From positions 1 to 64,000 of the forward strand of contig NZ_FTNC01000014.1 of assembly GCF_900156285.1 (NCBI RefSeq): DNA of 64,000 nt, given 5' to 3'. The translations under genes were made by a program, and so were the position numbers. How positions within the stretch are numbered: position 1 is the first letter of the stretch; every line of letters begins with the position of its first letter. The notes under the pieces are model-generated. The model was not told the origin of the DNA and did not search any database. It was given only the letters and a program-made list of their open reading frames with translations. This DNA is from Halanaerobium kushneri (GTDB lineage Bacteria; Bacillota; Halanaerobiia; Halanaerobiales; Halanaerobiaceae). Shown here in pieces: positions 1 through 64,000 of this stretch.

Positions 1-110
1 AGAGCACCAATATCAGCACAGCCAATTGGCATTCCTGGATGTCCGGAATTTGCCTTTTCTACAATGTCTGCAGATAATCCTCTAACTGTGTTCGCTACTT
101 CTTTTAACAA
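1..110 (-). CDS. tkt: transketolase, N-terminal fragment (runs off window)
   Basis: Only the first 36 codons are in the window; the rest lies beyond position 1. The start is a TTG at 108-110 behind a GGGAGG ribosome binding site. The fragment contains [16 protein letters not shown], the N-terminal thiamine-diphosphate-binding signature of transketolases. Transketolase is a cytoplasmic enzyme of the non-oxidative pentose phosphate pathway that moves two-carbon units between sugar phosphates. It could be a full-length enzyme or the N-terminal half of a split transketolase, which is common in anaerobes; the window cannot decide. A promoter sits at 153-181, so it need not be co-transcribed with the exporter gene upstream. 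Confidence 0.85.
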
Positions 111-152
111 GATTTATCCCTCCCAGAATTAAATAAAGTTTTCTCAATTATT

Positions 153-181
153 ATTTTATATGTTAAGTTAATAAATGTCCA
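153..181 (-). promoter_or_regulatory. sigma-A-type promoter for transketolase
   Basis: On the minus strand TGGACA (176-181) and TAAAAT (153-158) are separated by 17 bases, about 45 bases upstream of the transketolase TTG start. Each hexamer matches the consensus at 5 of 6 positions. No other element was seen between 111 and 257. Confidence 0.55.
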
Positions 182-257
182 GTCAGACAAATAAATAATT
201 TAAGATTTACATATAATAATTTAATAAGAACTAAATAAAGTTAATTTAAAGCATAAA

Positions 258-1157
258 TTAACTCTGAGCTTGCTTTACCTCGCTCTGCCTTCGTTTTTGA
301 TGGTTATTATAAACCGAAGCTAAATATATTCCACCCAGAATAAATGCTCCTCCAATTAAAGTGGTCAATCTAACAGCCTCATCTAATAATAACCAGGCCA
401 AAAACGTGGTGATTATTGGCTCTCCCAGTATAGATAAAGAAACAATGGAAGTAGACAGATAGCGAACTGCAAAATTAAGAATTGAATGTCCAATCAGTGT
501 TGGGCCAATGGCCAGAGCTAAAAAAAGCAGATAATTATTTAAACCATGACCGGTAAAGGGAATCTTGAATAAATAAACACCAATTCCTAAAAAAAGAGCC
601 GCATATGTATAGAGAATATAGAGGTAAGGAAAATAATCCAATTTTTTTCGCACTCCTCTACCTATAAAAAGATAGGAAGAAGCAAATAATGCCGCCGAAA
701 GAGCTAAAAAATTACCAAAAAGTTTATCGCCCAGCTGATATAAATCCCCAACACTAATTACTGTGCTACCAATAACTGCCATAATAATGCCAATAACTGC
801 TCCTTCTTTTAAGTCTTCTCTGGCAAAAAAATACTCTAAAATTATTGTGAACAGCGGCTGCAGTGCTACAAAAATAACTGAATTTGAAATATCAGTATAT
901 TGAATAGAACTGATCCAGAGGATAAAATGAACCGCTAAGAGAAAACCGACCAGTAGAGGTCGGTAATCCAGAAAGTAACGTGCCTTGCTTTTATGTTTAA
1001 TAAAGAAATATGGAGTTAAAAGCAGAACAGTAAACAACATTCTATAAAAGGCAGTTATCAATGGTGGTGCTGACACAAGTTTAATAAGTATTCCAGAGAG
1101 TGATAAAAAGAAAATTCCTACTGTAAGCAGTATATATATCTTTTTTTTAAAATCCAT
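258..1157 (-). CDS. EamA/DMT-family transporter
   Basis: A 299-residue integral membrane protein with about ten hydrophobic segments, the usual size and layout of the drug/metabolite transporter superfamily (two EamA halves, roughly residues 8-140 and 150-285). The second half has the LGEP motif typical of these proteins, followed by FLAWLLLDEAV. Members export amino acids, nucleosides or other small metabolites; the substrate cannot be read from sequence. The start ATG lies 17 bases after the GH65 stop, so the gene probably belongs to the same transcript as the P-loop protein and the phosphorylase. That link to sugar metabolism is positional only. Confidence 0.85.
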   Translation of the reverse strand: MDFKKKIYILLTVGIFFLSLSGILIKLVSAPPLITAFYRMLFTVLLLTPYFFIKHKSKARYFLDYRPLLVGFLLAVHFILWISSIQYTDISNSVIFVALQPLFTIILEYFFAREDLKEGAVIGIIMAVIGSTVISVGDLYQLGDKLFGNFLALSAALFASSYLFIGRGVRKKLDYFPYLYILYTYAALFLGIGVYLFKIPFTGHGLNNYLLFLALAIGPTLIGHSILNFAVRYLSTSIVSLSILGEPIITTFLAWLLLDEAVRLTTLIGGAFILGGIYLASVYNNHQKRRQSEVKQAQS

Positions 1158-1174
1158 TTTATCACACCCATTTT

Positions 1175-3493
1175 TTAAATTTCTACTTCCTGACTTAAAT
1201 TGCTCTCTTCCAAAACAATAATCTGGTCATAATGTTTAAATTCCACCTTGTCTCCTGAAATCAGCAAATATTTAACCTGGTTTTCTTTAACAGTTACTTC
1301 GATCTGACTGCCCTTAAACCTGAGTCTGAACTGGTATTTATCCCAGTTATCCGGTAAATGAGGATGAAAATATAATTTTCCATTAAACATTCTCATACCA
1401 CCAAAGCCCTGCACCAGAGCAAGCCAGGTCCCTCCCATACATGCTGTATGAACTCCCTGATAAGCATTTTCATTATAATCATCCAGGTCGAGTCTTGCAG
1501 TTTGCATGAAATAATTATAGGCCTGATTTTTATAACCAATCTCCGAAGCAAGTATACTATAAATTGCAGGTGAAAGAGAAGAATCATGAGTTGTTTTAGG
1601 TTCATAATAATCATAGTTTCTAATTTTTAATTCTTTACTAAACTTATTTCCTAACTGCAGCATTAAAAGTGTTACATCTGCCTGTTTGATAACCTGATAA
1701 CGCCAAATAATAAGTGGATGCCAGTTTTTAACAAGAGGCAATTCAGACTCAGGAATATTATCAACCTCAATTGGATTTTTATAAAGAAATGAGTCATCCT
1801 GTGGAGTTATCTCTAATTTTTCATTATAAGGAAGATAAATATCTTCTTTTATCTCTTTCATATTCTCAATTTCTTTTTCCGTTAACTCAATTCTTTCTGC
1901 AAGTCGGTTATATTTTTCTGGAGATTTATTTTTAATTATTTCTATCATTTTAACAGCTGTATCCAGATTGAATTTAGCCATATAATTAGTGTAGGCATTA
2001 TTATTTACCCCTGGCTTGTATTCATCAGGTCCACAGACTACATTAAAACAGAATTTATTGTCTTTCATTGGAATATAACTACCCAGACTGAGCCACATGC
2101 GTGCTGTTTCAATTAAAATTTCCAGTCCATAATTTTCGATAAATTCCCGATCTCTACTTACCTGATAATAAAGGTTAACTGCATAGGCAATATCCGCATT
2201 AATATGATATTGAACTGTTGAGCCCATAAAAAAACCGGAAGCCTCTTCTCCATTTATTGTTCTCCAGGGAAATAATGCCCCTTTAAGTTTCATTCTCCTG
2301 GCGTTTTTTCTCGCCTTCTCGAGAGTATTATATCTAAACAAAAGTAAATTTCTGGCTACTTCCGGACGCTGAAAAGCATAAAAAGGAAGTATATAACTTT
2401 CTGTATCCCAGAAATAATGGCCTTCATAATATTCTCCACTAATTCCTTTAGCTGCTACACTGGTCTGACCATCTTTTCCGGCTGCCTGCAAAATATGAAA
2501 AGCATTAAATCTAAATGCCTGCTGGAGTGAATCATCTCCATCAATTTTCACATCTACATCCTGCCAGTATCCTGACATAAATTCTGCCTGTTCTTCAACC
2601 AGATTTTCAAATCCTGTAATAGAAGCTCTGGCATTACTAAGCGGATTCTCTCCTTCTTCCTGACTGTGATTTACACCAACAATTTTATCAATTGTGTATT
2701 CTTCTCCCTCAACTGCACTAATATCAAATATCCAGTCAACTCGATTGTCCGAAGAACGTTTTTTTACTTCAGAATTCTCTTTAGAAAAATCATCAAGTAA
2801 ATGTTCAGCAACATAGGCAACCTTAAAATCTGTACTTTTAACCCTGTGTAAAAGATAACCGGTATTAGTATCAACCTCAGTTTCCATAACTTCTAGAGCC
2901 TTTTTATCTCGCAAATGATGGTGATTACTGACATCACCATTAATAGCAGAGTTAACACTAATCTTACCGGAAAAATTAACTGCCTTGAACTGATATCTTA
3001 TTGCACCAATATGCTCTCTACTTAAAGAAATTAAACGAGTAATTTTGATTTCTATTTTTCTTCCCTGACGATCTTCCCAGAGCACTTTCCGCCTCAAAAC
3101 TCCCTGCTTTAAGTCAAGCTCGCGCTTATAATCTAAAATTTGACCTTTTAAAAGATTCAATTTTTCTTCATTAATGTATAAATTCATTTCACTCCAGTCG
3201 GCTAAATTTACCATTGTCTGTCCTTTTTTAGGTAAATTTGGAGCTTCCTCACCATAAATTATCTCTTCTGAGGCATAAACTCCATTAATATAAAAACCGG
3301 GAGTTGTAGTATCTTCACTACCTGGATAATCTTCTTCAATAGTTCCACGCAATCCCATATAACCATTACCCAGAGTAAAAATTGCTTCATTATGATGATT
3401 ATGTTCTGTTAAAAATTCTTCCTCGGTAATCTTCCAGTCCTGAGATGGATAAATTGCTTCTTTATCCATCTTTCTGGCATGATATGTTCTCAA
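1175..3493 (-). CDS. glycoside hydrolase family 65 disaccharide phosphorylase
   Basis: A 772-residue protein with the GH65 layout: N-terminal beta-sandwich (about 1-270), linker, (alpha/alpha)6 barrel (about 320-690) and a small C-terminal beta domain. The barrel shows HYFWDTE (359-365), GPDEY with the catalytic acid Glu491, and TTHDSSLSP in the phosphate-binding region. The family splits alpha-glucosidic disaccharides (trehalose, kojibiose, nigerose, maltose, glucosylglycerol) with phosphate to give beta-glucose 1-phosphate. The specificity loop reads WRTINGEEASG followed by QYHINAD; from memory maltose phosphorylases differ here, so trehalose- or kojibiose-type activity seems likelier. No beta-phosphoglucomutase is adjacent, although one often is. 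The TTG start has a GGAGGGG site six bases upstream. There is no signal peptide, so it acts in the cytoplasm. Confidence 0.88.
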   Translation of the reverse strand: MRTYHARKMDKEAIYPSQDWKITEEEFLTEHNHHNEAIFTLGNGYMGLRGTIEEDYPGSEDTTTPGFYINGVYASEEIIYGEEAPNLPKKGQTMVNLADWSEMNLYINEEKLNLLKGQILDYKRELDLKQGVLRRKVLWEDRQGRKIEIKITRLISLSREHIGAIRYQFKAVNFSGKISVNSAINGDVSNHHHLRDKKALEVMETEVDTNTGYLLHRVKSTDFKVAYVAEHLLDDFSKENSEVKKRSSDNRVDWIFDISAVEGEEYTIDKIVGVNHSQEEGENPLSNARASITGFENLVEEQAEFMSGYWQDVDVKIDGDDSLQQAFRFNAFHILQAAGKDGQTSVAAKGISGEYYEGHYFWDTESYILPFYAFQRPEVARNLLLFRYNTLEKARKNARRMKLKGALFPWRTINGEEASGFFMGSTVQYHINADIAYAVNLYYQVSRDREFIENYGLEILIETARMWLSLGSYIPMKDNKFCFNVVCGPDEYKPGVNNNAYTNYMAKFNLDTAVKMIEIIKNKSPEKYNRLAERIELTEKEIENMKEIKEDIYLPYNEKLEITPQDDSFLYKNPIEVDNIPESELPLVKNWHPLIIWRYQVIKQADVTLLMLQLGNKFSKELKIRNYDYYEPKTTHDSSLSPAIYSILASEIGYKNQAYNYFMQTARLDLDDYNENAYQGVHTACMGGTWLALVQGFGGMRMFNGKLYFHPHLPDNWDKYQFRLRFKGSQIEVTVKENQVKYLLISGDKVEFKHYDQIIVLEESNLSQEVEI

Positions 3494-3529
3494 TTATGTC
3501 CCCTCCTATTATATTATTCTTAAATTATT

Positions 3530-4342
3530 TTATTCCCTAACTTTGAGAGAATATATGTCAATATTAATTTCCCGAACATTAATACCTGTATTATTTTCTA
3601 GATGTTCTTTTAAAGCAGATTTAAATTTAAGGGCAAATTTTTTAATTTTTAGCCCATAATTAATTTCCAGAGATAAATTAATAAATAATTGGTTATTTGT
3701 TTCTTCAACTTTAATTTTTTTGAAATCCGTTATTTCTTGATATTTTTTAATCCAATATTCAATCAAATCAACCAGAACTCGGTTGCTTATACTTAAATTC
3801 CCATAAAAACTAAACTTTGGTCTTACAATACTTTTTTCGTGTCTGACAGTCTGATTATCTTTTTTAAAAAAAAGTTCTAAAGAATGAAGTAAATAACCAG
3901 AAAAATCTTTTTCAACCTCAATAGTGGGGACTGGTATTACATGTTTCCCTTCATTATTTCGCACTGAAAGAGCTGTTTCTATTTCTTCAGCTGAAGAAAT
4001 CTCTTTGATATCTATGTATTGATCAATTCCGCCCAGTTCCAGTCTCTCTTCAATTCTCTCAACCATTCCAATTGAGGTGCCCAAAATTAATATTTTATTT
4101 TCATTAAGTTTTTTTAAACATTCTTTAACGTCTTTTGTCTGTTTCTCATCAAAAAATAGAGCCCGTCTGATGGCCCCCATTTTACTTTCTTCCCTTTTCG
4201 CAGAACTCCCCGCCATAATTTTACCAGCATATATTAAAAGCCCATCATCAACAATCAAAGGAATCTGATACTGATTTGCCAGTAAAACTGCACGATGACT
4301 TTTACCTGTTCCACTGGGTCCAACAAGAGCATATACTTTCAT
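3530..4342 (-). CDS. P-loop NTPase fused to Asp23/Gls24-like domain
   Basis: A 270-residue cytoplasmic protein in two parts. The N-terminal half begins with a Walker A motif, GPSGTGKS (8-15), and has a nucleotide-kinase-like strand pattern (LIVDDG, ILILGTS). The C-terminal part (about 165-270) resembles the Asp23/Gls24 fold of Firmicute envelope-stress proteins, with alternating strands and the ending NVREINIDIYSLKV. The function of such fusions is not known to me. The gene has its own promoter (4397-4425) and lies 36 bases upstream of the GH65 gene, so the two are probably co-transcribed. Whether it has any role in sugar metabolism is an inference from position. Confidence 0.6.
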   Translation of the reverse strand: MKVYALVGPSGTGKSHRAVLLANQYQIPLIVDDGLLIYAGKIMAGSSAKREESKMGAIRRALFFDEKQTKDVKECLKKLNENKILILGTSIGMVERIEERLELGGIDQYIDIKEISSAEEIETALSVRNNEGKHVIPVPTIEVEKDFSGYLLHSLELFFKKDNQTVRHEKSIVRPKFSFYGNLSISNRVLVDLIEYWIKKYQEITDFKKIKVEETNNQLFINLSLEINYGLKIKKFALKFKSALKEHLENNTGINVREINIDIYSLKVRE

Positions 4343-4396
4343 CTTTTTTAAAATTACCTTCTTTCCTTAAAAATATAAATAGTTGACCTCAGATTG

Positions 4397-4425
4397 ATTA
4401 TATATTTTTTTAGAGTTAATTTCAA
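4397..4425 (-). promoter_or_regulatory. promoter of P-loop/GH65/transporter unit
   Basis: On the minus strand TTGAAA (4420-4425) and a perfect TATAAT (4397-4402) are 17 bases apart. The -35 begins only four bases after the lacI stop codon, so the GH65 unit can be transcribed separately from lacI. Confidence 0.65.
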
Positions 4426-4429
4426 TTTA

Positions 4430-5446
<1,017 letters not shown>

Positions 5447-5450
5447 TTAA

Positions 5451-5475
5451 ATAAAAAGAGGCTGATTTCTCAGCC
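5451..5475 (-). terminator. intrinsic terminator between ABC importer and lacI
   Basis: GGCTGA, loop TTTC, TCAGCC (5460-5475) form a 6-bp stem. On the minus strand it is followed by TCTTTTTAT, and on the plus strand by a T-rich tract as well. It can end the importer transcript, but it also lies downstream of the promoter at 5505-5533, inside the presumed lacI leader. Confidence 0.7.
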
Positions 5476-5504
5476 ACTTTTTTTATTTTAACTGATACTC
5501 TTTT

Positions 5505-5533
5505 ATTGTATATTTTAATAGCTTATAATTCAA
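5505..5533 (-). promoter_or_regulatory. promoter upstream of lacI leader
   Basis: On the minus strand TTGAAT (5528-5533) and TACAAT (5505-5510) have a 17-base spacer, directly after the permease stop codon. Transcription from here would start near 5498 and meet the hairpin at 5460-5475 after about 25 bases, before lacI. Confidence 0.55.
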
Positions 5534-5537
5534 GCAG

Positions 5538-6392
5538 CTATCCTTTGACTGAACCTGCAAGTATTCCCCTTACAAAATAACGCTGTAGGGCAAAGAAAAT
5601 AATTAAGGGTACAACCATTGAAATAAATGCAGCTGAGGTTAATAAGTGCCAGTTCTGTCCGTAGGATCCTACCAGACTGGAAAGTTTTACTGTTAGAGGT
5701 GCAACCTCCTGAAAACCACCTAAATATATTAATGCAACTAAAAGATCATTCCAGACCCATAAAAATTGAAAAATAACTAATGATGCTATAGCCGGAACAG
5801 AAAGTGGTAAAGCCAGTTTATAAAATGAAGTCCAGATTGAAGCTCCATCAATATAGGCAGCCTCAAATAGGTCGTCTGGTAGAGATGAAAAGAAATTATG
5901 CAGCATAAAAACTGCAAAAGGAAGTCCATAACCAGTATGAGCAAGCCAGACCCCAACAAAAGTTCCAGATAAATTAAGGGCATTATAAATTTTTAGAACC
6001 GGAATAAATGTTAATTGTAGTGGAACTACAAGCAGACCAACAATAATTGTATAGACTACCGCTCTTCCTCTAAACTGTAATTTAGCCAGACCAAAAGCCG
6101 CAAAAGCTGCAACTAAAACAGGTAAGGCAGTTCCAAAAATAGCAATTATAAAACTATTACGAAAGGCATAAGCCATTCCACCCTGATTTAAAACTTGTTG
6201 ATAATTTTCGATAGTAAATTGAGTAAACTTTAGAGGACTATTTAGAACTGTCCACCAACCAGTACTACTAACTTCTGATGCAGGTCTAAAAGAGGTGACT
6301 AATAATCCAATCGTTGGTAAAATCCAGATAAACATAAAAGCAATTATGAAAACATTGATTATAATCTTTGTAAAATTCATTTTCTTAAACAT
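5538..6392 (-). CDS. sugar ABC transporter permease, MalG type
   Basis: A 284-residue permease of the carbohydrate-uptake (CUT1) class with six hydrophobic segments. It has the cytoplasmic EAA loop EAAYIDGASIWTSFYKLALP, where the ATPase docks, and the C-terminal QRYFVRGILAGSVKG ending typical of MalG-like subunits. Its ATG overlaps the stop of the partner permease (TAATG), so translation is coupled. No ATPase gene is in the locus; such CUT1 systems often borrow a shared MsmK-type ATPase encoded elsewhere. Confidence 0.93.
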   Translation of the reverse strand: MFKKMNFTKIIINVFIIAFMFIWILPTIGLLVTSFRPASEVSSTGWWTVLNSPLKFTQFTIENYQQVLNQGGMAYAFRNSFIIAIFGTALPVLVAAFAAFGLAKLQFRGRAVVYTIIVGLLVVPLQLTFIPVLKIYNALNLSGTFVGVWLAHTGYGLPFAVFMLHNFFSSLPDDLFEAAYIDGASIWTSFYKLALPLSVPAIASLVIFQFLWVWNDLLVALIYLGGFQEVAPLTVKLSSLVGSYGQNWHLLTSAAFISMVVPLIIFFALQRYFVRGILAGSVKG

Positions 6393-7261
6393 TATTGGTC
6401 TTCACCTCTCATCCGCTTAACATTCATAAATATTACAGGAATTACAAGTACAAATAATACTACTGCTATAGCACTTGCCCTGCCATAATTTCTATATTGA
6501 AACATTTCTTTATACATTCTGTTGGCAATAACCTCTGTTCCGTAATTACCATTTGTCATTACGTATACAATATCAAAAATCTTAAGTACATTAACTGCCA
6601 TAGTAGTAGCAACTACTGCAATTGTAGGTTTCATATATGGTAAAATAATATGTCTAAAAACCTGCCATTCATTTGCTCCATCTACTCTTCCAGCCTCTAA
6701 GAGATCTTTAGGAATACCTTTATAAGCAGCGGATAAAATCACCATGGAAAATCCTGTCCAGATCCAGAGCCCTACAAAAATTAAGGCAAAATTATTCATT
6801 AATGGGCCCTGAATCAACCATCCCTTTGGCTGAAAACCTAATGATGTTAAAATCTGATTTAAAAGACCAATTTGATTTGCTCCCATAGGTTTATAATCAT
6901 AGATAAATTTCCAGATAACACCTGCACCAACAAAGGAAACAGCCATCGGCATAAAGATTATAGATTTAGCAATCTTTTCATACTTTACTTTATCCACTAA
7001 AATAGCCATTAAAAGACCTAAACTTACTGTCCCAAAAGTAAAGAAAACAATCCACATTAAATTATTTCTAAAGGATGTCAGCATAGCTCTAGATGTAAAT
7101 GCATAGATAAAGTTGTCAAGTCCTACAAATTCTTCCGATCTTCTCCCCATAAAACTAAAAATGAAAGTCTGTATTGATGGATAAATTAAAAATAATGTCA
7201 GAAAGAAAAGAGCAGGCCCTATAAATAGGGCCACCCATTTCTTTATATTTTTGTTATACAT
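6392..7261 (-). CDS. sugar ABC transporter permease, MalF type
   Basis: A 289-residue membrane protein with six predicted spans and the EAA motif EAGRVDGANEWQVFRHIILP, the partner of the MalG-type permease. The start has a clear GAGGGAGG site. It lies 56 bases after the binding-protein gene and is co-transcribed with it. Together the two permeases form the membrane channel of a CUT1 importer for an oligosaccharide or glycoside. Confidence 0.93.
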   Translation of the reverse strand: MYNKNIKKWVALFIGPALFFLTLFLIYPSIQTFIFSFMGRRSEEFVGLDNFIYAFTSRAMLTSFRNNLMWIVFFTFGTVSLGLLMAILVDKVKYEKIAKSIIFMPMAVSFVGAGVIWKFIYDYKPMGANQIGLLNQILTSLGFQPKGWLIQGPLMNNFALIFVGLWIWTGFSMVILSAAYKGIPKDLLEAGRVDGANEWQVFRHIILPYMKPTIAVVATTMAVNVLKIFDIVYVMTNGNYGTEVIANRMYKEMFQYRNYGRASAIAVVLFVLVIPVIFMNVKRMRGEDQ

Positions 7262-7317
7262 AACATTCCTCCCTCAGCAATCTCAAATATTCTGAATAAA
7301 TTGCTGTTTCCAATCTT

Positions 7318-8592
7318 TTATTGATTATAAGTATCCTGAGAAATCGATTCTATATACTCAAGCACACCATCTAAATCCTGACCACTTACATAGTCTAAGA
7401 TACCCTGCCAGAATGCTCCTGAACCAACTGCACCAGGCATTGAATCTGAACCATCAAATCTAAATGTTGGTGCTTCTCTTAACATTGCAGCCATCTGTCT
7501 TGTTAGATCATCAGGATAAACATTAGGATTAATATTTTTATTTACACCTAATTTACCTAATTCAGAAACAAAAATTGACTGGGCACCTGCTGTTGATACA
7601 TATCTCATAAAGGCACGAGCTGCTGAAGTATCATTCATCATTCCAAACATACTAGCTGCACCAAGAACTGGTGTTCCGTATTCTTCATCGATTTCTGGGA
7701 AGGGGAAGAAATCATAATCCTCACCAGCAACTAATCCAGGATTATTATCTCTAATAAAACTGGTTATAAAACTTGCCTGACGGTGCATCATAGCCTGAGG
7801 AGGATCTGTAAATAATGCATTAGGAGCATCACCAAAGTTAGTTGCTAAAACAGCAGTAGGTGCTCCATAAGTATATTCTGGATCTTTTGCAATTTCACCA
7901 AAGATTTCAAAAGCTCTTTTTACTCTCGCATCTGTCCAGGGAATTTCATGATTTACCCATTGATCATATACTTCTGGATCTGTTGTTCTAAGCATGATAT
8001 CTTCAATCCAATCAGTTCCAGGCCAGCCACTTGCAGCACCTGATTCTAAACCAATTGACCAGGGTGTATCTCCATTAGCAATCATTTCTTCCTGCAGCGC
8101 TTTTAATTCATCCCATGTTTCTGGAACTTCATATCCCTTAGCTGCAAATTCTTTTGGGTTATACCAGACTAAACTCTTTACGTCAGCAGAAATATACATT
8201 CCATAAAGATCTTCATTATAAGTACCAAGATCAATCCAGGTCTGACTGTATTCTTTATTCATTCTGTCCATATCAAGTACATTACTTAAATTAACAAGAT
8301 CTCCTTCTTCTGCCAGCTGCTTCATCATTCCCACACCAGTTAAAGCAACAATATCTGGTGGGTTTCCAGCTTCTAAACGGGTGGTAACCAGAGTAGGTAA
8401 ATCTCTAGTTCCTTCATACTGAACTTCAATACCTGTAGCCTTTTCGAAAGGTTCAACCATTTTCATAAAAGCATCCAGTTCCTGACCACCCCAGACAGCC
8501 ATTACAGAAACTGAATCCTGCGCTAATGCTGCTGAAGAAAACATCCCTGCCATCAAAACAATACTTAAGATTAATAATAAAGCTTTTTTCAT
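7318..8592 (-). CDS. extracellular sugar-binding protein (family 1)
   Basis: A 424-residue solute-binding protein with an N-terminal signal peptide ending near ALAQ (about residue 25). There is no lipobox cysteine; in a monoderm Firmicute one would expect a lipoprotein, so this favours a soluble periplasmic protein in a diderm cell. The mature part has the family-1 pattern (VWGGQELDAFMKMVEPFEKATGI near the start, NPPDIVAL, aromatic residues lining the cleft). It should capture the sugar carried by the two downstream permeases. The start ATG follows a GGGAGG site. The substrate is not evident from sequence. Confidence 0.9.
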   Translation of the reverse strand: MKKALLLILSIVLMAGMFSSAALAQDSVSVMAVWGGQELDAFMKMVEPFEKATGIEVQYEGTRDLPTLVTTRLEAGNPPDIVALTGVGMMKQLAEEGDLVNLSNVLDMDRMNKEYSQTWIDLGTYNEDLYGMYISADVKSLVWYNPKEFAAKGYEVPETWDELKALQEEMIANGDTPWSIGLESGAASGWPGTDWIEDIMLRTTDPEVYDQWVNHEIPWTDARVKRAFEIFGEIAKDPEYTYGAPTAVLATNFGDAPNALFTDPPQAMMHRQASFITSFIRDNNPGLVAGEDYDFFPFPEIDEEYGTPVLGAASMFGMMNDTSAARAFMRYVSTAGAQSIFVSELGKLGVNKNINPNVYPDDLTRQMAAMLREAPTFRFDGSDSMPGAVGSGAFWQGILDYVSGQDLDGVLEYIESISQDTYNQ

Positions 8593-8617
8593 TAAAAATT
8601 CCTCCCTTTTTTATTTT

Positions 8618-8727
8618 GCAGCTTTAATTAGCTGCCTTATTTATTTTTAAGGAGATTATAGACTTATAAACTTATTCCTTAAGTACTAAGTTATTCATTA
8701 TGAATTGAAAGTTATTTATTATGAATT
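8618..8727 (-). promoter_or_regulatory. control region upstream of the binding protein
   Basis: The 147-base gap between the sulfatase and binding-protein genes holds two copies of an 18-base unit, AGTTATTYATTATGAATT, at 8689-8706 and 8710-8727. They differ at one base and are spaced 21 bases start to start. The first copy contains the dyad ATTCAT-T-ATGAAT. A second dyad, GCAGCT-TTAATT-AGCTGC, lies at 8618-8635, close to the start codon. No good -35/-10 pair was recognised. The layout suggests a regulator site rather than a terminator. Confidence 0.4.
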
Positions 8728-8739
8728 TAAAATCAAATT

Positions 8740-10047
8740 TTATTCAAAGTCATTATCTTCTGCACTGTAAGCAGATAATTTATTAACAACAGCTCCTGCT
8801 GGTTTTTTAATTTTTCCCTCTAATAAAGGATCATCGGTATCTTCCATCCATTCTTTTAATTTTATTTTTAATTTCTGACAAATCTCATCATAATTTTGAT
8901 TATTAATTAAATTATTCTTCTCCAGAGGATCCAGATATAGATCAAAGAGCATTTCCTTATCCCTTTTTTGATCCAAATAACCATTCTCTATTAAAAATTC
9001 TTTGCTTAAACCATCATCAATATTGGCTGCCACAGAATGCTCGTAGTCACCAAAAAATTTAATATATTTATATCTTTTAGTTCTCACAGCCCTCATAGGC
9101 TCATATGCAGCATGATAACTTACTTCAGCAAAAATTTCTTCTCTAATTTCTTCTTTTTCATCTCTTAATAAAGGTAAAATTGAATTTCCTTCTAAATAAC
9201 CCGGGCTTTCTAAATTAAATATCTCGCAAATTGTTGGAAAAATATCCAACTGTGAAATTAAAGCATCAATGGATTTGCCTCTTTTGGGATTATCAGGAAA
9301 CTTAAAAATTAGTGAAACACCAATTCCACTGTCAAAGAGTGTTGATTTCATCATTGGAAAAGCAATTCCATGGTCTGTTGTATAAATAATTAGAGAATTT
9401 TCTGCCATTCCTGCCTCTTTGATTGCTTTAAGAACTCTTCCCAAACATTTATCCGCTCTTTTGGCTGAAGTTAGAAAAGCTGCCATATCTTCTCTAGTTG
9501 CAGTATTATCTGGGATTTTTTCTGGTGTTTTTACATAATCCGGGTTAATCCCAGTTTCAATTTCATCAAATTCTCGATGAGTATATTCCATTCCGAAAGA
9601 AAAAAATAGCGGTTTATCACTTTCTCTATTATTAAGATATCTTTCTGTTTTTTCAACATTTATCCAGTCTTTTACCCTTTCTTCTTCCCTGTCAAGTATC
9701 AAATCATAGCCAATTACTTCCTTATCTGCTGCTTCATGCTGCATCCCGCAGAGAACTGTTTCAAAACCATTTCTGCTCAAAAATTGGACTAAGTGCTGGC
9801 TGTAATCGAGTTCAGCAAAACCTCGATGTGCTAAACCCAGCATTCCAGCTGCATGAGGTGTTCTTCCTGTCAGCATTCCAGCTCGACTGGGAGAACAGGT
9901 TGGTGCTGCACTAAAAGCCTGTCTAAAAAGAGTACCTTCTTGAGCGAGACTCATTAAATTTGGAGTTTCAACTTTATAGCCATAGGGTTCTATATATCTA
10001 CCAGTATCATGAGTATGTAAATAAAAAATATTTTTAATCTCAGCCAT
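8740..10047 (-). CDS. Cys-type (S1) sulfatase
   Basis: A 435-residue sulfatase of the alkaline-phosphatase fold. The active-site motif CSPSR (Cys51 to Arg55) is followed by AGMLTG; the cysteine would be converted to formylglycine. DHG in the TTDHG segment and a following lysine (MMKSTLFD) match later active-site positions. The usual paired metal aspartates near the N-terminus read HDTG here, with His13 in place of the first Asp. The start is set at ATG 10045-10047 with an AAAGGAG site. No signal peptide is visible, so it is probably cytoplasmic and acts on an imported sulfated molecule. A formylglycine-generating enzyme is not in the window. A phosphonate or phosphodiester hydrolase of the same superfamily is the main alternative. 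Confidence 0.85.
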   Translation of the reverse strand: MAEIKNIFYLHTHDTGRYIEPYGYKVETPNLMSLAQEGTLFRQAFSAAPTCSPSRAGMLTGRTPHAAGMLGLAHRGFAELDYSQHLVQFLSRNGFETVLCGMQHEAADKEVIGYDLILDREEERVKDWINVEKTERYLNNRESDKPLFFSFGMEYTHREFDEIETGINPDYVKTPEKIPDNTATREDMAAFLTSAKRADKCLGRVLKAIKEAGMAENSLIIYTTDHGIAFPMMKSTLFDSGIGVSLIFKFPDNPKRGKSIDALISQLDIFPTICEIFNLESPGYLEGNSILPLLRDEKEEIREEIFAEVSYHAAYEPMRAVRTKRYKYIKFFGDYEHSVAANIDDGLSKEFLIENGYLDQKRDKEMLFDLYLDPLEKNNLINNQNYDEICQKLKIKLKEWMEDTDDPLLEGKIKKPAGAVVNKLSAYSAEDNDFE

Positions 10048-10062
10048 TATTATTCTCCTTTG

Positions 10063-10076
10063 TGCAACCGGTTGCA
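10063..10076. promoter_or_regulatory. LacI-type operator in front of the sulfatase gene
   Basis: TGCAACCGGTTGCA is a perfect 14-base palindrome with the central CG typical of LacI-family operators. It lies 16 bases upstream of the sulfatase ATG. A near-identical copy is found at 12270-12283. Confidence 0.75.
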
Positions 10077-10117
10077 ATAATTTTTAAATCAATATTTAAA
10101 TATAAGCTGCTATCTAA

Positions 10118-12226
10118 TTAATCCATAATTATTTTTTCAATTTTTATTTCATCTGGAATCTTGATTTCATTAATTTTAATTTCTTTATTTTTTTTATAAA
10201 TTTCAAAAGTCAGACTCTTATCACCCATACTAAGATTTTTAACTTTAATCTTATTCAGCCATTCCGGTAAACTTGGATTTATAATTACTTTATCTCTGCG
10301 TCCATCGATTTTCAAACCCAAAATTGTTTGCAAAAATAAAAATGCACTACCAGCTGCCCAGGCTTGAGGACTACAGCTAGTTGGATATTCTACAGTTTTA
10401 CTCTCTTCATTAACATCAAAGCCACAATATAATTCGGGCAAACGTAAAAATTCAAAGTCAGCTGCCGCCTTGAAAATATCTGTAATCAGCTGAATGCTTT
10501 CTTTTTGATAGCCATATTTTTTTAACCCTTCAATAATTAAAGAGTTATCATGAGGCCAGATGCTCCCATTGTGATAGCTAATTGGATTATAGCCAAGATC
10601 ACTATTGGCCATTGTTCTTAAACCCCTGCCGCTATTTAAATCACTTTTTAATAATCTCTTTATAAAAAGTTCCCCTTTTTTTTCTTCTATAATACCAGAA
10701 TAATAGCCATGAGCAGGATTAGTTGTTAGAGAATCAATTTGATTTTTATTTTTATCCAGGCCAAGTACAAAGATTTCTTTTTCTGGATTCCAGAACTTTT
10801 GATTAAATCTTTCTTTAAGTTTTAGAGCCTCATTTTTTAACTTCTCAGCTTTTTCTTTTAATTTAAGTTCCTGATAAATTTCTGCCATCTCAAGTTTTGC
10901 CTGATAGACATAGGCCTGTACCTCTGCTAAAGCTATTGGTGGAACAGCGATTTCTCCCTTACTATTTATACTGGAATCTACTGAATCCTTCCACCCCTGA
11001 TTGACAGTGAAATCTTCTGTTTGACTGGAAAATTCTACAAATAAATCATTATCTTTATCTCCATATTTATCGATCCAGCTTAATGCCAATTCCAAGTTGG
11101 GCATTAACTCTTTAATAAATTCAAGATCACCGGTCCAGCGATAATATTCCCCTGCTAAAACTATAAATAAAGGAGTAGCATCTATGGTACCATAATAAGG
11201 TGTATGGGGTATTTTTTTTAGATTTGCTAATTCACCAAATCTAAGTTCATGAAATATTTTGCCAGGCTCTTCTTCTCTTAAAGGATCAATTTTTTTACCC
11301 TGATAGGCTGCAAGAGTTTTTAGAGTTGCTCTGCTTAAATCAGGCTTAAAAATCAAGGTCTGCAGAGCTGTTATTATACTATCTCTACCGAAAGGAACTG
11401 CATACCATGGTATTCCAGCAATTGGCAGTTGACCATAACCAACATCAGAAGTCAAAGTTTTTAAATCAAGACTGCTTCTCTGGAGAAACTGATTAAAAAT
11501 CTGATTATCAGTTTCAACCTGAAGAGAATTGTTAGTCCAATTTACATATCCGGCTTCTACTTTAGTTTTTATTTGACTAAAATTATTATATAATTCTGCT
11601 TTTGCGTCAGGATTGGATTCAGATGAATCTTCAGTTTTAATTGAGAGAGTAATTTCTTTTTCTTCCCCTGCATCCAGCTCAAATTCAAATTTAACTTTAT
11701 TTTGTTTATATAAACATAAATCGGATTCACTTGCAATGATAACTGATCGCTCAACTTTATCTAAACCATGATAAATTAATTTTAAATAATTATTTGTTGT
11801 GGTTTTTTTTACTCTTTTCCTTTCCAAATCTTCTTTAAAATATTTTCTGACTTCAAAAATATCTAAAAAGTCAGCATCAATTTCAATTTCTAAACAGATT
11901 TTTTTCTGGTTGTGAGCATAATTTTTAATTTTAAAATTGTCATAAAATACATTATCAACTAAAGTTTCTTTTCGTTTAACAAGTATTTTGCCTTCAGCAA
12001 GCTGATTGGTTTGAGCATTTGTAAGTAAAATTTCATTAAAAAGATTATCTTTAGTTTCAGATTTTAATACCAGTAATTTTTCTCCATTGAGTAATAAATT
12101 ATATTTACTTAAATAACGAGTATCATTACGATAAAGACCATTCTGATCAAATTCTGCTTTAACTATATCAGCACTCCGATCAGTAATTAAAAATATATCA
12201 TCGTTTTTAATAACATTATAATCCAT
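10118..12226 (-). CDS. amylo-alpha-1,6-glucosidase / glycogen-debranching-like enzyme
   Basis: A 702-residue cytoplasmic protein. The N-terminal beta domain (about 1-230) is the GDE_N_bis type seen in bacterial amylo-alpha-1,6-glucosidase-like proteins. It is followed by an (alpha/alpha)6 glucosidase domain with GRDSIITALQTL, TIDATPLFIVLAGEYY, NQGWKDSVDS and HNGSIWPHDNSLI. Candidate acid residues lie in the GRDS and WKDS segments. Enzymes of this group act on alpha-glucosides from glycogen branches to small glycosides. The sulfatase and importer context favours a small imported substrate. The start is set at ATG 12224-12226, seven bases after AGGAG; a GTG two codons upstream is too close to that site. 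A LacI-type operator precedes the gene. Confidence 0.82.
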   Translation of the reverse strand: MDYNVIKNDDIFLITDRSADIVKAEFDQNGLYRNDTRYLSKYNLLLNGEKLLVLKSETKDNLFNEILLTNAQTNQLAEGKILVKRKETLVDNVFYDNFKIKNYAHNQKKICLEIEIDADFLDIFEVRKYFKEDLERKRVKKTTTNNYLKLIYHGLDKVERSVIIASESDLCLYKQNKVKFEFELDAGEEKEITLSIKTEDSSESNPDAKAELYNNFSQIKTKVEAGYVNWTNNSLQVETDNQIFNQFLQRSSLDLKTLTSDVGYGQLPIAGIPWYAVPFGRDSIITALQTLIFKPDLSRATLKTLAAYQGKKIDPLREEEPGKIFHELRFGELANLKKIPHTPYYGTIDATPLFIVLAGEYYRWTGDLEFIKELMPNLELALSWIDKYGDKDNDLFVEFSSQTEDFTVNQGWKDSVDSSINSKGEIAVPPIALAEVQAYVYQAKLEMAEIYQELKLKEKAEKLKNEALKLKERFNQKFWNPEKEIFVLGLDKNKNQIDSLTTNPAHGYYSGIIEEKKGELFIKRLLKSDLNSGRGLRTMANSDLGYNPISYHNGSIWPHDNSLIIEGLKKYGYQKESIQLITDIFKAAADFEFLRLPELYCGFDVNEESKTVEYPTSCSPQAWAAGSAFLFLQTILGLKIDGRRDKVIINPSLPEWLNKIKVKNLSMGDKSLTFEIYKKNKEIKINEIKIPDEIKIEKIIMD

Positions 12227-12269
12227 TAGCACTCTCCTATGTTAATTTGTCAAAATATTATGTATTAAA

Positions 12270-12283
12270 TACAACCGGTTGCA
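12270..12283. promoter_or_regulatory. LacI-type operator in front of the glucosidase gene
   Basis: TACAACCGGTTGCA differs from the palindrome at 10063-10076 at one base. It sits about 20 bases downstream of a TATAAT box (12303-12308, minus strand), where a bound repressor would block transcription of the glucosidase and sulfatase genes. Confidence 0.7.
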
Positions 12284-12415
12284 ATAACCCAAAAAAATAT
12301 ATATTATAATTTTTAAAAATTTAAGAAATAATATATATTTATTCGAATTTTTTAAATATTATGTTGCAAATTAATAATACCATTATTTTATTCTGTTGTA
12401 AAGAAAATTTTAAAA

Positions 12416-12501
12416 AAAGAAGAAAATAATTAAAATTGCTACGGCTAAATTATTCCAGCCTCTACTTTGATTGTATAAGTATATTAATTATTTTCTTCTT
12501 T
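12416..12501 (-). repeat. 18-bp perfect inverted repeat, possible terminator
   Basis: AAAGAAGAAAATAATTAA (12416-12433) and its exact complement (12484-12501) flank 50 bases that contain a small GGCT/AGCC hairpin. On the minus strand the distal arm runs into a T-rich tract (TTTTTTTAAAATTTT), so it may end the carbamate kinase transcript. The 12227-12526 gap holds this repeat, the glucosidase -10 box and the operator, and nothing else was recognised in it. Confidence 0.55.
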
Positions 12502-12526
12502 ACATATTAACTGTTCTTATTTGAAG

Positions 12527-13459
12527 TTAATCTTTATATATTATTGTACCCGCCTCACCTTTTACAGCATCTATAACTTTATTCAGGGAAGTAATAACAG
12601 CTTTTTCACCACCATCTCGCACAAATTTAACTGCTGACTCTACTTTAGGTGCCATACTTCCTTTCCCAAACTGCCCCTCTGCCAGATGCTTTTCAATCTC
12701 TTTGATAGAGATTTGCCCCAGAGCTTCTTCCTCAGCAGTACCATAATTAATCATTACATTATCTACATCTGTCAGAATTAAAAAGAAATCTGAAGCAGTA
12801 TTTTGAGCTAAAATACATCCCGCTCTATCTTTATCAATAACTGCTTCGACTCCCTTTAATTCATTTTCTTTTTCTACTACCGGGATCCCTCCACCACCAG
12901 CAGCTATGACAATCCTGTTATTTTCAATTAAATCATTAATTAAATCTTTTTCCATAATTTTAAGTGGTCTGGGGGAGGGAACAACTCTTCTCCAGCCGCG
13001 CCCGCTATCTTCTATCCATTTTTCGCCTTTTTCTCTTTCCTGTTTTTGCGCATGCTTTTTATCAAAAAATGGTCCAACTGGTTTTGAAGGTTTATCAAAA
13101 GCCGAATCATTCTGATCAACTAAAACCTGAGTTACAACCGAAGTACTATGTATATTAATTTTTTTATCCTTAAAAACATTTAACAAACTATTTTGAATCA
13201 TATATCCAATAAACCCCTGGGTTTGAGCTCCACAAAAATCAAGTGGTAAAGCCGGAATATTATTGGCAGCAGCCTGCTGTAATAAAATATTTCCCACCTG
13301 TGGTCCATTACCGTGAGTAATCACAATTTCATGACCCAGAGCAGCCAGTTCTCCTATCTGCAGACAGCTCTGATATACATTATTCATCTGTTCTGCTGCG
13401 GTTCCTTCCTGTCCTGGTTTTAAAATTGCATTTCCACCTAAAGCGATTGTCAGTCTCAT
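12527..13459 (-). CDS. arcC: carbamate kinase
   Basis: A 310-residue amino-acid-kinase-fold enzyme, the normal length of carbamate kinase. It shows GGNAILKPGQ at the N-terminus, THGNGPQVGNILLQQ, and GGGGIPVV in the nucleotide-binding part. It makes ATP and ammonia plus CO2 from carbamoyl phosphate and ADP at the end of the arginine deiminase or a purine/allantoin fermentation pathway. Neither arcA nor arcB is next to it; it stands alone between the fab operon and the sugar locus. The start ATG has a GGAGG site. Confidence 0.93.
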   Translation of the reverse strand: MRLTIALGGNAILKPGQEGTAAEQMNNVYQSCLQIGELAALGHEIVITHGNGPQVGNILLQQAAANNIPALPLDFCGAQTQGFIGYMIQNSLLNVFKDKKINIHSTSVVTQVLVDQNDSAFDKPSKPVGPFFDKKHAQKQEREKGEKWIEDSGRGWRRVVPSPRPLKIMEKDLINDLIENNRIVIAAGGGGIPVVEKENELKGVEAVIDKDRAGCILAQNTASDFFLILTDVDNVMINYGTAEEEALGQISIKEIEKHLAEGQFGKGSMAPKVESAVKFVRDGGEKAVITSLNKVIDAVKGEAGTIIYKD

Positions 13460-13582
13460 CCTATAACCTCCAGATAAATATTAATTTTAAATTAAAAAAT
13501 TAAATATAATTTAACTATATAACAATAATATAATATATTTCTGAAAATTACAACATATTTTTGCGGAATAATGCTCAATAAT

Positions 13583-13616
13583 GAAAATAAAAAAGCTGCC
13601 CTCACAATTAGGACAG
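13583..13616 (-). terminator. terminator after fabF
   Basis: On the minus strand CTGTCC, a nine-base loop and GGGCAG pair with one G-U, followed by CTTTTTTATTTT. It lies 88 bases beyond the fabF stop and upstream of arcC. Confidence 0.7.
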
Positions 13617-13650
13617 ATCTGACAACCGGTAATTTGTAAATTAAATAATA

Positions 13651-13688
13651 TGTACCTGGTACAAAACCAGAACTATGTACCAGGTACA
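13651..13688. repeat. paired GTACCWGGTAC palindromes
   Basis: TGTACCTGGTACA (13651-13663) and TGTACCAGGTACA (13676-13688) are exact reverse complements 12 bases apart, and each is itself a near-perfect palindrome around one central base. They lie 15 bases beyond the fabF stop and about 190 bases upstream of arcC. They could be two operator half-sites or an RNA hairpin in the fabF 3' region. Confidence 0.65.
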
Positions 13689-13703
13689 GAAATGATAATC
13701 TAT

Positions 13704-14942
13704 TTACTTATATTTTTTAATAACAACACAGGCATTCTGCCCTCCAAAACCAAAAGAATTGCTAAGAGCAGCATTCAATTCGGCTTCACCAGCCTGATTG
13801 GGCTGATAATTAAGATCACAGCCTTCACCTGCTTCTTCAAAGTTGATAGTAGGAGGTACAATATTTTCATTAACTGCCATTGCAGAAATAATAGCCTCTA
13901 CTCCACCAGCAGCCCCCAATAAATGACCGGTCATTGATTTTGTAGAAGAAACCTTCAGCTTATAAGCATGATCTCCAAAAAGATTTTTAATTGCTGTTGA
14001 TTCATACTTATCATTTAGCGGTGTGGAAGTTCCATGAGCATTAATATAATTAATTTCTTCTGGTGCTAGACCGGCTCTATCAATTGCAGCCTTCATTGCT
14101 CTAACAGCACCCTCTCCTTCTGGTGCTGGTGAAGTAATATGATAAGCATCACCTGATGCACCATAACCAACCACTTCAGCTATAATATTTGCTCCTCGCT
14201 TTTTAGCATTCTCTAAAGTTTCTAAAATTACAATACCAGAACCTTCGCCAATCACAAATCCATCTCTATCTTTATCAAAAGGGCGACTGGCCTTTTCTGG
14301 CTCATCATTTCTGGTTGAGAGAGCTTTCATATTACCAAAACCTGCAACTGCAGATGGAGTAATTGAAGCTTCTGTACCACCAGCAATCATAATATCAGCA
14401 GCACCTCTTTTAATAGTCTCAAAAGCTTCTCCAATTGCTGTTGTAGCAGATGCACAGGCTGTTACTGTGTTCATGTTTGGACCTTTTGCACCTGAATATA
14501 TCGCAACATTACCAGCAGCCATGTTGGAAATCATCATTGGAATAAAGAAAGGACTAACTCTTCTGGGGCCCCTTTTATTCAATTTTGCCACCTGTTCTTC
14601 AAAAACTTCAATTCCACCAATACCAGATCCAACTATAACACCTGCTCTGTCAGCAATTTCATCAGTAATTTCTAAATCTGCATTTTCCAGAGCTTTCATT
14701 GCAGAAACAATGGCATACTGACTGTAAAGTGCCAGACGCTTTGCTTCTTTACGCTCTATGTATTCTCCTGGATCAAAATCTTTAATCTCAGCTCCAATCT
14801 GACTTGGAAAATCTGAAGCATCAAAATTTTCAATCCTGGAAACACCTGATTTTCCAGATTTAATATTTTCCCAGAATTCTTCTAGCTCGGTTCCTAAAGC
14901 ATGGACAACACCGGCACCTGTAATTACAACTCTTTTACTCAT
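13704..14942 (-). CDS. fabF: beta-ketoacyl-ACP synthase II
   Basis: A 412-residue condensing enzyme of full length. The catalytic triad is visible: Cys163 in TACASATTAIGE, His in NAHGTSTPLND and His in STKSMTGHLLGAAGG. It elongates acyl-ACP with malonyl-ACP in type II fatty acid synthesis in the cytoplasm. It is the third gene of a fabH-fabD-fabF run on the minus strand, 128 bases after fabD. An AGGAGGAG site precedes the ATG. A terminator follows at 13583-13616. Confidence 0.96.
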   Translation of the reverse strand: MSKRVVITGAGVVHALGTELEEFWENIKSGKSGVSRIENFDASDFPSQIGAEIKDFDPGEYIERKEAKRLALYSQYAIVSAMKALENADLEITDEIADRAGVIVGSGIGGIEVFEEQVAKLNKRGPRRVSPFFIPMMISNMAAGNVAIYSGAKGPNMNTVTACASATTAIGEAFETIKRGAADIMIAGGTEASITPSAVAGFGNMKALSTRNDEPEKASRPFDKDRDGFVIGEGSGIVILETLENAKKRGANIIAEVVGYGASGDAYHITSPAPEGEGAVRAMKAAIDRAGLAPEEINYINAHGTSTPLNDKYESTAIKNLFGDHAYKLKVSSTKSMTGHLLGAAGGVEAIISAMAVNENIVPPTINFEEAGEGCDLNYQPNQAGEAELNAALSNSFGFGGQNACVVIKKYK

Positions 14943-15070
14943 TTAATTAATCTCCTCCTAAATCAATCTGATTAAAATAATTTATCTTATTTCATTCAGT
15001 AAAACACTATAAATTTTAATTTTCACATTTAACCACTTAAATATATATAATCTTAAAGTTCATTGATTAT

Positions 15071-16000
15071 TTATTTTAATTTCTTTAATGTCTTTTTCAG
15101 ACTTTTTTCATCTTCAACATTATAAGCATTTAGAGAACGGTCAATTCTTCTCATCAAGCCCTTTAAAACTCTCCCAGGACCAACTTCAATATAGTCTTCA
15201 TAACCATCGGCTTTAAAACGTTCAATTGTCTCTACCCAGCGCACACTGTTATCCAGCTGTTTAATCAATGCAGATTTAATTTCACTGTTTGTCTTTACAT
15301 AATCAGCTGTAACATTGGCGATTAAAGGAATCTGAGCATCATTAAAATCTACTGCTTCAATAGTATTTTTTAATTCTTCTTTTGCAGGTTCCATTAAAGG
15401 TGAATGAAAAGCTCCACTAACTGACAGTGGAATAACTCTTTTGGCTCCCTTTTCAGACAGCATTTTTTCAGCTTTACCTACAGCTTCTACCTCACCAGAA
15501 ATAACTACCTGTCCGGGAGAATTATAATTGGCTACTGTAACAATACCATCAACCTCTTTTAAAACCTGTTCTACTTCTTCATCCGCAAGTCCTATTACTG
15601 CAGCCATAGTACCCTTACCATCTGGATCAGCCTGATCCATCAGCACACCACGACGGCGTACTAACTTTAAACCATCTTCAAAACTAAGCACCCCGGCTGC
15701 ATGAAGTGCTGAATATTCTCCCAGACTGTGTCCGGCGGCTGCAGCTGGTTTAAGCCCATTTGCAGCTAGAACAGAATTTACCATTGCACTTACAGTATAA
15801 ATCGCAGGCTGTGTATTTTTAGTATTATTTAAGTTTTCTTCCGGGCCATTGAAAATCATATCTTTTAAATCAAAATCAAGAATCTGATTGGCCTCATCCA
15901 GAACTTTTTTCGCTTCATCATAATTTTCATATAATTCTTTCCCCATACCAACATACTGTGAACCCTGTCCTGAGAACATAAACACTAAATTATCACTCAT
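15071..16000 (-). CDS. fabD: malonyl-CoA:ACP transacylase
   Basis: A 309-residue acyltransferase with GQGSQ (11-15) and the nucleophile motif GHSLGEYSA (Ser92), plus GAFHSPLM around the catalytic His. It loads malonyl groups onto acyl carrier protein for fatty acid elongation. It lies between fabH and fabF with gaps of 110 and 128 bases, both too small for an acpP or fabG gene. TGGAGG precedes the ATG. Confidence 0.95.
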   Translation of the reverse strand: MSDNLVFMFSGQGSQYVGMGKELYENYDEAKKVLDEANQILDFDLKDMIFNGPEENLNNTKNTQPAIYTVSAMVNSVLAANGLKPAAAAGHSLGEYSALHAAGVLSFEDGLKLVRRRGVLMDQADPDGKGTMAAVIGLADEEVEQVLKEVDGIVTVANYNSPGQVVISGEVEAVGKAEKMLSEKGAKRVIPLSVSGAFHSPLMEPAKEELKNTIEAVDFNDAQIPLIANVTADYVKTNSEIKSALIKQLDNSVRWVETIERFKADGYEDYIEVGPGRVLKGLMRRIDRSLNAYNVEDEKSLKKTLKKLK

Positions 16001-16111
16001 TTGAAAAGCCTCCAGTTAAATATTTTTTAACTCAGTTTTTAAATTTATTTGAATTAGCTATTTTTTTAAATTTCTTTAAAACAAATGATTTTTTATATAA
16101 TAGTAAATTAA

Positions 16112-17101
16112 TTATTTAAGATCATTCCACTCCATAACCGCGGATGCCCAGGTTAAACCAGCACCAAAAGCAACTAAAACAACCCGATCACCATTTTGGA
16201 CAAGACCTTTTTCTTTTGCTTCTGCCAGAGCAATCGGAACTGAAGCAGCAGAAGTATTACCGTATTCAGGCAAATTAACATAAACTTGATCATCAGATAA
16301 TTTTAATCTCTTTGCTGCTGCACCAATAATTCTGGTATTGGCCTGATGGGGAACTAATAAATCAACTTCCTCTTTTTTCATTCCAGCCTTTTTGAGCACC
16401 TTCAGAGAAGCTTTGCCCATTGTCTTAACAGCAAATTTAAATACTGGGTTACCTTCCATATAAAGATAATGGCCGTTATTATCAACTGTTTCATGAGATG
16501 CAGGTTGTCTTGAACCACCAGCTGGTTGATAGAGAGCATCTGCTCCCGAACCATCTGAACCTAAGTCTGTAGCCAGAATTCCACCCTTTTCTGTTGCCGA
16601 AAGCACAGCAGCTCCTGCCCCATCACCAAATAAGACACAGGTTCCTCTGTCTTCCCAGTTCATTATTTTAGAAAGAACTTCAGTTCCGATAACCATTACA
16701 TGCTCATACATTCCTGATTCAATAAAATTAGCTGCGACACTAACTCCATATACAAAGCCAGAGCAGCCAGCTTCCAGATCAAAAGCTGCCGCATTTGTGG
16801 CTCCAATCTTATCCTGAATAATACAGGCAGTAGCAGGAAACATCATATCCGGCGTGATTGTTGCTACAACAATCAAATCCAGATCTTCTGGCTTCAAATC
16901 AGCATCTTTTAATGCTTCTCTAGCAGCTTCAGCTCCTAAATCTGATGCCGCCTGATCATCAGCAGCTATTCTTCTTTTTTCAATTCCTGTTCTGGTTTTA
17001 ATCCATTCATCACTTGTATCTACTATGTCTTCTAAATCATGATTTGTCATTACTTTTTCCGGGAGATATTTCCCCAGACCTGTTATAGTTGCTCTACGCA
17101 A
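16112..17101 (-). CDS. fabH: beta-ketoacyl-ACP synthase III
   Basis: A 329-residue enzyme when started at TTG 17099-17101, eight bases after GGAAGG. The longer frame adds 23 residues (MLNLTKSRKNDK...) that FabH proteins normally lack. Catalytic Cys113 is in EAGCSGFVYG, with His in PHQANTRI and Asn in YGNTSAAS. It starts fatty acid synthesis by condensing acyl-CoA with malonyl-ACP. It is the first gene of the operon, with a promoter at 17133-17161. Confidence 0.95.
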   Translation of the reverse strand: MRRATITGLGKYLPEKVMTNHDLEDIVDTSDEWIKTRTGIEKRRIAADDQAASDLGAEAAREALKDADLKPEDLDLIVVATITPDMMFPATACIIQDKIGATNAAAFDLEAGCSGFVYGVSVAANFIESGMYEHVMVIGTEVLSKIMNWEDRGTCVLFGDGAGAAVLSATEKGGILATDLGSDGSGADALYQPAGGSRQPASHETVDNNGHYLYMEGNPVFKFAVKTMGKASLKVLKKAGMKKEEVDLLVPHQANTRIIGAAAKRLKLSDDQVYVNLPEYGNTSAASVPIALAEAKEKGLVQNGDRVVLVAFGAGLTWASAVMEWNDLK

Positions 17102-17132
17102 AATATTCACCTTCCTTAGATTGTCTATATGT

Positions 17133-17161
17133 AATTTATCATTTTTTCGACTCTTAGTCAA
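17133..17161 (-). promoter_or_regulatory. promoter of the fab operon
   Basis: TTGACT (17156-17161) and TAAATT (17133-17138) on the minus strand with a 17-base spacer, about 30 bases upstream of the fabH TTG start. No FapR-like operator was confidently recognised next to it. Confidence 0.65.
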
Positions 17162-17168
17162 GTTTAGC

Positions 17169-17242
17169 AAAAAAAATAATAAGGTGCCGGGAACCCGGGA
17201 AATTTTGGAATAATAATGGGAACTTTAATTACTAAAATTTCT
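17169..17242 (-). terminator. structured 3' end of the molybdenum-cofactor operon
   Basis: GAAATTTT (17200-17207) and AAAATTTC (17235-17242) are complementary arms. Beyond them on the minus strand is a GC-rich CCGG-GTTC-CCGG hairpin followed by CACC and a T-rich run (17169-17184). This fits a terminator for the mobB-like gene just upstream. The GC-rich patches stand out from the AT-rich surroundings. Confidence 0.5.
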
Positions 17243-17267
17243 CAGGTGACCGGTCCGGAAGTTTAAA

Positions 17268-17873
17268 CTAAAATAATCCAAGCTGGCATTTTACTATTTT
17301 TATATCCTGTTCTTTAACAATTTTCCCGACCTGGGGAACAGACATTTTAAGTAAATCTGCCAGAAGATGAGCCTGATAACAGGTCATTTTTTCTGGTTGG
17401 ATAATAAATGGTAAATCCATAAGTTTTCCCGCCGAAAGAAGTGTGTTAGTATTTATTTTAACATTTGCTCTATTTTTTACCATTTTTGCCGAATCTTTTT
17501 CGGGCTGATCGTTATTTTCGAGATAAAAAAGCAAATCAGGATTTAAAAAATTGATAATAGTATTACCTTCAATAAAAAGTCTTTCGATATCATCATCCAG
17601 TAAGTTCCGAGCCAACTGATAAGCACTGGGAAGTTCTGCCGCTGGACTTTCTAAAAGTATTACTTTATCTGCCCCATGCTCAACAACCCTTGCTGTATCA
17701 GTACCTGTCTGATTAATTACCTTAGGATCATTAATTACCTTGTATTGATCAAGCTCATTGTTGACCGATGTTTTAATAACTGCAGTTTTAGCACAGCTAT
17801 CTTCTAACATTAAGGAAATTAAAGTCGTCTTACCAGCTTTACTGGCAGAAGCACTGACTCCTATCATTTCCAT
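17268..17873 (-). CDS. MobB-like P-loop protein of molybdopterin metabolism
   Basis: A 201-residue protein that starts with a P-loop (ASASKAGKTTLI, about 8-19) resembling MobB, the GTP-binding partner of MobA in making molybdopterin dinucleotide. The first Walker A glycine is replaced by serine or alanine, and the protein is somewhat longer than usual MobB (about 160-175). The centre carries VILLESPAAELPSAY, and the end has a short helical region. It is the last gene of the molybdenum-cofactor cluster, 162 bases after the MOSC gene. The function is inferred from the P-loop and the context; another small GTPase-like role is possible. Confidence 0.6.
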   Translation of the reverse strand: MEMIGVSASASKAGKTTLISLMLEDSCAKTAVIKTSVNNELDQYKVINDPKVINQTGTDTARVVEHGADKVILLESPAAELPSAYQLARNLLDDDIERLFIEGNTIINFLNPDLLFYLENNDQPEKDSAKMVKNRANVKINTNTLLSAGKLMDLPFIIQPEKMTCYQAHLLADLLKMSVPQVGKIVKEQDIKIVKCQLGLF

Positions 17874-18035
17874 AATTATTCCTCCTCATAGAATTCAATT
17901 TATAACTCATCATAGTTTGTGTTAATTTTCACCATAATTAGATGGCTACATTAAAATAGTAAAGGATTATCCGAAAAAAATCAAATTCTAAATCTTAAAA
18001 TCAACAATTTTATATATTTTCTTAAAGTTTAACTT

Positions 18036-18479
18036 CTAATTATTTAACAGTTCAATTTTATCTCCGGGCTTAATTATTCCTCCCTTAATTACCCTGGCAA
18101 ATACTCCTTCTCGGGGCATGACACAATCACCAATGGTCTGCATTATCTCACAGTCATGATGACACTTTTTGCCTATCTGAGTAATCTCCAACAAAATTTC
18201 GTCATTAATTCTTATTTTCTGGCCTACAGGTAGCTTAAATAAATTTTCTATTCCTTCTGTTGTTATATTCTCAGCAAAATCTCCAAATTTCAGTTCAAAT
18301 CCCTGTCCACGCATTTTATCAATACTGCTGTTATCTAAAAGACTCAGCTGACGATGCCATTTTCCTGCATGAGCATCACCTTTAAGACCATAGTTTGCTA
18401 TAAGTTCCCCCTTATCAATTTCTCTTTTTGTTGTCCCTTTTTCTTTACTTAAACAGACTGCTTTTACCTTTGCTTCCAT
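18036..18479 (-). CDS. MOSC-domain protein
   Basis: A 147-residue protein made of a single MOSC domain, the C-terminal domain of molybdenum-cofactor sulfurases. It shows GLKGDAHAGKWHRQ, FGDFAENI and the conserved cysteine region GKKCHHDCEI. Stand-alone MOSC proteins are thought to carry or modify sulfur on the cofactor. It sits between mog/moaB and mobB-like in the same direction. The ATG is preceded by GAGGTG. Confidence 0.88.
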   Translation of the reverse strand: MEAKVKAVCLSKEKGTTKREIDKGELIANYGLKGDAHAGKWHRQLSLLDNSSIDKMRGQGFELKFGDFAENITTEGIENLFKLPVGQKIRINDEILLEITQIGKKCHHDCEIMQTIGDCVMPREGVFARVIKGGIIKPGDKIELLNN

Positions 18480-18509
18480 TTACTCCACCTCTTAAAATAA
18501 TTTTAGTTT

Positions 18510-19031
18510 TTAACTTTTCTGGTGTTCAGTTATTTTCCCCTTTAAAATTTTAACTCCATGGGGAATAATCTCAATTGCTGCCTCCAGACATTCCCGGACT
18601 GCTTTAGGACTGCCTGGAAAATTTATAATTAGAGTCTGTTTTCTAATTCCCGCCCTGGCTCGTGACAGTGCAGCTTGAGGAGTAATAGAAATTGTTTCAG
18701 CTCTTATTTTCTCTGGAATCCCTGGTACCTCTTTTTCAATAACCTCTAATGTAGCCTCAGGGGTGATATCGCGTTTAGCAAAACCTGTCCCACCAGTAGT
18801 TAAAATTAAATCTGCCACTTTTTGATCGGCAATTTTAATTAAAGTTTCTTTTATTTCTTCTTTTTCATCAGCAATTATTTCTTCATAAACAATATCAGCA
18901 CCGATATTTTCCATCATCTTCTTAATTACAGGACCACTGAGATCTTTTCTTTCTCCTTTAGAACCTTTATCACTAATTGTTAAAACCGCTGTTCTTATAT
19001 GAAAATTACTCTTCTCGCTCATAAATTCCAC
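18510..19031 (-). CDS. molybdopterin adenylyltransferase (MogA/MoaB family)
   Basis: A 173-residue protein of the MogA/MoaB fold with AVLTISDKGSKGERKDLSGP at the N-terminus and the substrate-binding motif TTGGTGFAKRDITPEAT. It adenylates molybdopterin before metal insertion by MoeA. The start is a GTG with a GGAGGG site; an ATG three codons later is further from the site. The reading frame overlaps the end of moaC by 26 bases, so the two are translationally coupled. Confidence 0.9.
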   Translation of the reverse strand: MEFMSEKSNFHIRTAVLTISDKGSKGERKDLSGPVIKKMMENIGADIVYEEIIADEKEEIKETLIKIADQKVADLILTTGGTGFAKRDITPEATLEVIEKEVPGIPEKIRAETISITPQAALSRARAGIRKQTLIINFPGSPKAVRECLEAAIEIIPHGVKILKGKITEHQKS

Positions 19032-19500
19032 TCTTCCCTCCAGCTTTATAAATTAAACGAACATTATTGATTTCCATTGATTTATCAACTGCCTTTGTCA
19101 TATCATATATTGTAAGAGCTGCCAGATTGACAGCTGTTAAAGCCTCCATTTCAACACCAGTCTGGCCGCTGTTTTTAACTTCTGCTGTGATTTTAATTTT
19201 ATCATCAAAATTTAGATCAAAATCAACTTTAATGCTGCTCAATAAAAGCGGATGACACATCGGTATTAAGTCCGAAGTCTTTTTGGCGCCGGTTATTCCT
19301 GCTATTCTGGCTGTTTCTAAAACAGAACCTTTTTTTACAGTGCCGGTTTTTATCATTTTTAAAGTTTCAGCTTTCATCTTAATTTCACCTGCAGCTCTGG
19401 CAGTTCTCTGAGTTATTTTTTTTTCGGAAACATCCACCATCTTCACTTTTCCATTTTGATCAAGATGAGAAAATTCTTTTTTTGAAATTTCTTGATTCAT
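19006..19500 (-). CDS. moaC: cyclic pyranopterin monophosphate synthase
   Basis: A 164-residue MoaC of normal length with MVDVSEKKITQRTARA, PMCHPLLL and GQTGVEMEALTAV, the active-site regions of the family. With MoaA it converts GTP to cyclic pyranopterin monophosphate, the first step of molybdopterin synthesis. It starts five bases after the moaA stop and overlaps the next gene. Confidence 0.95.
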   Translation of the reverse strand: MNQEISKKEFSHLDQNGKVKMVDVSEKKITQRTARAAGEIKMKAETLKMIKTGTVKKGSVLETARIAGITGAKKTSDLIPMCHPLLLSSIKVDFDLNFDDKIKITAEVKNSGQTGVEMEALTAVNLAALTIYDMTKAVDKSMEINNVRLIYKAGGKSGIYEREE

Positions 19501-19505
19501 TTTAT

Positions 19506-20465
19506 TTAGCCTCCAATTTGGGACATATTTCTATTATAATTCTGCCGCTCAAAACTAAGAGAATGTCGAACTGGTTTAACTTGCAGTGCCTGTCTATAAG
19601 CAATTTTTATTTCAGCATCAGTCATAGCTTTAATTTTTATTTCCTGATTACCAGCCAAACATGGTTTAAATCTGCCATCTGCAGTTAAACGCAGCCGATT
19701 ACAGCTGCTGCAAAAATGTTCACTTAAAGCTGAAATAAATCCAATTGTTCCTGCTGCTCCTTCTATTTTAAAATACCTTGCTGGCCCACTTCCCTTAATG
19801 TCAGACGGCAGTAGCTTATATCTGTTCTTAATTAATTCCATTATTTCTCTACTGCTAATAAATTTTTCTGCTTTTGCCTCACCACCCAGAGGCATATATT
19901 CTATAAACCTGACACTCAAATTTTCTTTACGAGTCAATTCGATAAAATCAAATAATTCATCATCGTTGATTCCACGCATAACAACAACATTAAGTTTAAC
20001 CGGATTTAATTTTACTTTCAAAGCAGCTTTTATTCCATTTAAAACCTCTGATAGGTTATCTCTTCTGGAAATTTTTTTAAACTTTGCTGGATTGAGAGTA
20101 TCAAGAGAAATATTAATCCTTTTTAGACCTGCTTTTTTTAATTCTCTAGCTTTTTCAGCAAGTAAAACTGCATTCGACGTCATAGAAATATCCTCTAAAT
20201 CAAGCTTATTTAATGCTGAAATAAAGTCTTCTACTCCCAGCCTGACCAGAGGCTCACCACCCGTAATTCGCACTTTTTTTATACCCAGTTTAATCCCTAT
20301 TTTCACTATCCGCAAAATATCTTCATAACTTAAGATTTCCTGATGATCTTTGCTTTCAACACCATCCGCAGGCATACAATAACGGCAGCGGAGATTGCAG
20401 CGGTCAGTAATTGAAATTCTCAAATAATCAATTTCTCTTCCCAGATGATCCTTCAATTTCTGCAT
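19506..20465 (-). CDS. moaA: GTP 3',8-cyclase (radical SAM)
   Basis: A 319-residue radical SAM protein. Cys23, Cys27 and Cys30 in DRCNLRCRYCMP hold the SAM cluster. FCSSCNRLRL and FKPCLAG near residue 250-270 hold the second Fe-S cluster. The C-terminal Gly-Gly needed by MoaA proteins is present. It forms the first pterin intermediate from GTP under anaerobic conditions. It sits 14 bases downstream of the fused moeA gene. Confidence 0.95.
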   Translation of the reverse strand: MQKLKDHLGREIDYLRISITDRCNLRCRYCMPADGVESKDHQEILSYEDILRIVKIGIKLGIKKVRITGGEPLVRLGVEDFISALNKLDLEDISMTSNAVLLAEKARELKKAGLKRINISLDTLNPAKFKKISRRDNLSEVLNGIKAALKVKLNPVKLNVVVMRGINDDELFDFIELTRKENLSVRFIEYMPLGGEAKAEKFISSREIMELIKNRYKLLPSDIKGSGPARYFKIEGAAGTIGFISALSEHFCSSCNRLRLTADGRFKPCLAGNQEIKIKAMTDAEIKIAYRQALQVKPVRHSLSFERQNYNRNMSQIGG

Positions 20466-20479
20466 TTTAGTGCCTCCAT

Positions 20480-22393
20480 TTATAAATCCAGAATTCTAAT
20501 TTCACCTGTCTTACGACACTGATATCCTCCCAGATTTTCAATTTTATTTTTTATTTCTTCCTGCTTTATTAAGTTTATCAAATCCTGAATCTGAGGATAA
20601 TCTAAAATTTCTTCTCGGAAAATAAGATCATATTTTTCCTCAGCCAGTGGTAAAAAATCTACATCCATTACCTCTGCAGCAGCTCTAATACCCAGAGCGG
20701 CATCCGCCGAACCTCTTCCCACAGCCGCTGCTGCAGCTATATGAGTAAATTCTTCTTTTGTATAGCCATTAATCTGAACTGGGGCAATATCATTCTGCTC
20801 AAGTAAATAGTCAAATAAAACTCTTGTTCCCGCTCCACGCTGACGATTTACATAATTGACATCTTTGTCAATTAAATCATTAATATTGCTTATACCTTTT
20901 GGATTGCCTTTTTTGAGATACAGTCCCTGTTTGCGATGGACTAAATTTAAAATAACCATTTTACTACCCTTAAAAAGATCTTTTAAATGTTTAATATTAT
21001 ATTCCCCAGTCTCAGGATCAAGCAAATGTGCTCCAGCAAGTTGAGATTCATTGCGTCTAAGGGCTGTCAATCCAGCCATTGATCCCACTGTTTGCAGCTT
21101 CAAATCAAAATTATATCCCCTTTTACGCAGCTGATTTCTGATTAAGTCCAGACTCAAATCATGACTGCCGATTAAGAGCAGGTCATTTTTTATTTTATTT
21201 CTTTCTTTTAATAAAATAACAGGTGCTTTATCTCCAGAATGCATTCCTTCTTTGTTTTCTGCAATTCTCATTATTCCATCTGCTTTTAAAATTGATTCCA
21301 TAGCTGATGAACCTCTTTTTAAAGGTATGGCTGTATACTGATCATTTGTATCAAAAATTAAATTAACTCGTAAAAATTCTTCTAAACCGATATCCGAAGT
21401 TACTTTTCTATTAACTTTAGCTTCAATTTGATTGAATGAGGGGGCTTCAACTCCCTGCAACTGATAAATTAATTCTCGAATAAATAAATGGTTGTCAAGC
21501 CAGGCAGAAAGAGGGTATCCCGGTAATCCAAAAACAGGTTTTGTTTCCACTTCTGCCGCAATCAAAGGTTTCCCCGGCATAATATTTACACCATGAAATA
21601 AAATTTCTCCTTTTTCCCTCAAAATATCAATCGTATAATCTCCTCTACCTGCTGAAGAACCAGAAAGAATAATAATTATATCGCTTGTAACTGCTGCTTC
21701 AATCAGGGCTTTTTCAATTAATTGCTTTTGATCAGGAATTATTTCCGATATTTTAACTTTTGCGCCCCATTTTCTAAGAGCTGCTCGCACCATCTGAGAA
21801 TTAAATTCTACCAGTTCTCCCTTTTCAGGCGTTCCAGCTGCCTCAATAAGCTCATCTCCTGTTGGTATAATTGTAATTTGCGGTTTCTGGTAGACTTCAA
21901 CTTCCACCACTCCTGCCTCCAGCAGAGCTCCAATATCATAATCCTTTAGCCTCTGAGCTGCCGGAACCAACAAATTACCTTTAACTGCACTTTCACCGAT
22001 TGAACGAATATTATGCCAGGGAGGAACCCCTTTTTCAATAGAGTAAGTATTTCTATCAATTTGATTAACCTCTTCAATTTTTATGACTGAGTTAAATTGT
22101 TCCGGAATCGGATCACCGGTATCTACCTCTACTGCATCCAGACCTGACTTCAGTTGAACAGGATTCCTTTCACTGGCTCCTTCGGTCATTCTGGCCTTAA
22201 CCGCTATTCCATCCATTGCAGCCGCATAATAATCGGGAGCAGAACGCAGAGCCTTAATCCCTCTAGCAGTAATTCTTCCTTCAGCCTCAGCAGTTTTTAT
22301 TTTTTCAATATCTGTTCTTGAGCTTTTAAAATTATTTTTTAATTTGTTTATGGCATCAGCCAGTGATATCTTATCTAAATATTTTTTTACCAT
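20480..22393 (-). CDS. MoeA fused to a periplasmic-binding-protein-like domain
   Basis: A 637-residue fusion. Residues 1-400 are MoeA-like (PDYYAAAMDGIAV, IPTGDEL, LSGSSAGRGDYT, MPGKPLIAAEV, GLPGYPLSAW). Residues 415-625 form a PBP-like domain of the type also found in COG1910 (LLIGSHDLSLDLI, NRQRGAGTRVLFDYLL, AAAVGRGSADAALGI). MoeA inserts molybdate or tungstate into adenylated molybdopterin. The extra domain may sense or hold the oxyanion or the cofactor, but this is not established. It has no signal peptide and is cytoplasmic. It follows the stand-alone moeA by 67 bases. Confidence 0.9.
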   Translation of the reverse strand: MVKKYLDKISLADAINKLKNNFKSSRTDIEKIKTAEAEGRITARGIKALRSAPDYYAAAMDGIAVKARMTEGASERNPVQLKSGLDAVEVDTGDPIPEQFNSVIKIEEVNQIDRNTYSIEKGVPPWHNIRSIGESAVKGNLLVPAAQRLKDYDIGALLEAGVVEVEVYQKPQITIIPTGDELIEAAGTPEKGELVEFNSQMVRAALRKWGAKVKISEIIPDQKQLIEKALIEAAVTSDIIIILSGSSAGRGDYTIDILREKGEILFHGVNIMPGKPLIAAEVETKPVFGLPGYPLSAWLDNHLFIRELIYQLQGVEAPSFNQIEAKVNRKVTSDIGLEEFLRVNLIFDTNDQYTAIPLKRGSSAMESILKADGIMRIAENKEGMHSGDKAPVILLKERNKIKNDLLLIGSHDLSLDLIRNQLRKRGYNFDLKLQTVGSMAGLTALRRNESQLAGAHLLDPETGEYNIKHLKDLFKGSKMVILNLVHRKQGLYLKKGNPKGISNINDLIDKDVNYVNRQRGAGTRVLFDYLLEQNDIAPVQINGYTKEEFTHIAAAAAVGRGSADAALGIRAAAEVMDVDFLPLAEEKYDLIFREEILDYPQIQDLINLIKQEEIKNKIENLGGYQCRKTGEIRILDL

Positions 22394-22460
22394 AGTCTGG
22401 TTCCTTCCTTTTTTATATTTAAGTAATAAATATTAATATTTTTCAGATAAAAGAGAACAA

Positions 22461-23714
22461 TCATTCAATCAGCATCAGTTCAACAATCTCTCCTTTTTCT
22501 TTACCCTCTTGAGTTCTGGGAACTTTAAGCACTGCATCACCATAAGCAAGATTTGTTATCAGACTTGATTTACCCAGAAGGGGATCTGCCAGCAATTTAT
22601 CATTATCTCGCTGCACTTTAACCGGTATATATTCTTCTCTACCTTTATCAGAAACAAATCCCCTTGTTAATTCGGCTTTAATCAAATATTTATTATTTGG
22701 AATCCCGATTTCTGCTGCCTCTTTTTCTCCATTTAAAACTCTTACAATTTCTGCTACTAAAACGCTGTTAACTGTCCAGGCAGAAGCAGGATGACCCGGC
22801 AGCCCGATAACAATTGTACCGTCAATAACTGCTAAAATTGTTGGCTTACCTGGTTTAATTGCCAGGCCATGAAGAAGGACTCCCGGCTTACCTAAAGAAT
22901 TGAGCAGATCAATCGTCATATCCTTAATTCCAACTGAGCTTCCCCCAGAAATTAAAACTAAATCTTTATCCAGTTCATTTTTGAGAGCAGTCTTTAAACT
23001 TTCAAAATCATCTTCAATAATACCAACTTTTTTGGTTTCTGCACCCATTTTACTTAAATAAGCGCTTATAGAATAACTATTAATATCTCTAATCTGTCCA
23101 GCTCTAGCATCTGCTTCAGCAGAAATTAGTTCATCACCGGTAGAAATAACTGATACTTCTGCCCGTTTAAAACCTTCAAACTCAGTAACCCCAAGACCGG
23201 CCAGCGCACCAATATCACGAGCCATTAGTTTATGACCTTTTTTAAAAAGAAGTTCATCAGCAGCAATATCTTCCGCTTTTTGAACTAGGTTCTCACCGAC
23301 TGCCAGTGATTTAAAACTCTCAATTGTATTTTGATTAATTTTTTCTGTATCCTCTATCATCAAAACAGCATCTGCTTCTTCTGGCAGCATCCCCCCCGTT
23401 GGAATAGCTGCTGCTTCGCCACTTTTAAGCTTAAGTTCAGTTTTTTCTCCCATCTTTATACTACCGATTAATTTAAAATAGCTAGGCATAGAAGCAGAAG
23501 CGCCTGCAGTATCAGCAGCTTTAACTGCATAGCCATCAACTGTTGATCGACTAAAAGGAGGTAGATCAATAGGTGAATAAATATCATCTGCCAAAACTCT
23601 ACTCAGAGCATTATCTAAATTTATTTTTTCTGTCTTAATTATTTTAGTCTTTAAAAAAGATTTTATCTCTTCCCAGAATTTTTCTGGTGGATTTAATTCT
23701 AAAAATTCTCTCAT
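22461..23714 (-). CDS. moeA: molybdopterin molybdenumtransferase
   Basis: A 417-residue MoeA with PPFSRSTVDGYAV, SVISTGDEL, ISGGSSVGIKDMT, IKPGKPTILAV and GLPGHPASAW, the expected motifs of the three-domain protein. It inserts the metal into adenylated molybdopterin. The start is set at ATG 23712-23714; earlier TTG/ATG codons in frame lie inside the GGGAAGG site. It is the first gene of the cofactor operon, with a second MoeA directly downstream. Confidence 0.93.
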   Translation of the reverse strand: MREFLELNPPEKFWEEIKSFLKTKIIKTEKINLDNALSRVLADDIYSPIDLPPFSRSTVDGYAVKAADTAGASASMPSYFKLIGSIKMGEKTELKLKSGEAAAIPTGGMLPEEADAVLMIEDTEKINQNTIESFKSLAVGENLVQKAEDIAADELLFKKGHKLMARDIGALAGLGVTEFEGFKRAEVSVISTGDELISAEADARAGQIRDINSYSISAYLSKMGAETKKVGIIEDDFESLKTALKNELDKDLVLISGGSSVGIKDMTIDLLNSLGKPGVLLHGLAIKPGKPTILAVIDGTIVIGLPGHPASAWTVNSVLVAEIVRVLNGEKEAAEIGIPNNKYLIKAELTRGFVSDKGREEYIPVKVQRDNDKLLADPLLGKSSLITNLAYGDAVLKVPRTQEGKEKGEIVELMLIE

Positions 23715-23808
23715 AATTTTTTTCATCCTTCCCAACTGATATTGAAATATTCAAAAAATTTAACTACTCTATAAAATTTATTCTAGTTAAAAGTTGGAAA
23801 CCCTTTTT

Positions 23809-23898
23809 TAAAAAATAAAATGATACCGGCAATCTGGATATATTTACCTTTTGCAGCTTAAAATTAATATGGTAAATATCCAGACAGCCAATATCATT
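23809..23898 (-). terminator. long hairpin terminator after valS
   Basis: Arms of about 28-30 bases (23819-23848 and 23871-23898) pair with small internal loops: AATGATA, GGC, TCTGGATA and TTTACC match their partners. A T-rich tract (TTTTATTTTTT on the minus strand) follows. It lies six bases beyond the valS stop. Confidence 0.7.
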
Positions 23899-23903
23899 AG
23901 AAC

Positions 23904-26558
23904 TTACTCAGCTAATTCTTTTTTTCGTTCAATTAATTTTTTCTTTTTTTCTTTATATTCTTTGAGTTTATCTCTTTCTCCAGCTACTAATTCCTGAGGA
24001 GCATTATTAACAAAACCCTCATTGTTTAATTTACCTTCTGCTCTTTTTATTTCAAATTCCATTTCTTCTATTTCTTTTTCCATTCTCTCAATTTCTTTAT
24101 CAATATCAATCATACCCTCCAGCGGCAAAATTACTTCTACTTCTTTAACAATTGAAGTTGAAACTTTATCGGGTCGCTCAAGCTCATCTCCCCCAATTAT
24201 TAGCTCCTTAATGCGGGCTAAATTTTCTATATAATCTTTACCCTCATTAAGAATTTCAATTTTAGCCTCCGGAGCAACAAGCAGAGCTTTGATTCTACGG
24301 CCTGGATTAACCTTCATTTCATTTCTAATATTTCTAACTGATTTAATAACACTCATTACCAGTTCCATTTTTTTCTCAGCCGCTGGGTTTAAGCCACTTA
24401 CTTGTTTTTCAGGATACTGGGCCCGCATAATTGTTCCTTCTGTTCCAGGTAATTTCTGCCAGATCTCCTCTGTAATAAATGGCATTACCGGGTGCAGAAG
24501 TCTGAGCAAACTTTCTAAAGTGTTAAGAGCATAATACTGAGCTGTTAATTTGGCTTTGGGATCTTCATCCTGATATAATCTGGCCTTCAAAAGCTCAATA
24601 TACCAGTCACAAAATTCATTCCAGATAAAATCATATAAAGAACTCGACATTTCTCCAAAGTTATAGCGTTCTAGAGCATCATCAATTTCCCCTGCTACTG
24701 TATTTAGACGACTCTGCATCCAGTCATCAGCCAGTGTTGGTTTTAAATCAGCTTCTTCAACTTTCTTCAGATCAAAATCCTCCAGATTCATTAATACAAA
24801 GCGAGAGGCATTCCAGATTTTATTGGCAAAGTTGCGGCTCGCTTCAAGTCTTTCTTCTCTAAAGCGCATATCATTACCGGGTGTATTACCTGTAATTAAA
24901 GTAAAACGCAGTGCATCTGCTCCAAACTGGTCTATGATATCTAAAGGATCAATTCCATTACCCAGGGATTTACTCATTTTTCTTCCCTGTGCATCACGAA
25001 TCAAACCATGGATATAGATATCTGAAAAAGGTTTTTGATCCTGGAATTTAAGTCCCATAAAGATCATCCGGGCCACCCAGAAGAAAATAATATCTCTACC
25101 AGTTACCAAAACATCTGTTGGATAAAAACTCTCCAGATCCTCTGTATCTTCAGGCCAGCCTAAGGTTGAAAATGGCCAGAGAGCAGATGAAAACCAGGTA
25201 TCTAATACATCTTCATCCTGACGCAAATTGCTGCTGCCGCAGTTGGGACAACTTTCCGGCTTTTCTTTACTTACAATTACTTCATCACAGTCATTGCAGT
25301 AATAAACAGGAATTCTATGGCCCCACCAGAGCTGTCTGGAAATACACCAGTCCCGGATATTGTTCATCCAGTTCATATACACTTTGGAAAAACGGTCGGG
25401 AACAAATTTGATATCACTATCTTCTACCGCCTCAATCGCAGGCTCTGCCAGCGGCTGCATTTTAACAAACCACTGTTTGGAAATTAACGGTTCAATTACT
25501 GTATCACAGCGATAACATTCGCCAACATTATGCACATGATCTTCAATTTTAACAAGTAAACCTTCTTTTTTTAGATCTTCAATCACCTTTTTACGAGCTT
25601 CATATCGGTCCAGACCTGCATAAGCTTCCCCGGCAGCTTCGGTCATTTTAGCATCTTCATCAATTACTGTTACAATTTCCAAATCATTGCGGCGGCCAAT
25701 TTCAAAATCATTGGGATCATGGGCCGGGGTAACCTTAACCATACCGGTTCCAAACTCACTATCTACATATTCATCAGCAATAATTTCTATTTCTCTATTT
25801 ATAAGCGGTACAATAACCTTTTCTCCTACCAGATCTTTGTAGCGTTCATCAGAAGGATGAACTGCAATAGCAGTATCTCCAAGCATTGTTTCTGGTCTTG
25901 TGGTGGCAATGGTAATATACCCCTCTCTATTTTTATAGGGATATTTATAATGATAAAACTTTCCTTCAGTTTCTTTATGTTCAACTTCAATATCACTTAA
26001 AGTTGTGTGACAGCTGGGACACCAGTTAACAATATAATCTCCCTGATAGATTAGACCCTCTTCGTACAATTTGATAAATACTTCTTCTACCGCATCTGAG
26101 CAGCCTTCATCCAGAGTAAATCGTTCCCTGGACCAATCACAGGAAGATCCCATTTTTTTCAGCTGATTTGTAATTCTGGTTCCATACTCTTCTTTCCATT
26201 CCCAGGCCTTTTCCAAAAATTCATTCCTGGTCATATCTTCTTTTTCTATTCCCTCTTCCCTCATCTTATCTACAACCTTAACCTCTGTTGCAATACTGGC
26301 GTGATCAGTTCCAGGAAGCCATAAAGATCGGTAACCCTGCATTCGCTTCCAGCGGGTTAATATATCCTGCAGTGTATTATCAAGAGCATGACCCATATGC
26401 AGCTGACCGGTAATATTAGGGGGCGGCATTACAATACTAAAGGTTCCCCTCTCATCTTCTCTCTTTTCTCTTGGTGCAAAATAATTGTTTTCCAGCCAGT
26501 ATTCATACCATTTATCTTCCGTTCTGGCCGGATCATAAGTTTTTTCTAGATTTTCCAC
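23904..26558 (-). CDS. valS: valine-tRNA ligase
   Basis: An 884-residue class I synthetase of standard length. HMGH (in QLHMGHALDN) and KMSKSLGNG are the ATP-binding signatures. The editing CP1 domain includes ATTRPETMLGDTA. A zinc-type cysteine set (CNDCDEV, CPNCGSSNL) lies near residue 430. The C-terminal 65 residues are a charged coiled coil that contacts tRNA. The GTG start follows GGAGGGG. Expression is controlled by the T-box leader at 26611-26907. Confidence 0.97.
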   Translation of the reverse strand: MENLEKTYDPARTEDKWYEYWLENNYFAPREKREDERGTFSIVMPPPNITGQLHMGHALDNTLQDILTRWKRMQGYRSLWLPGTDHASIATEVKVVDKMREEGIEKEDMTRNEFLEKAWEWKEEYGTRITNQLKKMGSSCDWSRERFTLDEGCSDAVEEVFIKLYEEGLIYQGDYIVNWCPSCHTTLSDIEVEHKETEGKFYHYKYPYKNREGYITIATTRPETMLGDTAIAVHPSDERYKDLVGEKVIVPLINREIEIIADEYVDSEFGTGMVKVTPAHDPNDFEIGRRNDLEIVTVIDEDAKMTEAAGEAYAGLDRYEARKKVIEDLKKEGLLVKIEDHVHNVGECYRCDTVIEPLISKQWFVKMQPLAEPAIEAVEDSDIKFVPDRFSKVYMNWMNNIRDWCISRQLWWGHRIPVYYCNDCDEVIVSKEKPESCPNCGSSNLRQDEDVLDTWFSSALWPFSTLGWPEDTEDLESFYPTDVLVTGRDIIFFWVARMIFMGLKFQDQKPFSDIYIHGLIRDAQGRKMSKSLGNGIDPLDIIDQFGADALRFTLITGNTPGNDMRFREERLEASRNFANKIWNASRFVLMNLEDFDLKKVEEADLKPTLADDWMQSRLNTVAGEIDDALERYNFGEMSSSLYDFIWNEFCDWYIELLKARLYQDEDPKAKLTAQYYALNTLESLLRLLHPVMPFITEEIWQKLPGTEGTIMRAQYPEKQVSGLNPAAEKKMELVMSVIKSVRNIRNEMKVNPGRRIKALLVAPEAKIEILNEGKDYIENLARIKELIIGGDELERPDKVSTSIVKEVEVILPLEGMIDIDKEIERMEKEIEEMEFEIKRAEGKLNNEGFVNNAPQELVAGERDKLKEYKEKKKKLIERKKELAE

Positions 26559-26610
26559 TTTTATTCCCCTCCATTAATTATATGTTGTAATTTTATATAA
26601 AATTAGTAAT

Positions 26611-26907
26611 AATAAAAAAAACAAAAAGCTCTCCCATCCAGTTAAGGACGAAAGAGCAATTAATTCGCGGTACCACCTTAGTTCTTCCTAAAATACAGAA
26701 AGCACTCATTGATTAACGACTGCTGTGCCGTTACTGATTAATCCAGATTATCAAAATTAACTACCTGATGATCTGACTGGTCAGCAAAACTCAGAGACGA
26801 CTTCATTTTCTTTAACTGCCGAAATCTTACAGCCACTGGATTCCGTTCTCTTTCAGTTTAAGGAAAAATTACTACTTCTCATCATAGTTTTTAAATATTT
26901 AACTATC
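26611..26907 (-). promoter_or_regulatory. T-box riboswitch of valS
   Basis: The minus strand carries AAGGTGGTACCGCG (26666-26679), the T-box sequence that pairs with the uncharged tRNA acceptor end. A 12-bp terminator stem with a six-base loop (26628-26657) follows, then a T tract. Stem I lies upstream and contains GAA-GTC-GTC (26796-26804); GUC is a valine codon and is the likely specifier, matching the downstream gene. Uncharged tRNA-Val would stabilise the antiterminator and allow valS expression. This leader fills nearly all of the 26559-26961 gap. Confidence 0.93.
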
Positions 26908-26913
26908 GTTATT

Positions 26914-26943
26914 ATAATACCTTATAATCCAGTCTGCTGTCAA
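26914..26943 (-). promoter_or_regulatory. promoter of the valS T-box leader
   Basis: A perfect TTGACA (26938-26943) and TATTAT (26914-26919) on the minus strand are separated by 18 bases, just upstream of the T-box leader and just after the stop of the M16 gene. Confidence 0.8.
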
Positions 26944-26961
26944 GAACTAAAATCCAGTGAA

Positions 26962-28434
26962 TCAGGATACAGGCTGATTATCAATTACTTCTACTTTTAG
27001 ACCAGCTTCTTTAAATTGAGGCAGTATTTTTTCTTTTGGACCAACAATAACTGTAAAAAGAATCTCCGGATAAAGATCTTCAGCAAAAATTTGCTGAACC
27101 TCCTGGACCTCAAGCCCATTATACTGATTAATAAAATTATTTAAATATTGATCAGAATTGTTATAAAATTCTTTTTGATAGACTAATTCATCTAAAACAT
27201 CTATTTGATGCTGATAGGCTTTGGGAAAGATTGCATTATATAAATTAATATTTTCAAAGAGTTCCTGCTTTTGCAGGGGTTCTTTGCCAGCTTTAATTTT
27301 TTTCATTTCTTCTCTAACTGCTTTCATACCGGCCAGAGCTTTTTGGGGATCCAGACTTAAATTGATAAAATATGCCCCTCCGTAATCATTATAACTCACC
27401 TGAGAGTTGATACCATAAACATATCCTTTGTCACTGCGAAGATTTTCCATCAACCGGCTGTTGAATCTTCCACTTCCAAAAATTTTATTCCCCATTAAAA
27501 ACGGAATTCTTTTTGGATATTTACTGCTGTAAAAATTATATCCCATTTTCATACTGGCCTGAGTAGCATCCTCTTTGTTAACTACAATTATTTTTTGATG
27601 AATTTTAGGATTAACTATAACCTGTTTTTTAGATAATTTTTCAGCATTATTTTTCCAATCAGCAAAATTACTTTTGATTTCTTTTTTTAATTCTTCTAAA
27701 TCGAAATCTCCACTTATAGCAATTGAAATTTTATCGGGCTGAATAGTCTTAGCGTAAAATTTTCTTAGCTCTCTGGAATCAACTTTATTTAAAAAATCTA
27801 AAATCAAATTATAGTTATAATTATAACCATAAGGATGGTTTCCATATAGATTTTTAAAGAAATACATGTTTAATAAGGCAGAATCATTATAGAACTGCTG
27901 TCTGTATAGCTGTTGATATTCTTTAACAGTTCTTGTAAAATGTCGACCATTAAATTGAGGTCTAATTAAAACTTCAGCCAGTAATGTTATTAACTCTTTA
28001 CTTTCAGTACTTAATGAATTACCACTAATAGAAATTCGATCAGATCCTGCCCCCAGATTTAAAGAAAGTGCATTAACTTCTTTAAAAAGAGCAAGTTCAC
28101 TCTCTGGGTAATTTTCGGTAGCCTTAAGCATCAATTCAGTCATTAAGGTAGTTATTCCTGTATTAGCCTCAGTTTCATTAATTTTACCGCTGTCAATATA
28201 TCCTCTGAGCTCAAAGATTGGCAAACTTCTGTCCTGAGCAAGATAAAATTTCATCCCATTATCCAGTTCTAAAAGCTCATAATCGGGAATTTCAAGCTTC
28301 GGTTTCTTGTTTACTGCATCTGCAAGTTCTCTAAAAAAATCCGGACTGAAATTTTCGGTGCCTGCAGTCACATTAAAACTAAAAAATAATAATATAATAA
28401 GGCTGAAGATTAGAATTTTATAATTTCTTCTCAC
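26962..28434 (-). CDS. M16-family protein, probably non-catalytic partner
   Basis: A 490-residue exported protein of the M16 (insulinase/processing-peptidase) fold with a hydrophobic N-terminal signal segment. Where active members have HxxEH, this one reads TTLMTELMLKA, so zinc ligands are missing. The C-terminal half carries the R-Y-type region (SGRFNSRLMENLRSDKGYVYG) found in partner subunits. It starts with a GTG that shares a base with the stop codon of the active M16 gene, so the two are likely a heterodimer in the periplasm. The substrate is unknown. Confidence 0.85.
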   Translation of the reverse strand: MRRNYKILIFSLIILLFFSFNVTAGTENFSPDFFRELADAVNKKPKLEIPDYELLELDNGMKFYLAQDRSLPIFELRGYIDSGKINETEANTGITTLMTELMLKATENYPESELALFKEVNALSLNLGAGSDRISISGNSLSTESKELITLLAEVLIRPQFNGRHFTRTVKEYQQLYRQQFYNDSALLNMYFFKNLYGNHPYGYNYNYNLILDFLNKVDSRELRKFYAKTIQPDKISIAISGDFDLEELKKEIKSNFADWKNNAEKLSKKQVIVNPKIHQKIIVVNKEDATQASMKMGYNFYSSKYPKRIPFLMGNKIFGSGRFNSRLMENLRSDKGYVYGINSQVSYNDYGGAYFINLSLDPQKALAGMKAVREEMKKIKAGKEPLQKQELFENINLYNAIFPKAYQHQIDVLDELVYQKEFYNNSDQYLNNFINQYNGLEVQEVQQIFAEDLYPEILFTVIVGPKEKILPQFKEAGLKVEVIDNQPVS

Positions 28435-29813
28435 TATTGAGCACCACCTTTATTTTCAGGTAAAATATAACCTTTTGTTCTTCGATCAAAACTAAAGTAT
28501 TTCCTGGCAATTTGAATTAATTGATCTCTACTTAAACTATTGATAAAGTCAATTTTTTCTTCTATAAGTTCTGCTTTATTAAATCTAAGTTTATTAAGTG
28601 CATAAGTGGAAGCAGCTGAGTTAAGATTTTTTTGAGAAAAAATCAGAGACTTCTGATACTGCTTTTTGACCATTTTGAACTCCTGAGTAGTTATTCCTTC
28701 AGCAAAGATCTTCCTCAGCTCCCTATCAAATGCCTGCTGTGCCTGTTCAACTAAATTTGTGTTGGAAGGGATAAAATATATTAAAGCAAAAGAATCTGTT
28801 CTAAGAGGATAAAGAAACGCTCCACTATCTAAAATTATACCGGCTTCCTTCTGCAACTTTTCCTTCAGGCGGGAACTCTGATTATTAGCAAGAATATCAA
28901 GAAAAATCTCTAAAGCAGTTATATCCAGATTATCTGCTGGCGGAATTTTGTAAAGCTGAAGAGCATAAGGAATATTGGTATTTAATTCAACAGTTTTTGT
29001 CTTCTCCTTAGATTGTTCTGGCAGCTTAAATTCCTTTCTCTCGATATTTGAGGCAGTATAATCAGCATAATATTTTTTAGCAAAACTTTTTACTTTTTCA
29101 GCCTCTACATCACCACTGACAACAACTAACGCATTGTTTGGTGAGTAATAACGCTGATAATAATTTTGCAGTTCCTGGATAGAAATATCGTTAATATCTT
29201 CCATCCACCCAATAACATTATGCTCTAAATAACTATCTTTAAATGCGTGGGCTTTAATTTCTTCAAAGCCTCTTGCAAATATGTTATTCTCAGTACGCAT
29301 TCTTCTCTCCTGCTTAATAACTTCTCGTTCTCTATTAATTTCCTTTTCCTTAAATCTTAAATTATGCATTCGATCTGATTCTAGAGCCATCACAAGTTCC
29401 AGCATAGAAGATGGAACCTCATGATAATAGTAAGTATAATCAAAATTTGTGGCAGCATTTAACTGTCCCCCAACAGAAGAAATCAAATCGTCTATTTCTC
29501 CTTCGGGAAGATTTTCAGTTCCTAAAAACATCAGATGTTCTAAAAAATGAGAAATGCCAGTCTGTCCATTTTTTTCGTCAATTGAACCAACATTATAATA
29601 AATTGAATATCTGAGCAGAGGAATTGAATGATCAGGAAAAATCATAAACTGCAATCCATTATCAAGTTCAAAACTCTGATATTCTGGTGGATCCAATACA
29701 ATATCTTCTGCCCCGGCTGTAAAAGAAAATATTAATATTAGTGATAAAATACACAAAAAATAGATTGATAAAAAATATTTTTGATATAATTTTCGAACTT
29801 TTGTTTTAATCAA
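28434..29813 (-). CDS. M16-family zinc peptidase, active subunit
   Basis: A 459-residue peptidase with a membrane/signal segment (about 16-35). The zinc motif HFLEH lies in GISHFLEHLMFLGTENLPEGE; the third ligand is probably the Glu in the following KEINREREVIKQE segment. The downstream gene encodes an inactive partner. The start is TTG with a GGAGG site nine bases upstream, overlapping the mobA 3' end by eight bases. Such pairs in bacteria resemble mitochondrial processing peptidase; they may degrade or trim small peptides in the periplasm. Confidence 0.88.
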   Translation of the reverse strand: MIKTKVRKLYQKYFLSIYFLCILSLILIFSFTAGAEDIVLDPPEYQSFELDNGLQFMIFPDHSIPLLRYSIYYNVGSIDEKNGQTGISHFLEHLMFLGTENLPEGEIDDLISSVGGQLNAATNFDYTYYYHEVPSSMLELVMALESDRMHNLRFKEKEINREREVIKQERRMRTENNIFARGFEEIKAHAFKDSYLEHNVIGWMEDINDISIQELQNYYQRYYSPNNALVVVSGDVEAEKVKSFAKKYYADYTASNIERKEFKLPEQSKEKTKTVELNTNIPYALQLYKIPPADNLDITALEIFLDILANNQSSRLKEKLQKEAGIILDSGAFLYPLRTDSFALIYFIPSNTNLVEQAQQAFDRELRKIFAEGITTQEFKMVKKQYQKSLIFSQKNLNSAASTYALNKLRFNKAELIEEKIDFINSLSRDQLIQIARKYFSFDRRTKGYILPENKGGAQ

Positions 29814-30423
29814 AACTTTCTGCCTCCTCTTTTAAATAATTAATTGCCTTGCTTTGATCTTCGGGATAATTAAGATTAAAAAATAACTTTTCCAGTTTAA
29901 AATTTCTTTTTAATATTTCTTCTTTAATTATTTTTTTCCTGCTCTTTTGATAAAAAGACTTAATTTTAAGATTGTTTTTAAGTATTTCACTTTTAATATT
30001 TGAGAGCAGCGACCGCTGATATATAGCAGCCAGAGGCTCCAGATATCCATTAAAGCAGGATACAATGATTTCTGCTTCCGGACTTTCGGCTGCCTGTTTA
30101 TGGATAAAATCAAAGTATTTACTGTTTAAAAATGGCATGTCACAGCCACAGACAAAGTTATAACTGCTTTTAGAAAAATAAAGACCGGTATAAATGCCGG
30201 CCAGCGGACCACGATTCTGATAAATATCTTCTCTAATTTCAGCTTCTTTAAGAAAAGAATATTTAACAGGAGATCCTACAATAATAACCCTGTTAAAACT
30301 GGTTTTTAAATTATCATAAATATATTCAATTAATGTCTTTCCAGCAAAGGGTAAAAGAGCTTTATCACTTCCGAAACGACTACTTTCTCCCCCTGCCAGC
30401 AGCACTGCATTTATTTTTGGCAT
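29806..30423 (-). CDS. mobA: molybdenum cofactor guanylyltransferase
   Basis: A 205-residue nucleotidyltransferase with LLAGGESSRFGSDKALLPF at the N-terminus, GPLAGIYTGL and the metal-binding CDMPFL. It transfers GMP to molybdopterin to form the dinucleotide cofactor. The start is set at ATG 30421-30423 behind AAAGGAAG; a TTG six codons upstream is unlikely. It is not in the main cofactor cluster but in the Zn/Cd ATPase-arsR operon, 56 bases after arsR. Confidence 0.85.
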   Translation of the reverse strand: MPKINAVLLAGGESSRFGSDKALLPFAGKTLIEYIYDNLKTSFNRVIIVGSPVKYSFLKEAEIREDIYQNRGPLAGIYTGLYFSKSSYNFVCGCDMPFLNSKYFDFIHKQAAESPEAEIIVSCFNGYLEPLAAIYQRSLLSNIKSEILKNNLKIKSFYQKSRKKIIKEEILKRNFKLEKLFFNLNYPEDQSKAINYLKEEAESFD

Positions 30424-30479
30424 TAAATCTTCCTTTAACAATTTTTAAATAACATTAACTAATAGAATTTATTTCTAGA

Positions 30480-30857
30480 CTAATCTTCAAGTACATGTTC
30501 AAGTCCCTGACCAAAAAGACACATTACATGGTCATCATCAAGTGAATAATAAACTGATCGCCCCTGTTTGCGATATTTAACCAGTTTATTATTCCTCAAA
30601 ACTCTAAGCTGATGAGAAATGGCAGAAGAACTCATATCAAGCAGTTCCGAAAGATCACAGACACAAAGTTCTCTTTCTTTTAAAGCATAAAGAATTTTTA
30701 TTCTAGTTGGATCACCCATTGTCTTAAATAATTCAGCCAGATCATAAACTACTTCATCAGCCAGATTTTTTTCTTTCATAATTTCGACTACTTTATTATC
30801 TGGATTAAAAACCTCACAAATATCACACATTGCTTTTTCTTTTAGTTCAGCTGCCAT
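30480..30857 (-). CDS. ArsR/SmtB-family metal sensor, CadC-like
   Basis: A 125-residue winged-helix repressor. The DNA-binding region includes CDLSELLDMSSSAISHQLRVL. Cys65 and Cys67 (ELCVCDLS) form the metal box of CadC-type sensors, and Cys11 and Cys14 (MCDICEV) supply the N-terminal thiolates. This pattern points to Cd/Pb/Zn sensing. The start is ATG 30855-30857 behind GGAG. It lies 87 bases after the P-type ATPase gene and most likely controls the promoter at 33155-33183. Confidence 0.9.
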   Translation of the reverse strand: MAAELKEKAMCDICEVFNPDNKVVEIMKEKNLADEVVYDLAELFKTMGDPTRIKILYALKERELCVCDLSELLDMSSSAISHQLRVLRNNKLVKYRKQGRSVYYSLDDDHVMCLFGQGLEHVLED

Positions 30858-30944
30858 TTTTTTCACTCCATTTCTTAGCTGTTTAAAAATAATAGTATGG
30901 TTTAAATTTAATTACCTTAAATTCATGTTAACTCAAGTCTGTGT

Positions 30945-33095
30945 TTAAATCTCTTCCGTCTTTAAAATTCGCATTACATTAAATACTGCCATTAAAGCAA
31001 CTCCAACATCAGCAAATACTGCTGCCCACATTGAAGCCATACCTAAAACACTTAAAATCATAACTGCAGCTTTAATTGACAGAGCCATAATTATATTCTG
31101 CCAGACCAGTTCCTTAGTTTTTGCAGCAATATTTAGTGCTGAAACAATTTTAGATGGCTCATCAGTCATCAATACCACATCTGCAGCTTCAATTGCAGCA
31201 TCTGAACCCAGTCCACCCATAGCGATTCCTAAATCTGAGCGAGCAAGTACTGGTGCATCATTGATTCCATCTCCAACAAAAGCCAGCTTATTTGAACTAT
31301 GCAGCAACTCTTCCACCTTTTCTACCTTTTGATCAGGTAAAAGCTCAGCATAAAAATTATCAAGTTTCAAACTGGAAGCTACTTTAGCCGCTGTCAGTTG
31401 ATTATCTCCGGTTAACATTGCTAAATTATTAATACCGAGTTCTTTTAGCTCAGAAACAGCTGCTTTAGCATCATCTTTTAACTGATCAGAAATTATGATT
31501 GATGCTAAAAACTCTCCATTTTTAGCAAGATAAACTGCTGTTCCCGTGCTATCTGTTTTTTCATACTCTATATTATTTTTCTGCATAAGTCTTTCGTTTC
31601 CTGCTAAAATTAGATTATTATCCAATTCCGCTTTAATACCGGCACCAGAAATTTCCTGATAATTGTTCGCTGCTGAATGTTTTTTATAATTTTTTGCCGC
31701 TTCAATAATTGATAGAGCAATTGGATGATTGGAAAACTGTTCCACCTCCGCTGCAATTTCCAGAATCTCTTCTCGGCTGTAGTCACTGCAGATATTAACT
31801 TCAGTTACTTTAAAATTACCCTCTGTTAGAGTACCGGTTTTATCAAAGACAATTGTATCCAGTTTATTAAGTGCTTCCAGATAATTCCCTCCTTTGACCA
31901 GTATCCCATTTTTTGAAGCCAGTCCTATCCCACCGAAAAAACCAAGGGGAATTGATACAACCAGAGCACAGGGACAGGAGACCACCAAAAATATTAAAGC
32001 TCTGTAAAACCACTGATCAAATGCAGCACCGGTTAGTAGAGGGGGCAGAATAGCGACTAATGCTGCTGCTAGAACTACCAGTGGAGTATAATAACTGGCA
32101 AATTTGCTGATGAATTTTTCTGTTGACGCTTTTTTTGAACTCGCATTTTCGACCAGCTCAAGTATCTTTTTAACAGTTGAATCTTTATATTCTTTTGTAA
32201 CTTGAATTGTTATTAGTTTATTTAAGTTAATCATACCACTCAAAACAGAATCTCCTTCTGCTACATCTTTCGGCAGAGATTCTCCAGTTAAAGCTGATGT
32301 TTCAAGTGCTGTTTCACCACTTACTATTCTTCCATCAACCGGAATCTTTTCGCCCGCTTTTACAGCAATCAGATCATCAACTTTTAATTTTTCGGGGTCT
32401 ACTTTGATAATCTCATCATCTTTTATTAAATTTGCGTAATCAGGCTGAATATCCATTAAATCCTTAATTGAACGCCGGGAATTATTTACTGCTCTCTCCT
32501 GGAATAATTCTCCTACCATATAAAAGAGCATTACTGCTACTGCTTCTGGATATTCTCTGATCCCAAATGCTCCAATAGTGGCAATAACCATTAAAAAATT
32601 TTCATCGAATATCTGCCCCTGGCCAATATTTAAAACAGCAGCCTTTAAAACAGGATAACCAATTAATAAATATGCTGTTATGTAAGCCGGTAGAGACAGG
32701 CTGTAAAAAATATTTCCCTTAAAAACACTTAAATTAGAAAAAGCAAGAGCAAATAGAAAAAACATGACACCAATAAAAATATTTTTCTTTTGCCAGAGAT
32801 ATGCTCTAAGTGAATTAGCCCTGTCATTATTTTCGTTTTCTTCACCTTTATTTAAAACCTTAACTCCTGGTTCAATTCGATCAGAAATTTGCTGCAGTTC
32901 TGATTTTATTTTTTTAAGTCTTGATTCCTCAGCAGCAACTTTAAGAGTTGAAGTTGCAAAATTCAGTTCGACATTCTCCATTCCTTCCAGTTCTTTTACC
33001 TGGTTTTCAATTTTCATTGCACAGTTAGAGCAATTTAAACCTTCCAGTTCAAATTCTTTTTCTTCTCTTTTTTTCTTTTCAGCTGTCTTCTGCAT
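30945..33095 (-). CDS. P1B-type Zn/Cd/Pb-exporting ATPase
   Basis: A 716-residue heavy-metal ATPase. An N-terminal HMA domain has GLNCSNC (Cys22, Cys25). The membrane part has SCPCALVVS, then DKTGTLTEG (phosphorylated Asp), the SNHPIALSI motif and GDGINDAPVL. The last membrane helices carry Lys in ALSIKAAV and Asp in FADVGVAL, the Zn/Cd type rather than the Cu type. It pumps divalent soft metals out of the cytoplasm. The gene heads an operon with the CadC-like sensor. Naming it cadA or zntA would be a guess within that class. Confidence 0.93.
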   Translation of the reverse strand: MQKTAEKKKREEKEFELEGLNCSNCAMKIENQVKELEGMENVELNFATSTLKVAAEESRLKKIKSELQQISDRIEPGVKVLNKGEENENNDRANSLRAYLWQKKNIFIGVMFFLFALAFSNLSVFKGNIFYSLSLPAYITAYLLIGYPVLKAAVLNIGQGQIFDENFLMVIATIGAFGIREYPEAVAVMLFYMVGELFQERAVNNSRRSIKDLMDIQPDYANLIKDDEIIKVDPEKLKVDDLIAVKAGEKIPVDGRIVSGETALETSALTGESLPKDVAEGDSVLSGMINLNKLITIQVTKEYKDSTVKKILELVENASSKKASTEKFISKFASYYTPLVVLAAALVAILPPLLTGAAFDQWFYRALIFLVVSCPCALVVSIPLGFFGGIGLASKNGILVKGGNYLEALNKLDTIVFDKTGTLTEGNFKVTEVNICSDYSREEILEIAAEVEQFSNHPIALSIIEAAKNYKKHSAANNYQEISGAGIKAELDNNLILAGNERLMQKNNIEYEKTDSTGTAVYLAKNGEFLASIIISDQLKDDAKAAVSELKELGINNLAMLTGDNQLTAAKVASSLKLDNFYAELLPDQKVEKVEELLHSSNKLAFVGDGINDAPVLARSDLGIAMGGLGSDAAIEAADVVLMTDEPSKIVSALNIAAKTKELVWQNIIMALSIKAAVMILSVLGMASMWAAVFADVGVALMAVFNVMRILKTEEI

Positions 33096-33120
33096 AGTTA
33101 CACCTCACCTTTAGTTATTA

Positions 33121-33150
33121 TATATGAACAATTATTCAAATGTTTCATAA
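33121..33150. promoter_or_regulatory. possible ArsR operator
   Basis: TATGAAC, a 12-base spacer and GTTTCATA form an AT-rich dyad between the -10 box and the ATPase start. This matches the placement and base composition of ArsR/SmtB sites. Binding by the CadC-like product downstream is inferred. Confidence 0.5.
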
Positions 33151-33154
33151 ATTA

Positions 33155-33183
33155 ATTATAAATTATTTTTTAATTAGTGTCAA
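33155..33183 (-). promoter_or_regulatory. strong promoter of the metal ATPase operon
   Basis: A perfect TTGACA (33178-33183) and a perfect TATAAT (33155-33160) on the minus strand with a 17-base spacer. Such a consensus promoter is suited to repressor control. Confidence 0.85.
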
Positions 33184-33229
33184 GGTAGATCTTAATAAAT
33201 ATAAATCTCCAAATCGAATTGTTATCTAA

Positions 33230-33267
33230 AAATAATAAAACTCCCCATTAAATAAATAATGAGGAGT
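33230..33267 (-). terminator. terminator after the LysM/M23 gene
   Basis: ACTCC-C-CATTA and TAATG-A-GGAGT (33240-33267) pair with one mismatch around a six-base loop. On the minus strand TTTTATTATT follows. Confidence 0.75.
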
Positions 33268-33290
33268 CAAAATTACATTAATATTAAATT

Positions 33291-34442
33291 CTATCTATTG
33301 ATATAATCTAACGGATTTTCGGGGCGACCATTTACCTGTACTTCAAAATGAAGATGAGGACCAGTTGAGTTACCAGTATTACCAGATCGAGAAATAACTT
33401 CTCCCTTACCAACTGATTCTCCACTTCTTACTAAAAGTTTAGAATTATGAGCATAAAGTGTTCTTAAACCTTTTTGATGCTCAATGATTACAACATATCC
33501 ATAACCGGTTGCCCAGCCACTATAAACAACTCGACCTGAACTAACAGCTCTAATTGGACTACCCATTGGAGCAGCAAAATCTAAACCTTCGTGTACTCTA
33601 CCCCAGCGCGGTCCATAATAAGAGGTAATACGTGTATTAATTGGATACATAAATTTCTGATCCAGACGATCCTGATAGCTGAACTCTGGTTTTGCACCTC
33701 TTAAAATTAATTTTTGATCAATTTTCAAACCAGAAGGATCTTCAAGATTATTATCTCTCATAATTGTTTCAGTTTTAATATTAAATTTACCTGCAATACT
33801 GGCTACACTTTCTCCAGGTGAAACTCGATAAATAATTCCTTTGACAGGTAAGATTTTAAATTCCTGACCCGGTTTTATGCTATTCATATTGCTGATATTA
33901 TTGGCTCCGATTAAAGAATCAATATTTAAACCATGTTCATGAGCTATATCCCAGAGGGTTTCTCCACTTTTAACTTTATGTACTTTTACCTGATCAATTA
34001 ACTGAGGTTCATATCTTTTTTCAAAAGCAGTTTTCTGCTGATCCTGTTTTTTATTTTGAACAGTATTTTTTTCTCTCTGCTCAGTAACTATTTTAGTTTC
34101 TTTTCTCTCATTTTTAAAATTTTGACTGACATTATCAGCGGCCTGATCTAAACTTATAGATTTATCCGACCTGCCTGAATTAGTATTTAAAGACTGACTG
34201 CTATTTATATCAGACTCTTTATCCAATTGTTCTTTAGTTCCAGAAACAGCAGTATTAAATTTCTGCTTACCATTATTTAGAACTCTCATGCTGTTCTGGC
34301 CAGCATTTATCTGACTGGTTCTTCCAATCTGTCTATCTGCTAATCCACTGCGACCACCTACATTCATTGAACTACTGTAAGCAGAAAAAGTAAGTAAAAT
34401 AAATATGATAAAAAAACCGGTCAAGCGCTCTCTTCTTCTCAA
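33291..34442 (-). CDS. LysM-M23 peptidoglycan endopeptidase
   Basis: A 383-residue exported protein. A hydrophobic N-terminal segment is followed by a polar, Gln/Asn/Ser-rich linker (about 25-145). Two LysM domains come next (about 153-198, starting HKVKSGETLWDIA; and about 203-248, starting YRVSPGESVASIA). The M23 zinc peptidase domain (about 270-380) has HEGLDFAAPMG and HLHFEV. It cuts peptide cross-links in the cell wall; LysM domains bind the glycan. The start is set at TTG 34440-34442, six bases after GGTGGAG. It has its own promoter and terminator. Confidence 0.92.
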   Translation of the reverse strand: MRRRERLTGFFIIFILLTFSAYSSSMNVGGRSGLADRQIGRTSQINAGQNSMRVLNNGKQKFNTAVSGTKEQLDKESDINSSQSLNTNSGRSDKSISLDQAADNVSQNFKNERKETKIVTEQREKNTVQNKKQDQQKTAFEKRYEPQLIDQVKVHKVKSGETLWDIAHEHGLNIDSLIGANNISNMNSIKPGQEFKILPVKGIIYRVSPGESVASIAGKFNIKTETIMRDNNLEDPSGLKIDQKLILRGAKPEFSYQDRLDQKFMYPINTRITSYYGPRWGRVHEGLDFAAPMGSPIRAVSSGRVVYSGWATGYGYVVIIEHQKGLRTLYAHNSKLLVRSGESVGKGEVISRSGNTGNSTGPHLHFEVQVNGRPENPLDYINR

Positions 34443-34511
34443 TTTTTTCTCCACCCTTTTGGTTTCTTTTGAAAAAAATCTGTATAAAATAAAATTGTTG
34501 TCTACTTTACT

Positions 34512-34540
34512 ATTATAACAGAAACAAACGGCTATTTAAA
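34512..34540 (-). promoter_or_regulatory. promoter of the LysM/M23 gene
   Basis: TTTAAA (34535-34540) and TATAAT (34512-34517) on the minus strand with 17 bases between, about 70 bases upstream of the start codon. Confidence 0.6.
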
Positions 34541-34575
34541 GGCTTTAATTCTAAAAATGAAATTAAATATCTGCT

Positions 34576-35658
34576 TTAACTAATATTATCCAGAAATACA
34601 TCTAAAAGTAATGGTGAAAATTGTTTACCGCGATTGTTTTTGAGACGTTTAATAGCTTCTTTGTGACTGAGAGCTTTTCTGTATGAACGGTTAGAAGTCA
34701 TAGCATCCCAGGCATCTGCTATTGAAACAATCTGAGAAATTATCGGGATTTCATTTCCCGCCAGCTGATCAGGATAACCACTACCATCCCATTTTTCATG
34801 ATGATAAAGTACATAGCTGGCAATATCTTTTAATTCTGCTGAATCTTTTAAGGTTTGATAGGCCCACTCTGGATGCTTTTTTATCTCAGAGAATTCCTTT
34901 TTAGTGAGAGGAGCTTTTTTGTTTAATATAGAAGCAGGAATTAATGTTTTACCTATATCATGTAAAATACCAGTCCAGTAAGCCTGCTGAATTTGGTTTT
35001 TATTTAAACCTGTCAACTCTGCCAGTTCTCTACTCAACTCAGCAACTTTCTGATTATGCCCTTTTGTGTACTGATCATGAATGGCAAGTAGATTACTTAA
35101 AGATAGTATAATCTCCTGCTTTAATTTTTCCTGTAATCTTTGATACCTTTTTGAAATCAGATATGATGATGCTATTTTTTCCAAAAAAGCACCAATCTTT
35201 ACCGACTGATTACTAAATCCTTTATATTTTTTTGCTGGAATGTATAAAATCGCTGCTCCTAAAAATTGATTATCCAGCTTAAAATTTATAATTAGTTTTT
35301 TATTTAAACGCTGTGATTTAAAAATAATATCTCCAAAATAAAAACTGGAGTAATTTTTCTGAAAGCTAGCTATATCAAAAGATAGCAGTTCCTGTCTATA
35401 TACTTTTTTTAGAAAATATGCTGGATCCTGATAATTAATTACAATTTGTCCATACTCAGCTTCCGGAATCAATTTAAATGCTTCAGTTAAAATTAAATAA
35501 AAAAAATCAATTTCTGTCTCAGCTTCTTGAGTTTTTTCAAATAACTGGAATATACTTTCAATATTTGAATTAAGTTCAGCTTCCTGGAGAAAATAATTCC
35601 TTAAATTAAAACTATTCAGTTCTGTTTCTGCAGATATCTCATTGTAATTATTATACAT
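34576..35658 (-). CDS. HD-GYP domain protein with N-terminal sensory region
   Basis: A 360-residue cytoplasmic protein. Residues 1-185 look like a GAF-type sensory domain without a clear ligand motif. Residues 190-355 are an HD-GYP domain with HDIGKTLIPASIL, HPEWAYQTL and HHEKWDGSGYPD. HD-GYP proteins hydrolyse cyclic di-GMP, so it is a likely second-messenger phosphodiesterase. The start is ATG 35656-35658 behind AAAGGAG; the 19 extra residues of the longer frame have no binding site. A palindrome at 35734-35749 overlaps its -35. Confidence 0.88.
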   Translation of the reverse strand: MYNNYNEISAETELNSFNLRNYFLQEAELNSNIESIFQLFEKTQEAETEIDFFYLILTEAFKLIPEAEYGQIVINYQDPAYFLKKVYRQELLSFDIASFQKNYSSFYFGDIIFKSQRLNKKLIINFKLDNQFLGAAILYIPAKKYKGFSNQSVKIGAFLEKIASSYLISKRYQRLQEKLKQEIILSLSNLLAIHDQYTKGHNQKVAELSRELAELTGLNKNQIQQAYWTGILHDIGKTLIPASILNKKAPLTKKEFSEIKKHPEWAYQTLKDSAELKDIASYVLYHHEKWDGSGYPDQLAGNEIPIISQIVSIADAWDAMTSNRSYRKALSHKEAIKRLKNNRGKQFSPLLLDVFLDNIS

Positions 35659-35719
35659 GCTGGCTCCTTTCGCAATAAACAAACAGTTAAATTTAAGCCA
35701 ATTCTTTAAACTCATCTTA

Positions 35720-35749
35720 ATTATAACATATTTTTACAAATATTTGTAA
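35720..35749 (-). promoter_or_regulatory. HD-GYP promoter with overlapping 16-bp palindrome
   Basis: TATAAT (35720-35725) has a TTACAA -35 (35744-35749) 18 bases away on the minus strand. TTACAAATATTTGTAA (35734-35749) is a perfect palindrome that covers the -35 and part of the spacer, as a repressor site would. Confidence 0.6.
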
Positions 35750-35842
35750 TATTATTCAATTAGAAAATAATAAAGGAATTCTGGAGTTTAAATAGAAATT
35801 ATTATCTAAGGTATGACATCTTAAATACGAAAGGATGATAAA

Positions 35843-36088
35843 ATGTATAATTTGAAATTATATTACTACCCTACCTGTCCTTATTGCAGAAAAGTAACTA
35901 AATTTATTGACAAAAATGATTTAAATGAAGTGGAATTAAAAAATATTAATCAGGATCAAAAAGCAGAATCCGAATTAATAGAAGTTGGAGGCAAGAGACA
36001 GGTTCCCTGTTTATTTATTGATGGTGAGCCTTTATATGAATCTGATGATATTATAAACTGGCTAAAAAGTAATCTCGTTGAAGATTAA
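35843..36088 (+). CDS. glutaredoxin / GST N-terminal-like protein
   Basis: An 81-residue thioredoxin-fold protein with the redox motif CPYC (YPTCPYCRK) and the cis-proline segment QVPCLFIDG. The ending LYESDDIINWL resembles the N-terminal domain of glutathione transferases. It probably reduces disulfides or mixed thiols in the cytoplasm. It is one of few plus-strand genes, preceded by GAAAGGATG and followed by a strong terminator, so it is a single-gene unit. Confidence 0.9.
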   Translation: MYNLKLYYYPTCPYCRKVTKFIDKNDLNEVELKNINQDQKAESELIEVGGKRQVPCLFIDGEPLYESDDIINWLKSNLVED

Positions 36089-36098
36089 ATATTTAGCC

Positions 36099-36126
36099 AA
36101 ACCGCTCCTGGAGGAGCGGTTTTATT
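36099..36126 (+). terminator. terminator after the glutaredoxin gene
   Basis: AAACCGCTCC, loop TGGA and GGAGCGGTTT form a perfect 10-bp stem followed by TATTATTA. Confidence 0.88.
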
Positions 36127-36150
36127 ATTACTTAGATGTGATTTAAACTG

Positions 36151-36179
36151 AAAAAAGGAGCCCAGCTGCTGCTGGCTCC
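36151..36179 (-). terminator. terminator after rpiA
   Basis: GGAGCCCAGC and GCTGGCTCC (36157-36179) pair with one bulged base. On the minus strand six T residues follow. Confidence 0.82.
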
Positions 36180-36197
36180 TCATCAGTTTCAATTTAA

Positions 36198-36866
36198 TTA
36201 TTTTTCTAAAACCTCTATATGACCATCATTATAACCTACCACAATAATTTCTGCCATTTCTGCAAAAATCCCATTCTCTACAACTCCAGGCAGCTTGTTT
36301 AATTCCACGGCTATTTTTACAGGATCTTCAATTTTGCCAAAATCACAATCCAGAATATAGTTCCCATTATCTGTAACAAAAATCTCCCCATTTTCTTTTC
36401 TAATCTTTGAACTACAGCTGAATTTTTCAATCATTTGCTGTGTATACTGCCAGCTAAAAGGGGTTACCTCTACCGGAAGTGGAAATGCTCCCAGATGCTC
36501 AACAAGTTTAGACTCATCTACAACTATAATCAACTGATCAGTAGCTGAAGCAACTATCTTCTCTCTTAAGAGAGCGCCACCTCCACCTTTAATCAGGTTA
36601 AAGTCTGGATCAACTTCATCAGCACCATCAATTGTAAGATCAAGTGATTTAACATCGGATAATTCTACAAGTTCAATTCCTTCTGCTGCTGCCAGTTTTG
36701 CAGTTTCTTTTGATGTTGGTACAGCCTTGATTTTCAGTCCATTTTTAACCATTTCTCCTACTTTTTTTATTGCATAGTAAGCAGTTGAACCAGTACCCAG
36801 ACCTATTATCATCCCATCTTTAATATATTCTGCTGCTCTTTCTCCAGTAAGTTTTTTTGCCTTCAT
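36198..36866 (-). CDS. rpiA: ribose-5-phosphate isomerase A
   Basis: A 222-residue enzyme of standard length with GLGTGSTAYYAI, the TIDGADEVD active-site segment and KGGGGALLREKI. It interconverts ribose 5-phosphate and ribulose 5-phosphate in the cytoplasm. It is a monocistronic gene with its own promoter and terminator. The ATG follows AAGGAGAG. Confidence 0.95.
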   Translation of the reverse strand: MKAKKLTGERAAEYIKDGMIIGLGTGSTAYYAIKKVGEMVKNGLKIKAVPTSKETAKLAAAEGIELVELSDVKSLDLTIDGADEVDPDFNLIKGGGGALLREKIVASATDQLIIVVDESKLVEHLGAFPLPVEVTPFSWQYTQQMIEKFSCSSKIRKENGEIFVTDNGNYILDCDFGKIEDPVKIAVELNKLPGVVENGIFAEMAEIIVVGYNDGHIEVLEK

Positions 36867-36904
36867 AAATTATCTCTCCTTCTTAATTTAACTTGTTTAT
36901 TAAA

Positions 36905-36933
36905 ATTATATTTTAATGATTTACCGTAAACAA
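36905..36933 (-). promoter_or_regulatory. probable rpiA promoter
   Basis: TTGTTT (36928-36933) and TATAAT (36905-36910) on the minus strand, 17 bases apart. The rest of the 36867-37170 gap is AT-rich and holds only the plus-strand promoter at 37096-37124. Confidence 0.5.
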
Positions 36934-37095
36934 TTTAACAGAAATTTAAGCCGGCTTCAAGTAAACTTTATAATAGATAATAATTAAGCAATCAATTTAA
37001 AATTATATGATTCTAAGTAAAATCTTATCAAAATTAAGATTTAGATTCAATAATTAAATATTTAACAGCAGAGAATTAAAGGAAAATAAATCCAT

Positions 37096-37124
37096 TTGCT
37101 AATTTGTAAGGTCTATGTTATTAT
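37096..37124 (+). promoter_or_regulatory. probable promoter of the phospholipase C-like gene
   Basis: TTGCTA (37096-37101) and TATTAT (37119-37124) with a 17-base spacer, about 45 bases upstream of the gene. Confidence 0.5.
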
Positions 37125-37170
37125 TAAAATATCGAAATTTGTTGGCAAGGATTAAAATTACCGGGAGGTA

Positions 37171-37791
37171 TTGAAACTGGATACTAGAACACACAAAATG
37201 CTGGCTTATAAAATTCATGATCATTTTGCTAAAAATGATATCTGGCTTTCCAAAATGGCACTTGCCTGGGGAAGCATGAAACCTGATTTTATTAAAGGAG
37301 ATATAAGCCACTTTAAAGATGAAACTATGGAATTTTTTTATAAGCAATTTGATGAATTAAAAGAAATGAATCCCGACCAAAACCCCTATAAATTTGCAAT
37401 TAAACTAGGAGAATTATTCCACTATATTGCAGATTACTTCTGTAGAGCTCATAACGATCCTGAACTTAATCCAGGAACACTTCGAGAAAAAACAGTTCAT
37501 GTCTTTCATGAATGGAAATTAAATCTGCATGCACAGAATCTACACCCTGATTTTTTCAAAAAGGATCTGGAAGAAAATTTTGTCTACAAAAATAATTTGA
37601 AGACTTTTATTGAAAAAGAACACAAAGAATTTTTAGAGAGAGAATATAGTTTTAAAGATGATATAGCTTCGGCTTTTAGAGTTTCTGTTCTCATGACCAA
37701 TAAGCTGATTTATGAAATGCAACTAGAAGAAAATTATTCTTTTGCTCATATTTTCAATCTAAGACATCGTCTGCTCTATCAAAATGCATAA
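37171..37791 (+). CDS. zinc-dependent phospholipase C-like protein
   Basis: A 206-residue helical protein without a signal peptide. It resembles the zinc-dependent phospholipase C/S1-P1 nuclease-like family common in Firmicutes, with an N-terminal DTRTHKMLA, MALAWGSMKPDF and the helix LGELFHYIADYFCRAHND that carries candidate His/Asp zinc ligands. Real substrates of these short intracellular versions are not established. The start is uncertain: TTG at 37171 is only two bases after GGGAGG, a CTG at 37177 is better spaced, and ATG 37198 would remove the DTRTH segment. Confidence 0.7.
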   Translation: MKLDTRTHKMLAYKIHDHFAKNDIWLSKMALAWGSMKPDFIKGDISHFKDETMEFFYKQFDELKEMNPDQNPYKFAIKLGELFHYIADYFCRAHNDPELNPGTLREKTVHVFHEWKLNLHAQNLHPDFFKKDLEENFVYKNNLKTFIEKEHKEFLEREYSFKDDIASAFRVSVLMTNKLIYEMQLEENYSFAHIFNLRHRLLYQNA

Positions 37792-37807
37792 TTTGAATAT
37801 TAATTCA

Positions 37808-37849
37808 AAAAAGAGGAGTCCGATCTTTAAAAATCGGGCTCCTCTTTTC
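37808..37849. terminator. bidirectional terminator
   Basis: AAAAGAGGAG and CTCCTCTTTT continue into CCGAT/ATCGG through one T-G pair, giving a 16-bp stem with an eight-base loop. A/T runs on both sides let it end both the phospholipase-like gene and fxsA. Confidence 0.88.
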
Positions 37850-37852
37850 TAT

Positions 37853-38359
37853 TTATTTTAAATCTTCATCTTCTTCCACTTTCTCAGCCTCTACATCAAT
37901 AAAATCATCCTGATAATCAGCATATTTATCACTAGTCTGCTGATCATTTTTTTTCTGATTAAATCGACTTCCATAATGAACTTCAACCTTATTTTCTTTA
38001 ACATATTTAAGAAAATATTTTTTCACCAGAGCCGCAATCAAATCCCTAGAACCGGGCAAAATCAATAAAAAGCCTGTAATGTCGGTTAAAAAACCCGGAG
38101 TTAATAGGGTTACACCACCAATTAAAATCAGTAAAGCACTGATTAAGTCATCTGTAGGCATCTTACCCTGATTAAGAGTTGAACGAATATTACTAACAAC
38201 CTGGTAACCCTGCCTTTTTGCAATGCTGATTCCGGCTGCACCTGTAAAGATAATTATCATTACAGTTGTAAAAACACCAATAAATTTACTAACTTCCAGT
38301 AAAAAATAAAGTTCAATAAGTGGAACAAGAATAAATATCATTAATAATTTATAAAACAT
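37853..38359 (-). CDS. fxsA: FxsA-family membrane protein
   Basis: A 168-residue protein with a family-typical N-terminus (LVPLIELYFLLEVSKFIG), about three to four hydrophobic segments, and GGVTLLTPGFLTDITGFLLILP. The C-terminal 50 residues are soluble and acidic. FxsA proteins are inner-membrane proteins known for relieving phage exclusion when overproduced in E. coli; their normal role is unknown. It follows the HD hydrolase gene by 42 bases and may share its transcript. Confidence 0.88.
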   Translation of the reverse strand: MFYKLLMIFILVPLIELYFLLEVSKFIGVFTTVMIIIFTGAAGISIAKRQGYQVVSNIRSTLNQGKMPTDDLISALLILIGGVTLLTPGFLTDITGFLLILPGSRDLIAALVKKYFLKYVKENKVEVHYGSRFNQKKNDQQTSDKYADYQDDFIDVEAEKVEEDEDLK

Positions 38360-38401
38360 AAATACCTTCCTTAATTAAAATTATACTAGATTATTTTTAT
38401 A

Positions 38402-39079
38402 CTACTTCTCCTGGTAATTAACATGCCCCAATAACTCGAGCTCATTAATTAAAAGTCGGAATCTACAGCCCAAATATTTAGCTGCTTCTTTACACATTTC
38501 CATTCTATAGAGATAAATTTCGAAATAATCCATTACCTGACTAATCGAGGAATCATAATCGATACTTAAGGTAATTGTTTCTTCTTCTGGATCTACAGAA
38601 ATTTTAGAGTCCCGAATTGCAAGATTAACTCGGTCATGAATAAAAGTAGAATCTTTCTTATTAACTCTTGTTCTGTGGGCATCACTTTTATCAGCCAGAA
38701 TTAAGGCAGCAGTAATTGGACTTACAGCCTTACCAATTTCTACATCATGATTAGCTATAGCTGTTGTAATCTTAGTTATATCTTCAAGTGGAACTCCTAT
38801 TCTTCTTAATTCTGTATAAACTATATTGGCACCAGAAATACCATGATGTTTACGATTGAACATATTTCCAATATCATGCAGATAGCCTGTAATTGCTCCC
38901 AGTTCTACTGTTTTTTTATCAAAACCTAGTTCTTTAAGAATTCTACTTGTAGTTTCAGAGACATAATTAACATGCCTAAAACCATGCTCTGTATAACCTT
39001 TTTCTGAAAGATAATGATTGGCTTCTTTAATCATATGCTGAAAATCAGGATTAGCCTTTATTTCTCTTAGAGTCAACAT
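38402..39079 (-). CDS. HD-domain metal-dependent phosphohydrolase
   Basis: A 225-residue cytoplasmic protein. HGFRHVNYV, GYLHDIGNMF, KHHGISGA, ANHDVE and ADKSDAHRTRV supply the ordered His/Asp metal ligands of an HD hydrolase. It is not of the HD-GYP class. The substrate is unknown; nucleotides or phosphomonoesters are typical for the superfamily. The ATG follows GGGAGG. Confidence 0.82.
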   Translation of the reverse strand: MLTLREIKANPDFQHMIKEANHYLSEKGYTEHGFRHVNYVSETTSRILKELGFDKKTVELGAITGYLHDIGNMFNRKHHGISGANIVYTELRRIGVPLEDITKITTAIANHDVEIGKAVSPITAALILADKSDAHRTRVNKKDSTFIHDRVNLAIRDSKISVDPEEETITLSIDYDSSISQVMDYFEIYLYRMEMCKEAAKYLGCRFRLLINELELLGHVNYQEK

Positions 39080-39183
39080 AATATTACCTCCCTTATTTAT
39101 CTTATATTATTAATTTTATAGGTATTAATATATATTATCTAATATTAAGGAAGGCTTTGCAAGTTAAAAGGACTACAACTTAA

Positions 39184-39981
39184 TTAAAAATTGTCACCAT
39201 CAAGCATATTCCCAATTTGTCCCAGTACAGAGCCCTCTCCCTTTTGTTTCCCGGAAAGGCGGGGAGCACTTTTGATAATTCTATCAGCAAGTCTGGAAAA
39301 AGGCAGACTCTGCAGATAAACTGTACCTGTACCCTGAAGAGTAGCCAGAAATAAACCTTCGCCTCCAAAGAGCATAGACTTCAATTCTCCTGCTCTTTCA
39401 ATATTATAATCAATACCAGCTGTAAACCCAACCAGGCAGCCGGTATCAACTTTAATTTTTTCATTCCTTAATTCTTTTTTGACTACTGTACCACCTGCAT
39501 GAACAAAGACCTTGCCATCTCCACTTAATTTTTGCAGAATAAAACCTTCGCCTCCAAACAAACCAGTACCGAAGCGCTTGTTAAATGTGATATCTACCTT
39601 AGTTCCCAGAGCAGCACATAAAAAAGCATCTTTTTGACAGGTAAACTGGTTTTGAGGTAATGCTGCCAGATCAAGATCAATAATTTTACCAGGATAGGGA
39701 GCTGCAAAAGCAATTTTTTTCTTCCCGTAATCTTTATTGGTAAAATGAGTCATAAATATTGATTCTCCAGTAATTACTCGCTTACCTGCTCCAAATATTT
39801 TACCAAGAATAGAATTATTAACCTCAGTTCCATCTCCCATTTTTGCTTCAAAAGAAATGCCATTATCCATCCAGTTCATTGCTCCAGCCTCAGCAATAAC
39901 TGTTTCTTCCGGATCCAGCTCAACTTCCACAACCTGCATATCATCACCAATAATCTCATAATCAATCTCGTGACTTTTCAT
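39184..39981 (-). CDS. AIM24 / TIGR00266-family protein
   Basis: A 265-residue beta-rich protein with the family features: [21 protein letters not shown] near residue 35-55, [11 protein letters not shown], and [17 protein letters not shown] near the middle. The C-terminal part repeats [14 protein letters not shown]. Members are widespread, with a biochemical role not established; no signal peptide is seen. It starts 19 bases after the Cys-rich small protein gene, so the two are co-transcribed. Confidence 0.88.
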
Positions 39982-40000
39982 CTAAATCTCCTCTTTTCTT

Positions 40001-40303
40001 TTAGTGAACTAAATCTGAAATTTCAGCCGGTGTTATTAGACGGTCATCATAGGATATTATTAATTCCTCTTCTGTAAATTCTACCGCATCAACAACTCCT
40101 GTATAAGCTTTAATCCGTTCAATTAACACCTCAGCCTTACATTCCATTTCCTGCAGTTTAATTCTATATTCAACACTGTATTTCCTGCTGTGTTCTGATT
40201 TTTCTTTTAAAATTTCAGCTAATTCTTCCTCTGTTAACTGACTGCCACCGCAGTTATTTGGGCTTTGAGAACCACAACCACAGTTTCCACATTTCTCAGA
40301 CAT
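40001..40303 (-). CDS. small protein with Cys-rich N-terminus
   Basis: A 100-residue protein not recognised. Residues 5-18 contain four cysteines (CGNCGCGSQSPNNC), enough to bind a metal or Fe-S cluster. A charged helix follows, then a compact alpha/beta end (AYTGVVDAVEFTEEELIISY) that looks like a ferredoxin-like fold. It is upstream of, and close to, the AIM24-family gene. A metal-handling role is a guess from the cysteines. Confidence 0.7.
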   Translation of the reverse strand: MSEKCGNCGCGSQSPNNCGGSQLTEEELAEILKEKSEHSRKYSVEYRIKLQEMECKAEVLIERIKAYTGVVDAVEFTEEELIISYDDRLITPAEISDLVH

Positions 40304-40371
40304 AAATTAACCTCCTTATCCAAATTTTAATAATCTATAAATAACAGTTAAGTTATAATTTTCTTTCCAAT

Positions 40372-40394
40372 AACAATTACTAAAAATAATTGTT
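40372..40394. repeat. inverted repeat in a divergent promoter region
   Basis: AACAATTA and TAATTGTT flank a seven-base spacer. It lies between the divergent Cys-rich gene and the FliK-like gene, a likely place for an operator serving either side. Confidence 0.4.
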
Positions 40395-40506
40395 GTCTCT
40401 GCTATAATAATATATGAGATTTTAAAGGATTTCAATCAATTTTATAGAAATAAAGAATAAGCAAAAGAATAAAACAATTGATTATTAAATACCGGGAGTG
40501 AAGTTT

Positions 40507-42087
40507 ATGGACTTAAATGGTCTGGCACCGATTAGAAAACTTGATATAGGAATACTTAGACAGGCTTTAAATACTGATAATATTACTACCGATGAAAGCC
40601 AGGGCAAAAGTGAAAATGCTGAACTACTGCCGGAAATTTTTCGTCTTCTTGCTTCTCTAGAAGATGATAGTCAAAAAATGCTTCTGGATAGCTGGGCTAA
40701 AATGGAAATGCCCTTGACTGAAAAAACTGTGGCAAATTTAATTCAATATTTAGGAGATAATCCGGCTACAAATGCAGAAGATAAAATGGCTGTGATTAAA
40801 GCTTTTGCTTTTCTGGAAAGTAATAACCTCCCATTTTCAGAGAAGTTTGTTAATGCACTGCGTTCTGTTTTTAGTAATAATGGAAATTTAGGATCTATAC
40901 TTGAACAGTTTATAAATTCAGACAATCAACTTTCTTCAAATCAGCTTAATAATCTGCTTTCCCAATTAAATATAACTGAGCTTAAAAACTCTCTCAATAA
41001 TATTAATAATTTAGATCAGCAGAATCAAAATACAGTAAACCAGGAAACTGGTCCTAAAACAAATCTTAATTTTATAAACCAGAATTCGGAAACTACAGTT
41101 AATAACTTTACAGACCAGACGAATAACAATCTTAATCCTCAAATTTTAAATAACTTTAGTCAGCTGGACCAGGAATTTAAGAATATCATTTTAAATAATC
41201 TTAACAAACTCAACCAAGATTTTGACCGAAATACGCTTAAAATTTTAAATAATTTTTTGACACATAATAATGTCGAATCCAGCTCGGAAAAACTATCTTT
41301 AGTAAAAGCTTTTGCTTTTTTAGAAAATAATAAGCTGCCTTTATCTGAAAATCTGATTAAAGAAACTGCAGCTAAATTTGAGCAGAATATAAGTCAATTC
41401 ACTGAAAGTTTAACTAATAAAAACCAGATTTTTACTAATTTAAATCAGCAGAATTCTCCTCTGTTAAATAGAAATGAATCAGCAGTAAATTTAGACAATC
41501 CAGCCCAGAATATTGCTGAATCTCTGTCTGCTCATAGTAAAATTTCGGATCAGATTCTTTCTCTTTTCAATAGAACTGGAGGGGAAAACGAAGAAAAAAT
41601 TGCAGATAATATTTTAGGACAGAAACTTATCAATTTACAACAGCAGAGCCAAAATACACCTCTAATGCTGGCACTTGAAATTCCAGTCCAACTTCCAAAT
41701 AACAAACTTTCTTCTCTACTTTTAAAAATTGAAGAAGATCGAAATGGTGAATCTGAAAATAAAAAAGCCAAAAAAGGATATAATATATCTTTTATTTTAG
41801 AATTCGAAAATATTGGTCCTATTCAAACTAAAATAAATGTGGATCAAAAAAACATTAATACAACTATTTTTACAGAAAGTGCTCAAACGGCAGATCTAAT
41901 TGAAGCAAACTTTAACAGTTTGCAGTCAAATCTAAAAAATGAAGGTTTTACTATTAACAGTTTTCGCATCAAAAACTTTTCTAATTTGAAATCAGAAAGA
42001 GATGATTTTTTTAATAATTTAATTCTAAATGAATTGAATGAGTTTGATGATAATGGCAATTACAGACATATAGATATTAAAATTTAA
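40507..42087 (+). CDS. FliK-like / YlqG-like protein
   Basis: A 526-residue protein. The long middle (about 130-375) is Asn/Gln-rich and low in complexity, with repeated NNL/LNQ stretches. The same LVKAFAFLENNKLPLSE-type segment occurs twice (about residues 95 and 260), so part of it is duplicated. The C-terminus (about 395-500) resembles the flagellar hook-length control (FliK) C-terminal domain, with FILEFENIGPIQTKINV. It stands with a FlhB-C-terminal-like gene and resembles the B. subtilis ylqG-ylqH pair. The start is ATG 40507 behind GGGAG, not the GTG at 40498. Confidence 0.75.
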   Translation: MDLNGLAPIRKLDIGILRQALNTDNITTDESQGKSENAELLPEIFRLLASLEDDSQKMLLDSWAKMEMPLTEKTVANLIQYLGDNPATNAEDKMAVIKAFAFLESNNLPFSEKFVNALRSVFSNNGNLGSILEQFINSDNQLSSNQLNNLLSQLNITELKNSLNNINNLDQQNQNTVNQETGPKTNLNFINQNSETTVNNFTDQTNNNLNPQILNNFSQLDQEFKNIILNNLNKLNQDFDRNTLKILNNFLTHNNVESSSEKLSLVKAFAFLENNKLPLSENLIKETAAKFEQNISQFTESLTNKNQIFTNLNQQNSPLLNRNESAVNLDNPAQNIAESLSAHSKISDQILSLFNRTGGENEEKIADNILGQKLINLQQQSQNTPLMLALEIPVQLPNNKLSSLLLKIEEDRNGESENKKAKKGYNISFILEFENIGPIQTKINVDQKNINTTIFTESAQTADLIEANFNSLQSNLKNEGFTINSFRIKNFSNLKSERDDFFNNLILNELNEFDDNGNYRHIDIKI

Positions 42088-42154
42088 ATATCAAAATCTC
42101 ACTAATTTATACTTTAATTAATAATCTTATATTTTCTGAAATGAGGTAATTTAG

Positions 42155-42436
42155 ATGACAGTAAATAAAAATAAATCTGAAACTAAAAAAACCGTAGCAC
42201 TTAAATATGATCAGAATACTGATCAAGCTCCCCGAATTATTGCAAGTGGGAAGGGGAGCATTGCTGAAAAAATAATAAAAAAAGCCAGACAGGAAAACAT
42301 CCCTATCAAAGAAGATAAAGATGTTGTTCAGGTTCTGGCTGAACTCAATATAGGAGATGAAATCCCCGAAGAGCTGTACACTGTTATTGCAGAAATTCTT
42401 TCATTTTTCTATAACATAGAAGATCTTCAGGCATAA
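42155..42436 (+). CDS. FlhB C-terminal-domain-like protein (YlqH type)
   Basis: A 93-residue protein similar to the cytoplasmic C-terminal domain of FlhB/YscU type III export proteins: VALKYDQNTDQAPRIIASGKG followed by AEKIIKKARQENIPI. It lacks the membrane part and the NPTH self-cleavage motif, so it is a stand-alone domain. It lies 67 bases after the FliK-like gene in the same direction. A role in export substrate switching is unlikely without the membrane domain. Confidence 0.85.
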   Translation: MTVNKNKSETKKTVALKYDQNTDQAPRIIASGKGSIAEKIIKKARQENIPIKEDKDVVQVLAELNIGDEIPEELYTVIAEILSFFYNIEDLQA

Positions 42437-42437
42437 T

Positions 42438-42962
42438 TTATTTTAGTGCTATATCGGCCTGGTACCATTTGATAAATTCTTCTAAAAAGTCCTCTGGTAA
42501 TAATTCTAAGTAAACTACCAATTCATTATCTGCAGTTTCTGCTTTATATTCAATGATCAATTTACGCCCAGCAAGTTCGTATAATTTATCATCAATGTCT
42601 TCCAGTTTTTGAAAATGAGGAATTTCTATATCCTCTCCCCGTAAAGATCTAAAAATTATCCGCTCAATATCTTTTCTATTTACAATTTTAGTTTTTAAAT
42701 GATCATCACCCTTAACTACAATAGTCCTATTAGTTAAAACAATTTTTTTATTCCAGACCTGATAGGTGCTCTTTATTATAGGTAATGCCTCAAATGCAAA
42801 TAATAAAACACCTGATAAATAAATAAGATATATTAAAATTCGCTGATAAAGCCCAATGCCAGGATAAAAAAACTGCAGTAAAATACCTGCCATAAAAATT
42901 CCAATCGGAGTATAAAGTTTTTCTAAAAATCTATATTTATTATATTCATAAACTTCTTCCAT
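42438..42962 (-). CDS. membrane protein with PH-like domain
   Basis: A 174-residue protein with two hydrophobic helices (about 20-65) and a C-terminal soluble beta domain. The segment KKIVLTNRTIVVKGDDHLKTKIVNRKDIERI is like the bacterial PH/YcxB-type domain. The function is not known. The start is ATG 42960-42962, eight bases after GGAGG; the longer frame adds 13 residues without support. It converges with the FlhB-like gene, one base from its stop. Confidence 0.6.
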   Translation of the reverse strand: MEEVYEYNKYRFLEKLYTPIGIFMAGILLQFFYPGIGLYQRILIYLIYLSGVLLFAFEALPIIKSTYQVWNKKIVLTNRTIVVKGDDHLKTKIVNRKDIERIIFRSLRGEDIEIPHFQKLEDIDDKLYELAGRKLIIEYKAETADNELVVYLELLPEDFLEEFIKWYQADIALK

Positions 42963-42990
42963 AATTTCTGCCTCCATCGATAAGTGTTTA

Positions 42991-43011
42991 AAAGCCCCCA
43001 CAGGAGCCTTT
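42991..43011 (-). terminator. weak terminator after cheX
   Basis: AAAGCCCCC and GGAGCCTTT pair with one mismatch and a three-base loop. The T tract on the minus strand is short. Confidence 0.45.
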
Positions 43012-43016
43012 AAAAA

Positions 43017-43472
43017 CTAATTAATCGAAAATCCAACATCAAATTCTCCCAGTTCAGTATTAAATTTAACCATCAATACCTTATCTGCTTCAGAACTGAT
43101 ATTGATATTCTTACCTGTTACAATCTGTGGTGGTGCAATGTCACAACTCAACCCCTGTGCTGTTAAACCAGTTGTAGCTTTACCGCTAATAATATTCCCC
43201 AGTTCTCCCATAGCTGAAGTTACAAATTTATCAAGCTTCTGCATCTCCATCCCTGACATGGCTTCCACAACTTTTAAAGCCATCTCACTGGAAAAACTAT
43301 ATACAATAGATCCTTTGATATCTCCTGTCATACCAATAATTACATTTGCTTCTTTATCAGTCACTAAGTCTTCCTGAATTGAAACTTCTTTCTTTTTAGG
43401 TTCTAATGAAAGCATAGTTTGAAAAACTGAATCAGTTGCTGCAATTATTGGATTTAAGTATTTTGCATCCAT
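43017..43472 (-). CDS. cheX: chemotaxis phosphatase CheX-type
   Basis: A 151-residue protein of the CheC/CheX/FliY fold. The Glu-x-x-Asn active-site motif is in MGELGNIISGKA, and TGDIKGSIVYSF and GLSCDIAPPQIV match CheX. CheX removes phosphate from CheY-P in the chemotaxis pathway. Its start overlaps the bacteriohemerythrin stop by one base, so they form a two-gene operon. Confidence 0.85.
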   Translation of the reverse strand: MDAKYLNPIIAATDSVFQTMLSLEPKKKEVSIQEDLVTDKEANVIIGMTGDIKGSIVYSFSSEMALKVVEAMSGMEMQKLDKFVTSAMGELGNIISGKATTGLTAQGLSCDIAPPQIVTGKNINISSEADKVLMVKFNTELGEFDVGFSIN

Positions 43473-43903
43473 TACTTACTTTCCTCCTCATTCTCTTTAG
43501 CAGAATTTATATGTTCTCCAATATCCTGATCAGTTGAGGCAACATGATTAATCAACCAGGTTAAGAGCCTACCACTAAATTCCAGTAGAAAATCTTCATC
43601 ATAATCATTTTTACTGTACTGATGCTGAAAATCTGCAACTTCGGCTTTAAAATCCTCATGAATTTGATGGTGTTTTTCGTAATCAGGATAATTGTACCTT
43701 TTCTGTAACGCTTCTTCGGCATCAAAATGTGTCACAACATATTCGCCCATAAAATTCAAAGTTTTTTCCACTTCTTCTTTTTTTTCAGCCTTCTCTTTAT
43801 CACTTCTGACAGTCTGAATAAAATCTCCCAGGCGACTAAAGAGTTCCTTATGCTGCTTATCTACCAGTTCTACTCCAATTTTATACTCATCTCTCCAGAT
43901 CAT
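43472..43903 (-). CDS. bacteriohemerythrin
   Basis: A 143-residue four-helix protein with the diiron ligands of hemerythrins: His18 (DKQHKELF), HFDAEE, HHQIHEDF and INHVASTDQDI. It binds oxygen or nitric oxide at a non-heme diiron site in the cytoplasm. Coupling with cheX suggests it supplies an oxygen signal or buffer for taxis, which is an inference from context. Confidence 0.93.
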   Translation of the reverse strand: MIWRDEYKIGVELVDKQHKELFSRLGDFIQTVRSDKEKAEKKEEVEKTLNFMGEYVVTHFDAEEALQKRYNYPDYEKHHQIHEDFKAEVADFQHQYSKNDYDEDFLLEFSGRLLTWLINHVASTDQDIGEHINSAKENEEESK

Positions 43904-43996
43904 TTTTTCACTCCTCTTTCAAATATATAAATAATAATAATACTGATTATATTTTATTACATATTCAATGCTTTTTCAAATATCACACTTTCATCA

Positions 43997-44025
43997 TTGT
44001 AAAAGAGATTAATTGAGAATATAAT
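43997..44025 (+). promoter_or_regulatory. promoter of the secreted repeat protein
   Basis: TTGTAA (43997-44002) and TATAAT (44020-44025) with a 17-base spacer. The gene starts 48 bases after the -10 box, behind AGGAGGAG. Confidence 0.65.
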
Positions 44026-44072
44026 ATAGATAAAGGCTTCTTTTAAAGATCAATTTCAGGAGGAGAGATAAT

Positions 44073-44864
44073 ATGTTTAAAAAAGCTACTATTTTTATTT
44101 TATTTATATTACTTCTTTTTAATTCAATTTCTGCTGCTGCAGCTGGACTGGATGATTTTGATAAACAGTTATTGATTAGAGTTTTTAAAGATGTTGATAG
44201 TGAAGATATTGAATACATGGCAAGACTTGGACTGAATAGTAAAGATATCAGCTTGATACTCTATTACTACAGCAACTCTGGTAAAATACTTGATCGGGAT
44301 GAGCTGGACCGAATGATTCGAAATAGAGAAAGAATTAATGAATTTCACCGTTATTTTGGTATGCCAGCAATAATTTTTGATGATGATCTTATCCGTTTTA
44401 GACATCCATACCGTGAAAGACATTTCCCTCCTTTTAATAGTAAAAAATATGATAAAAAATATAAGTTCAATGGGGGAACAGAAGTATTAAAAGTACGTGG
44501 TAACAATTATGATTATAAATATAATAATAATCGGACCGGAGTCGAAGAAAAAATAGAAATTAAAAATAAAAAATATGAGTATTATTATCGAGATCGTAAT
44601 ATGATAGAAATGCTTGAAGTTCATCATGCTAATAATAAATATAGTTATTATTACAAAAATTTAAATACTGGCAGAGTTATCCAGAAAGAAGGAAGAGGAC
44701 AAAGAGCAACTCGAGATAATGTTTACGAAGAATTAAAAGAAAAATACCATGATTTAGAAGATGATGACTTTAATGATGATTATAATGAAGATCAGAAAAA
44801 TGATGACAGTGGAGTTGATATACAGTTCGATATTAAGATTGATTTAAGTGATCTTTTAAATTAA
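44073..44864 (+). CDS. secreted Tyr-rich repeat protein, unrecognised
   Basis: A 263-residue protein with a clear signal peptide (about 1-24, ending AAAAG). Residues 25-100 are helical and charged. Residues 137-202 hold three tandem units of about 21-24 residues (E137-V157, E158-I178, E179-V202), each with an E-x3-V/I start and a Y-x-Y-x-Y or YYY core. A strongly acidic stretch (about 228-246) and a short hydrophobic end follow. No family was recognised. It has its own promoter and a strong terminator, so it is a single transcription unit. It is probably periplasmic or extracellular. Confidence 0.75.
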   Translation: MFKKATIFILFILLLFNSISAAAAGLDDFDKQLLIRVFKDVDSEDIEYMARLGLNSKDISLILYYYSNSGKILDRDELDRMIRNRERINEFHRYFGMPAIIFDDDLIRFRHPYRERHFPPFNSKKYDKKYKFNGGTEVLKVRGNNYDYKYNNNRTGVEEKIEIKNKKYEYYYRDRNMIEMLEVHHANNKYSYYYKNLNTGRVIQKEGRGQRATRDNVYEELKEKYHDLEDDDFNDDYNEDQKNDDSGVDIQFDIKIDLSDLLN

Positions 44865-44904
44865 ATGTTCTAAATGTTAATTTAAAATATTTAATATCTA
44901 ATTT

Positions 44905-44938
44905 AAAGGCCGGGATTATAACCCCGGCCTTTTTTGTT
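44905..44938 (+). terminator. strong terminator after the secreted repeat gene
   Basis: AAAGGCCGGG and CCCGGCCTTT form a 10-bp stem with an eight-base loop, followed by TTTTGTTCT. Confidence 0.88.
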
Positions 44939-44966
44939 CTTTAATTAATTATTTGATTTTTTTAAC

Positions 44967-45617
44967 TTAATGACACCAGCCAGCTCCATAACCAAATTCT
45001 CTTCCATTATAAGCTCCGGGAGTACCAAAACTGTCATACCTGCCGCCCATAAAAGCTCCTCCCATCATACCACCCATCATACCATAATGAAAATCATCAA
45101 AATCTGAATAGCCATTTCTGCCATAATTCATTCGAAATCCAGGGCCAAAATCATTATTAAAACGATTCTGGAAACGCTCTTCATAATTTAAACGATTTTC
45201 TTCAATCAAGTTAAGCTGTTCTTCTGTTAAAACAGATTCTATTTTTTCCTGATTATTAATTCTTTTTTCATCCAGCTGAGTCAACACTTTTTCAATCTGA
45301 TCTTCTGTTTTACCAATCTCAGCATTAGAAGCACCTCTAAATTCTAGATCCCTAAGTTGACGATTTAAGTCTCTTAATTGATCTCTTAATTCTTCAGTAT
45401 CATTATAAAATTCATTTCTTAAATCAGCAATTTGATTAATCTGTTCATCACTTAAGTCAATTCTATTATAACCTACTCCAACATCGTCTCTATCTCTATT
45501 ATAAAAAGATTGACCTCCAGGACCCATTTTTGACTGAGCACCATGGGCAAAAATTGCACCTGTAAAACCTGTCATTACAAAGACCAGCACCAGTAAAACT
45601 GTAAATATTTTTTTCAT
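44967..45617 (-). CDS. Spy/CpxP/ZraP-like periplasmic protein, Met-rich
   Basis: A 216-residue protein with a signal peptide ending near IFAHG. Residues 55-155 form helices with LSDEQINQIADLRNEFY and LTEEQLNLIEENR, the LTxxQ-type repeats of the Spy/CpxP/ZraP group. The C-terminus is Gly/Met-rich (YGMMGGMMGGAFMGG) and ends in CH, which suggests metal binding. In Gram-negatives such proteins are periplasmic chaperones or metal-stress buffers. Here the finding fits a diderm cell. The ATG follows AAGGAGTGA. Confidence 0.75.
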   Translation of the reverse strand: MKKIFTVLLVLVFVMTGFTGAIFAHGAQSKMGPGGQSFYNRDRDDVGVGYNRIDLSDEQINQIADLRNEFYNDTEELRDQLRDLNRQLRDLEFRGASNAEIGKTEDQIEKVLTQLDEKRINNQEKIESVLTEEQLNLIEENRLNYEERFQNRFNNDFGPGFRMNYGRNGYSDFDDFHYGMMGGMMGGAFMGGRYDSFGTPGAYNGREFGYGAGWCH

Positions 45618-45711
45618 ATTTCATTCACTCCTTAATAGTTATTAGATGATTTTCTTAACTTCTGACTTAATTATAGGAGTAAATTATGAAGGAAATATGA
45701 ATTTAAAAAAA

Positions 45712-46110
45712 TTATTTAAAATAATTAATAACTAGATAGCTTAAATAAGAAGTAAAACCTCCTAAGAAACTGCCCCAGATTAAATCTATAATTGTTATCA
45801 TTAAGGGCCAGTCTTTAATTGTTGCTAAATTAGTCAAATCGTAAGTTGAATAAGTTATTAAACCAAAAAACATACCGGCAAATAAAGCATACTGCCAGCT
45901 GGAAATAGCAAGTGCTCTGTTGAGGACAAAGAAAACCAGACCAGCTGTAAAGAGCAGATAAAAAATCAGAGCAGCAACCATATTAAAGTTTTCCTTCATT
46001 AAAAATCCAAGTTGATTACGATAAAGATTCCTGGCCACTGCACCCAGCCAGATAAAATCAATGACAAGAAAAATAATAAATGTTATTAGATAATTTTTAA
46101 AATAAATCAT
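45712..46110 (-). CDS. DUF2177-family membrane protein
   Basis: A 132-residue integral membrane protein with four hydrophobic spans. LVIDFIWLGAVARNLYRNQLG at the start and TYSTYDLTNLATIKDWP match the DUF2177 family, whose function is unknown. It starts six bases after the stop of the M50 protease and is co-transcribed with it. ATG 46108-46110 is preferred to the TTG before it, because of the distance to AAGGAG. Confidence 0.85.
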   Translation of the reverse strand: MIYFKNYLITFIIFLVIDFIWLGAVARNLYRNQLGFLMKENFNMVAALIFYLLFTAGLVFFVLNRALAISSWQYALFAGMFFGLITYSTYDLTNLATIKDWPLMITIIDLIWGSFLGGFTSYLSYLVINYFK

Positions 46111-46114
46111 CAAA

Positions 46115-47239
46115 TTACTCCTTTTTTTCGATATTTTCTAGCTGTCTTACTCTGAGACCTGTCATCACATCCGAACGAGTAATAATACCTCTCAGTTCTT
46201 CTCCGTCCATTACCAGAAGTCGGCCAATATCTTTTTGGAAAAGCAGTTTGAAAGCTTCATAAAGTTCATCATTCTCACTTACACAGTGCAATTCCTTATT
46301 CATTATAGTCTGCACCGGGGTATTATGATATTCATCCTGTGGAATTTTTTGAGCATCTTCCATAGTAACAATACCAACAACCTGGTCATCTCTCAAAACA
46401 GGAAATCCCGAATGCTTATCATTAAACATTTTTTCAATTAAACGATGCACACTCATATTTGCCGGTACAGTCTTAACTTCTTCAGTCATTAAGTCTTTAA
46501 CTTTAAGATCAGAAAGAGCACTTTTAATATTGCTAAACTGGTGTTCCTGAGAAGCACCAATATAAATAAAAAAGGCAATAAATATTAGGAGAAAGTTACC
46601 ACTCATAAAACCTAAAATACCAAACATCAGGGCAAATCCTTTGCCAAATTTAGAAGCAATCTCAGTTGCTCTTCTAAATGATGTTCTTTGAGCAATAAAT
46701 GCCCGCAGAATTCTTCCACCATCAGATGGAAAAGCAGGTAACAGATTAAAAATCCCCAAAAATATATTTAACTGACCGGTATATAAAACTATTAACCTTA
46801 AATCTTCTAAAATAAAATCTGGAGCATAGCTGCCTGAAAAAATAAAAATTAGACCAAGCAGCAGACTGGTAAGTGGTCCACTGGCTGCAATTTTCATTTC
46901 ATCTTTTGGATCCTTAGATATCTCCTCAATATTAGCCAGCCCACCAAAAAGCATTAAAGTAATATCAGTAGTTTCCACATCTTTAGTTCTGGCTACAAGC
47001 GAATGAGCCAGCTCATGAATTAAAATACTGATAAAAAGCATTACAGCCATTATAAAACCTAGTAAATAAGGATTTAAAATTAACTGTCTTCTGGCAATAT
47101 CGGTGTTTTCAGTCAGATAAATTATGTTACTGCCAAAAGCCCAGGCAAAAAAGGGGAGGATTATTAATAAACTAATGTGAATTTTAACAGGTATTCCAAA
47201 CAGATGGCCAACAGTAAAAGAACTTTTCAATTTTATCAC
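46115..47239 (-). CDS. M50 site-2-type protease with two CBS domains
   Basis: A 374-residue membrane protease. The zinc motif HELAH (75-79) is in ILIHELAHSLVA, and the third-ligand region reads PAFPSDGGRILRAF. Six or so hydrophobic spans fill residues 1-230. Two CBS domains (about 245-300 and 305-365) have LKVKDLMTEEV and QTIMNKEL. This SpoIVFB/Rip-type layout suggests intramembrane cleavage controlled by adenine nucleotides at the CBS pair. The substrate is unknown. It follows the GHL10 gene by 22 bases. Confidence 0.92.
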   Translation of the reverse strand: MIKLKSSFTVGHLFGIPVKIHISLLIILPFFAWAFGSNIIYLTENTDIARRQLILNPYLLGFIMAVMLFISILIHELAHSLVARTKDVETTDITLMLFGGLANIEEISKDPKDEMKIAASGPLTSLLLGLIFIFSGSYAPDFILEDLRLIVLYTGQLNIFLGIFNLLPAFPSDGGRILRAFIAQRTSFRRATEIASKFGKGFALMFGILGFMSGNFLLIFIAFFIYIGASQEHQFSNIKSALSDLKVKDLMTEEVKTVPANMSVHRLIEKMFNDKHSGFPVLRDDQVVGIVTMEDAQKIPQDEYHNTPVQTIMNKELHCVSENDELYEAFKLLFQKDIGRLLVMDGEELRGIITRSDVMTGLRVRQLENIEKKE

Positions 47240-47261
47240 CCCTGCCTAAAAATTTGAGATT

Positions 47262-48902
47262 TTAATATAAGTTTATAATATCTTTTAAATAGTTAAAATC
47301 CTTTTCCAGCACTCCTGTTACTTTTTCAGAAAGATTAAGATTATTTTTTTCGACATAATCTAAAAAATTAAAGTCTGCTTTTGTAGCTTTACTGCAAATT
47401 TGATTGAGAAAAGTCCTTATCTTTATTAAATCATCGGTTTCAATTGCTTCTGCTTCTTTTATAATATTTAACCTTTTCAAGATAAAATCCTGCATTTTAG
47501 CCAAAGATTCTCTTTTATTTTTATCGGGTAATAATGCTGGAACAGAAAAAACTCCCTGAGCCAGTCTCTGATAATCTCCTTCTGTTAAATGAGCTGCTGC
47601 AAATAAAGAAACACCGTTAGGATTGATCTGATTAATCTCCTCTATTTGAGCAATTAACTGTTCTGAGCTCAACTTAAAAACTGAAACACCGGCATATAAT
47701 GGCTTTTTAATCTGACTGCGATCTTCTTTAATCCAACTTCTGAGCTCAGAAAATAAATTTTCTGTATAGGTCATTGGTAAAACAAAATCTAAGTAATCAT
47801 TTTTAAGCCAGAGAGACCAGTTCTGTAAAGCTCGATAACGTGCTTCTTCTCTTCCCGGAATTACATCAGCAGAAATCTTTAAATTTGGATCAATTAATCT
47901 TAATTGTTTAGTGGTTTCTTTTACCATTTGAGTAATTAAATCTTCTCTGTACTGATTCCAGATAGAAAATTCTGCACTACCACTTTTAATTGTAAAAGGA
48001 TCAAGTCCGGTTTTTTCTTTAAATTTTTCAACACTAATTTGATCATAACCAAAACTACCTCGATATTCCTCTGGAAAACGAATATAATCCAGATTAATTC
48101 CATCAATATTATAATTTTTTACCAGATAAGCATATCTCTTTTGCAAAAATTCTCTAACATCTTCTCTTGCAGGTGAAAGCCAGGTAGAATTATGATAACT
48201 TACTACCTCTCCTTCTTTATTTTTATTAGCCCAATCCGGATTATTTTCTAATATCCGTCCTGGTTTTCCAGCTGTGTTTTCATTAAAAACCCAGACCCAG
48301 GGATGAACTTCCATATTTCTTGCTGCTGCTTCTTCGATTAAAACTTTTAGTGGATCTTCCTTCCAATTTTTAAAACGCGGATCCTGAAAAAATAATTCAT
48401 TATCAGCAATTACAGACATTCCCTTATAAAATGTTTCCGGAAAAATGACATTAAAATTAGCCTTCTGAGCCTGATTGAGAAGTTTCTGAACCCCTGATCG
48501 GCCGCCGGTTTTAGCAAAAGTACCACTATCCAACCAGAATCCACGCAGCTGCACAGGCTTTGATTCCGTAGTTTTTAAAAGAAGCTGATTTGAAAATCTA
48601 ATTATTATTTTAGATATTCTATCGACTTCAAAATCATTATTATTTTTGTATGCCTGCTGCAGCTGCTGATAATACGCATCGATTTTTTTGAGCTCATCAT
48701 CAATTTCAGATTGGTAAAATATTTTGAAATCAGATTTAGCTCTATTCATTTTTTTATCCAGGTTATTTAAAGATCTTTCTGCAGCTCGAATTTTCAACAG
48801 AGAACTGCGATAAACTTCTGGTTTAAAATAAGCTGCTGAATTAAGAGAATAAACAAGTATAATTATCAATACCAAAAAAATAAAATTCAATTTTTTAATC
48901 AT
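47262..48902 (-). CDS. GHL10 (DUF187)-family glycoside hydrolase-like protein
   Basis: A 546-residue exported protein with a hydrophobic N-terminal segment. Residues 30-110 are helical and charged. The GHL10 barrel covers about 115-430, with QLRGFWLDSGTF, FPETFYKGMSVI, VHPWVWVFNE and DGINLDYIRFPEEY; the Asp/Glu at the barrel strand ends are candidate catalytic residues. The last 100 residues are helical. Relatives cleave glycans at or near the cell surface. It overlaps the binding-protein gene by eight bases, so it is made with an orphan sugar-binding protein. Confidence 0.88.
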   Translation of the reverse strand: MIKKLNFIFLVLIIILVYSLNSAAYFKPEVYRSSLLKIRAAERSLNNLDKKMNRAKSDFKIFYQSEIDDELKKIDAYYQQLQQAYKNNNDFEVDRISKIIIRFSNQLLLKTTESKPVQLRGFWLDSGTFAKTGGRSGVQKLLNQAQKANFNVIFPETFYKGMSVIADNELFFQDPRFKNWKEDPLKVLIEEAAARNMEVHPWVWVFNENTAGKPGRILENNPDWANKNKEGEVVSYHNSTWLSPAREDVREFLQKRYAYLVKNYNIDGINLDYIRFPEEYRGSFGYDQISVEKFKEKTGLDPFTIKSGSAEFSIWNQYREDLITQMVKETTKQLRLIDPNLKISADVIPGREEARYRALQNWSLWLKNDYLDFVLPMTYTENLFSELRSWIKEDRSQIKKPLYAGVSVFKLSSEQLIAQIEEINQINPNGVSLFAAAHLTEGDYQRLAQGVFSVPALLPDKNKRESLAKMQDFILKRLNIIKEAEAIETDDLIKIRTFLNQICSKATKADFNFLDYVEKNNLNLSEKVTGVLEKDFNYLKDIINLY

Positions 48903-50172
48903 TTAAATTCTCCTCTGTTAAAATCTGATTCCATTTAGTTTCCATAATATTAAGAGCCTCTCTGGCAGAAATTTTACCGGCAAAAGCCCGGGCAAATTGT
49001 TCATTCATTACTTTAAGTAGTTCAGCTGCATCAGGATGCATAAGGGTTAAATCCTGATTCCTAAATAACTGCTTTCGTAAAATTATTTGAGCTTCATTTT
49101 CTAAAGATATATCCCCTGCTTTATCTCTTATTTTTTCCTGAAGTAGTTCCAGATCTTCTTCTGGAATAACAGCAGATGGTAATACTGAAGCCTGGGTCGA
49201 AAATTTTAACTGTGATTTGAGAGAAGTAATAAACTGAGCAAATTTAGCTGCTTCAATTTTATTTTCAGAAGCCTTAGGAATAACCAGATTCATTAAAGCA
49301 GCATTGATTACCCCCTCACCAGCCGGGGGAATTACTGCCGGTTTTGTTACATCATTTAGGTATTTAGAGTCATTTGCTATTTCTTTTAAAAATTGAGGTG
49401 CTGTAAATAAAATTGCCAGTTCATTATTCTTATAACGTTCGAGAGCAATATTAAAACCCGAACTTAGTGTATCAGCGGGAATTACTCCTTTTTTTCTGAG
49501 CTGTTGATATTTTAAAATTATTTTTTCTGCTTTTTGATTATTAAAAGCAGCCTTAAGCTGTCCATTATCTTCCTTAAACAACTCAATTCCGGCCTCAATA
49601 AATTCCTGCTCAATTTTGATCTGGGGCATCAGACCATAAACCCCTGTTTTCTTAGTTATAGTTTCTGCAAGTTGAAATAACTGATTTTGATCTTCAATTA
49701 ACTGGTTAGGATTAAGACCTGCAATTTTAAAAATTTCCTGATTAAATACCATCAATTTTGAACTAAGATACCAGGGAAAAGCATAGTAAGCTCCCTGATA
49801 ATAACCATTTTCCCAGAGTCGGGGATAATAATACTGGCTGTAATCTTGCTTTAAACTTGATACCGGGAACAAAAGATTATCCTCAAGCAGAGAAGCCATT
49901 AGCTGTGGTGAGAGATTAACCAGATCAGGAACTTCTCCTGCTGCCAGTTGGTGGCGTAATTTCTGATTAATAGTGGAAAAATTAACGTCCTCCCATTTAA
50001 TTTTAAGTCCCGGGTTTTGGGTTTCAAATTCTTTTATTTTGGTTACAAAATAGTCATCAAATTTGGGGCTTAGATTAATTGTCCAGAATTCGATTTCTTT
50101 TTCTGCTGCTGCAGTTGCTGCTGAAAAAAAGAAAGTTATTAATAATATAGAAAGTAAAATCTTTTTTATCAT
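48895..50172 (-). CDS. orphan sugar-binding protein (family 1)
   Basis: A 425-residue binding protein. The signal peptide ends near AAAE, with no lipobox. The mature part has FWTINLSPKFDDYFV, KIKEFETQNPGLKIKWEDVNF and VPDLVNLSPQLM, as in the family 1 solute-binding proteins. No permease or ATPase gene is adjacent; instead the GHL10 glycoside hydrolase overlaps it. It may feed a permease encoded elsewhere or act in periplasmic sugar capture. The start is ATG 50170-50172, seven bases after GGAG. Confidence 0.88.
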   Translation of the reverse strand: MIKKILLSILLITFFFSAATAAAEKEIEFWTINLSPKFDDYFVTKIKEFETQNPGLKIKWEDVNFSTINQKLRHQLAAGEVPDLVNLSPQLMASLLEDNLLFPVSSLKQDYSQYYYPRLWENGYYQGAYYAFPWYLSSKLMVFNQEIFKIAGLNPNQLIEDQNQLFQLAETITKKTGVYGLMPQIKIEQEFIEAGIELFKEDNGQLKAAFNNQKAEKIILKYQQLRKKGVIPADTLSSGFNIALERYKNNELAILFTAPQFLKEIANDSKYLNDVTKPAVIPPAGEGVINAALMNLVIPKASENKIEAAKFAQFITSLKSQLKFSTQASVLPSAVIPEEDLELLQEKIRDKAGDISLENEAQIILRKQLFRNQDLTLMHPDAAELLKVMNEQFARAFAGKISAREALNIMETKWNQILTEENLND

Positions 50173-50226
50173 CTTCAATCTCCTTTGACTTAAATATTTT
50201 AGCTGCTCATAATTAGCTTAAATGGC

Positions 50227-50253
50227 AAAAACCTCTCTATATAACGAGAGAGG
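50227..50253 (-). terminator. terminator after the lipid kinase gene
   Basis: CCTCTCT and AGAGAGG form a perfect 7-bp stem with an eight-base loop, followed by TTTTT on the minus strand. Confidence 0.8.
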
Positions 50254-50333
50254 CTCTTACCTGGCAGCAGGGCAAATTTATTAGCTTAATATATAATTAG
50301 CGATTTAAATCACTTTTCCTGCATTATAATTGC

Positions 50334-51227
50334 TTAAGCTGTGAAAACTTTTTGAGCAGCTGGAATCAGTTCAATTTCTAAGGGAAAAGCAGGACCTTTC
50401 TCTCCATCAATATCACAGTGCTCATCTCTACTGCTGTTTTTTAGTGTAATTTTAAAATAATTATCCTGAAGATAAATTAAATTCTTATTTTTAATCTCTT
50501 TACCATTAAATAAATCAGCTGCTGCTGTACTCAATTTTAAAATATTGCCAGTTTTGACTGCTAAGAGATCAAATAAACCATCATCTATCGAAGCCAGTTT
50601 GGCTATATTTTTAAAGCCCCCAGCATCTTTGCTGTTAAAAATAAAAAAACCCAGAAATTCTCCCTCAATTTTTTCCCTTGAAGTTTCAATTTCAAGCTGC
50701 ATTGACTTGATATTAGGAAGCTCTTTTAACCCCTGCAAATAATAGGCAACTTTTCCCAGTCTATTTTTCATTTCAGTTTCTGTGCCGTGAGCAATCTGAG
50801 AAATAATACCTCCCACACAAACATTTAAAAAATATCTTTTATTAACCCGACCAACATCAATTTCTTTAATTTTCCAGTCCAGAATTCTTTTAATACTGTT
50901 TTCAATATTCTGGGTCATTCCCAGAAAAGAAGCAAAGTCATTGGCAGTCCCTGCCGGAATAATTCCCAACGGAAGATCAATCTGCTCTTTCTGCATTAAA
51001 TCAACCATTTCGCTGGCAGATCCATCTCCACCTGCAACAATTATAGCTTCATAACTCTGATCAATATTTTCCAGACCTTTTTTAAAATCTCCTGGTTCCA
51101 TACTTCTATAAATATCTACTCTAAATCCAGCAGCCTGAAACAGCTTTAAAAACTGATCTAAATAAGAATTAAAAGTTCTATCTCCTGCTGCTGGGTTATA
51201 AATTAATTTCACTTTTTTATTTAGCAC
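50334..51227 (-). CDS. diacylglycerol/lipid kinase (DagK/YegS family)
   Basis: A 297-residue kinase with KLIYNPAAGDRTF at the start, the nucleotide motif GGDGSASEMVD, GTANDFASFLG and a C-terminal beta domain ending DIDGEKGPAFP. The family phosphorylates diacylglycerol or related lipids to recycle membrane lipid. The start is GTG at 51225-51227, nine bases after AGGAG; the TTG three codons earlier is directly against that site. Confidence 0.92.
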   Translation of the reverse strand: MLNKKVKLIYNPAAGDRTFNSYLDQFLKLFQAAGFRVDIYRSMEPGDFKKGLENIDQSYEAIIVAGGDGSASEMVDLMQKEQIDLPLGIIPAGTANDFASFLGMTQNIENSIKRILDWKIKEIDVGRVNKRYFLNVCVGGIISQIAHGTETEMKNRLGKVAYYLQGLKELPNIKSMQLEIETSREKIEGEFLGFFIFNSKDAGGFKNIAKLASIDDGLFDLLAVKTGNILKLSTAAADLFNGKEIKNKNLIYLQDNYFKITLKNSSRDEHCDIDGEKGPAFPLEIELIPAAQKVFTA

Positions 51228-51287
51228 TTCAATCAACTCCTATCAGGCAATTTAATTATATCATAAACTGCCTGCTAAGAACAAAAG

Positions 51288-52430
51288 CTATTTAATTAAT
51301 ATATCTCCATATTCGGAACTAATAGATATATTGTGTTCCGCTCTGCTTCCTCGGTAAACCAATTCCTTCTTATTTTCATAATTTACTCCTCCCAGATCAG
51401 CTGCTATATTACCATATTCAACTTTGAGATCATAATTATATAATTCGTAATCTTTAAGCCTTTCAATTGTACAGTCAGCATACTGTAATTCAAAATCTAG
51501 ATCAGAGATATTTTTTAATCTTAAATCTCCATATTCAATATCTGCAGTTATTTTACCACTGATATTTTCAAAGCTAAAGCCAGTATAACGGCTGTTAATG
51601 TCGATATTTTTAGCTTCACTTATTTCGGCTCCTCCATAACGACTATTTATTATTAGATCAGAAGCTAAATTCTGAATTCTATTAAAACCATAAGCACTTT
51701 CTAGTTTAAACTCTCCTTCTATATTTCTAACTGTATTTTCTGTATAGGCTGATTCTAAATTTAAACTTGAAGCAAGATTAGTAATTCTGGCCTCACCATA
51801 GTCTAAATCAACTTCCACTCTACCGGAAATATTATCAATATTTGTACTTCCATAACGATTACTGGCTTCTAATGCAGCATCTAAACTTGAAACATCTAGG
51901 GCCCCATACTTATTTCTTAAATCTGTCATTAAATTTTCTGGAATACTAATTCTATAATCAATTTCTACCACATTAATCAAGTCAGGAGTAGAAGTCTGAC
52001 TCTTATTAAGGGCTATCTCCAGTTTATCTCCCCGAAGATTATAAATTACTTCTAAATCTTTGATAAACTCCTCTGCAGCTTCTTTATCTTCAGCATGAAC
52101 CTTGAGTGTATAATCAATATTTATTTCTTGATTTTGAGTTCCCGTTAAATCAATACTACCAAAATCGTTTTTTAAATAAAAAGTTCTAACTTCTTTATTT
52201 TCATTCAAAAAGTTGTAATCAAGAACCAGACTGCCATCTTTTTCTGCCTTTATACTATCACTATCAAAGCTATTCTGGAAAAAAGTCCCTTCCGTTTTAA
52301 TTAAATCTTCTATTGATTCAGTAATAAAACCCTGAAATAAATGATTGTCAGATCTTACATATTTAATATCAGCAATCATCACCAGCGTTAAAATTATTAA
52401 AAGATAAGTTACAAATTTTTTTCTGCTCAT
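51288..52430 (-). CDS. DUF4097-type beta-helical surface protein
   Basis: A 380-residue protein with one N-terminal membrane segment (about 6-25). From about residue 80 it is a long series of short beta-strands with repeated YG or RY (KYGALDV, NRYGSTNI, DYGEARI, SAYGFNRI, SRYGGAEI), typical of the DUF4097 family. The role is unknown; in Firmicutes such proteins are often encoded with ABC transporters and GntR regulators, as here. It is the last gene of that operon, 12 bases after the frameshifted permease. Confidence 0.85.
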   Translation of the reverse strand: MSRKKFVTYLLIILTLVMIADIKYVRSDNHLFQGFITESIEDLIKTEGTFFQNSFDSDSIKAEKDGSLVLDYNFLNENKEVRTFYLKNDFGSIDLTGTQNQEINIDYTLKVHAEDKEAAEEFIKDLEVIYNLRGDKLEIALNKSQTSTPDLINVVEIDYRISIPENLMTDLRNKYGALDVSSLDAALEASNRYGSTNIDNISGRVEVDLDYGEARITNLASSLNLESAYTENTVRNIEGEFKLESAYGFNRIQNLASDLIINSRYGGAEISEAKNIDINSRYTGFSFENISGKITADIEYGDLRLKNISDLDFELQYADCTIERLKDYELYNYDLKVEYGNIAADLGGVNYENKKELVYRGSRAEHNISISSEYGDILIK

Positions 52431-52442
52431 TTTTTCCTCCTT

Positions 52443-53203
52443 TTAAACATCGACATCAGAAGCAAGCAAACGTGAATTTAAGAAAAAGAGGCCCACCATC
52501 ATCAAAACAATTACTATAAATGGTGCTGAACCAATATATATTGTAGATTCACTGACTCCAGCAGGACTTTCTGTAAAAATTGTTATAGGTAGATCAGGCA
52601 ACCAGTTAAAGAGATAGTTTAAAAATCCCCCAATTCTTAAAATGAGATAATGACTTAAAATAAAAACCAGAATACTAATTAAAAGCCTGAAACGATTAAA
52701 AAATGTAGCCACCAGATAGGAAAACTGAGTTATTAAATAAATCTGAATCCCACTTATTAGATAGGTTATATAAGCTAAAACAAGAAATTCTTTAAAAACT
52801 TCTCTTCCCAGTGTTTCCGGAATTTGACGAAATACTCCTGCTAAAAATCCCTGATGAAAATAAATATTGACCAAAATCAGAGCCCCACTCAAAATTAAAT
52901 AATAACTAAAAGCAGGAAAAACTTGGCAAAATTAATTTCGTATCCTTTACGGGGCAAAATTTTCAATAAATAAATTGTATTATTCCCCCACTCACTTCGA
53001 TAAGAGTTATAGGCCAAAAAAAGCATTATCATTGGTAAGAAAAATAATGGAATAAAGCCAAGTCCAAAACTCAAACCATGAGGCCAGTTTTCACTTCTAC
53101 TAATTAAAAACCATTCCCAGACTGTTATAATCAAAGTAGAAACAATAATTAATATATTCAACTGTCTAAACTCTTTTTTAATTAAGGAAATTAGGCTTTT
53201 CAT
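52443..53203 (-). pseudogene. ABC transporter permease with frameshift
   Basis: Two consecutive reading frames (53203-52895, 102 codons; and 52892-52443, about 150 codons) read as one membrane protein of about 253 residues. The first has EFRQLNILIIVST and LKILPRKGYEINFAKF. The second continues from LILSGALILVNI and ends at the DUF4097 gene. An extra T in the T5 run at 52917-52921 (minus strand) would give FAKFFPAFSYYLILSG and join them. This is a permease-like partner of the ABC ATPase. It is a sequencing error, a real frameshift or a slippage site. Two separately translated halves are possible but less likely. Confidence 0.75.
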
Positions 53204-53901
53204 TCAAATACCTCCCCGATTAATTCTCTGATAGATTTACCTTTTTCTGCTCTTAAATCATCAGCATTAGCTGACAGCAGTAGTTTTCCATTTTCAATAA
53301 AAATTACATGATCCAGATACCTTTCTGCCTCTATTATTTCATGAGTGGCAAGTATTATTGACTGATTATCGCTATCAAATTCTCCAATTAAAGTTTCTAA
53401 AATTCTCTCCCTGGAAGCTGGATCAATTCCGGCCAGAGGTTCATCTAAAATAATGACTGCTGCACTGCGGCTTAAAACTAAAACAAGCTTTAATCTAGCA
53501 ACCATCCCTTTAGAAAGATTATTTATCTTCTGATCAAGTTTTAAATTCATAAAATTTAGCAGTTCTTCAGCCTTCTTAGGAGAAAAATCGCTGTACTGTT
53601 CTTCGTGAAATCTAATCATTTCAGAAATTGTCATCCACTTATAAAGATGATTAATCTCCGGTAAAAAAGCAATATCCTGCATCAAATGCTGATATTTATT
53701 TTTTCTATTAATTTTTATCTGACCACTGTCTTTAACAATTAAACCAGAGATTATTTTAAGCAGAGTTGATTTCCCACTTCCATTGGGACCTACAATTCCA
53801 GTGATCATTCCAGCTGGAATATTTAAATCAATTCCTTTAAGAGCTTCAACTCCGGGAAACTTCTTTTTTACTCCACTAATTTCTATTATATTTTCACTCA
53901 T
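53200..53901 (-). CDS. ABC transporter ATPase
   Basis: A 233-residue ATPase with Walker A GPNGSGKST, the signature segment NLSKGMVARLKLV, Walker B VIILDEPLAGIDP and the switch His in ATHEII. It drives the permease encoded after it. It overlaps the GntR gene by eight bases and the permease gene by four, which indicates a tightly coupled operon like B. subtilis ytr. The transported substrate is not evident. Confidence 0.94.
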   Translation of the reverse strand: MSENIIEISGVKKKFPGVEALKGIDLNIPAGMITGIVGPNGSGKSTLLKIISGLIVKDSGQIKINRKNKYQHLMQDIAFLPEINHLYKWMTISEMIRFHEEQYSDFSPKKAEELLNFMNLKLDQKINNLSKGMVARLKLVLVLSRSAAVIILDEPLAGIDPASRERILETLIGEFDSDNQSIILATHEIIEAERYLDHVIFIENGKLLLSANADDLRAEKGKSIRELIGEVFE

Positions 53902-54271
53902 CTTGATCCCTCCTCTTTAAATTTCTATTTATTTTTTCCAGAATATCATCTTTTTTAAATCCAAGCGAAATCATCTCATCTATAAATTCTTTAACAGCTG
54001 TGTCTGCCATATCTTTTTTGATTTCTATCATTACCTGATCATCATCCTTTATAAAAGTACCTCTTCCCCTTTTAGTTTCAACAAGTCCCCGCTGTTCCAT
54101 TTCCCTATATGCTCTCTGGACAGTGTTGGGATTAACTTCAATTTTTTTGGCCAATTTCCGCTGTGAGGGTAATTTTTCTCCCGGTCTTAGTTCTCCTCTA
54201 ACCAGCTCTTTTTTTATTTCCTCTATAACCTGTTCGTAAATCGGATAGGCTGCATCGAAATTAATATCCAT
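53894..54271 (-). CDS. GntR-family regulator, YtrA type
   Basis: A 125-residue regulator. The winged helix (about 10-75) includes LRPGEKLPSQRKLAKKIEVNPNTVQRAYREM, and the protein ends with a short dimerisation helix, the YtrA-subfamily layout. It is the first gene of the ABC operon and probably binds the palindrome at 54301-54322 to control it. Cell-wall antibiotics or stress induce some YtrA homologues, but this one's signal is unknown. Confidence 0.92.
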   Translation of the reverse strand: MDINFDAAYPIYEQVIEEIKKELVRGELRPGEKLPSQRKLAKKIEVNPNTVQRAYREMEQRGLVETKRGRGTFIKDDDQVMIEIKKDMADTAVKEFIDEMISLGFKKDDILEKINRNLKRRDQDE

Positions 54272-54300
54272 CTCTTACCTCCTTTCAGTCGAATTTGATA

Positions 54301-54322
54301 GTGCACTAGTTAACTGGTACAC
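54301..54322. promoter_or_regulatory. GntR (YtrA-type) operator
   Basis: GTGCACTAGTTAACTGGTACAC is symmetric at all but two pairs of positions around a central TTAA. It lies directly downstream of the -10 box of the GntR operon, about 30 bases from the start codon. Confidence 0.75.
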
Positions 54323-54326
54323 TCAT

Positions 54327-54355
54327 AGTATAATCTTATTAAATTGATTTGTCAA
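54327..54355 (-). promoter_or_regulatory. promoter of the GntR-ABC operon
   Basis: A perfect TTGACA (54350-54355) and TATACT (54327-54332) with a 17-base spacer on the minus strand, just upstream of the palindrome at 54301-54322. Confidence 0.82.
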
Positions 54356-54424
54356 GTGATTTTTTGTAATTTTTTAGACAAAAAAATTCCGAGAAAAATA
54401 AAATCTCCCCGGAGCAGAAAATTC

Positions 54425-54546
54425 TTATTCAATTTCAGCAGAATTGCTATAGCCTCTTGATTCCCCTGAATCCTCTGCATATGTTGCTGGCTGCAGAATA
54501 ATACTGAGAACTAAAAATAACACTAAAAAAGTAAAAAATTTCTCAT
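54425..54546 (-). pseudogene. small secreted peptide gene with frameshift
   Basis: A GGAGGG site and ATG (54544-54546) are followed by a hydrophobic frame that stops after seven codons (MRNFLLF). One extra T in the T6 run at 54525-54530 would give a 40-residue product with a signal peptide (LFLVLSIILQPATYA) and a short polar end (EDSGESRGYSNSAEIE). The 122-base span is one base short of whole codons. Either it is a broken gene, a sequencing error, or a programmed slippage product. The rest of the 54272-54708 gap is described in separate entries. Confidence 0.5.
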
Positions 54547-54602
54547 AATTTACCCTCCTTATTAGTCACAATTCTCTTTCTTTAATTATAACTCTTTTAT
54601 TA

Positions 54603-54640
54603 GATAAAAGAAACCCGATAGAATATTATTCTACCGGGTT
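54603..54640 (-). terminator. terminator after the aldo/keto reductase gene
   Basis: AACCCGGTAGAA and TTCTATCGGGTT (54612-54640, minus strand) form a 12-bp stem with one G-U pair, then TTCTTTTATC. A second hairpin, TAGCTTTA/TAAAGCTA (54651-54675), lies just upstream. Confidence 0.85.
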
Positions 54641-54708
54641 AATAACAATTTAGCTTTATAATTTGATTAAAGCTAACTTAGATTATATCTAATTTATTTT
54701 TTATTCAT

Positions 54709-55842
54709 TTAAGCAATCTCCGCAAAATAACTGTCAACTTCTTTTAATAAATCAATTATATCAAGATTCTGAGGACACTGGGGTTCACACTGTCCACATT
54801 CAACACAATTACTCGCTCTGGCTGTTTCATCCATTTTAAAGTATTCTTCAGCCATTTTTTCTCCCTTATCCATTAATTTAGCCTGATTAAATTTAAAGAA
54901 GTTTTCTGGAATATTAACTTCTTCCGGACAGGGAAGACAGTATTCACAGCGGGTACAGGTAATTGGTCCTCTCATTTCTTCAGCTGCTTTTTCCATCATT
55001 TTAAATTCAGAATCACTCAATAAACCTACTTCTGATTCAGAAGCTGTTGCTAGATTTTCTTTTAACTGCTGCATATTACTCATTCCACTCAGAACAACTC
55101 CCGGTTCTTTTTGGCTCCATATCCAGTGTAGAGCCCATTCCACAGGAGTTCTTTCTTTATTTTCTGATTCAAATAAATCTTTTGCAGCTACCGGTGGTTC
55201 CTGAGCCAGCCAACCGCCGCGAATTGGTTCCATAATCACTACTGCTGTGCCCTGGTCATAAGCCTTTTTGAGTCCAGCCATTCCTGCCTGATATTCTGTA
55301 TCCAGATAATTATATTGAATCTGACAGAAATCCCAGTCATGACCTTCTATAATTTCATCGAAGACATCATGGTTATCATGGAAAGAAAATCCAAGATATT
55401 CAATCTTACCTTCTTCTTTTTTTCTCTTACCCCATTCAATAATATCCAGGTCTTTAATTTTCTGCCAGCGTTCTGCATTTAAGGCATGTAAGAGATAGAA
55501 ATCAATCTTTTCTACCTGAAGTTTTTCCAGCTGCTTATCTAAATATTTATCCAGATCAGCTTTCTCCTCAACTTCCCAGATTGGCAATTTTGTTGCCAGA
55601 TAAGTTTTTTCTCTATAACCGTCTTTTAAAGCTTTTCCGACAACAATCTCACTTTCTCCCTGGTGATAGGGCCAGGCTGTATCAACATAATTAACACCAT
55701 TATCAATTGCATAACGAATCATTTTAATTGCTTCTTCTTCATCAATATTGGAAGAATCATCTCCAATGATCGGCATCCTCATTGCCCCAAAACCAAGAGC
55801 AGAAACTTCTACATCAAGTTTACCCATCTTTCTGTACTGCAT
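54709..55842 (-). CDS. aldo/keto reductase with C-terminal 4Fe-4S domain
   Basis: A 377-residue protein. An aldo/keto reductase barrel (about 1-270; VSALGFGAMRMP, NYVDTAWPYHQGES, FYLLHALNAERW) is followed by a ferredoxin-like end with two cysteine sets (CTRCEYCLPCP and CVECGQCEPQCP). The barrel tyrosine and lysine of the catalytic tetrad fall in the expected regions (PYHQGE and ATKLP). It is a cytoplasmic NAD(P)H oxidoreductase with Fe-S clusters; the substrate is unknown. It is monocistronic. Confidence 0.93.
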   Translation of the reverse strand: MQYRKMGKLDVEVSALGFGAMRMPIIGDDSSNIDEEEAIKMIRYAIDNGVNYVDTAWPYHQGESEIVVGKALKDGYREKTYLATKLPIWEVEEKADLDKYLDKQLEKLQVEKIDFYLLHALNAERWQKIKDLDIIEWGKRKKEEGKIEYLGFSFHDNHDVFDEIIEGHDWDFCQIQYNYLDTEYQAGMAGLKKAYDQGTAVVIMEPIRGGWLAQEPPVAAKDLFESENKERTPVEWALHWIWSQKEPGVVLSGMSNMQQLKENLATASESEVGLLSDSEFKMMEKAAEEMRGPITCTRCEYCLPCPEEVNIPENFFKFNQAKLMDKGEKMAEEYFKMDETARASNCVECGQCEPQCPQNLDIIDLLKEVDSYFAEIA

Positions 55843-55959
55843 TTTTTTACCCCCAATTAATTAAATTCAATTTAATAACTTTTTTTACCTCTTTAATTAA
55901 TATTCAAGATTTATTGGCTAAATCCTTTTTGTTTTATTTGTGAATTTATTATTTAACTT

Positions 55960-58900
55960 TTACTCTTCTGCCTCTTCTTTATGAACTATTTTTCTTAACC
56001 AGTTAACAAATCTCTTTCTGATTTCATCAACAATATCATAAACAACTGGAATAATAATCAGGGTCAAGATGGTGGAAAATAAAAGTCCGCTAATTACAAC
56101 TATTGCCATAGGCTGCTGGGTTTCGGCACCTGTTCCAATTCCCAGGGCAAGAGGAACCAGCGCCAGAGTTGTAGTCAATGTTGTCATTAAAATTGGACGC
56201 AGCCTAATTGGAGCAGCTTCTAAAATAGCTTCTTTTCTGTTCATATATGCTTTGCGATTATTGATATAATCAATCATTACTATTGCATTATTAACCACAA
56301 TTCCTACCAGCATTATTGCTCCGATTAATCCATTAACACTTAGAGGTGTTCCTGTTATTATAAGTCCCAGCACAGCACCAACTATAGATAAGGGTACAGT
56401 AAACATAATTACAAATGGATAGATCAATGATTCAAACTGAGAAGCCATTACCATATAAACTAGAATTATAGCAAGTACTGCAGCAGTAAATAATTGAGAA
56501 AATGAACTTGCCATATCTTCTGCTTCTCCACCATATGTTATTGTATATCCTGATGGAAGCTGTAATTTTTCTGTCATAACATTTTCTACCTCTGTCTGAA
56601 CCTCACCTAAAGGCCGTTCAAATATATCAGCACTTACTGAAATATAGCGCTGCTGATTCTCTCTGGCGATAGAAGAATAGCCACTACCCTCATCAATTGA
56701 GGCAAGTTGTGATAAAGGAACTCCTATTCCGTTTGTACTAAATAGTTTAATATCAGAAAGATTTCGGAGGGAGGTGCTTTCCGAATCTTGAAGTTTAAGT
56801 ACAATATCAATTTCTTCTCCTGACTCAGTTAGCTGACTTATTGTACTGCCACTGAGAGCCATATTTACATATGATATTATATCACTATCTGTAAAACCAT
56901 AGTTTTGAGCCTGAGTTTTATTTATTTTTACATGAATCTCTTCATTCCCTTTTTCGAGACTGAGATCAGTATTTCTAATTCCTTCGATTTTTTCTAACAA
57001 AGATTCTGCCTTTTCTCCCAAGTTTAATAGGGTGTCTAAATCTGGACCTTTAATTTGAGCTTCAACAGCAGTACCTCCACTACCACCTCTACCGCCCATC
57101 ATAGATGTCATAGCAGAAACATTTACTGAAGCTCCAGGAATATTTTTTGTCCTGTTCCTAATTTCCTCAGCAACCTGAGAAACATCCCTTTCTCTTTCTG
57201 AAAGTGGAAGCAATTCTACAGTTAAATTAACCCTGCCGCTATTTACCCGAGAGGTTAAAATATCAATTTCCGGAATATCCTCTACTCTATTATAAAGATT
57301 TTGGGCCAGGTCATTATTTAAATCAATTGTAGAATTACCTGTCATACTTGCAAAAACTCTAATTGTACCCTGATCAGAGGAAGGCATATATTCAGTTTCT
57401 AAAGGAATAATGTCAACTGCTATTCCTACTCCAAACAGAACAAAGAAAATAATAAAGACAGAAATTATTTTATATCTGTGCTGCAGAGATTTATTTAATA
57501 TATTTTGATAAAATCTTATATAACGTTTATTTTTCACACTCTCATCTGATTCATTTTGACTAACCTTTAGTGCTTTAGAAGAAAGCATTGGGATAAAAGT
57601 TAGAGCAACAAATAAAGAGGCTAAAAGCGAAAAGGTAACTGTCAGTGCCATAGGCGTAAAAATTTGAGCTAAAAGATCTTCAATAAATATTACTGGTATA
57701 AACACTGCCACTGTTGTTAAGGTAGAGGCGCTAATTGCAGTAGCTACTTCCGAGGCACCTTCTTTGGCAGCATCAAGTCTCCCAACGCCAATCGATCGAT
57801 GCCGATATATATTTTCTAAAACAACAATAGAATTATCAACCAGCATCCCAACTCCAAGTGCTATTCCCCCTAGAGTAATCAGGTTCAAACTTAAATCTGC
57901 AAAGTACATCAGGGAAAAAGTAGCCAGTACTGAAATTGGAATAGCTGTTGCAATCACAATAGTACTGCTAAAATTTCTTAAGAAAATAAACAAAATAATT
58001 ACTGCTAAAATACCACCTATAATAAAATTCTGCAGCACAGAGGAAATAGAATTCTCTATATATTCAGCATTATTACTTGTTATTTGAATATCAACACCTG
58101 GTATTTCTTCTCTCATTTCATCTACAGCCTTTTTAACCTCATTGGCTACAGAAACAGTGTTGCTGTCTCCCTGTTTTTGAATAGAAAGCCCTATACTTTC
58201 CTGACCATTTAAATAGCTAATACTGCTTACTTCCTGGTAGCCATCTTCAAGATCAGCTAAAAGTGTGAGGGGAACCTCGTCCCCTGCCGCAGTTGGGATC
58301 TTAATTTCTCTTAAATCACTAAAATCATCAAATTCTCCCAGAGCCCTAACAGAAAGCTCTTCATTACCAACCATAACAGTTCCCAGACCACCGGATTGAT
58401 TGCTGGCTCTTACTGCAGCAGCAATTTGATTTAAAGTAATATTATATGCTGCCAGCTGCTCCTGATCAACATTAATTCGGATTTCTCTGCTCCGACCACC
58501 GGAAATTTCTGCCGATGCCACTCCTACAATTTTTTCTAATCTGGGCTGAATATTATCTTCTGCTATTTTCTTTAGTTCAACTGCTGACCCTCCTGCTACA
58601 GCAAGTTCAATAATTGGTTGCGAATTTGGATCAAAACTCATTATTCTTGGTTCATCTGCTCCATCAGGTAATCTTGCTTCAATCCGGGAAATCAAGTCAC
58701 GAATATCATTTTTGGCTTCAGTTAGATTTGTTCCAAATTCAAATTCTAACATTACCATTGAACTACCTTCTCTACTGGTTGAATTAAGGTTGCTCAGGCC
58801 ATCAACTGTAGCAACTGTTGATTCTACAGGTCTGGTCACAAGTTCTTCAACTTCTTCGGGAGTTGCACCACTGTAAGAAGTTCTAATCATTAAAAAGGGC

Positions 58901-59025
58901 ATTTCCATATCTGGAGTTAAATCCATTGGTAATCTGGTAAGTGCAATTCCCCCAATTAAGATTACTGCCAGAATTAACATTGTTATTGTTACTGGTCTAT
59001 TTACCGAAATATCAGAGATCTTCAT
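55960..59025 (-). CDS. RND efflux transporter (HAE1/AcrB family)
   Basis: A 1021-residue inner-membrane pump of AcrB length with two large periplasmic loops and 12 spans. The N-terminus has SVNRPVTITMLILAVILIGG, and LPMDLTPDMEMP follows. The TM4 proton-relay segment reads GVGMLVDNSIVVLENI, with a single Asp followed by Asn, as in many HAE1 pumps. It exports drugs, lipids or metabolites by proton antiport. It shares one base with the upstream HlyD-type gene and completes a TolC-TolC-HlyD-RND operon. Confidence 0.96.
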   Translation of the reverse strand: MKISDISVNRPVTITMLILAVILIGGIALTRLPMDLTPDMEMPFLMIRTSYSGATPEEVEELVTRPVESTVATVDGLSNLNSTSREGSSMVMLEFEFGTNLTEAKNDIRDLISRIEARLPDGADEPRIMSFDPNSQPIIELAVAGGSAVELKKIAEDNIQPRLEKIVGVASAEISGGRSREIRINVDQEQLAAYNITLNQIAAAVRASNQSGGLGTVMVGNEELSVRALGEFDDFSDLREIKIPTAAGDEVPLTLLADLEDGYQEVSSISYLNGQESIGLSIQKQGDSNTVSVANEVKKAVDEMREEIPGVDIQITSNNAEYIENSISSVLQNFIIGGILAVIILFIFLRNFSSTIVIATAIPISVLATFSLMYFADLSLNLITLGGIALGVGMLVDNSIVVLENIYRHRSIGVGRLDAAKEGASEVATAISASTLTTVAVFIPVIFIEDLLAQIFTPMALTVTFSLLASLFVALTFIPMLSSKALKVSQNESDESVKNKRYIRFYQNILNKSLQHRYKIISVFIIFFVLFGVGIAVDIIPLETEYMPSSDQGTIRVFASMTGNSTIDLNNDLAQNLYNRVEDIPEIDILTSRVNSGRVNLTVELLPLSERERDVSQVAEEIRNRTKNIPGASVNVSAMTSMMGGRGGSGGTAVEAQIKGPDLDTLLNLGEKAESLLEKIEGIRNTDLSLEKGNEEIHVKINKTQAQNYGFTDSDIISYVNMALSGSTISQLTESGEEIDIVLKLQDSESTSLRNLSDIKLFSTNGIGVPLSQLASIDEGSGYSSIARENQQRYISVSADIFERPLGEVQTEVENVMTEKLQLPSGYTITYGGEAEDMASSFSQLFTAAVLAIILVYMVMASQFESLIYPFVIMFTVPLSIVGAVLGLIITGTPLSVNGLIGAIMLVGIVVNNAIVMIDYINNRKAYMNRKEAILEAAPIRLRPILMTTLTTTLALVPLALGIGTGAETQQPMAIVVISGLLFSTILTLIIIPVVYDIVDEIRKRFVNWLRKIVHKEEAEE

Positions 59026-60344
59026 TATTCATCCCCCCGATTGACAACATTAATACTGCTGCCATCAGAAAGATTTTCTTTTCCCAGAGTTACAACTTTT
59101 TCGCCAGCTTTTAAACCCGAACTAACTGCAACTAAATCTTCATTTTCCAGCTTAATTTGAATGTTTTTTCTTTCTGCTTTACCATTAACAGCAACAAATG
59201 TATAGTAGCCATTTACATCTTCTAAAATAGAATTTTGCGGCAGGATTATAGAATCCTCAGCTCTATCAATTGGCATAGAAACCTGAGCCGTCATCCCGGC
59301 TTTTATAATATTATCATTGTTGTCTACAATTATTTCTACTGGAAAACTTCTGCGATTAGTTGCAGCTCTCGGAGAAATGTTATTGATCTCTCCACTAAAT
59401 TCTCTTTCTAAAGCTGTAAAATTAATTTTAACTGCTTCTCCAATAATTAAATTATTAACATTTTTTTCACTAATATAAGCAGTTAACTTAATCCGATCAA
59501 GATTACTGACTATAGCCACAGTACCCCCACTCAAAAGCTGCCCTCTTTGAGCATTTATTTCAGTTACAATTCCTTTTATTGGAGCAGCAATTTCTGTATA
59601 TGACATTCTTAATCTTGCTGATTCCAGCTGAGCTTCAGCCTGAGTAACCTGAGCTTCAAGTTGATCAATTTCTTCTTCTGTTGCTCCAGCTTCTGTTATT
59701 TCTAAATTTTTCAAAGCTGATTGATAGCCGCTTTGAGCAGCTATTAACTGATTATTTGCCTGATCTATTTCTTCTTGAGATAAATAACCTTCCTCAAAAA
59801 GCTGTTTCTGTCTTTCATAATTTTCTTTTCTTAATTTAAGTTCTGATTCTGCCTGAGTAACCTGAGCTTGAAGTCTGGCTAATTCTTCTTTACGAGGACC
59901 ATTTAAAGCCTGGTGAAGATTTGCTTTGGCACTTTTCAGTGAGGCTTCTGCCTGAATAACACTAATTTCACTACTGCGAGAATCCATTTTGATTAATGTT
60001 TCTCCTCTTTCTACACTGTCGCCAACACTGACCAACACTTCAGTAACAACTTCCTGAACCCTTGGAGTTAATAAAACTTCTTCGTAAGCTTCAGACTGAG
60101 CACTCTCGGTTAAATATAGATAGAAATCATCCTTTTTTACCTCTGCCACTTCCACTGCAATTTCTTCATTCTCTTCCAAACTAGATTGATCTGCTCTACC
60201 TGCCCCCATACCAGGGCCTCCACCCATTTCCTGCGCATTGGCCTTTAAAAGAAATAATTCATACGAACCATTGCCAAATGCTACAGCACTAAATAAAGCA
60301 AATAAAATAAATGTAACCAAAATTATCTTTCTATTTCTTTTCAT
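59025..60344 (-). CDS. HlyD-family periplasmic adaptor (MFP)
   Basis: A 439-residue membrane fusion protein. A signal/anchor helix (about 4-25) is followed by a lipoyl-type domain (VTEVLVSVGDSVERGETLIKMD), a coiled-coil hairpin (about 120-230) and beta-barrel domains (IAAPIKGIVTEI and SVEIIVDN-like strands). It joins the RND pump to the outer-membrane channel. The start is ATG 60342-60344 behind AGGGGTG; the 12 extra N-terminal residues of the longer frame are not supported. It overlaps the TolC gene by 14 bases. Confidence 0.93.
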   Translation of the reverse strand: MKRNRKIILVTFILFALFSAVAFGNGSYELFLLKANAQEMGGGPGMGAGRADQSSLEENEEIAVEVAEVKKDDFYLYLTESAQSEAYEEVLLTPRVQEVVTEVLVSVGDSVERGETLIKMDSRSSEISVIQAEASLKSAKANLHQALNGPRKEELARLQAQVTQAESELKLRKENYERQKQLFEEGYLSQEEIDQANNQLIAAQSGYQSALKNLEITEAGATEEEIDQLEAQVTQAEAQLESARLRMSYTEIAAPIKGIVTEINAQRGQLLSGGTVAIVSNLDRIKLTAYISEKNVNNLIIGEAVKINFTALEREFSGEINNISPRAATNRRSFPVEIIVDNNDNIIKAGMTAQVSMPIDRAEDSIILPQNSILEDVNGYYTFVAVNGKAERKNIQIKLENEDLVAVSSGLKAGEKVVTLGKENLSDGSSINVVNRGDE

Positions 60345-61770
60345 TAAAAACACCCCTATTAAATATATCCAAATAATCATTATATATAAGCATTGTTAAT
60401 TCAAGTTTTACAATAAAAAGCTGATCTAAAGCCTCCTGATAAGAAATTTTACTCTGCTGATATGAAATTTCCTGCTGTTTAAGTTCTTTTTTTGTTATTA
60501 AACCTGAATCATATTGCTCTCCGGCTAATTCAAACTGGTTTTCGGCATTTTCCAGTTTCAAGATAGAACTTTTCTTTTTATTAAGAGAAGCATTTAAAGA
60601 ACTTAACTGATTTTCCAGAACTAATTTTTTGCTTTCTTTTAAGTTTGCTAAATTTGCCTGAGCTAGCTGTATATTGTCTTTCAAATTCTTTTCATTAAAT
60701 TCACGCTGGCTTCCATCAAATAAGTCATAAGAAAAAGTTACTCCAACTGTTGATCTATCTGTAGAATAATTATAACTACCACTTAAATTTATATCTGTTC
60801 TTCCTTCACCCCGAAACCATTTCAGTTGTTTTTCCTGTAATCTCAGATTTATCACTGCCGATTTTAAATCATAATCAGTCTTCAGCAAATTTTTATACAT
60901 ATTTTCAAAATTATTATCCTGATAATTTATTAGTTCCGAACTAATTTTATTTAAATATTCTTTATTGTTTAATGCTATTTCTATTTCTTTATCTAAATTA
61001 AGAGCCAATTTAAAAGACATTAAAGAGTTTTGATACTGATTAGCTAACTGTTTATAATTAGTTTCGGCATCTATTACAGCAGCTTCAGCACTTTTTAATT
61101 CCCTTTGAGAAAGCTGAGAATTTTTATATAATTCCTGGCTTTCCGCATAGGTTTTTTGGGCATTTTTTAACTGTAAATCAGCATTTTCTTTTCTACTCTT
61201 CAGCCTCAATATCTGGAGATAATCTCCCAACCAGGCAGTAATTTTACTTTCAATTAGAGAATTGAGGTCATTTTTAGCTTTTAAAAATTCCTGTTCCTGC
61301 TGATAATATGATTTTTCAGATTCAGTTGGAGCTCCTTTAAATAAAGGATAGGAAATTAAAACTCCATAGTCACTTTCATTTTCATCATTATATACTGCTT
61401 CCTGAGTAATATTTAAACCGGAAGCAAAATTTCTATTTATACTTAAAGTAGAACTGCTACCACTTACTGTTCTTAAGTTATTTGTTGATTGAAGAACTCC
61501 AGCTGCATTCAATATTTCACCTTCACTTATTACTTCACTATAATTAGAAGAAACCTTAATCTGCCAGCCCTGCTGGGCCCTGATTGTCTGGAGCTGTCTT
61601 TCCAAATTATTTATATTATTCTGCTGCTGCTTTATTTCCAGATTATTATTTAGGCCCTGGCTTATCGCTTCTTTTAAAGATATCTCCTCTGCATCAACAA
61701 CTGTGGCAGTACAAAAAATTATTAAAATTGCCATAGATATTTTAAAATAAGTTATTTTATTCCTGTACAT
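60331..61770 (-). CDS. TolC-family outer-membrane efflux protein, long form
   Basis: A 479-residue protein with a signal peptide (about 8-27, ending VVDAE). Long alpha-helical repeats (KRISQ-type heptads; AEAAVIDAETNYKQLANQYQ and the second copy near 420-450) give the TolC barrel-tunnel pattern. It would form an outer-membrane channel for the RND pump, which is strong evidence for an outer membrane. It overlaps the preceding TolC gene by 14 bases and the adaptor gene by 14. Confidence 0.9.
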   Translation of the reverse strand: MYRNKITYFKISMAILIIFCTATVVDAEEISLKEAISQGLNNNLEIKQQQNNINNLERQLQTIRAQQGWQIKVSSNYSEVISEGEILNAAGVLQSTNNLRTVSGSSSTLSINRNFASGLNITQEAVYNDENESDYGVLISYPLFKGAPTESEKSYYQQEQEFLKAKNDLNSLIESKITAWLGDYLQILRLKSRKENADLQLKNAQKTYAESQELYKNSQLSQRELKSAEAAVIDAETNYKQLANQYQNSLMSFKLALNLDKEIEIALNNKEYLNKISSELINYQDNNFENMYKNLLKTDYDLKSAVINLRLQEKQLKWFRGEGRTDINLSGSYNYSTDRSTVGVTFSYDLFDGSQREFNEKNLKDNIQLAQANLANLKESKKLVLENQLSSLNASLNKKKSSILKLENAENQFELAGEQYDSGLITKKELKQQEISYQQSKISYQEALDQLFIVKLELTMLIYNDYLDIFNRGVFNEKK

Positions 61771-62809
61771 TAATTGTCACCCCTGGCTCCATATTTAATA
61801 GATCTGCAAGATTCTCTTTAGCTAAATAATAATTTAAATAAGCATTTTTTAACTGATATTGACTATCCAGTAAAGTGGACTCATATTGTAGTACTGTTGT
61901 CTGAGTAACACTTCCTAACTCAAATTGTCTTTTAATCTGATTGTATTGTGTTTGAGATTTTTTCAAATTATCTTTCATTAAATTAATATTTTTTTCAGCC
62001 TGGGTTAAAGTTAAATATGCTTTAATTACACTATTTATTAATTCTTTTTTAGTTTTGGCAAGTGTTATTTCTGCAGCCTTCAAATCCATAGCAGCAGTTC
62101 TTTGTTGAGCCTGAGCAGAATCAATCTTGTTTTTATTATACTGTTCTTTAGCAAGCTGATAATCAAATTCTGCTATCTTAATTGAATAACTATTTTTTAA
62201 GGCTTTCTCAATTGCCTCTTCTTCACTAATAGTCCAGAGTTTTGGTTCAGCTAATTCATTTATTTTAATCTTCTCGTCTCCAAGGTTCAGGTCTGTTTTA
62301 AATTCTACCAAACTTAACTGATAATTATCCTGTAAATTTTCTAAGCTATTATTTGCCTGCTTGTAATTGTTTGACTGATCCAATAAATCTAACTGACTAA
62401 TCTGTGCCAGTTCAAATCTGGCCTGCATTTCATTATATAATCTTTCTTCAGCTTTAGTTGTTAATCTTTGTGCTTCAATTTCTTTTTGTTTCAACCAGAG
62501 TCCTGTATACTGACTTATAATTGATTTGATTACATTTGCTTCACTATCCTGATAATTTTTTTCTGAACTTAAGTAGTTTTTATTTATTTCTAATTTTTGA
62601 GTTTCTGTATAATTATATTTATTCTGAAGTTCTAAAGCCTGTTGATTAATTTTTGCTTTTTGATAATTTATTTCTGCAAGCTTTAAATTAAAATTTTCAT
62701 TTTTAGCAATATCAATTGCTTCTGCCAGAGTTAATGCTTCTGCTGCCTGTAAAGGTAAAGCAAATATAAATATAATTAAAATTATAATACTTACTTTTTT
62801 AAAATTCAT
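61757..62809 (-). CDS. TolC-family outer-membrane protein, short form
   Basis: A 350-residue relative of the downstream TolC with a signal peptide ending LQAAE and the same helical repeat pattern (ALTLAEAIDIAKNENFNLKLAE). It is about 100 residues shorter than typical TolC. It is the first of two TolC-like genes in this operon, behind GGGAGG. It may form a mixed channel with the long form or serve a different pump. Confidence 0.87.
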   Translation of the reverse strand: MNFKKVSIIILIIFIFALPLQAAEALTLAEAIDIAKNENFNLKLAEINYQKAKINQQALELQNKYNYTETQKLEINKNYLSSEKNYQDSEANVIKSIISQYTGLWLKQKEIEAQRLTTKAEERLYNEMQARFELAQISQLDLLDQSNNYKQANNSLENLQDNYQLSLVEFKTDLNLGDEKIKINELAEPKLWTISEEEAIEKALKNSYSIKIAEFDYQLAKEQYNKNKIDSAQAQQRTAAMDLKAAEITLAKTKKELINSVIKAYLTLTQAEKNINLMKDNLKKSQTQYNQIKRQFELGSVTQTTVLQYESTLLDSQYQLKNAYLNYYLAKENLADLLNMEPGVTINVQE

Positions 62810-62868
62810 TTTTTCCTCCCTCTAAATCATAGCTTATTATTCTCTTACCAATTTATAATATATAAAAA

Positions 62869-64000
62869 TTAAGAGTTTATTTTTTCATAAAAATTTATAT
62901 AAAATGCTGCCCCATCATTTTCATTTGCAGCCCATATTTCTCCTCCATGTAATTCTACTAAAACCTTAGAGATAGCCAGCCCCAGACCATATTCACCATC
63001 ATCTCCTTTTTTAAATTTGTCAAATATACTATTTAATTCTGAAGCTTCAATTTCTGGACCATCATTCCAAAATTTAATCTGAATTATACTTTTTTCTTTT
63101 TTAATAAACCTTTTTGAAGAAACTTTTAATTCTTCAGCTGCATATTTAAACTGATTATCAATAATATTTTCAATAATGACCTCCAATTTTTCTTTATCAG
63201 CTTCTAATATAATCTTATTAGAAATCAAAGACCAGTTGACAGCTTTTCGCCTCCAATTTAATTTCTGCAATTTCCTTTCCAGTAAATTATCTAACTTAAT
63301 TTTTTCAATTTTTAAATTCTGTCTGCTTAAATAATCCATTTTACTGATATCGATCAAAGCTTTAACCCGTTTTTCCATTTTAAAACTTTCCGTTTCCATA
63401 GCTTCCAGACTCCCCTGCAGGTTTCCACGGGGATAAATTCCATCCTGCATTGACTGAACATAAGATCTTAAAACCATAATTGGAGTTTTAATCTCATGCG
63501 AAATCTGCTGAATAAATTCCTGCTGCTTTTCGTCACTTTCTACAAGCTGCTGTCTCAACCACTCAATTGTACTTGCCAGTTCGCCTATTTCGTCTTCGCG
63601 GTCAATCTCTAAAGGTTGATCCCATTCTCGATTTGCAATCTTTTTAACCTGGTTTTTAATTACCTGGAGTGATTTAGTAAGATAACGAGCCACAAAAATT
63701 GAAATTAACCAGGCAAGAAATAAAAAGATAACCAGAGAAATTACCAGACGGATAAAAAATTCACTAAAAATACTGTCACTGTAGCGACTTCTAAGATAGG
63801 AAACAAGATATTTTTCTTTTCCTGAAGCATCTATCTCCTGAAAAACATAATATATAATTTCATTATTATTTAACCTCAACTCTGCTCGACTTTTTGAATT
63901 ATCAGCAGTTAAAATCTCCCTTTTTATTTTTTCGGCAATATTTAAATTATCATTATCAGTAATCTGTCCCTCCTGATCAATTATAAAGTGGCGTGGAACT
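62869..64000 (-). CDS. sensor histidine kinase (5' end beyond window)
   Basis: At least 377 codons are present, and the open frame continues past position 64000, so the N-terminal sensory part is incomplete. A membrane helix (LVISLVIFLFLAWLISIFVA) and HAMP linker are followed by the phosphoacceptor HEIKTPIMVLRSYVQ, the N box IENIIDNQFKYA and the G box GLGLAISKVLVELHGGEIW. It is likely paired with a response regulator just outside the window and, being 59 bases upstream of the TolC-RND genes, probably controls them in response to an envelope signal. Confidence 0.92.
   Translation of the reverse strand, partial: VPRHFIIDQEGQITDNDNLNIAEKIKREILTADNSKSRAELRLNNNEIIYYVFQEIDASGKEKYLVSYLRSRYSDSIFSEFFIRLVISLVIFLFLAWLISIFVARYLTKSLQVIKNQVKKIANREWDQPLEIDREDEIGELASTIEWLRQQLVESDEKQQEFIQQISHEIKTPIMVLRSYVQSMQDGIYPRGNLQGSLEAMETESFKMEKRVKALIDISKMDYLSRQNLKIEKIKLDNLLERKLQKLNWRRKAVNWSLISNKIILEADKEKLEVIIENIIDNQFKYAAEELKVSSKRFIKKEKSIIQIKFWNDGPEIEASELNSIFDKFKKGDDGEYGLGLAISKVLVELHGGEIWAANENDGAAFYINFYEKINS

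Follow-up and report, generated by a model that had tools for sequence, protein, structure and literature searches.

The window, by which we mean the whole 64,000-nucleotide stretch of Halanaerobium kushneri DNA that was analysed, carries a minus-strand open reading frame that the ORF list starts at an ATG and whose product joins an N-terminal P-loop domain, via a conserved HVIPVP segment and a linker, to a C-terminal Asp23 domain of the envelope-stress type (Table 1); we call this product the P-loop/Asp23 protein. The next gene downstream, on the same strand and starting 36 bp away, encodes a GH65 enzyme (Pfam domains PF03632, PF03636 and PF03633) and is followed by an EamA transporter gene. 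A terminator-like site was looked for in the gap between the first two genes and none was found; their co-transcription is plausible. The promoter-like site just upstream is only suggestive, because the consensus scan returned 21 such sites against 20.3 expected in shuffles.

On the upstream side lie a LacI regulator (Pfam) and then sugar ABC transporter-like ORFs (named by eye), which together occupy positions 4430-8592; a sulfatase-like ORF and a 704-aa glycoside-hydrolase-like ORF, also named by eye, follow at 8740-12232. The LacI and ABC transporter-like stretch is probably a local rearrangement or insertion. A fabF-like gene lies within three genes of the P-loop/Asp23 gene in nine of the 11 genus regions (names by eye), and the remaining two regions stop at contig edges.

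The gene is under purifying selection (dN 0.049 and dS 0.80 against the genus relative L002, by NG86). Conservation of the full architecture reaches well outside the genus, and the gene is therefore neither a chance ORF nor an assembly chimera.

Table 1. Coordinates of the gene, its encoded domains and motifs, and flanking features in the window
Feature	Position	Strand	Basis or remark
P-loop/Asp23 fusion protein, 270 aa	3530..4342	-	ORF list; full-length family in relatives and across the phylum
P-loop domain, residues 1-131	3950..4342	-	AlphaFold2 model and weak kinase-like matches
Walker A GPSGTGKS, residues 8-15	4298..4321	-	Sequence; core invariant in 60/60
Asp-Asp D32-D33, end of second strand	4244..4249	-	Invariant in 60/60; strand 29-32 in model
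HVIPVP segment, residues 134-139	3926..3943	-	H134 and P137 invariant; I136 and P139 0.98; model confidence low from about residue 134 on
Asp23 domain, residues 185-268	3539..3790	-	PF03780 at residues 206-264; helix-strand-strand-helix-strand fold
GH65 glycoside hydrolase/phosphorylase, next gene	1175..3493	-	Pfam; neighbour in this lineage only
Promoter-like site, 11/12 consensus positions, just upstream of gene	4397..4425	-	Consensus scan

A conserved two-domain family

The P-loop/Asp23 protein belongs to one conserved family that is widespread in many anaerobic bacteria and is not specific to the window. We found its P-loop half in 167 of 398 genomes sampled across the phylum (115 of 266 genera), as a single copy in 166 of the 167, the exception being genome G182. 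Every open frame among the matches listed was at least 269 aa long; thus a free-standing P-loop half was not seen among those matches. Within the order, 26 of the 31 genomes searched gave a single full-length match; all further matches in the order were short and confined to Asp23. At least 564 loci were confirmed in named genomes, and 80 named loci were kept, with names mostly clostridial, Negativicutes-type or Halanaerobiales; Sporomusa ovata and Ruminiclostridium papyrosolvens are among the carriers of the gene. Two loci labelled Spirochaetes or Spirochaeta MAG (L111 and L127) also hold the family, at 41% identity, by transfer or misbinning. Four f18 genomes have longer open frames (489-557 aa), which raised the question of an extra fused domain; this reading was rejected. 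In G085, the one inspected, the surplus is by eye a high-GC read-through overlapping an aminomutase-like gene. At locus L165 of an f18 genome (about 3477-7053) the gene is flanked, again by eye, by an aminomutase-like gene on one side and GAPDH/PGK-like glycolysis genes on the other.

A preliminary description, made from the sequence of the window, had reported an N-terminal GPSGTGKS motif in a kinase-like domain, fused to an Asp23-type domain in a combination that it could not name, and all of this has held, the kinase likeness being weak. Residues invariant among 60 aligned sequences include G8, S10, G11, G13, K14, S15, D32, D33, G34, K49, T89, S90, R128, H134 and P137, and the mean frequency of the commonest residue is 0.62 in the P-loop domain, 0.78 in the segment 132-150 and 0.43 in the Asp23 domain. 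AlphaFold2 modelled residues 1-151 alone with a mean pLDDT of 84.8 (137-151 below 50) and the whole protein with one of 76.7 (134-184 below 50). The N-domain model shows a strand at 2-7, a helix at 14-24 and a hairpin after strand 2; Walker A on such a strand-loop-helix, with its core invariant in all 60 sequences, places the domain in the P-loop NTPase superfamily.

Within that superfamily the nearest folds are those of P-loop kinases, all of them weak matches: Foldseek ranked adenylate, shikimate, gluconate and APS kinases high (best E 0.011, above 0.001), and VIA-align 2 ranked Clp1, adenylate kinase and PFK-2 (best Z 6.8, under 8, with rmsd 5.8 and 135 aligned). Like gluconate, shikimate and adenylate kinases, the domain combines a P-loop with acidic residues where strand 2 ends and a kinase-like fold, but it gives no confident sequence match to P-loop kinases past the P-loop and strand 2, and it has the hairpin after strand 2 and the HVIPVP segment. 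With shallow alignments, hhalign gave 88% probability against shikimate kinase over the P-loop and strand 2 only (2/13 loci in the set) and, over longer stretches, 26% against adenylate kinase (4/14 loci) and 38% against MiaA (11/14 loci).

Several more specific identities were tried for this protein and rejected. Pfam returned P-loop-type matches only for the N-terminal half, and the one above its cut-off, isopentenyl transferase (PF01745, 24.2 bits against 20), nonetheless matched only at positions 1-61 of 233, the P-loop end. HPr kinase resembles the protein by eye in the P-loop and in the Asp-Asp after strand 2; hhalign spanned 32-33 residues at 17.8-18.9% probability (12/12 loci, shallow alignment), PF07475 had no match in the window protein at E<=1 and, at E<=0.1, matched one of 60 members (best E 0.0092), and 12 of 15 relatives carry a distinct gene for HprK. 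Replacement of HprK was likewise considered: HprK is absent from G014, G015 and G018, all of which have the P-loop/Asp23 gene, yet present in G017, which is without it. For the whole model, the top Foldseek match was Era (3iev_A, E 2.1e-5), which would have meant an Era-like GTPase with an RNA-binding domain, but the rmsd of 20.2 over 309 columns makes this at best a superposition of two separate domains.

The C-terminal half matches Asp23 (PF03780), scoring 41.8 bits where the cut-off is 28, and the same model was matched by 60/60 aligned members at E<=0.1; this is the family that also holds YloU, AmaP and Asp23. In fold it is close to the C-terminal domains of cation diffusion facilitators such as MamB and YiiP (6qfj_A, Z 11.2, rmsd 2.4, 80 residues), a likeness of fold alone, at 15% identity and with no transporter domain here. 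The window's genome carries three Asp23 genes besides this one, in frames of 121-180 aa, which makes the P-loop/Asp23 protein, at 270 aa and with a nucleotide-binding half, a fourth kind.

Judged by its sequence and model, the N-terminal half is a predicted nucleotide-binding, kinase-like domain that is claimed by none of the kinase families tried; domain searches of both halves, suggested in the preliminary description, thus bore out Asp23 above its cut-off and assigned the other half to no kinase family. The Asp23 domain and the P-loop are each known; for the whole protein no NCBIfam model reached its cut-off, no name was present in Pfam, in NCBIfam or in the published papers found, and no paper was found on the fusion or on Asp23 with MmdA, the papers being judged by titles and abstract openings.

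The protein might act as a kinase, its P-loop domain phosphorylating a small molecule or a macromolecule and its Asp23 domain merely oligomerising or tethering, a possibility about which we are doubtful. Beyond the kinase-like folds, the invariant residues D32-D33 (where strand 2 ends), K49 and R128 would suit a phosphotransfer site, which the acidic pair and R128 may form together. However, the fold matches fall short of both thresholds given above, shikimate and HPr kinases align over the P-loop and strand 2 only, adenylate kinase and MiaA reach low probabilities, and the neighbours, identified in part, gave no sign of a substrate pathway.

Co-occurrence and proximity with carboxyltransferase genes

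A carboxyltransferase (PF01039, E<=1e-30) was present in 57 of 62 genomes with the P-loop/Asp23 gene, compared to 23 of 62 without it (Fisher p 1e-10, uncorrected for kinship); the gene-positive genomes hold 87 copies in all, and five of them have none at this threshold. Both sets were hand-picked from tables and are related by descent; the negatives were taken one per family from genomes missing in the full positive list, a few being under 90% complete. The co-occurrence was also seen inside the window's class, where a carboxyltransferase was found in seven of eight tested genomes with the gene and in none of the four tested, of eight, without it. Proximity accompanies co-occurrence: by a hand count from coordinates, 15 of the 62 genomes have a carboxyltransferase no more than 12 kb from the gene (nine of them no more than 5 kb), against 0.86 genomes expected from copy number and genome size, the 12 kb cut having been set after seeing the distances.

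Our neighbour survey covered 62 loci from 57 families (the window; L042, L047, L048, L050, L055, L168 and L169; L225-L278), in which 650 neighbours within six genes were clustered, the clusters being identified in part. Ten of these loci have a carboxyltransferase of about 515 aa within six genes, on either side and on either strand (the L228 copy is cut by the stretch end), and this label is scattered over the gene tree, with 10 changes, at least eight of them forced. The sole NCBIfam match of the ten at E<=1e-60 is TIGR01117 mmdA; all score below its curated cut-off, so that the substrate of the carboxyltransferase is uncertain. Four of the ten loci also have a biotin-carrier-like protein, named by eye. 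The two carboxyltransferase genes of the window's own genome are on other contigs, and the link is therefore invisible locally in the window.

Prismane (PF03063) served as a control: among the first 40 of 62 genomes in each list, it was found in 35 gene-positive and 38 gene-negative ones. Being nearly universal, it is a weak control for co-occurrence and none for lifestyle. Among the copies listed for the 40 positives, none lay within 12 kb of the gene, two lay just beyond that cut (12.7 and 13.1 kb), and at least eight of the 40 genomes had a copy 12.7-28 kb away; seven of these genomes belong to the divergent dnaD/dnaI clade described below. Long synteny therefore contributes to proximity in that clade, to which three of the 15 close carboxyltransferases (G061, G063 and G072) also belong.

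A possible partner of biotin-dependent carboxylases

PMC5437119 describes a related case in B. subtilis, where YqhY, of the Asp23 family, is encoded in an accBC-yqhY operon, its loss selects mutations in all acetyl-CoA carboxylase subunits, and its authors propose that it restrains acetyl-CoA carboxylase. YqhY and the P-loop/Asp23 protein thus share both the Asp23 family and a genetic association with a biotin-dependent acyl-CoA carboxylase system; they differ in that YqhY is encoded alongside accBC, with no P-loop domain mentioned in the passages of PMC5437119 used here, whereas the P-loop is present in every listed member of the family described here and the enzyme is of MmdA/PccB type. The window has LacI, GH65 and EamA as neighbours in place of the accB-accC operon that marks the YqhY subgroup, the clusters of the 62 loci being identified in part.

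The carboxyltransferase association, taken with the YqhY case, fits the P-loop/Asp23 protein into the same pattern with a different biotin-dependent enzyme, and we tentatively propose that it is a nucleotide-gated partner or regulator of MmdA/PccB-type biotin-dependent acyl-CoA carboxyltransferases. Its P-loop domain would bind ATP or GTP, and probably hydrolyse it or transfer from it, thereby reporting the energy state. Its Asp23 domain would oligomerise and, possibly at the membrane, physically touch the assembly of the carboxylase or decarboxylase; this contact would set the activity, assembly or location of the enzyme, as proposed for YqhY on acetyl-CoA carboxylase, with control presumably running from protein to enzyme.

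Asp23 proteins are abundant and widespread, and in this family Asp23 is joined to a nucleotide site that is conserved, with a candidate partner enzyme that can be tested. If the proposal is true, Asp23 domains might be general adaptors of biotin-dependent carboxylases, and a single-copy gene would be at hand to test this. A broader version, which we offer as speculation, is that Asp23 proteins with a built-in NTPase may gate MmdA/PccB-type carboxyltransferases in anaerobic Bacillota, an energy-sensing control of propionyl/methylmalonyl/malonyl-CoA metabolism that would generalise the pairing of YqhY and acetyl-CoA carboxylase and might be coupled to replication initiation via dnaD-dnaI operons.

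We think it unlikely that the gene instead has an independent housekeeping role, e.g. envelope maintenance like other Asp23 proteins, with the neighbourhood signals reflecting inherited synteny or genome content. Such a role would agree with a gene that is single-copy, widespread and conserved, with neighbours that differ from lineage to lineage, and with the Prismane control copies that stand at 12.7-28 kb too; but plain synteny predicts neither a carboxyltransferase proximity that is scattered over the tree in both orientations nor a co-occurrence that persists inside one class, and both of these suit a carboxyltransferase partner.

Replication genes, GH65 and other neighbours

Neighbours vary by lineage (fab and Mo-cofactor-like genes, RNase Y-SpoVS-DUF3870, YtxC, dnaD/dnaI, GH65; mostly named by eye). 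The commonest in the survey were DnaI-like loaders, seen in 15 loci, and DnaD, whose two clusters cover 11 and 7 loci; both were assigned by Pfam on cluster representatives (DnaB_2, IstB-like). DnaD and/or DnaI helicase-loader genes were within six genes in 18 of the 62 loci: downstream on the same strand in seven, divergent in ten and convergent in one. Among the same-strand seven, one has an intervening gene and one has DnaD only; the gaps are 1-12 bp in five and 101 bp in one. The tight order of gene and dnaD occurs in L226, L247, L252, L260 and L278, and L229, L236, L241 and L268 are divergent from dnaD; tight operons with dnaD and dnaI, or divergence from them, are found in many clostridial families.

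These loci raise the distinctly improbable alternative that the protein acts in replication initiation, switched by nucleotide and linked to the envelope, as a partner of the DnaD/DnaI helicase loader. More loci have this neighbour than have a carboxyltransferase, and six of the same-strand loci and all ten divergent ones form separate supported clades of the gene tree, L265 standing apart. However, the dnaD/dnaI label needs only 4 changes on that tree, against 15.7 in shuffles, a clustering so strong that inherited synteny explains much of the link; moreover, the divergent block repeatedly contains aminotransferase-like and Lrp-like genes as well, and no dnaD/dnaI link was seen among Halanaerobiales loci or loci with the RNase Y-SpoVS context.

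GH65, from which the preliminary description had drawn a possible role linked to sugar phosphate supply, is the immediate neighbour in 11 of 11 genus relatives and lies 2.5-2.6 kb off, with other genes between, in two relatives of the same family. It was found near the P-loop/Asp23 gene in 0/12 other Halanaerobiales regions and in 0/67 named loci outside the order, many of which are truncated where their contigs stop (Frackibacter, L068, was placed among the outside loci by a 'same class' label). In four of 106 sources (L092, L096, L116 and L125) the gene was missed by the simple ORF caller, and these were left out of the neighbour clusters and searched for GH65 by tblastn; the caller also missed the gene in L165 and L166. 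GH65 orthologues of 56-59% identity occur in members of the order without the P-loop/Asp23 gene (G017, G019 and G025). The linkage is thus confined to the Halanaerobium lineage, and the description had itself named a lack of conserved linkage as grounds for abandoning its idea. For all its adjacency within the genus, and the short same-strand gap in the window, a sugar or nucleotide kinase or regulator tying GH65 sugar phosphate to the envelope is therefore very improbable, although the two-domain architecture and kinase-like fold on which that idea was built survive.

Other Halanaerobiales loci (L044-L049 and L051-L054) have xanthine dehydrogenase-like, Mo-cofactor-like or FabG/ACP-like neighbours, by eye. 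The RNase Y-SpoVS-PHP context (L071, L073, L075, L102 and L128) places a DUF3870 protein just downstream of the gene, and PF12986 was confirmed for the L071 copy.
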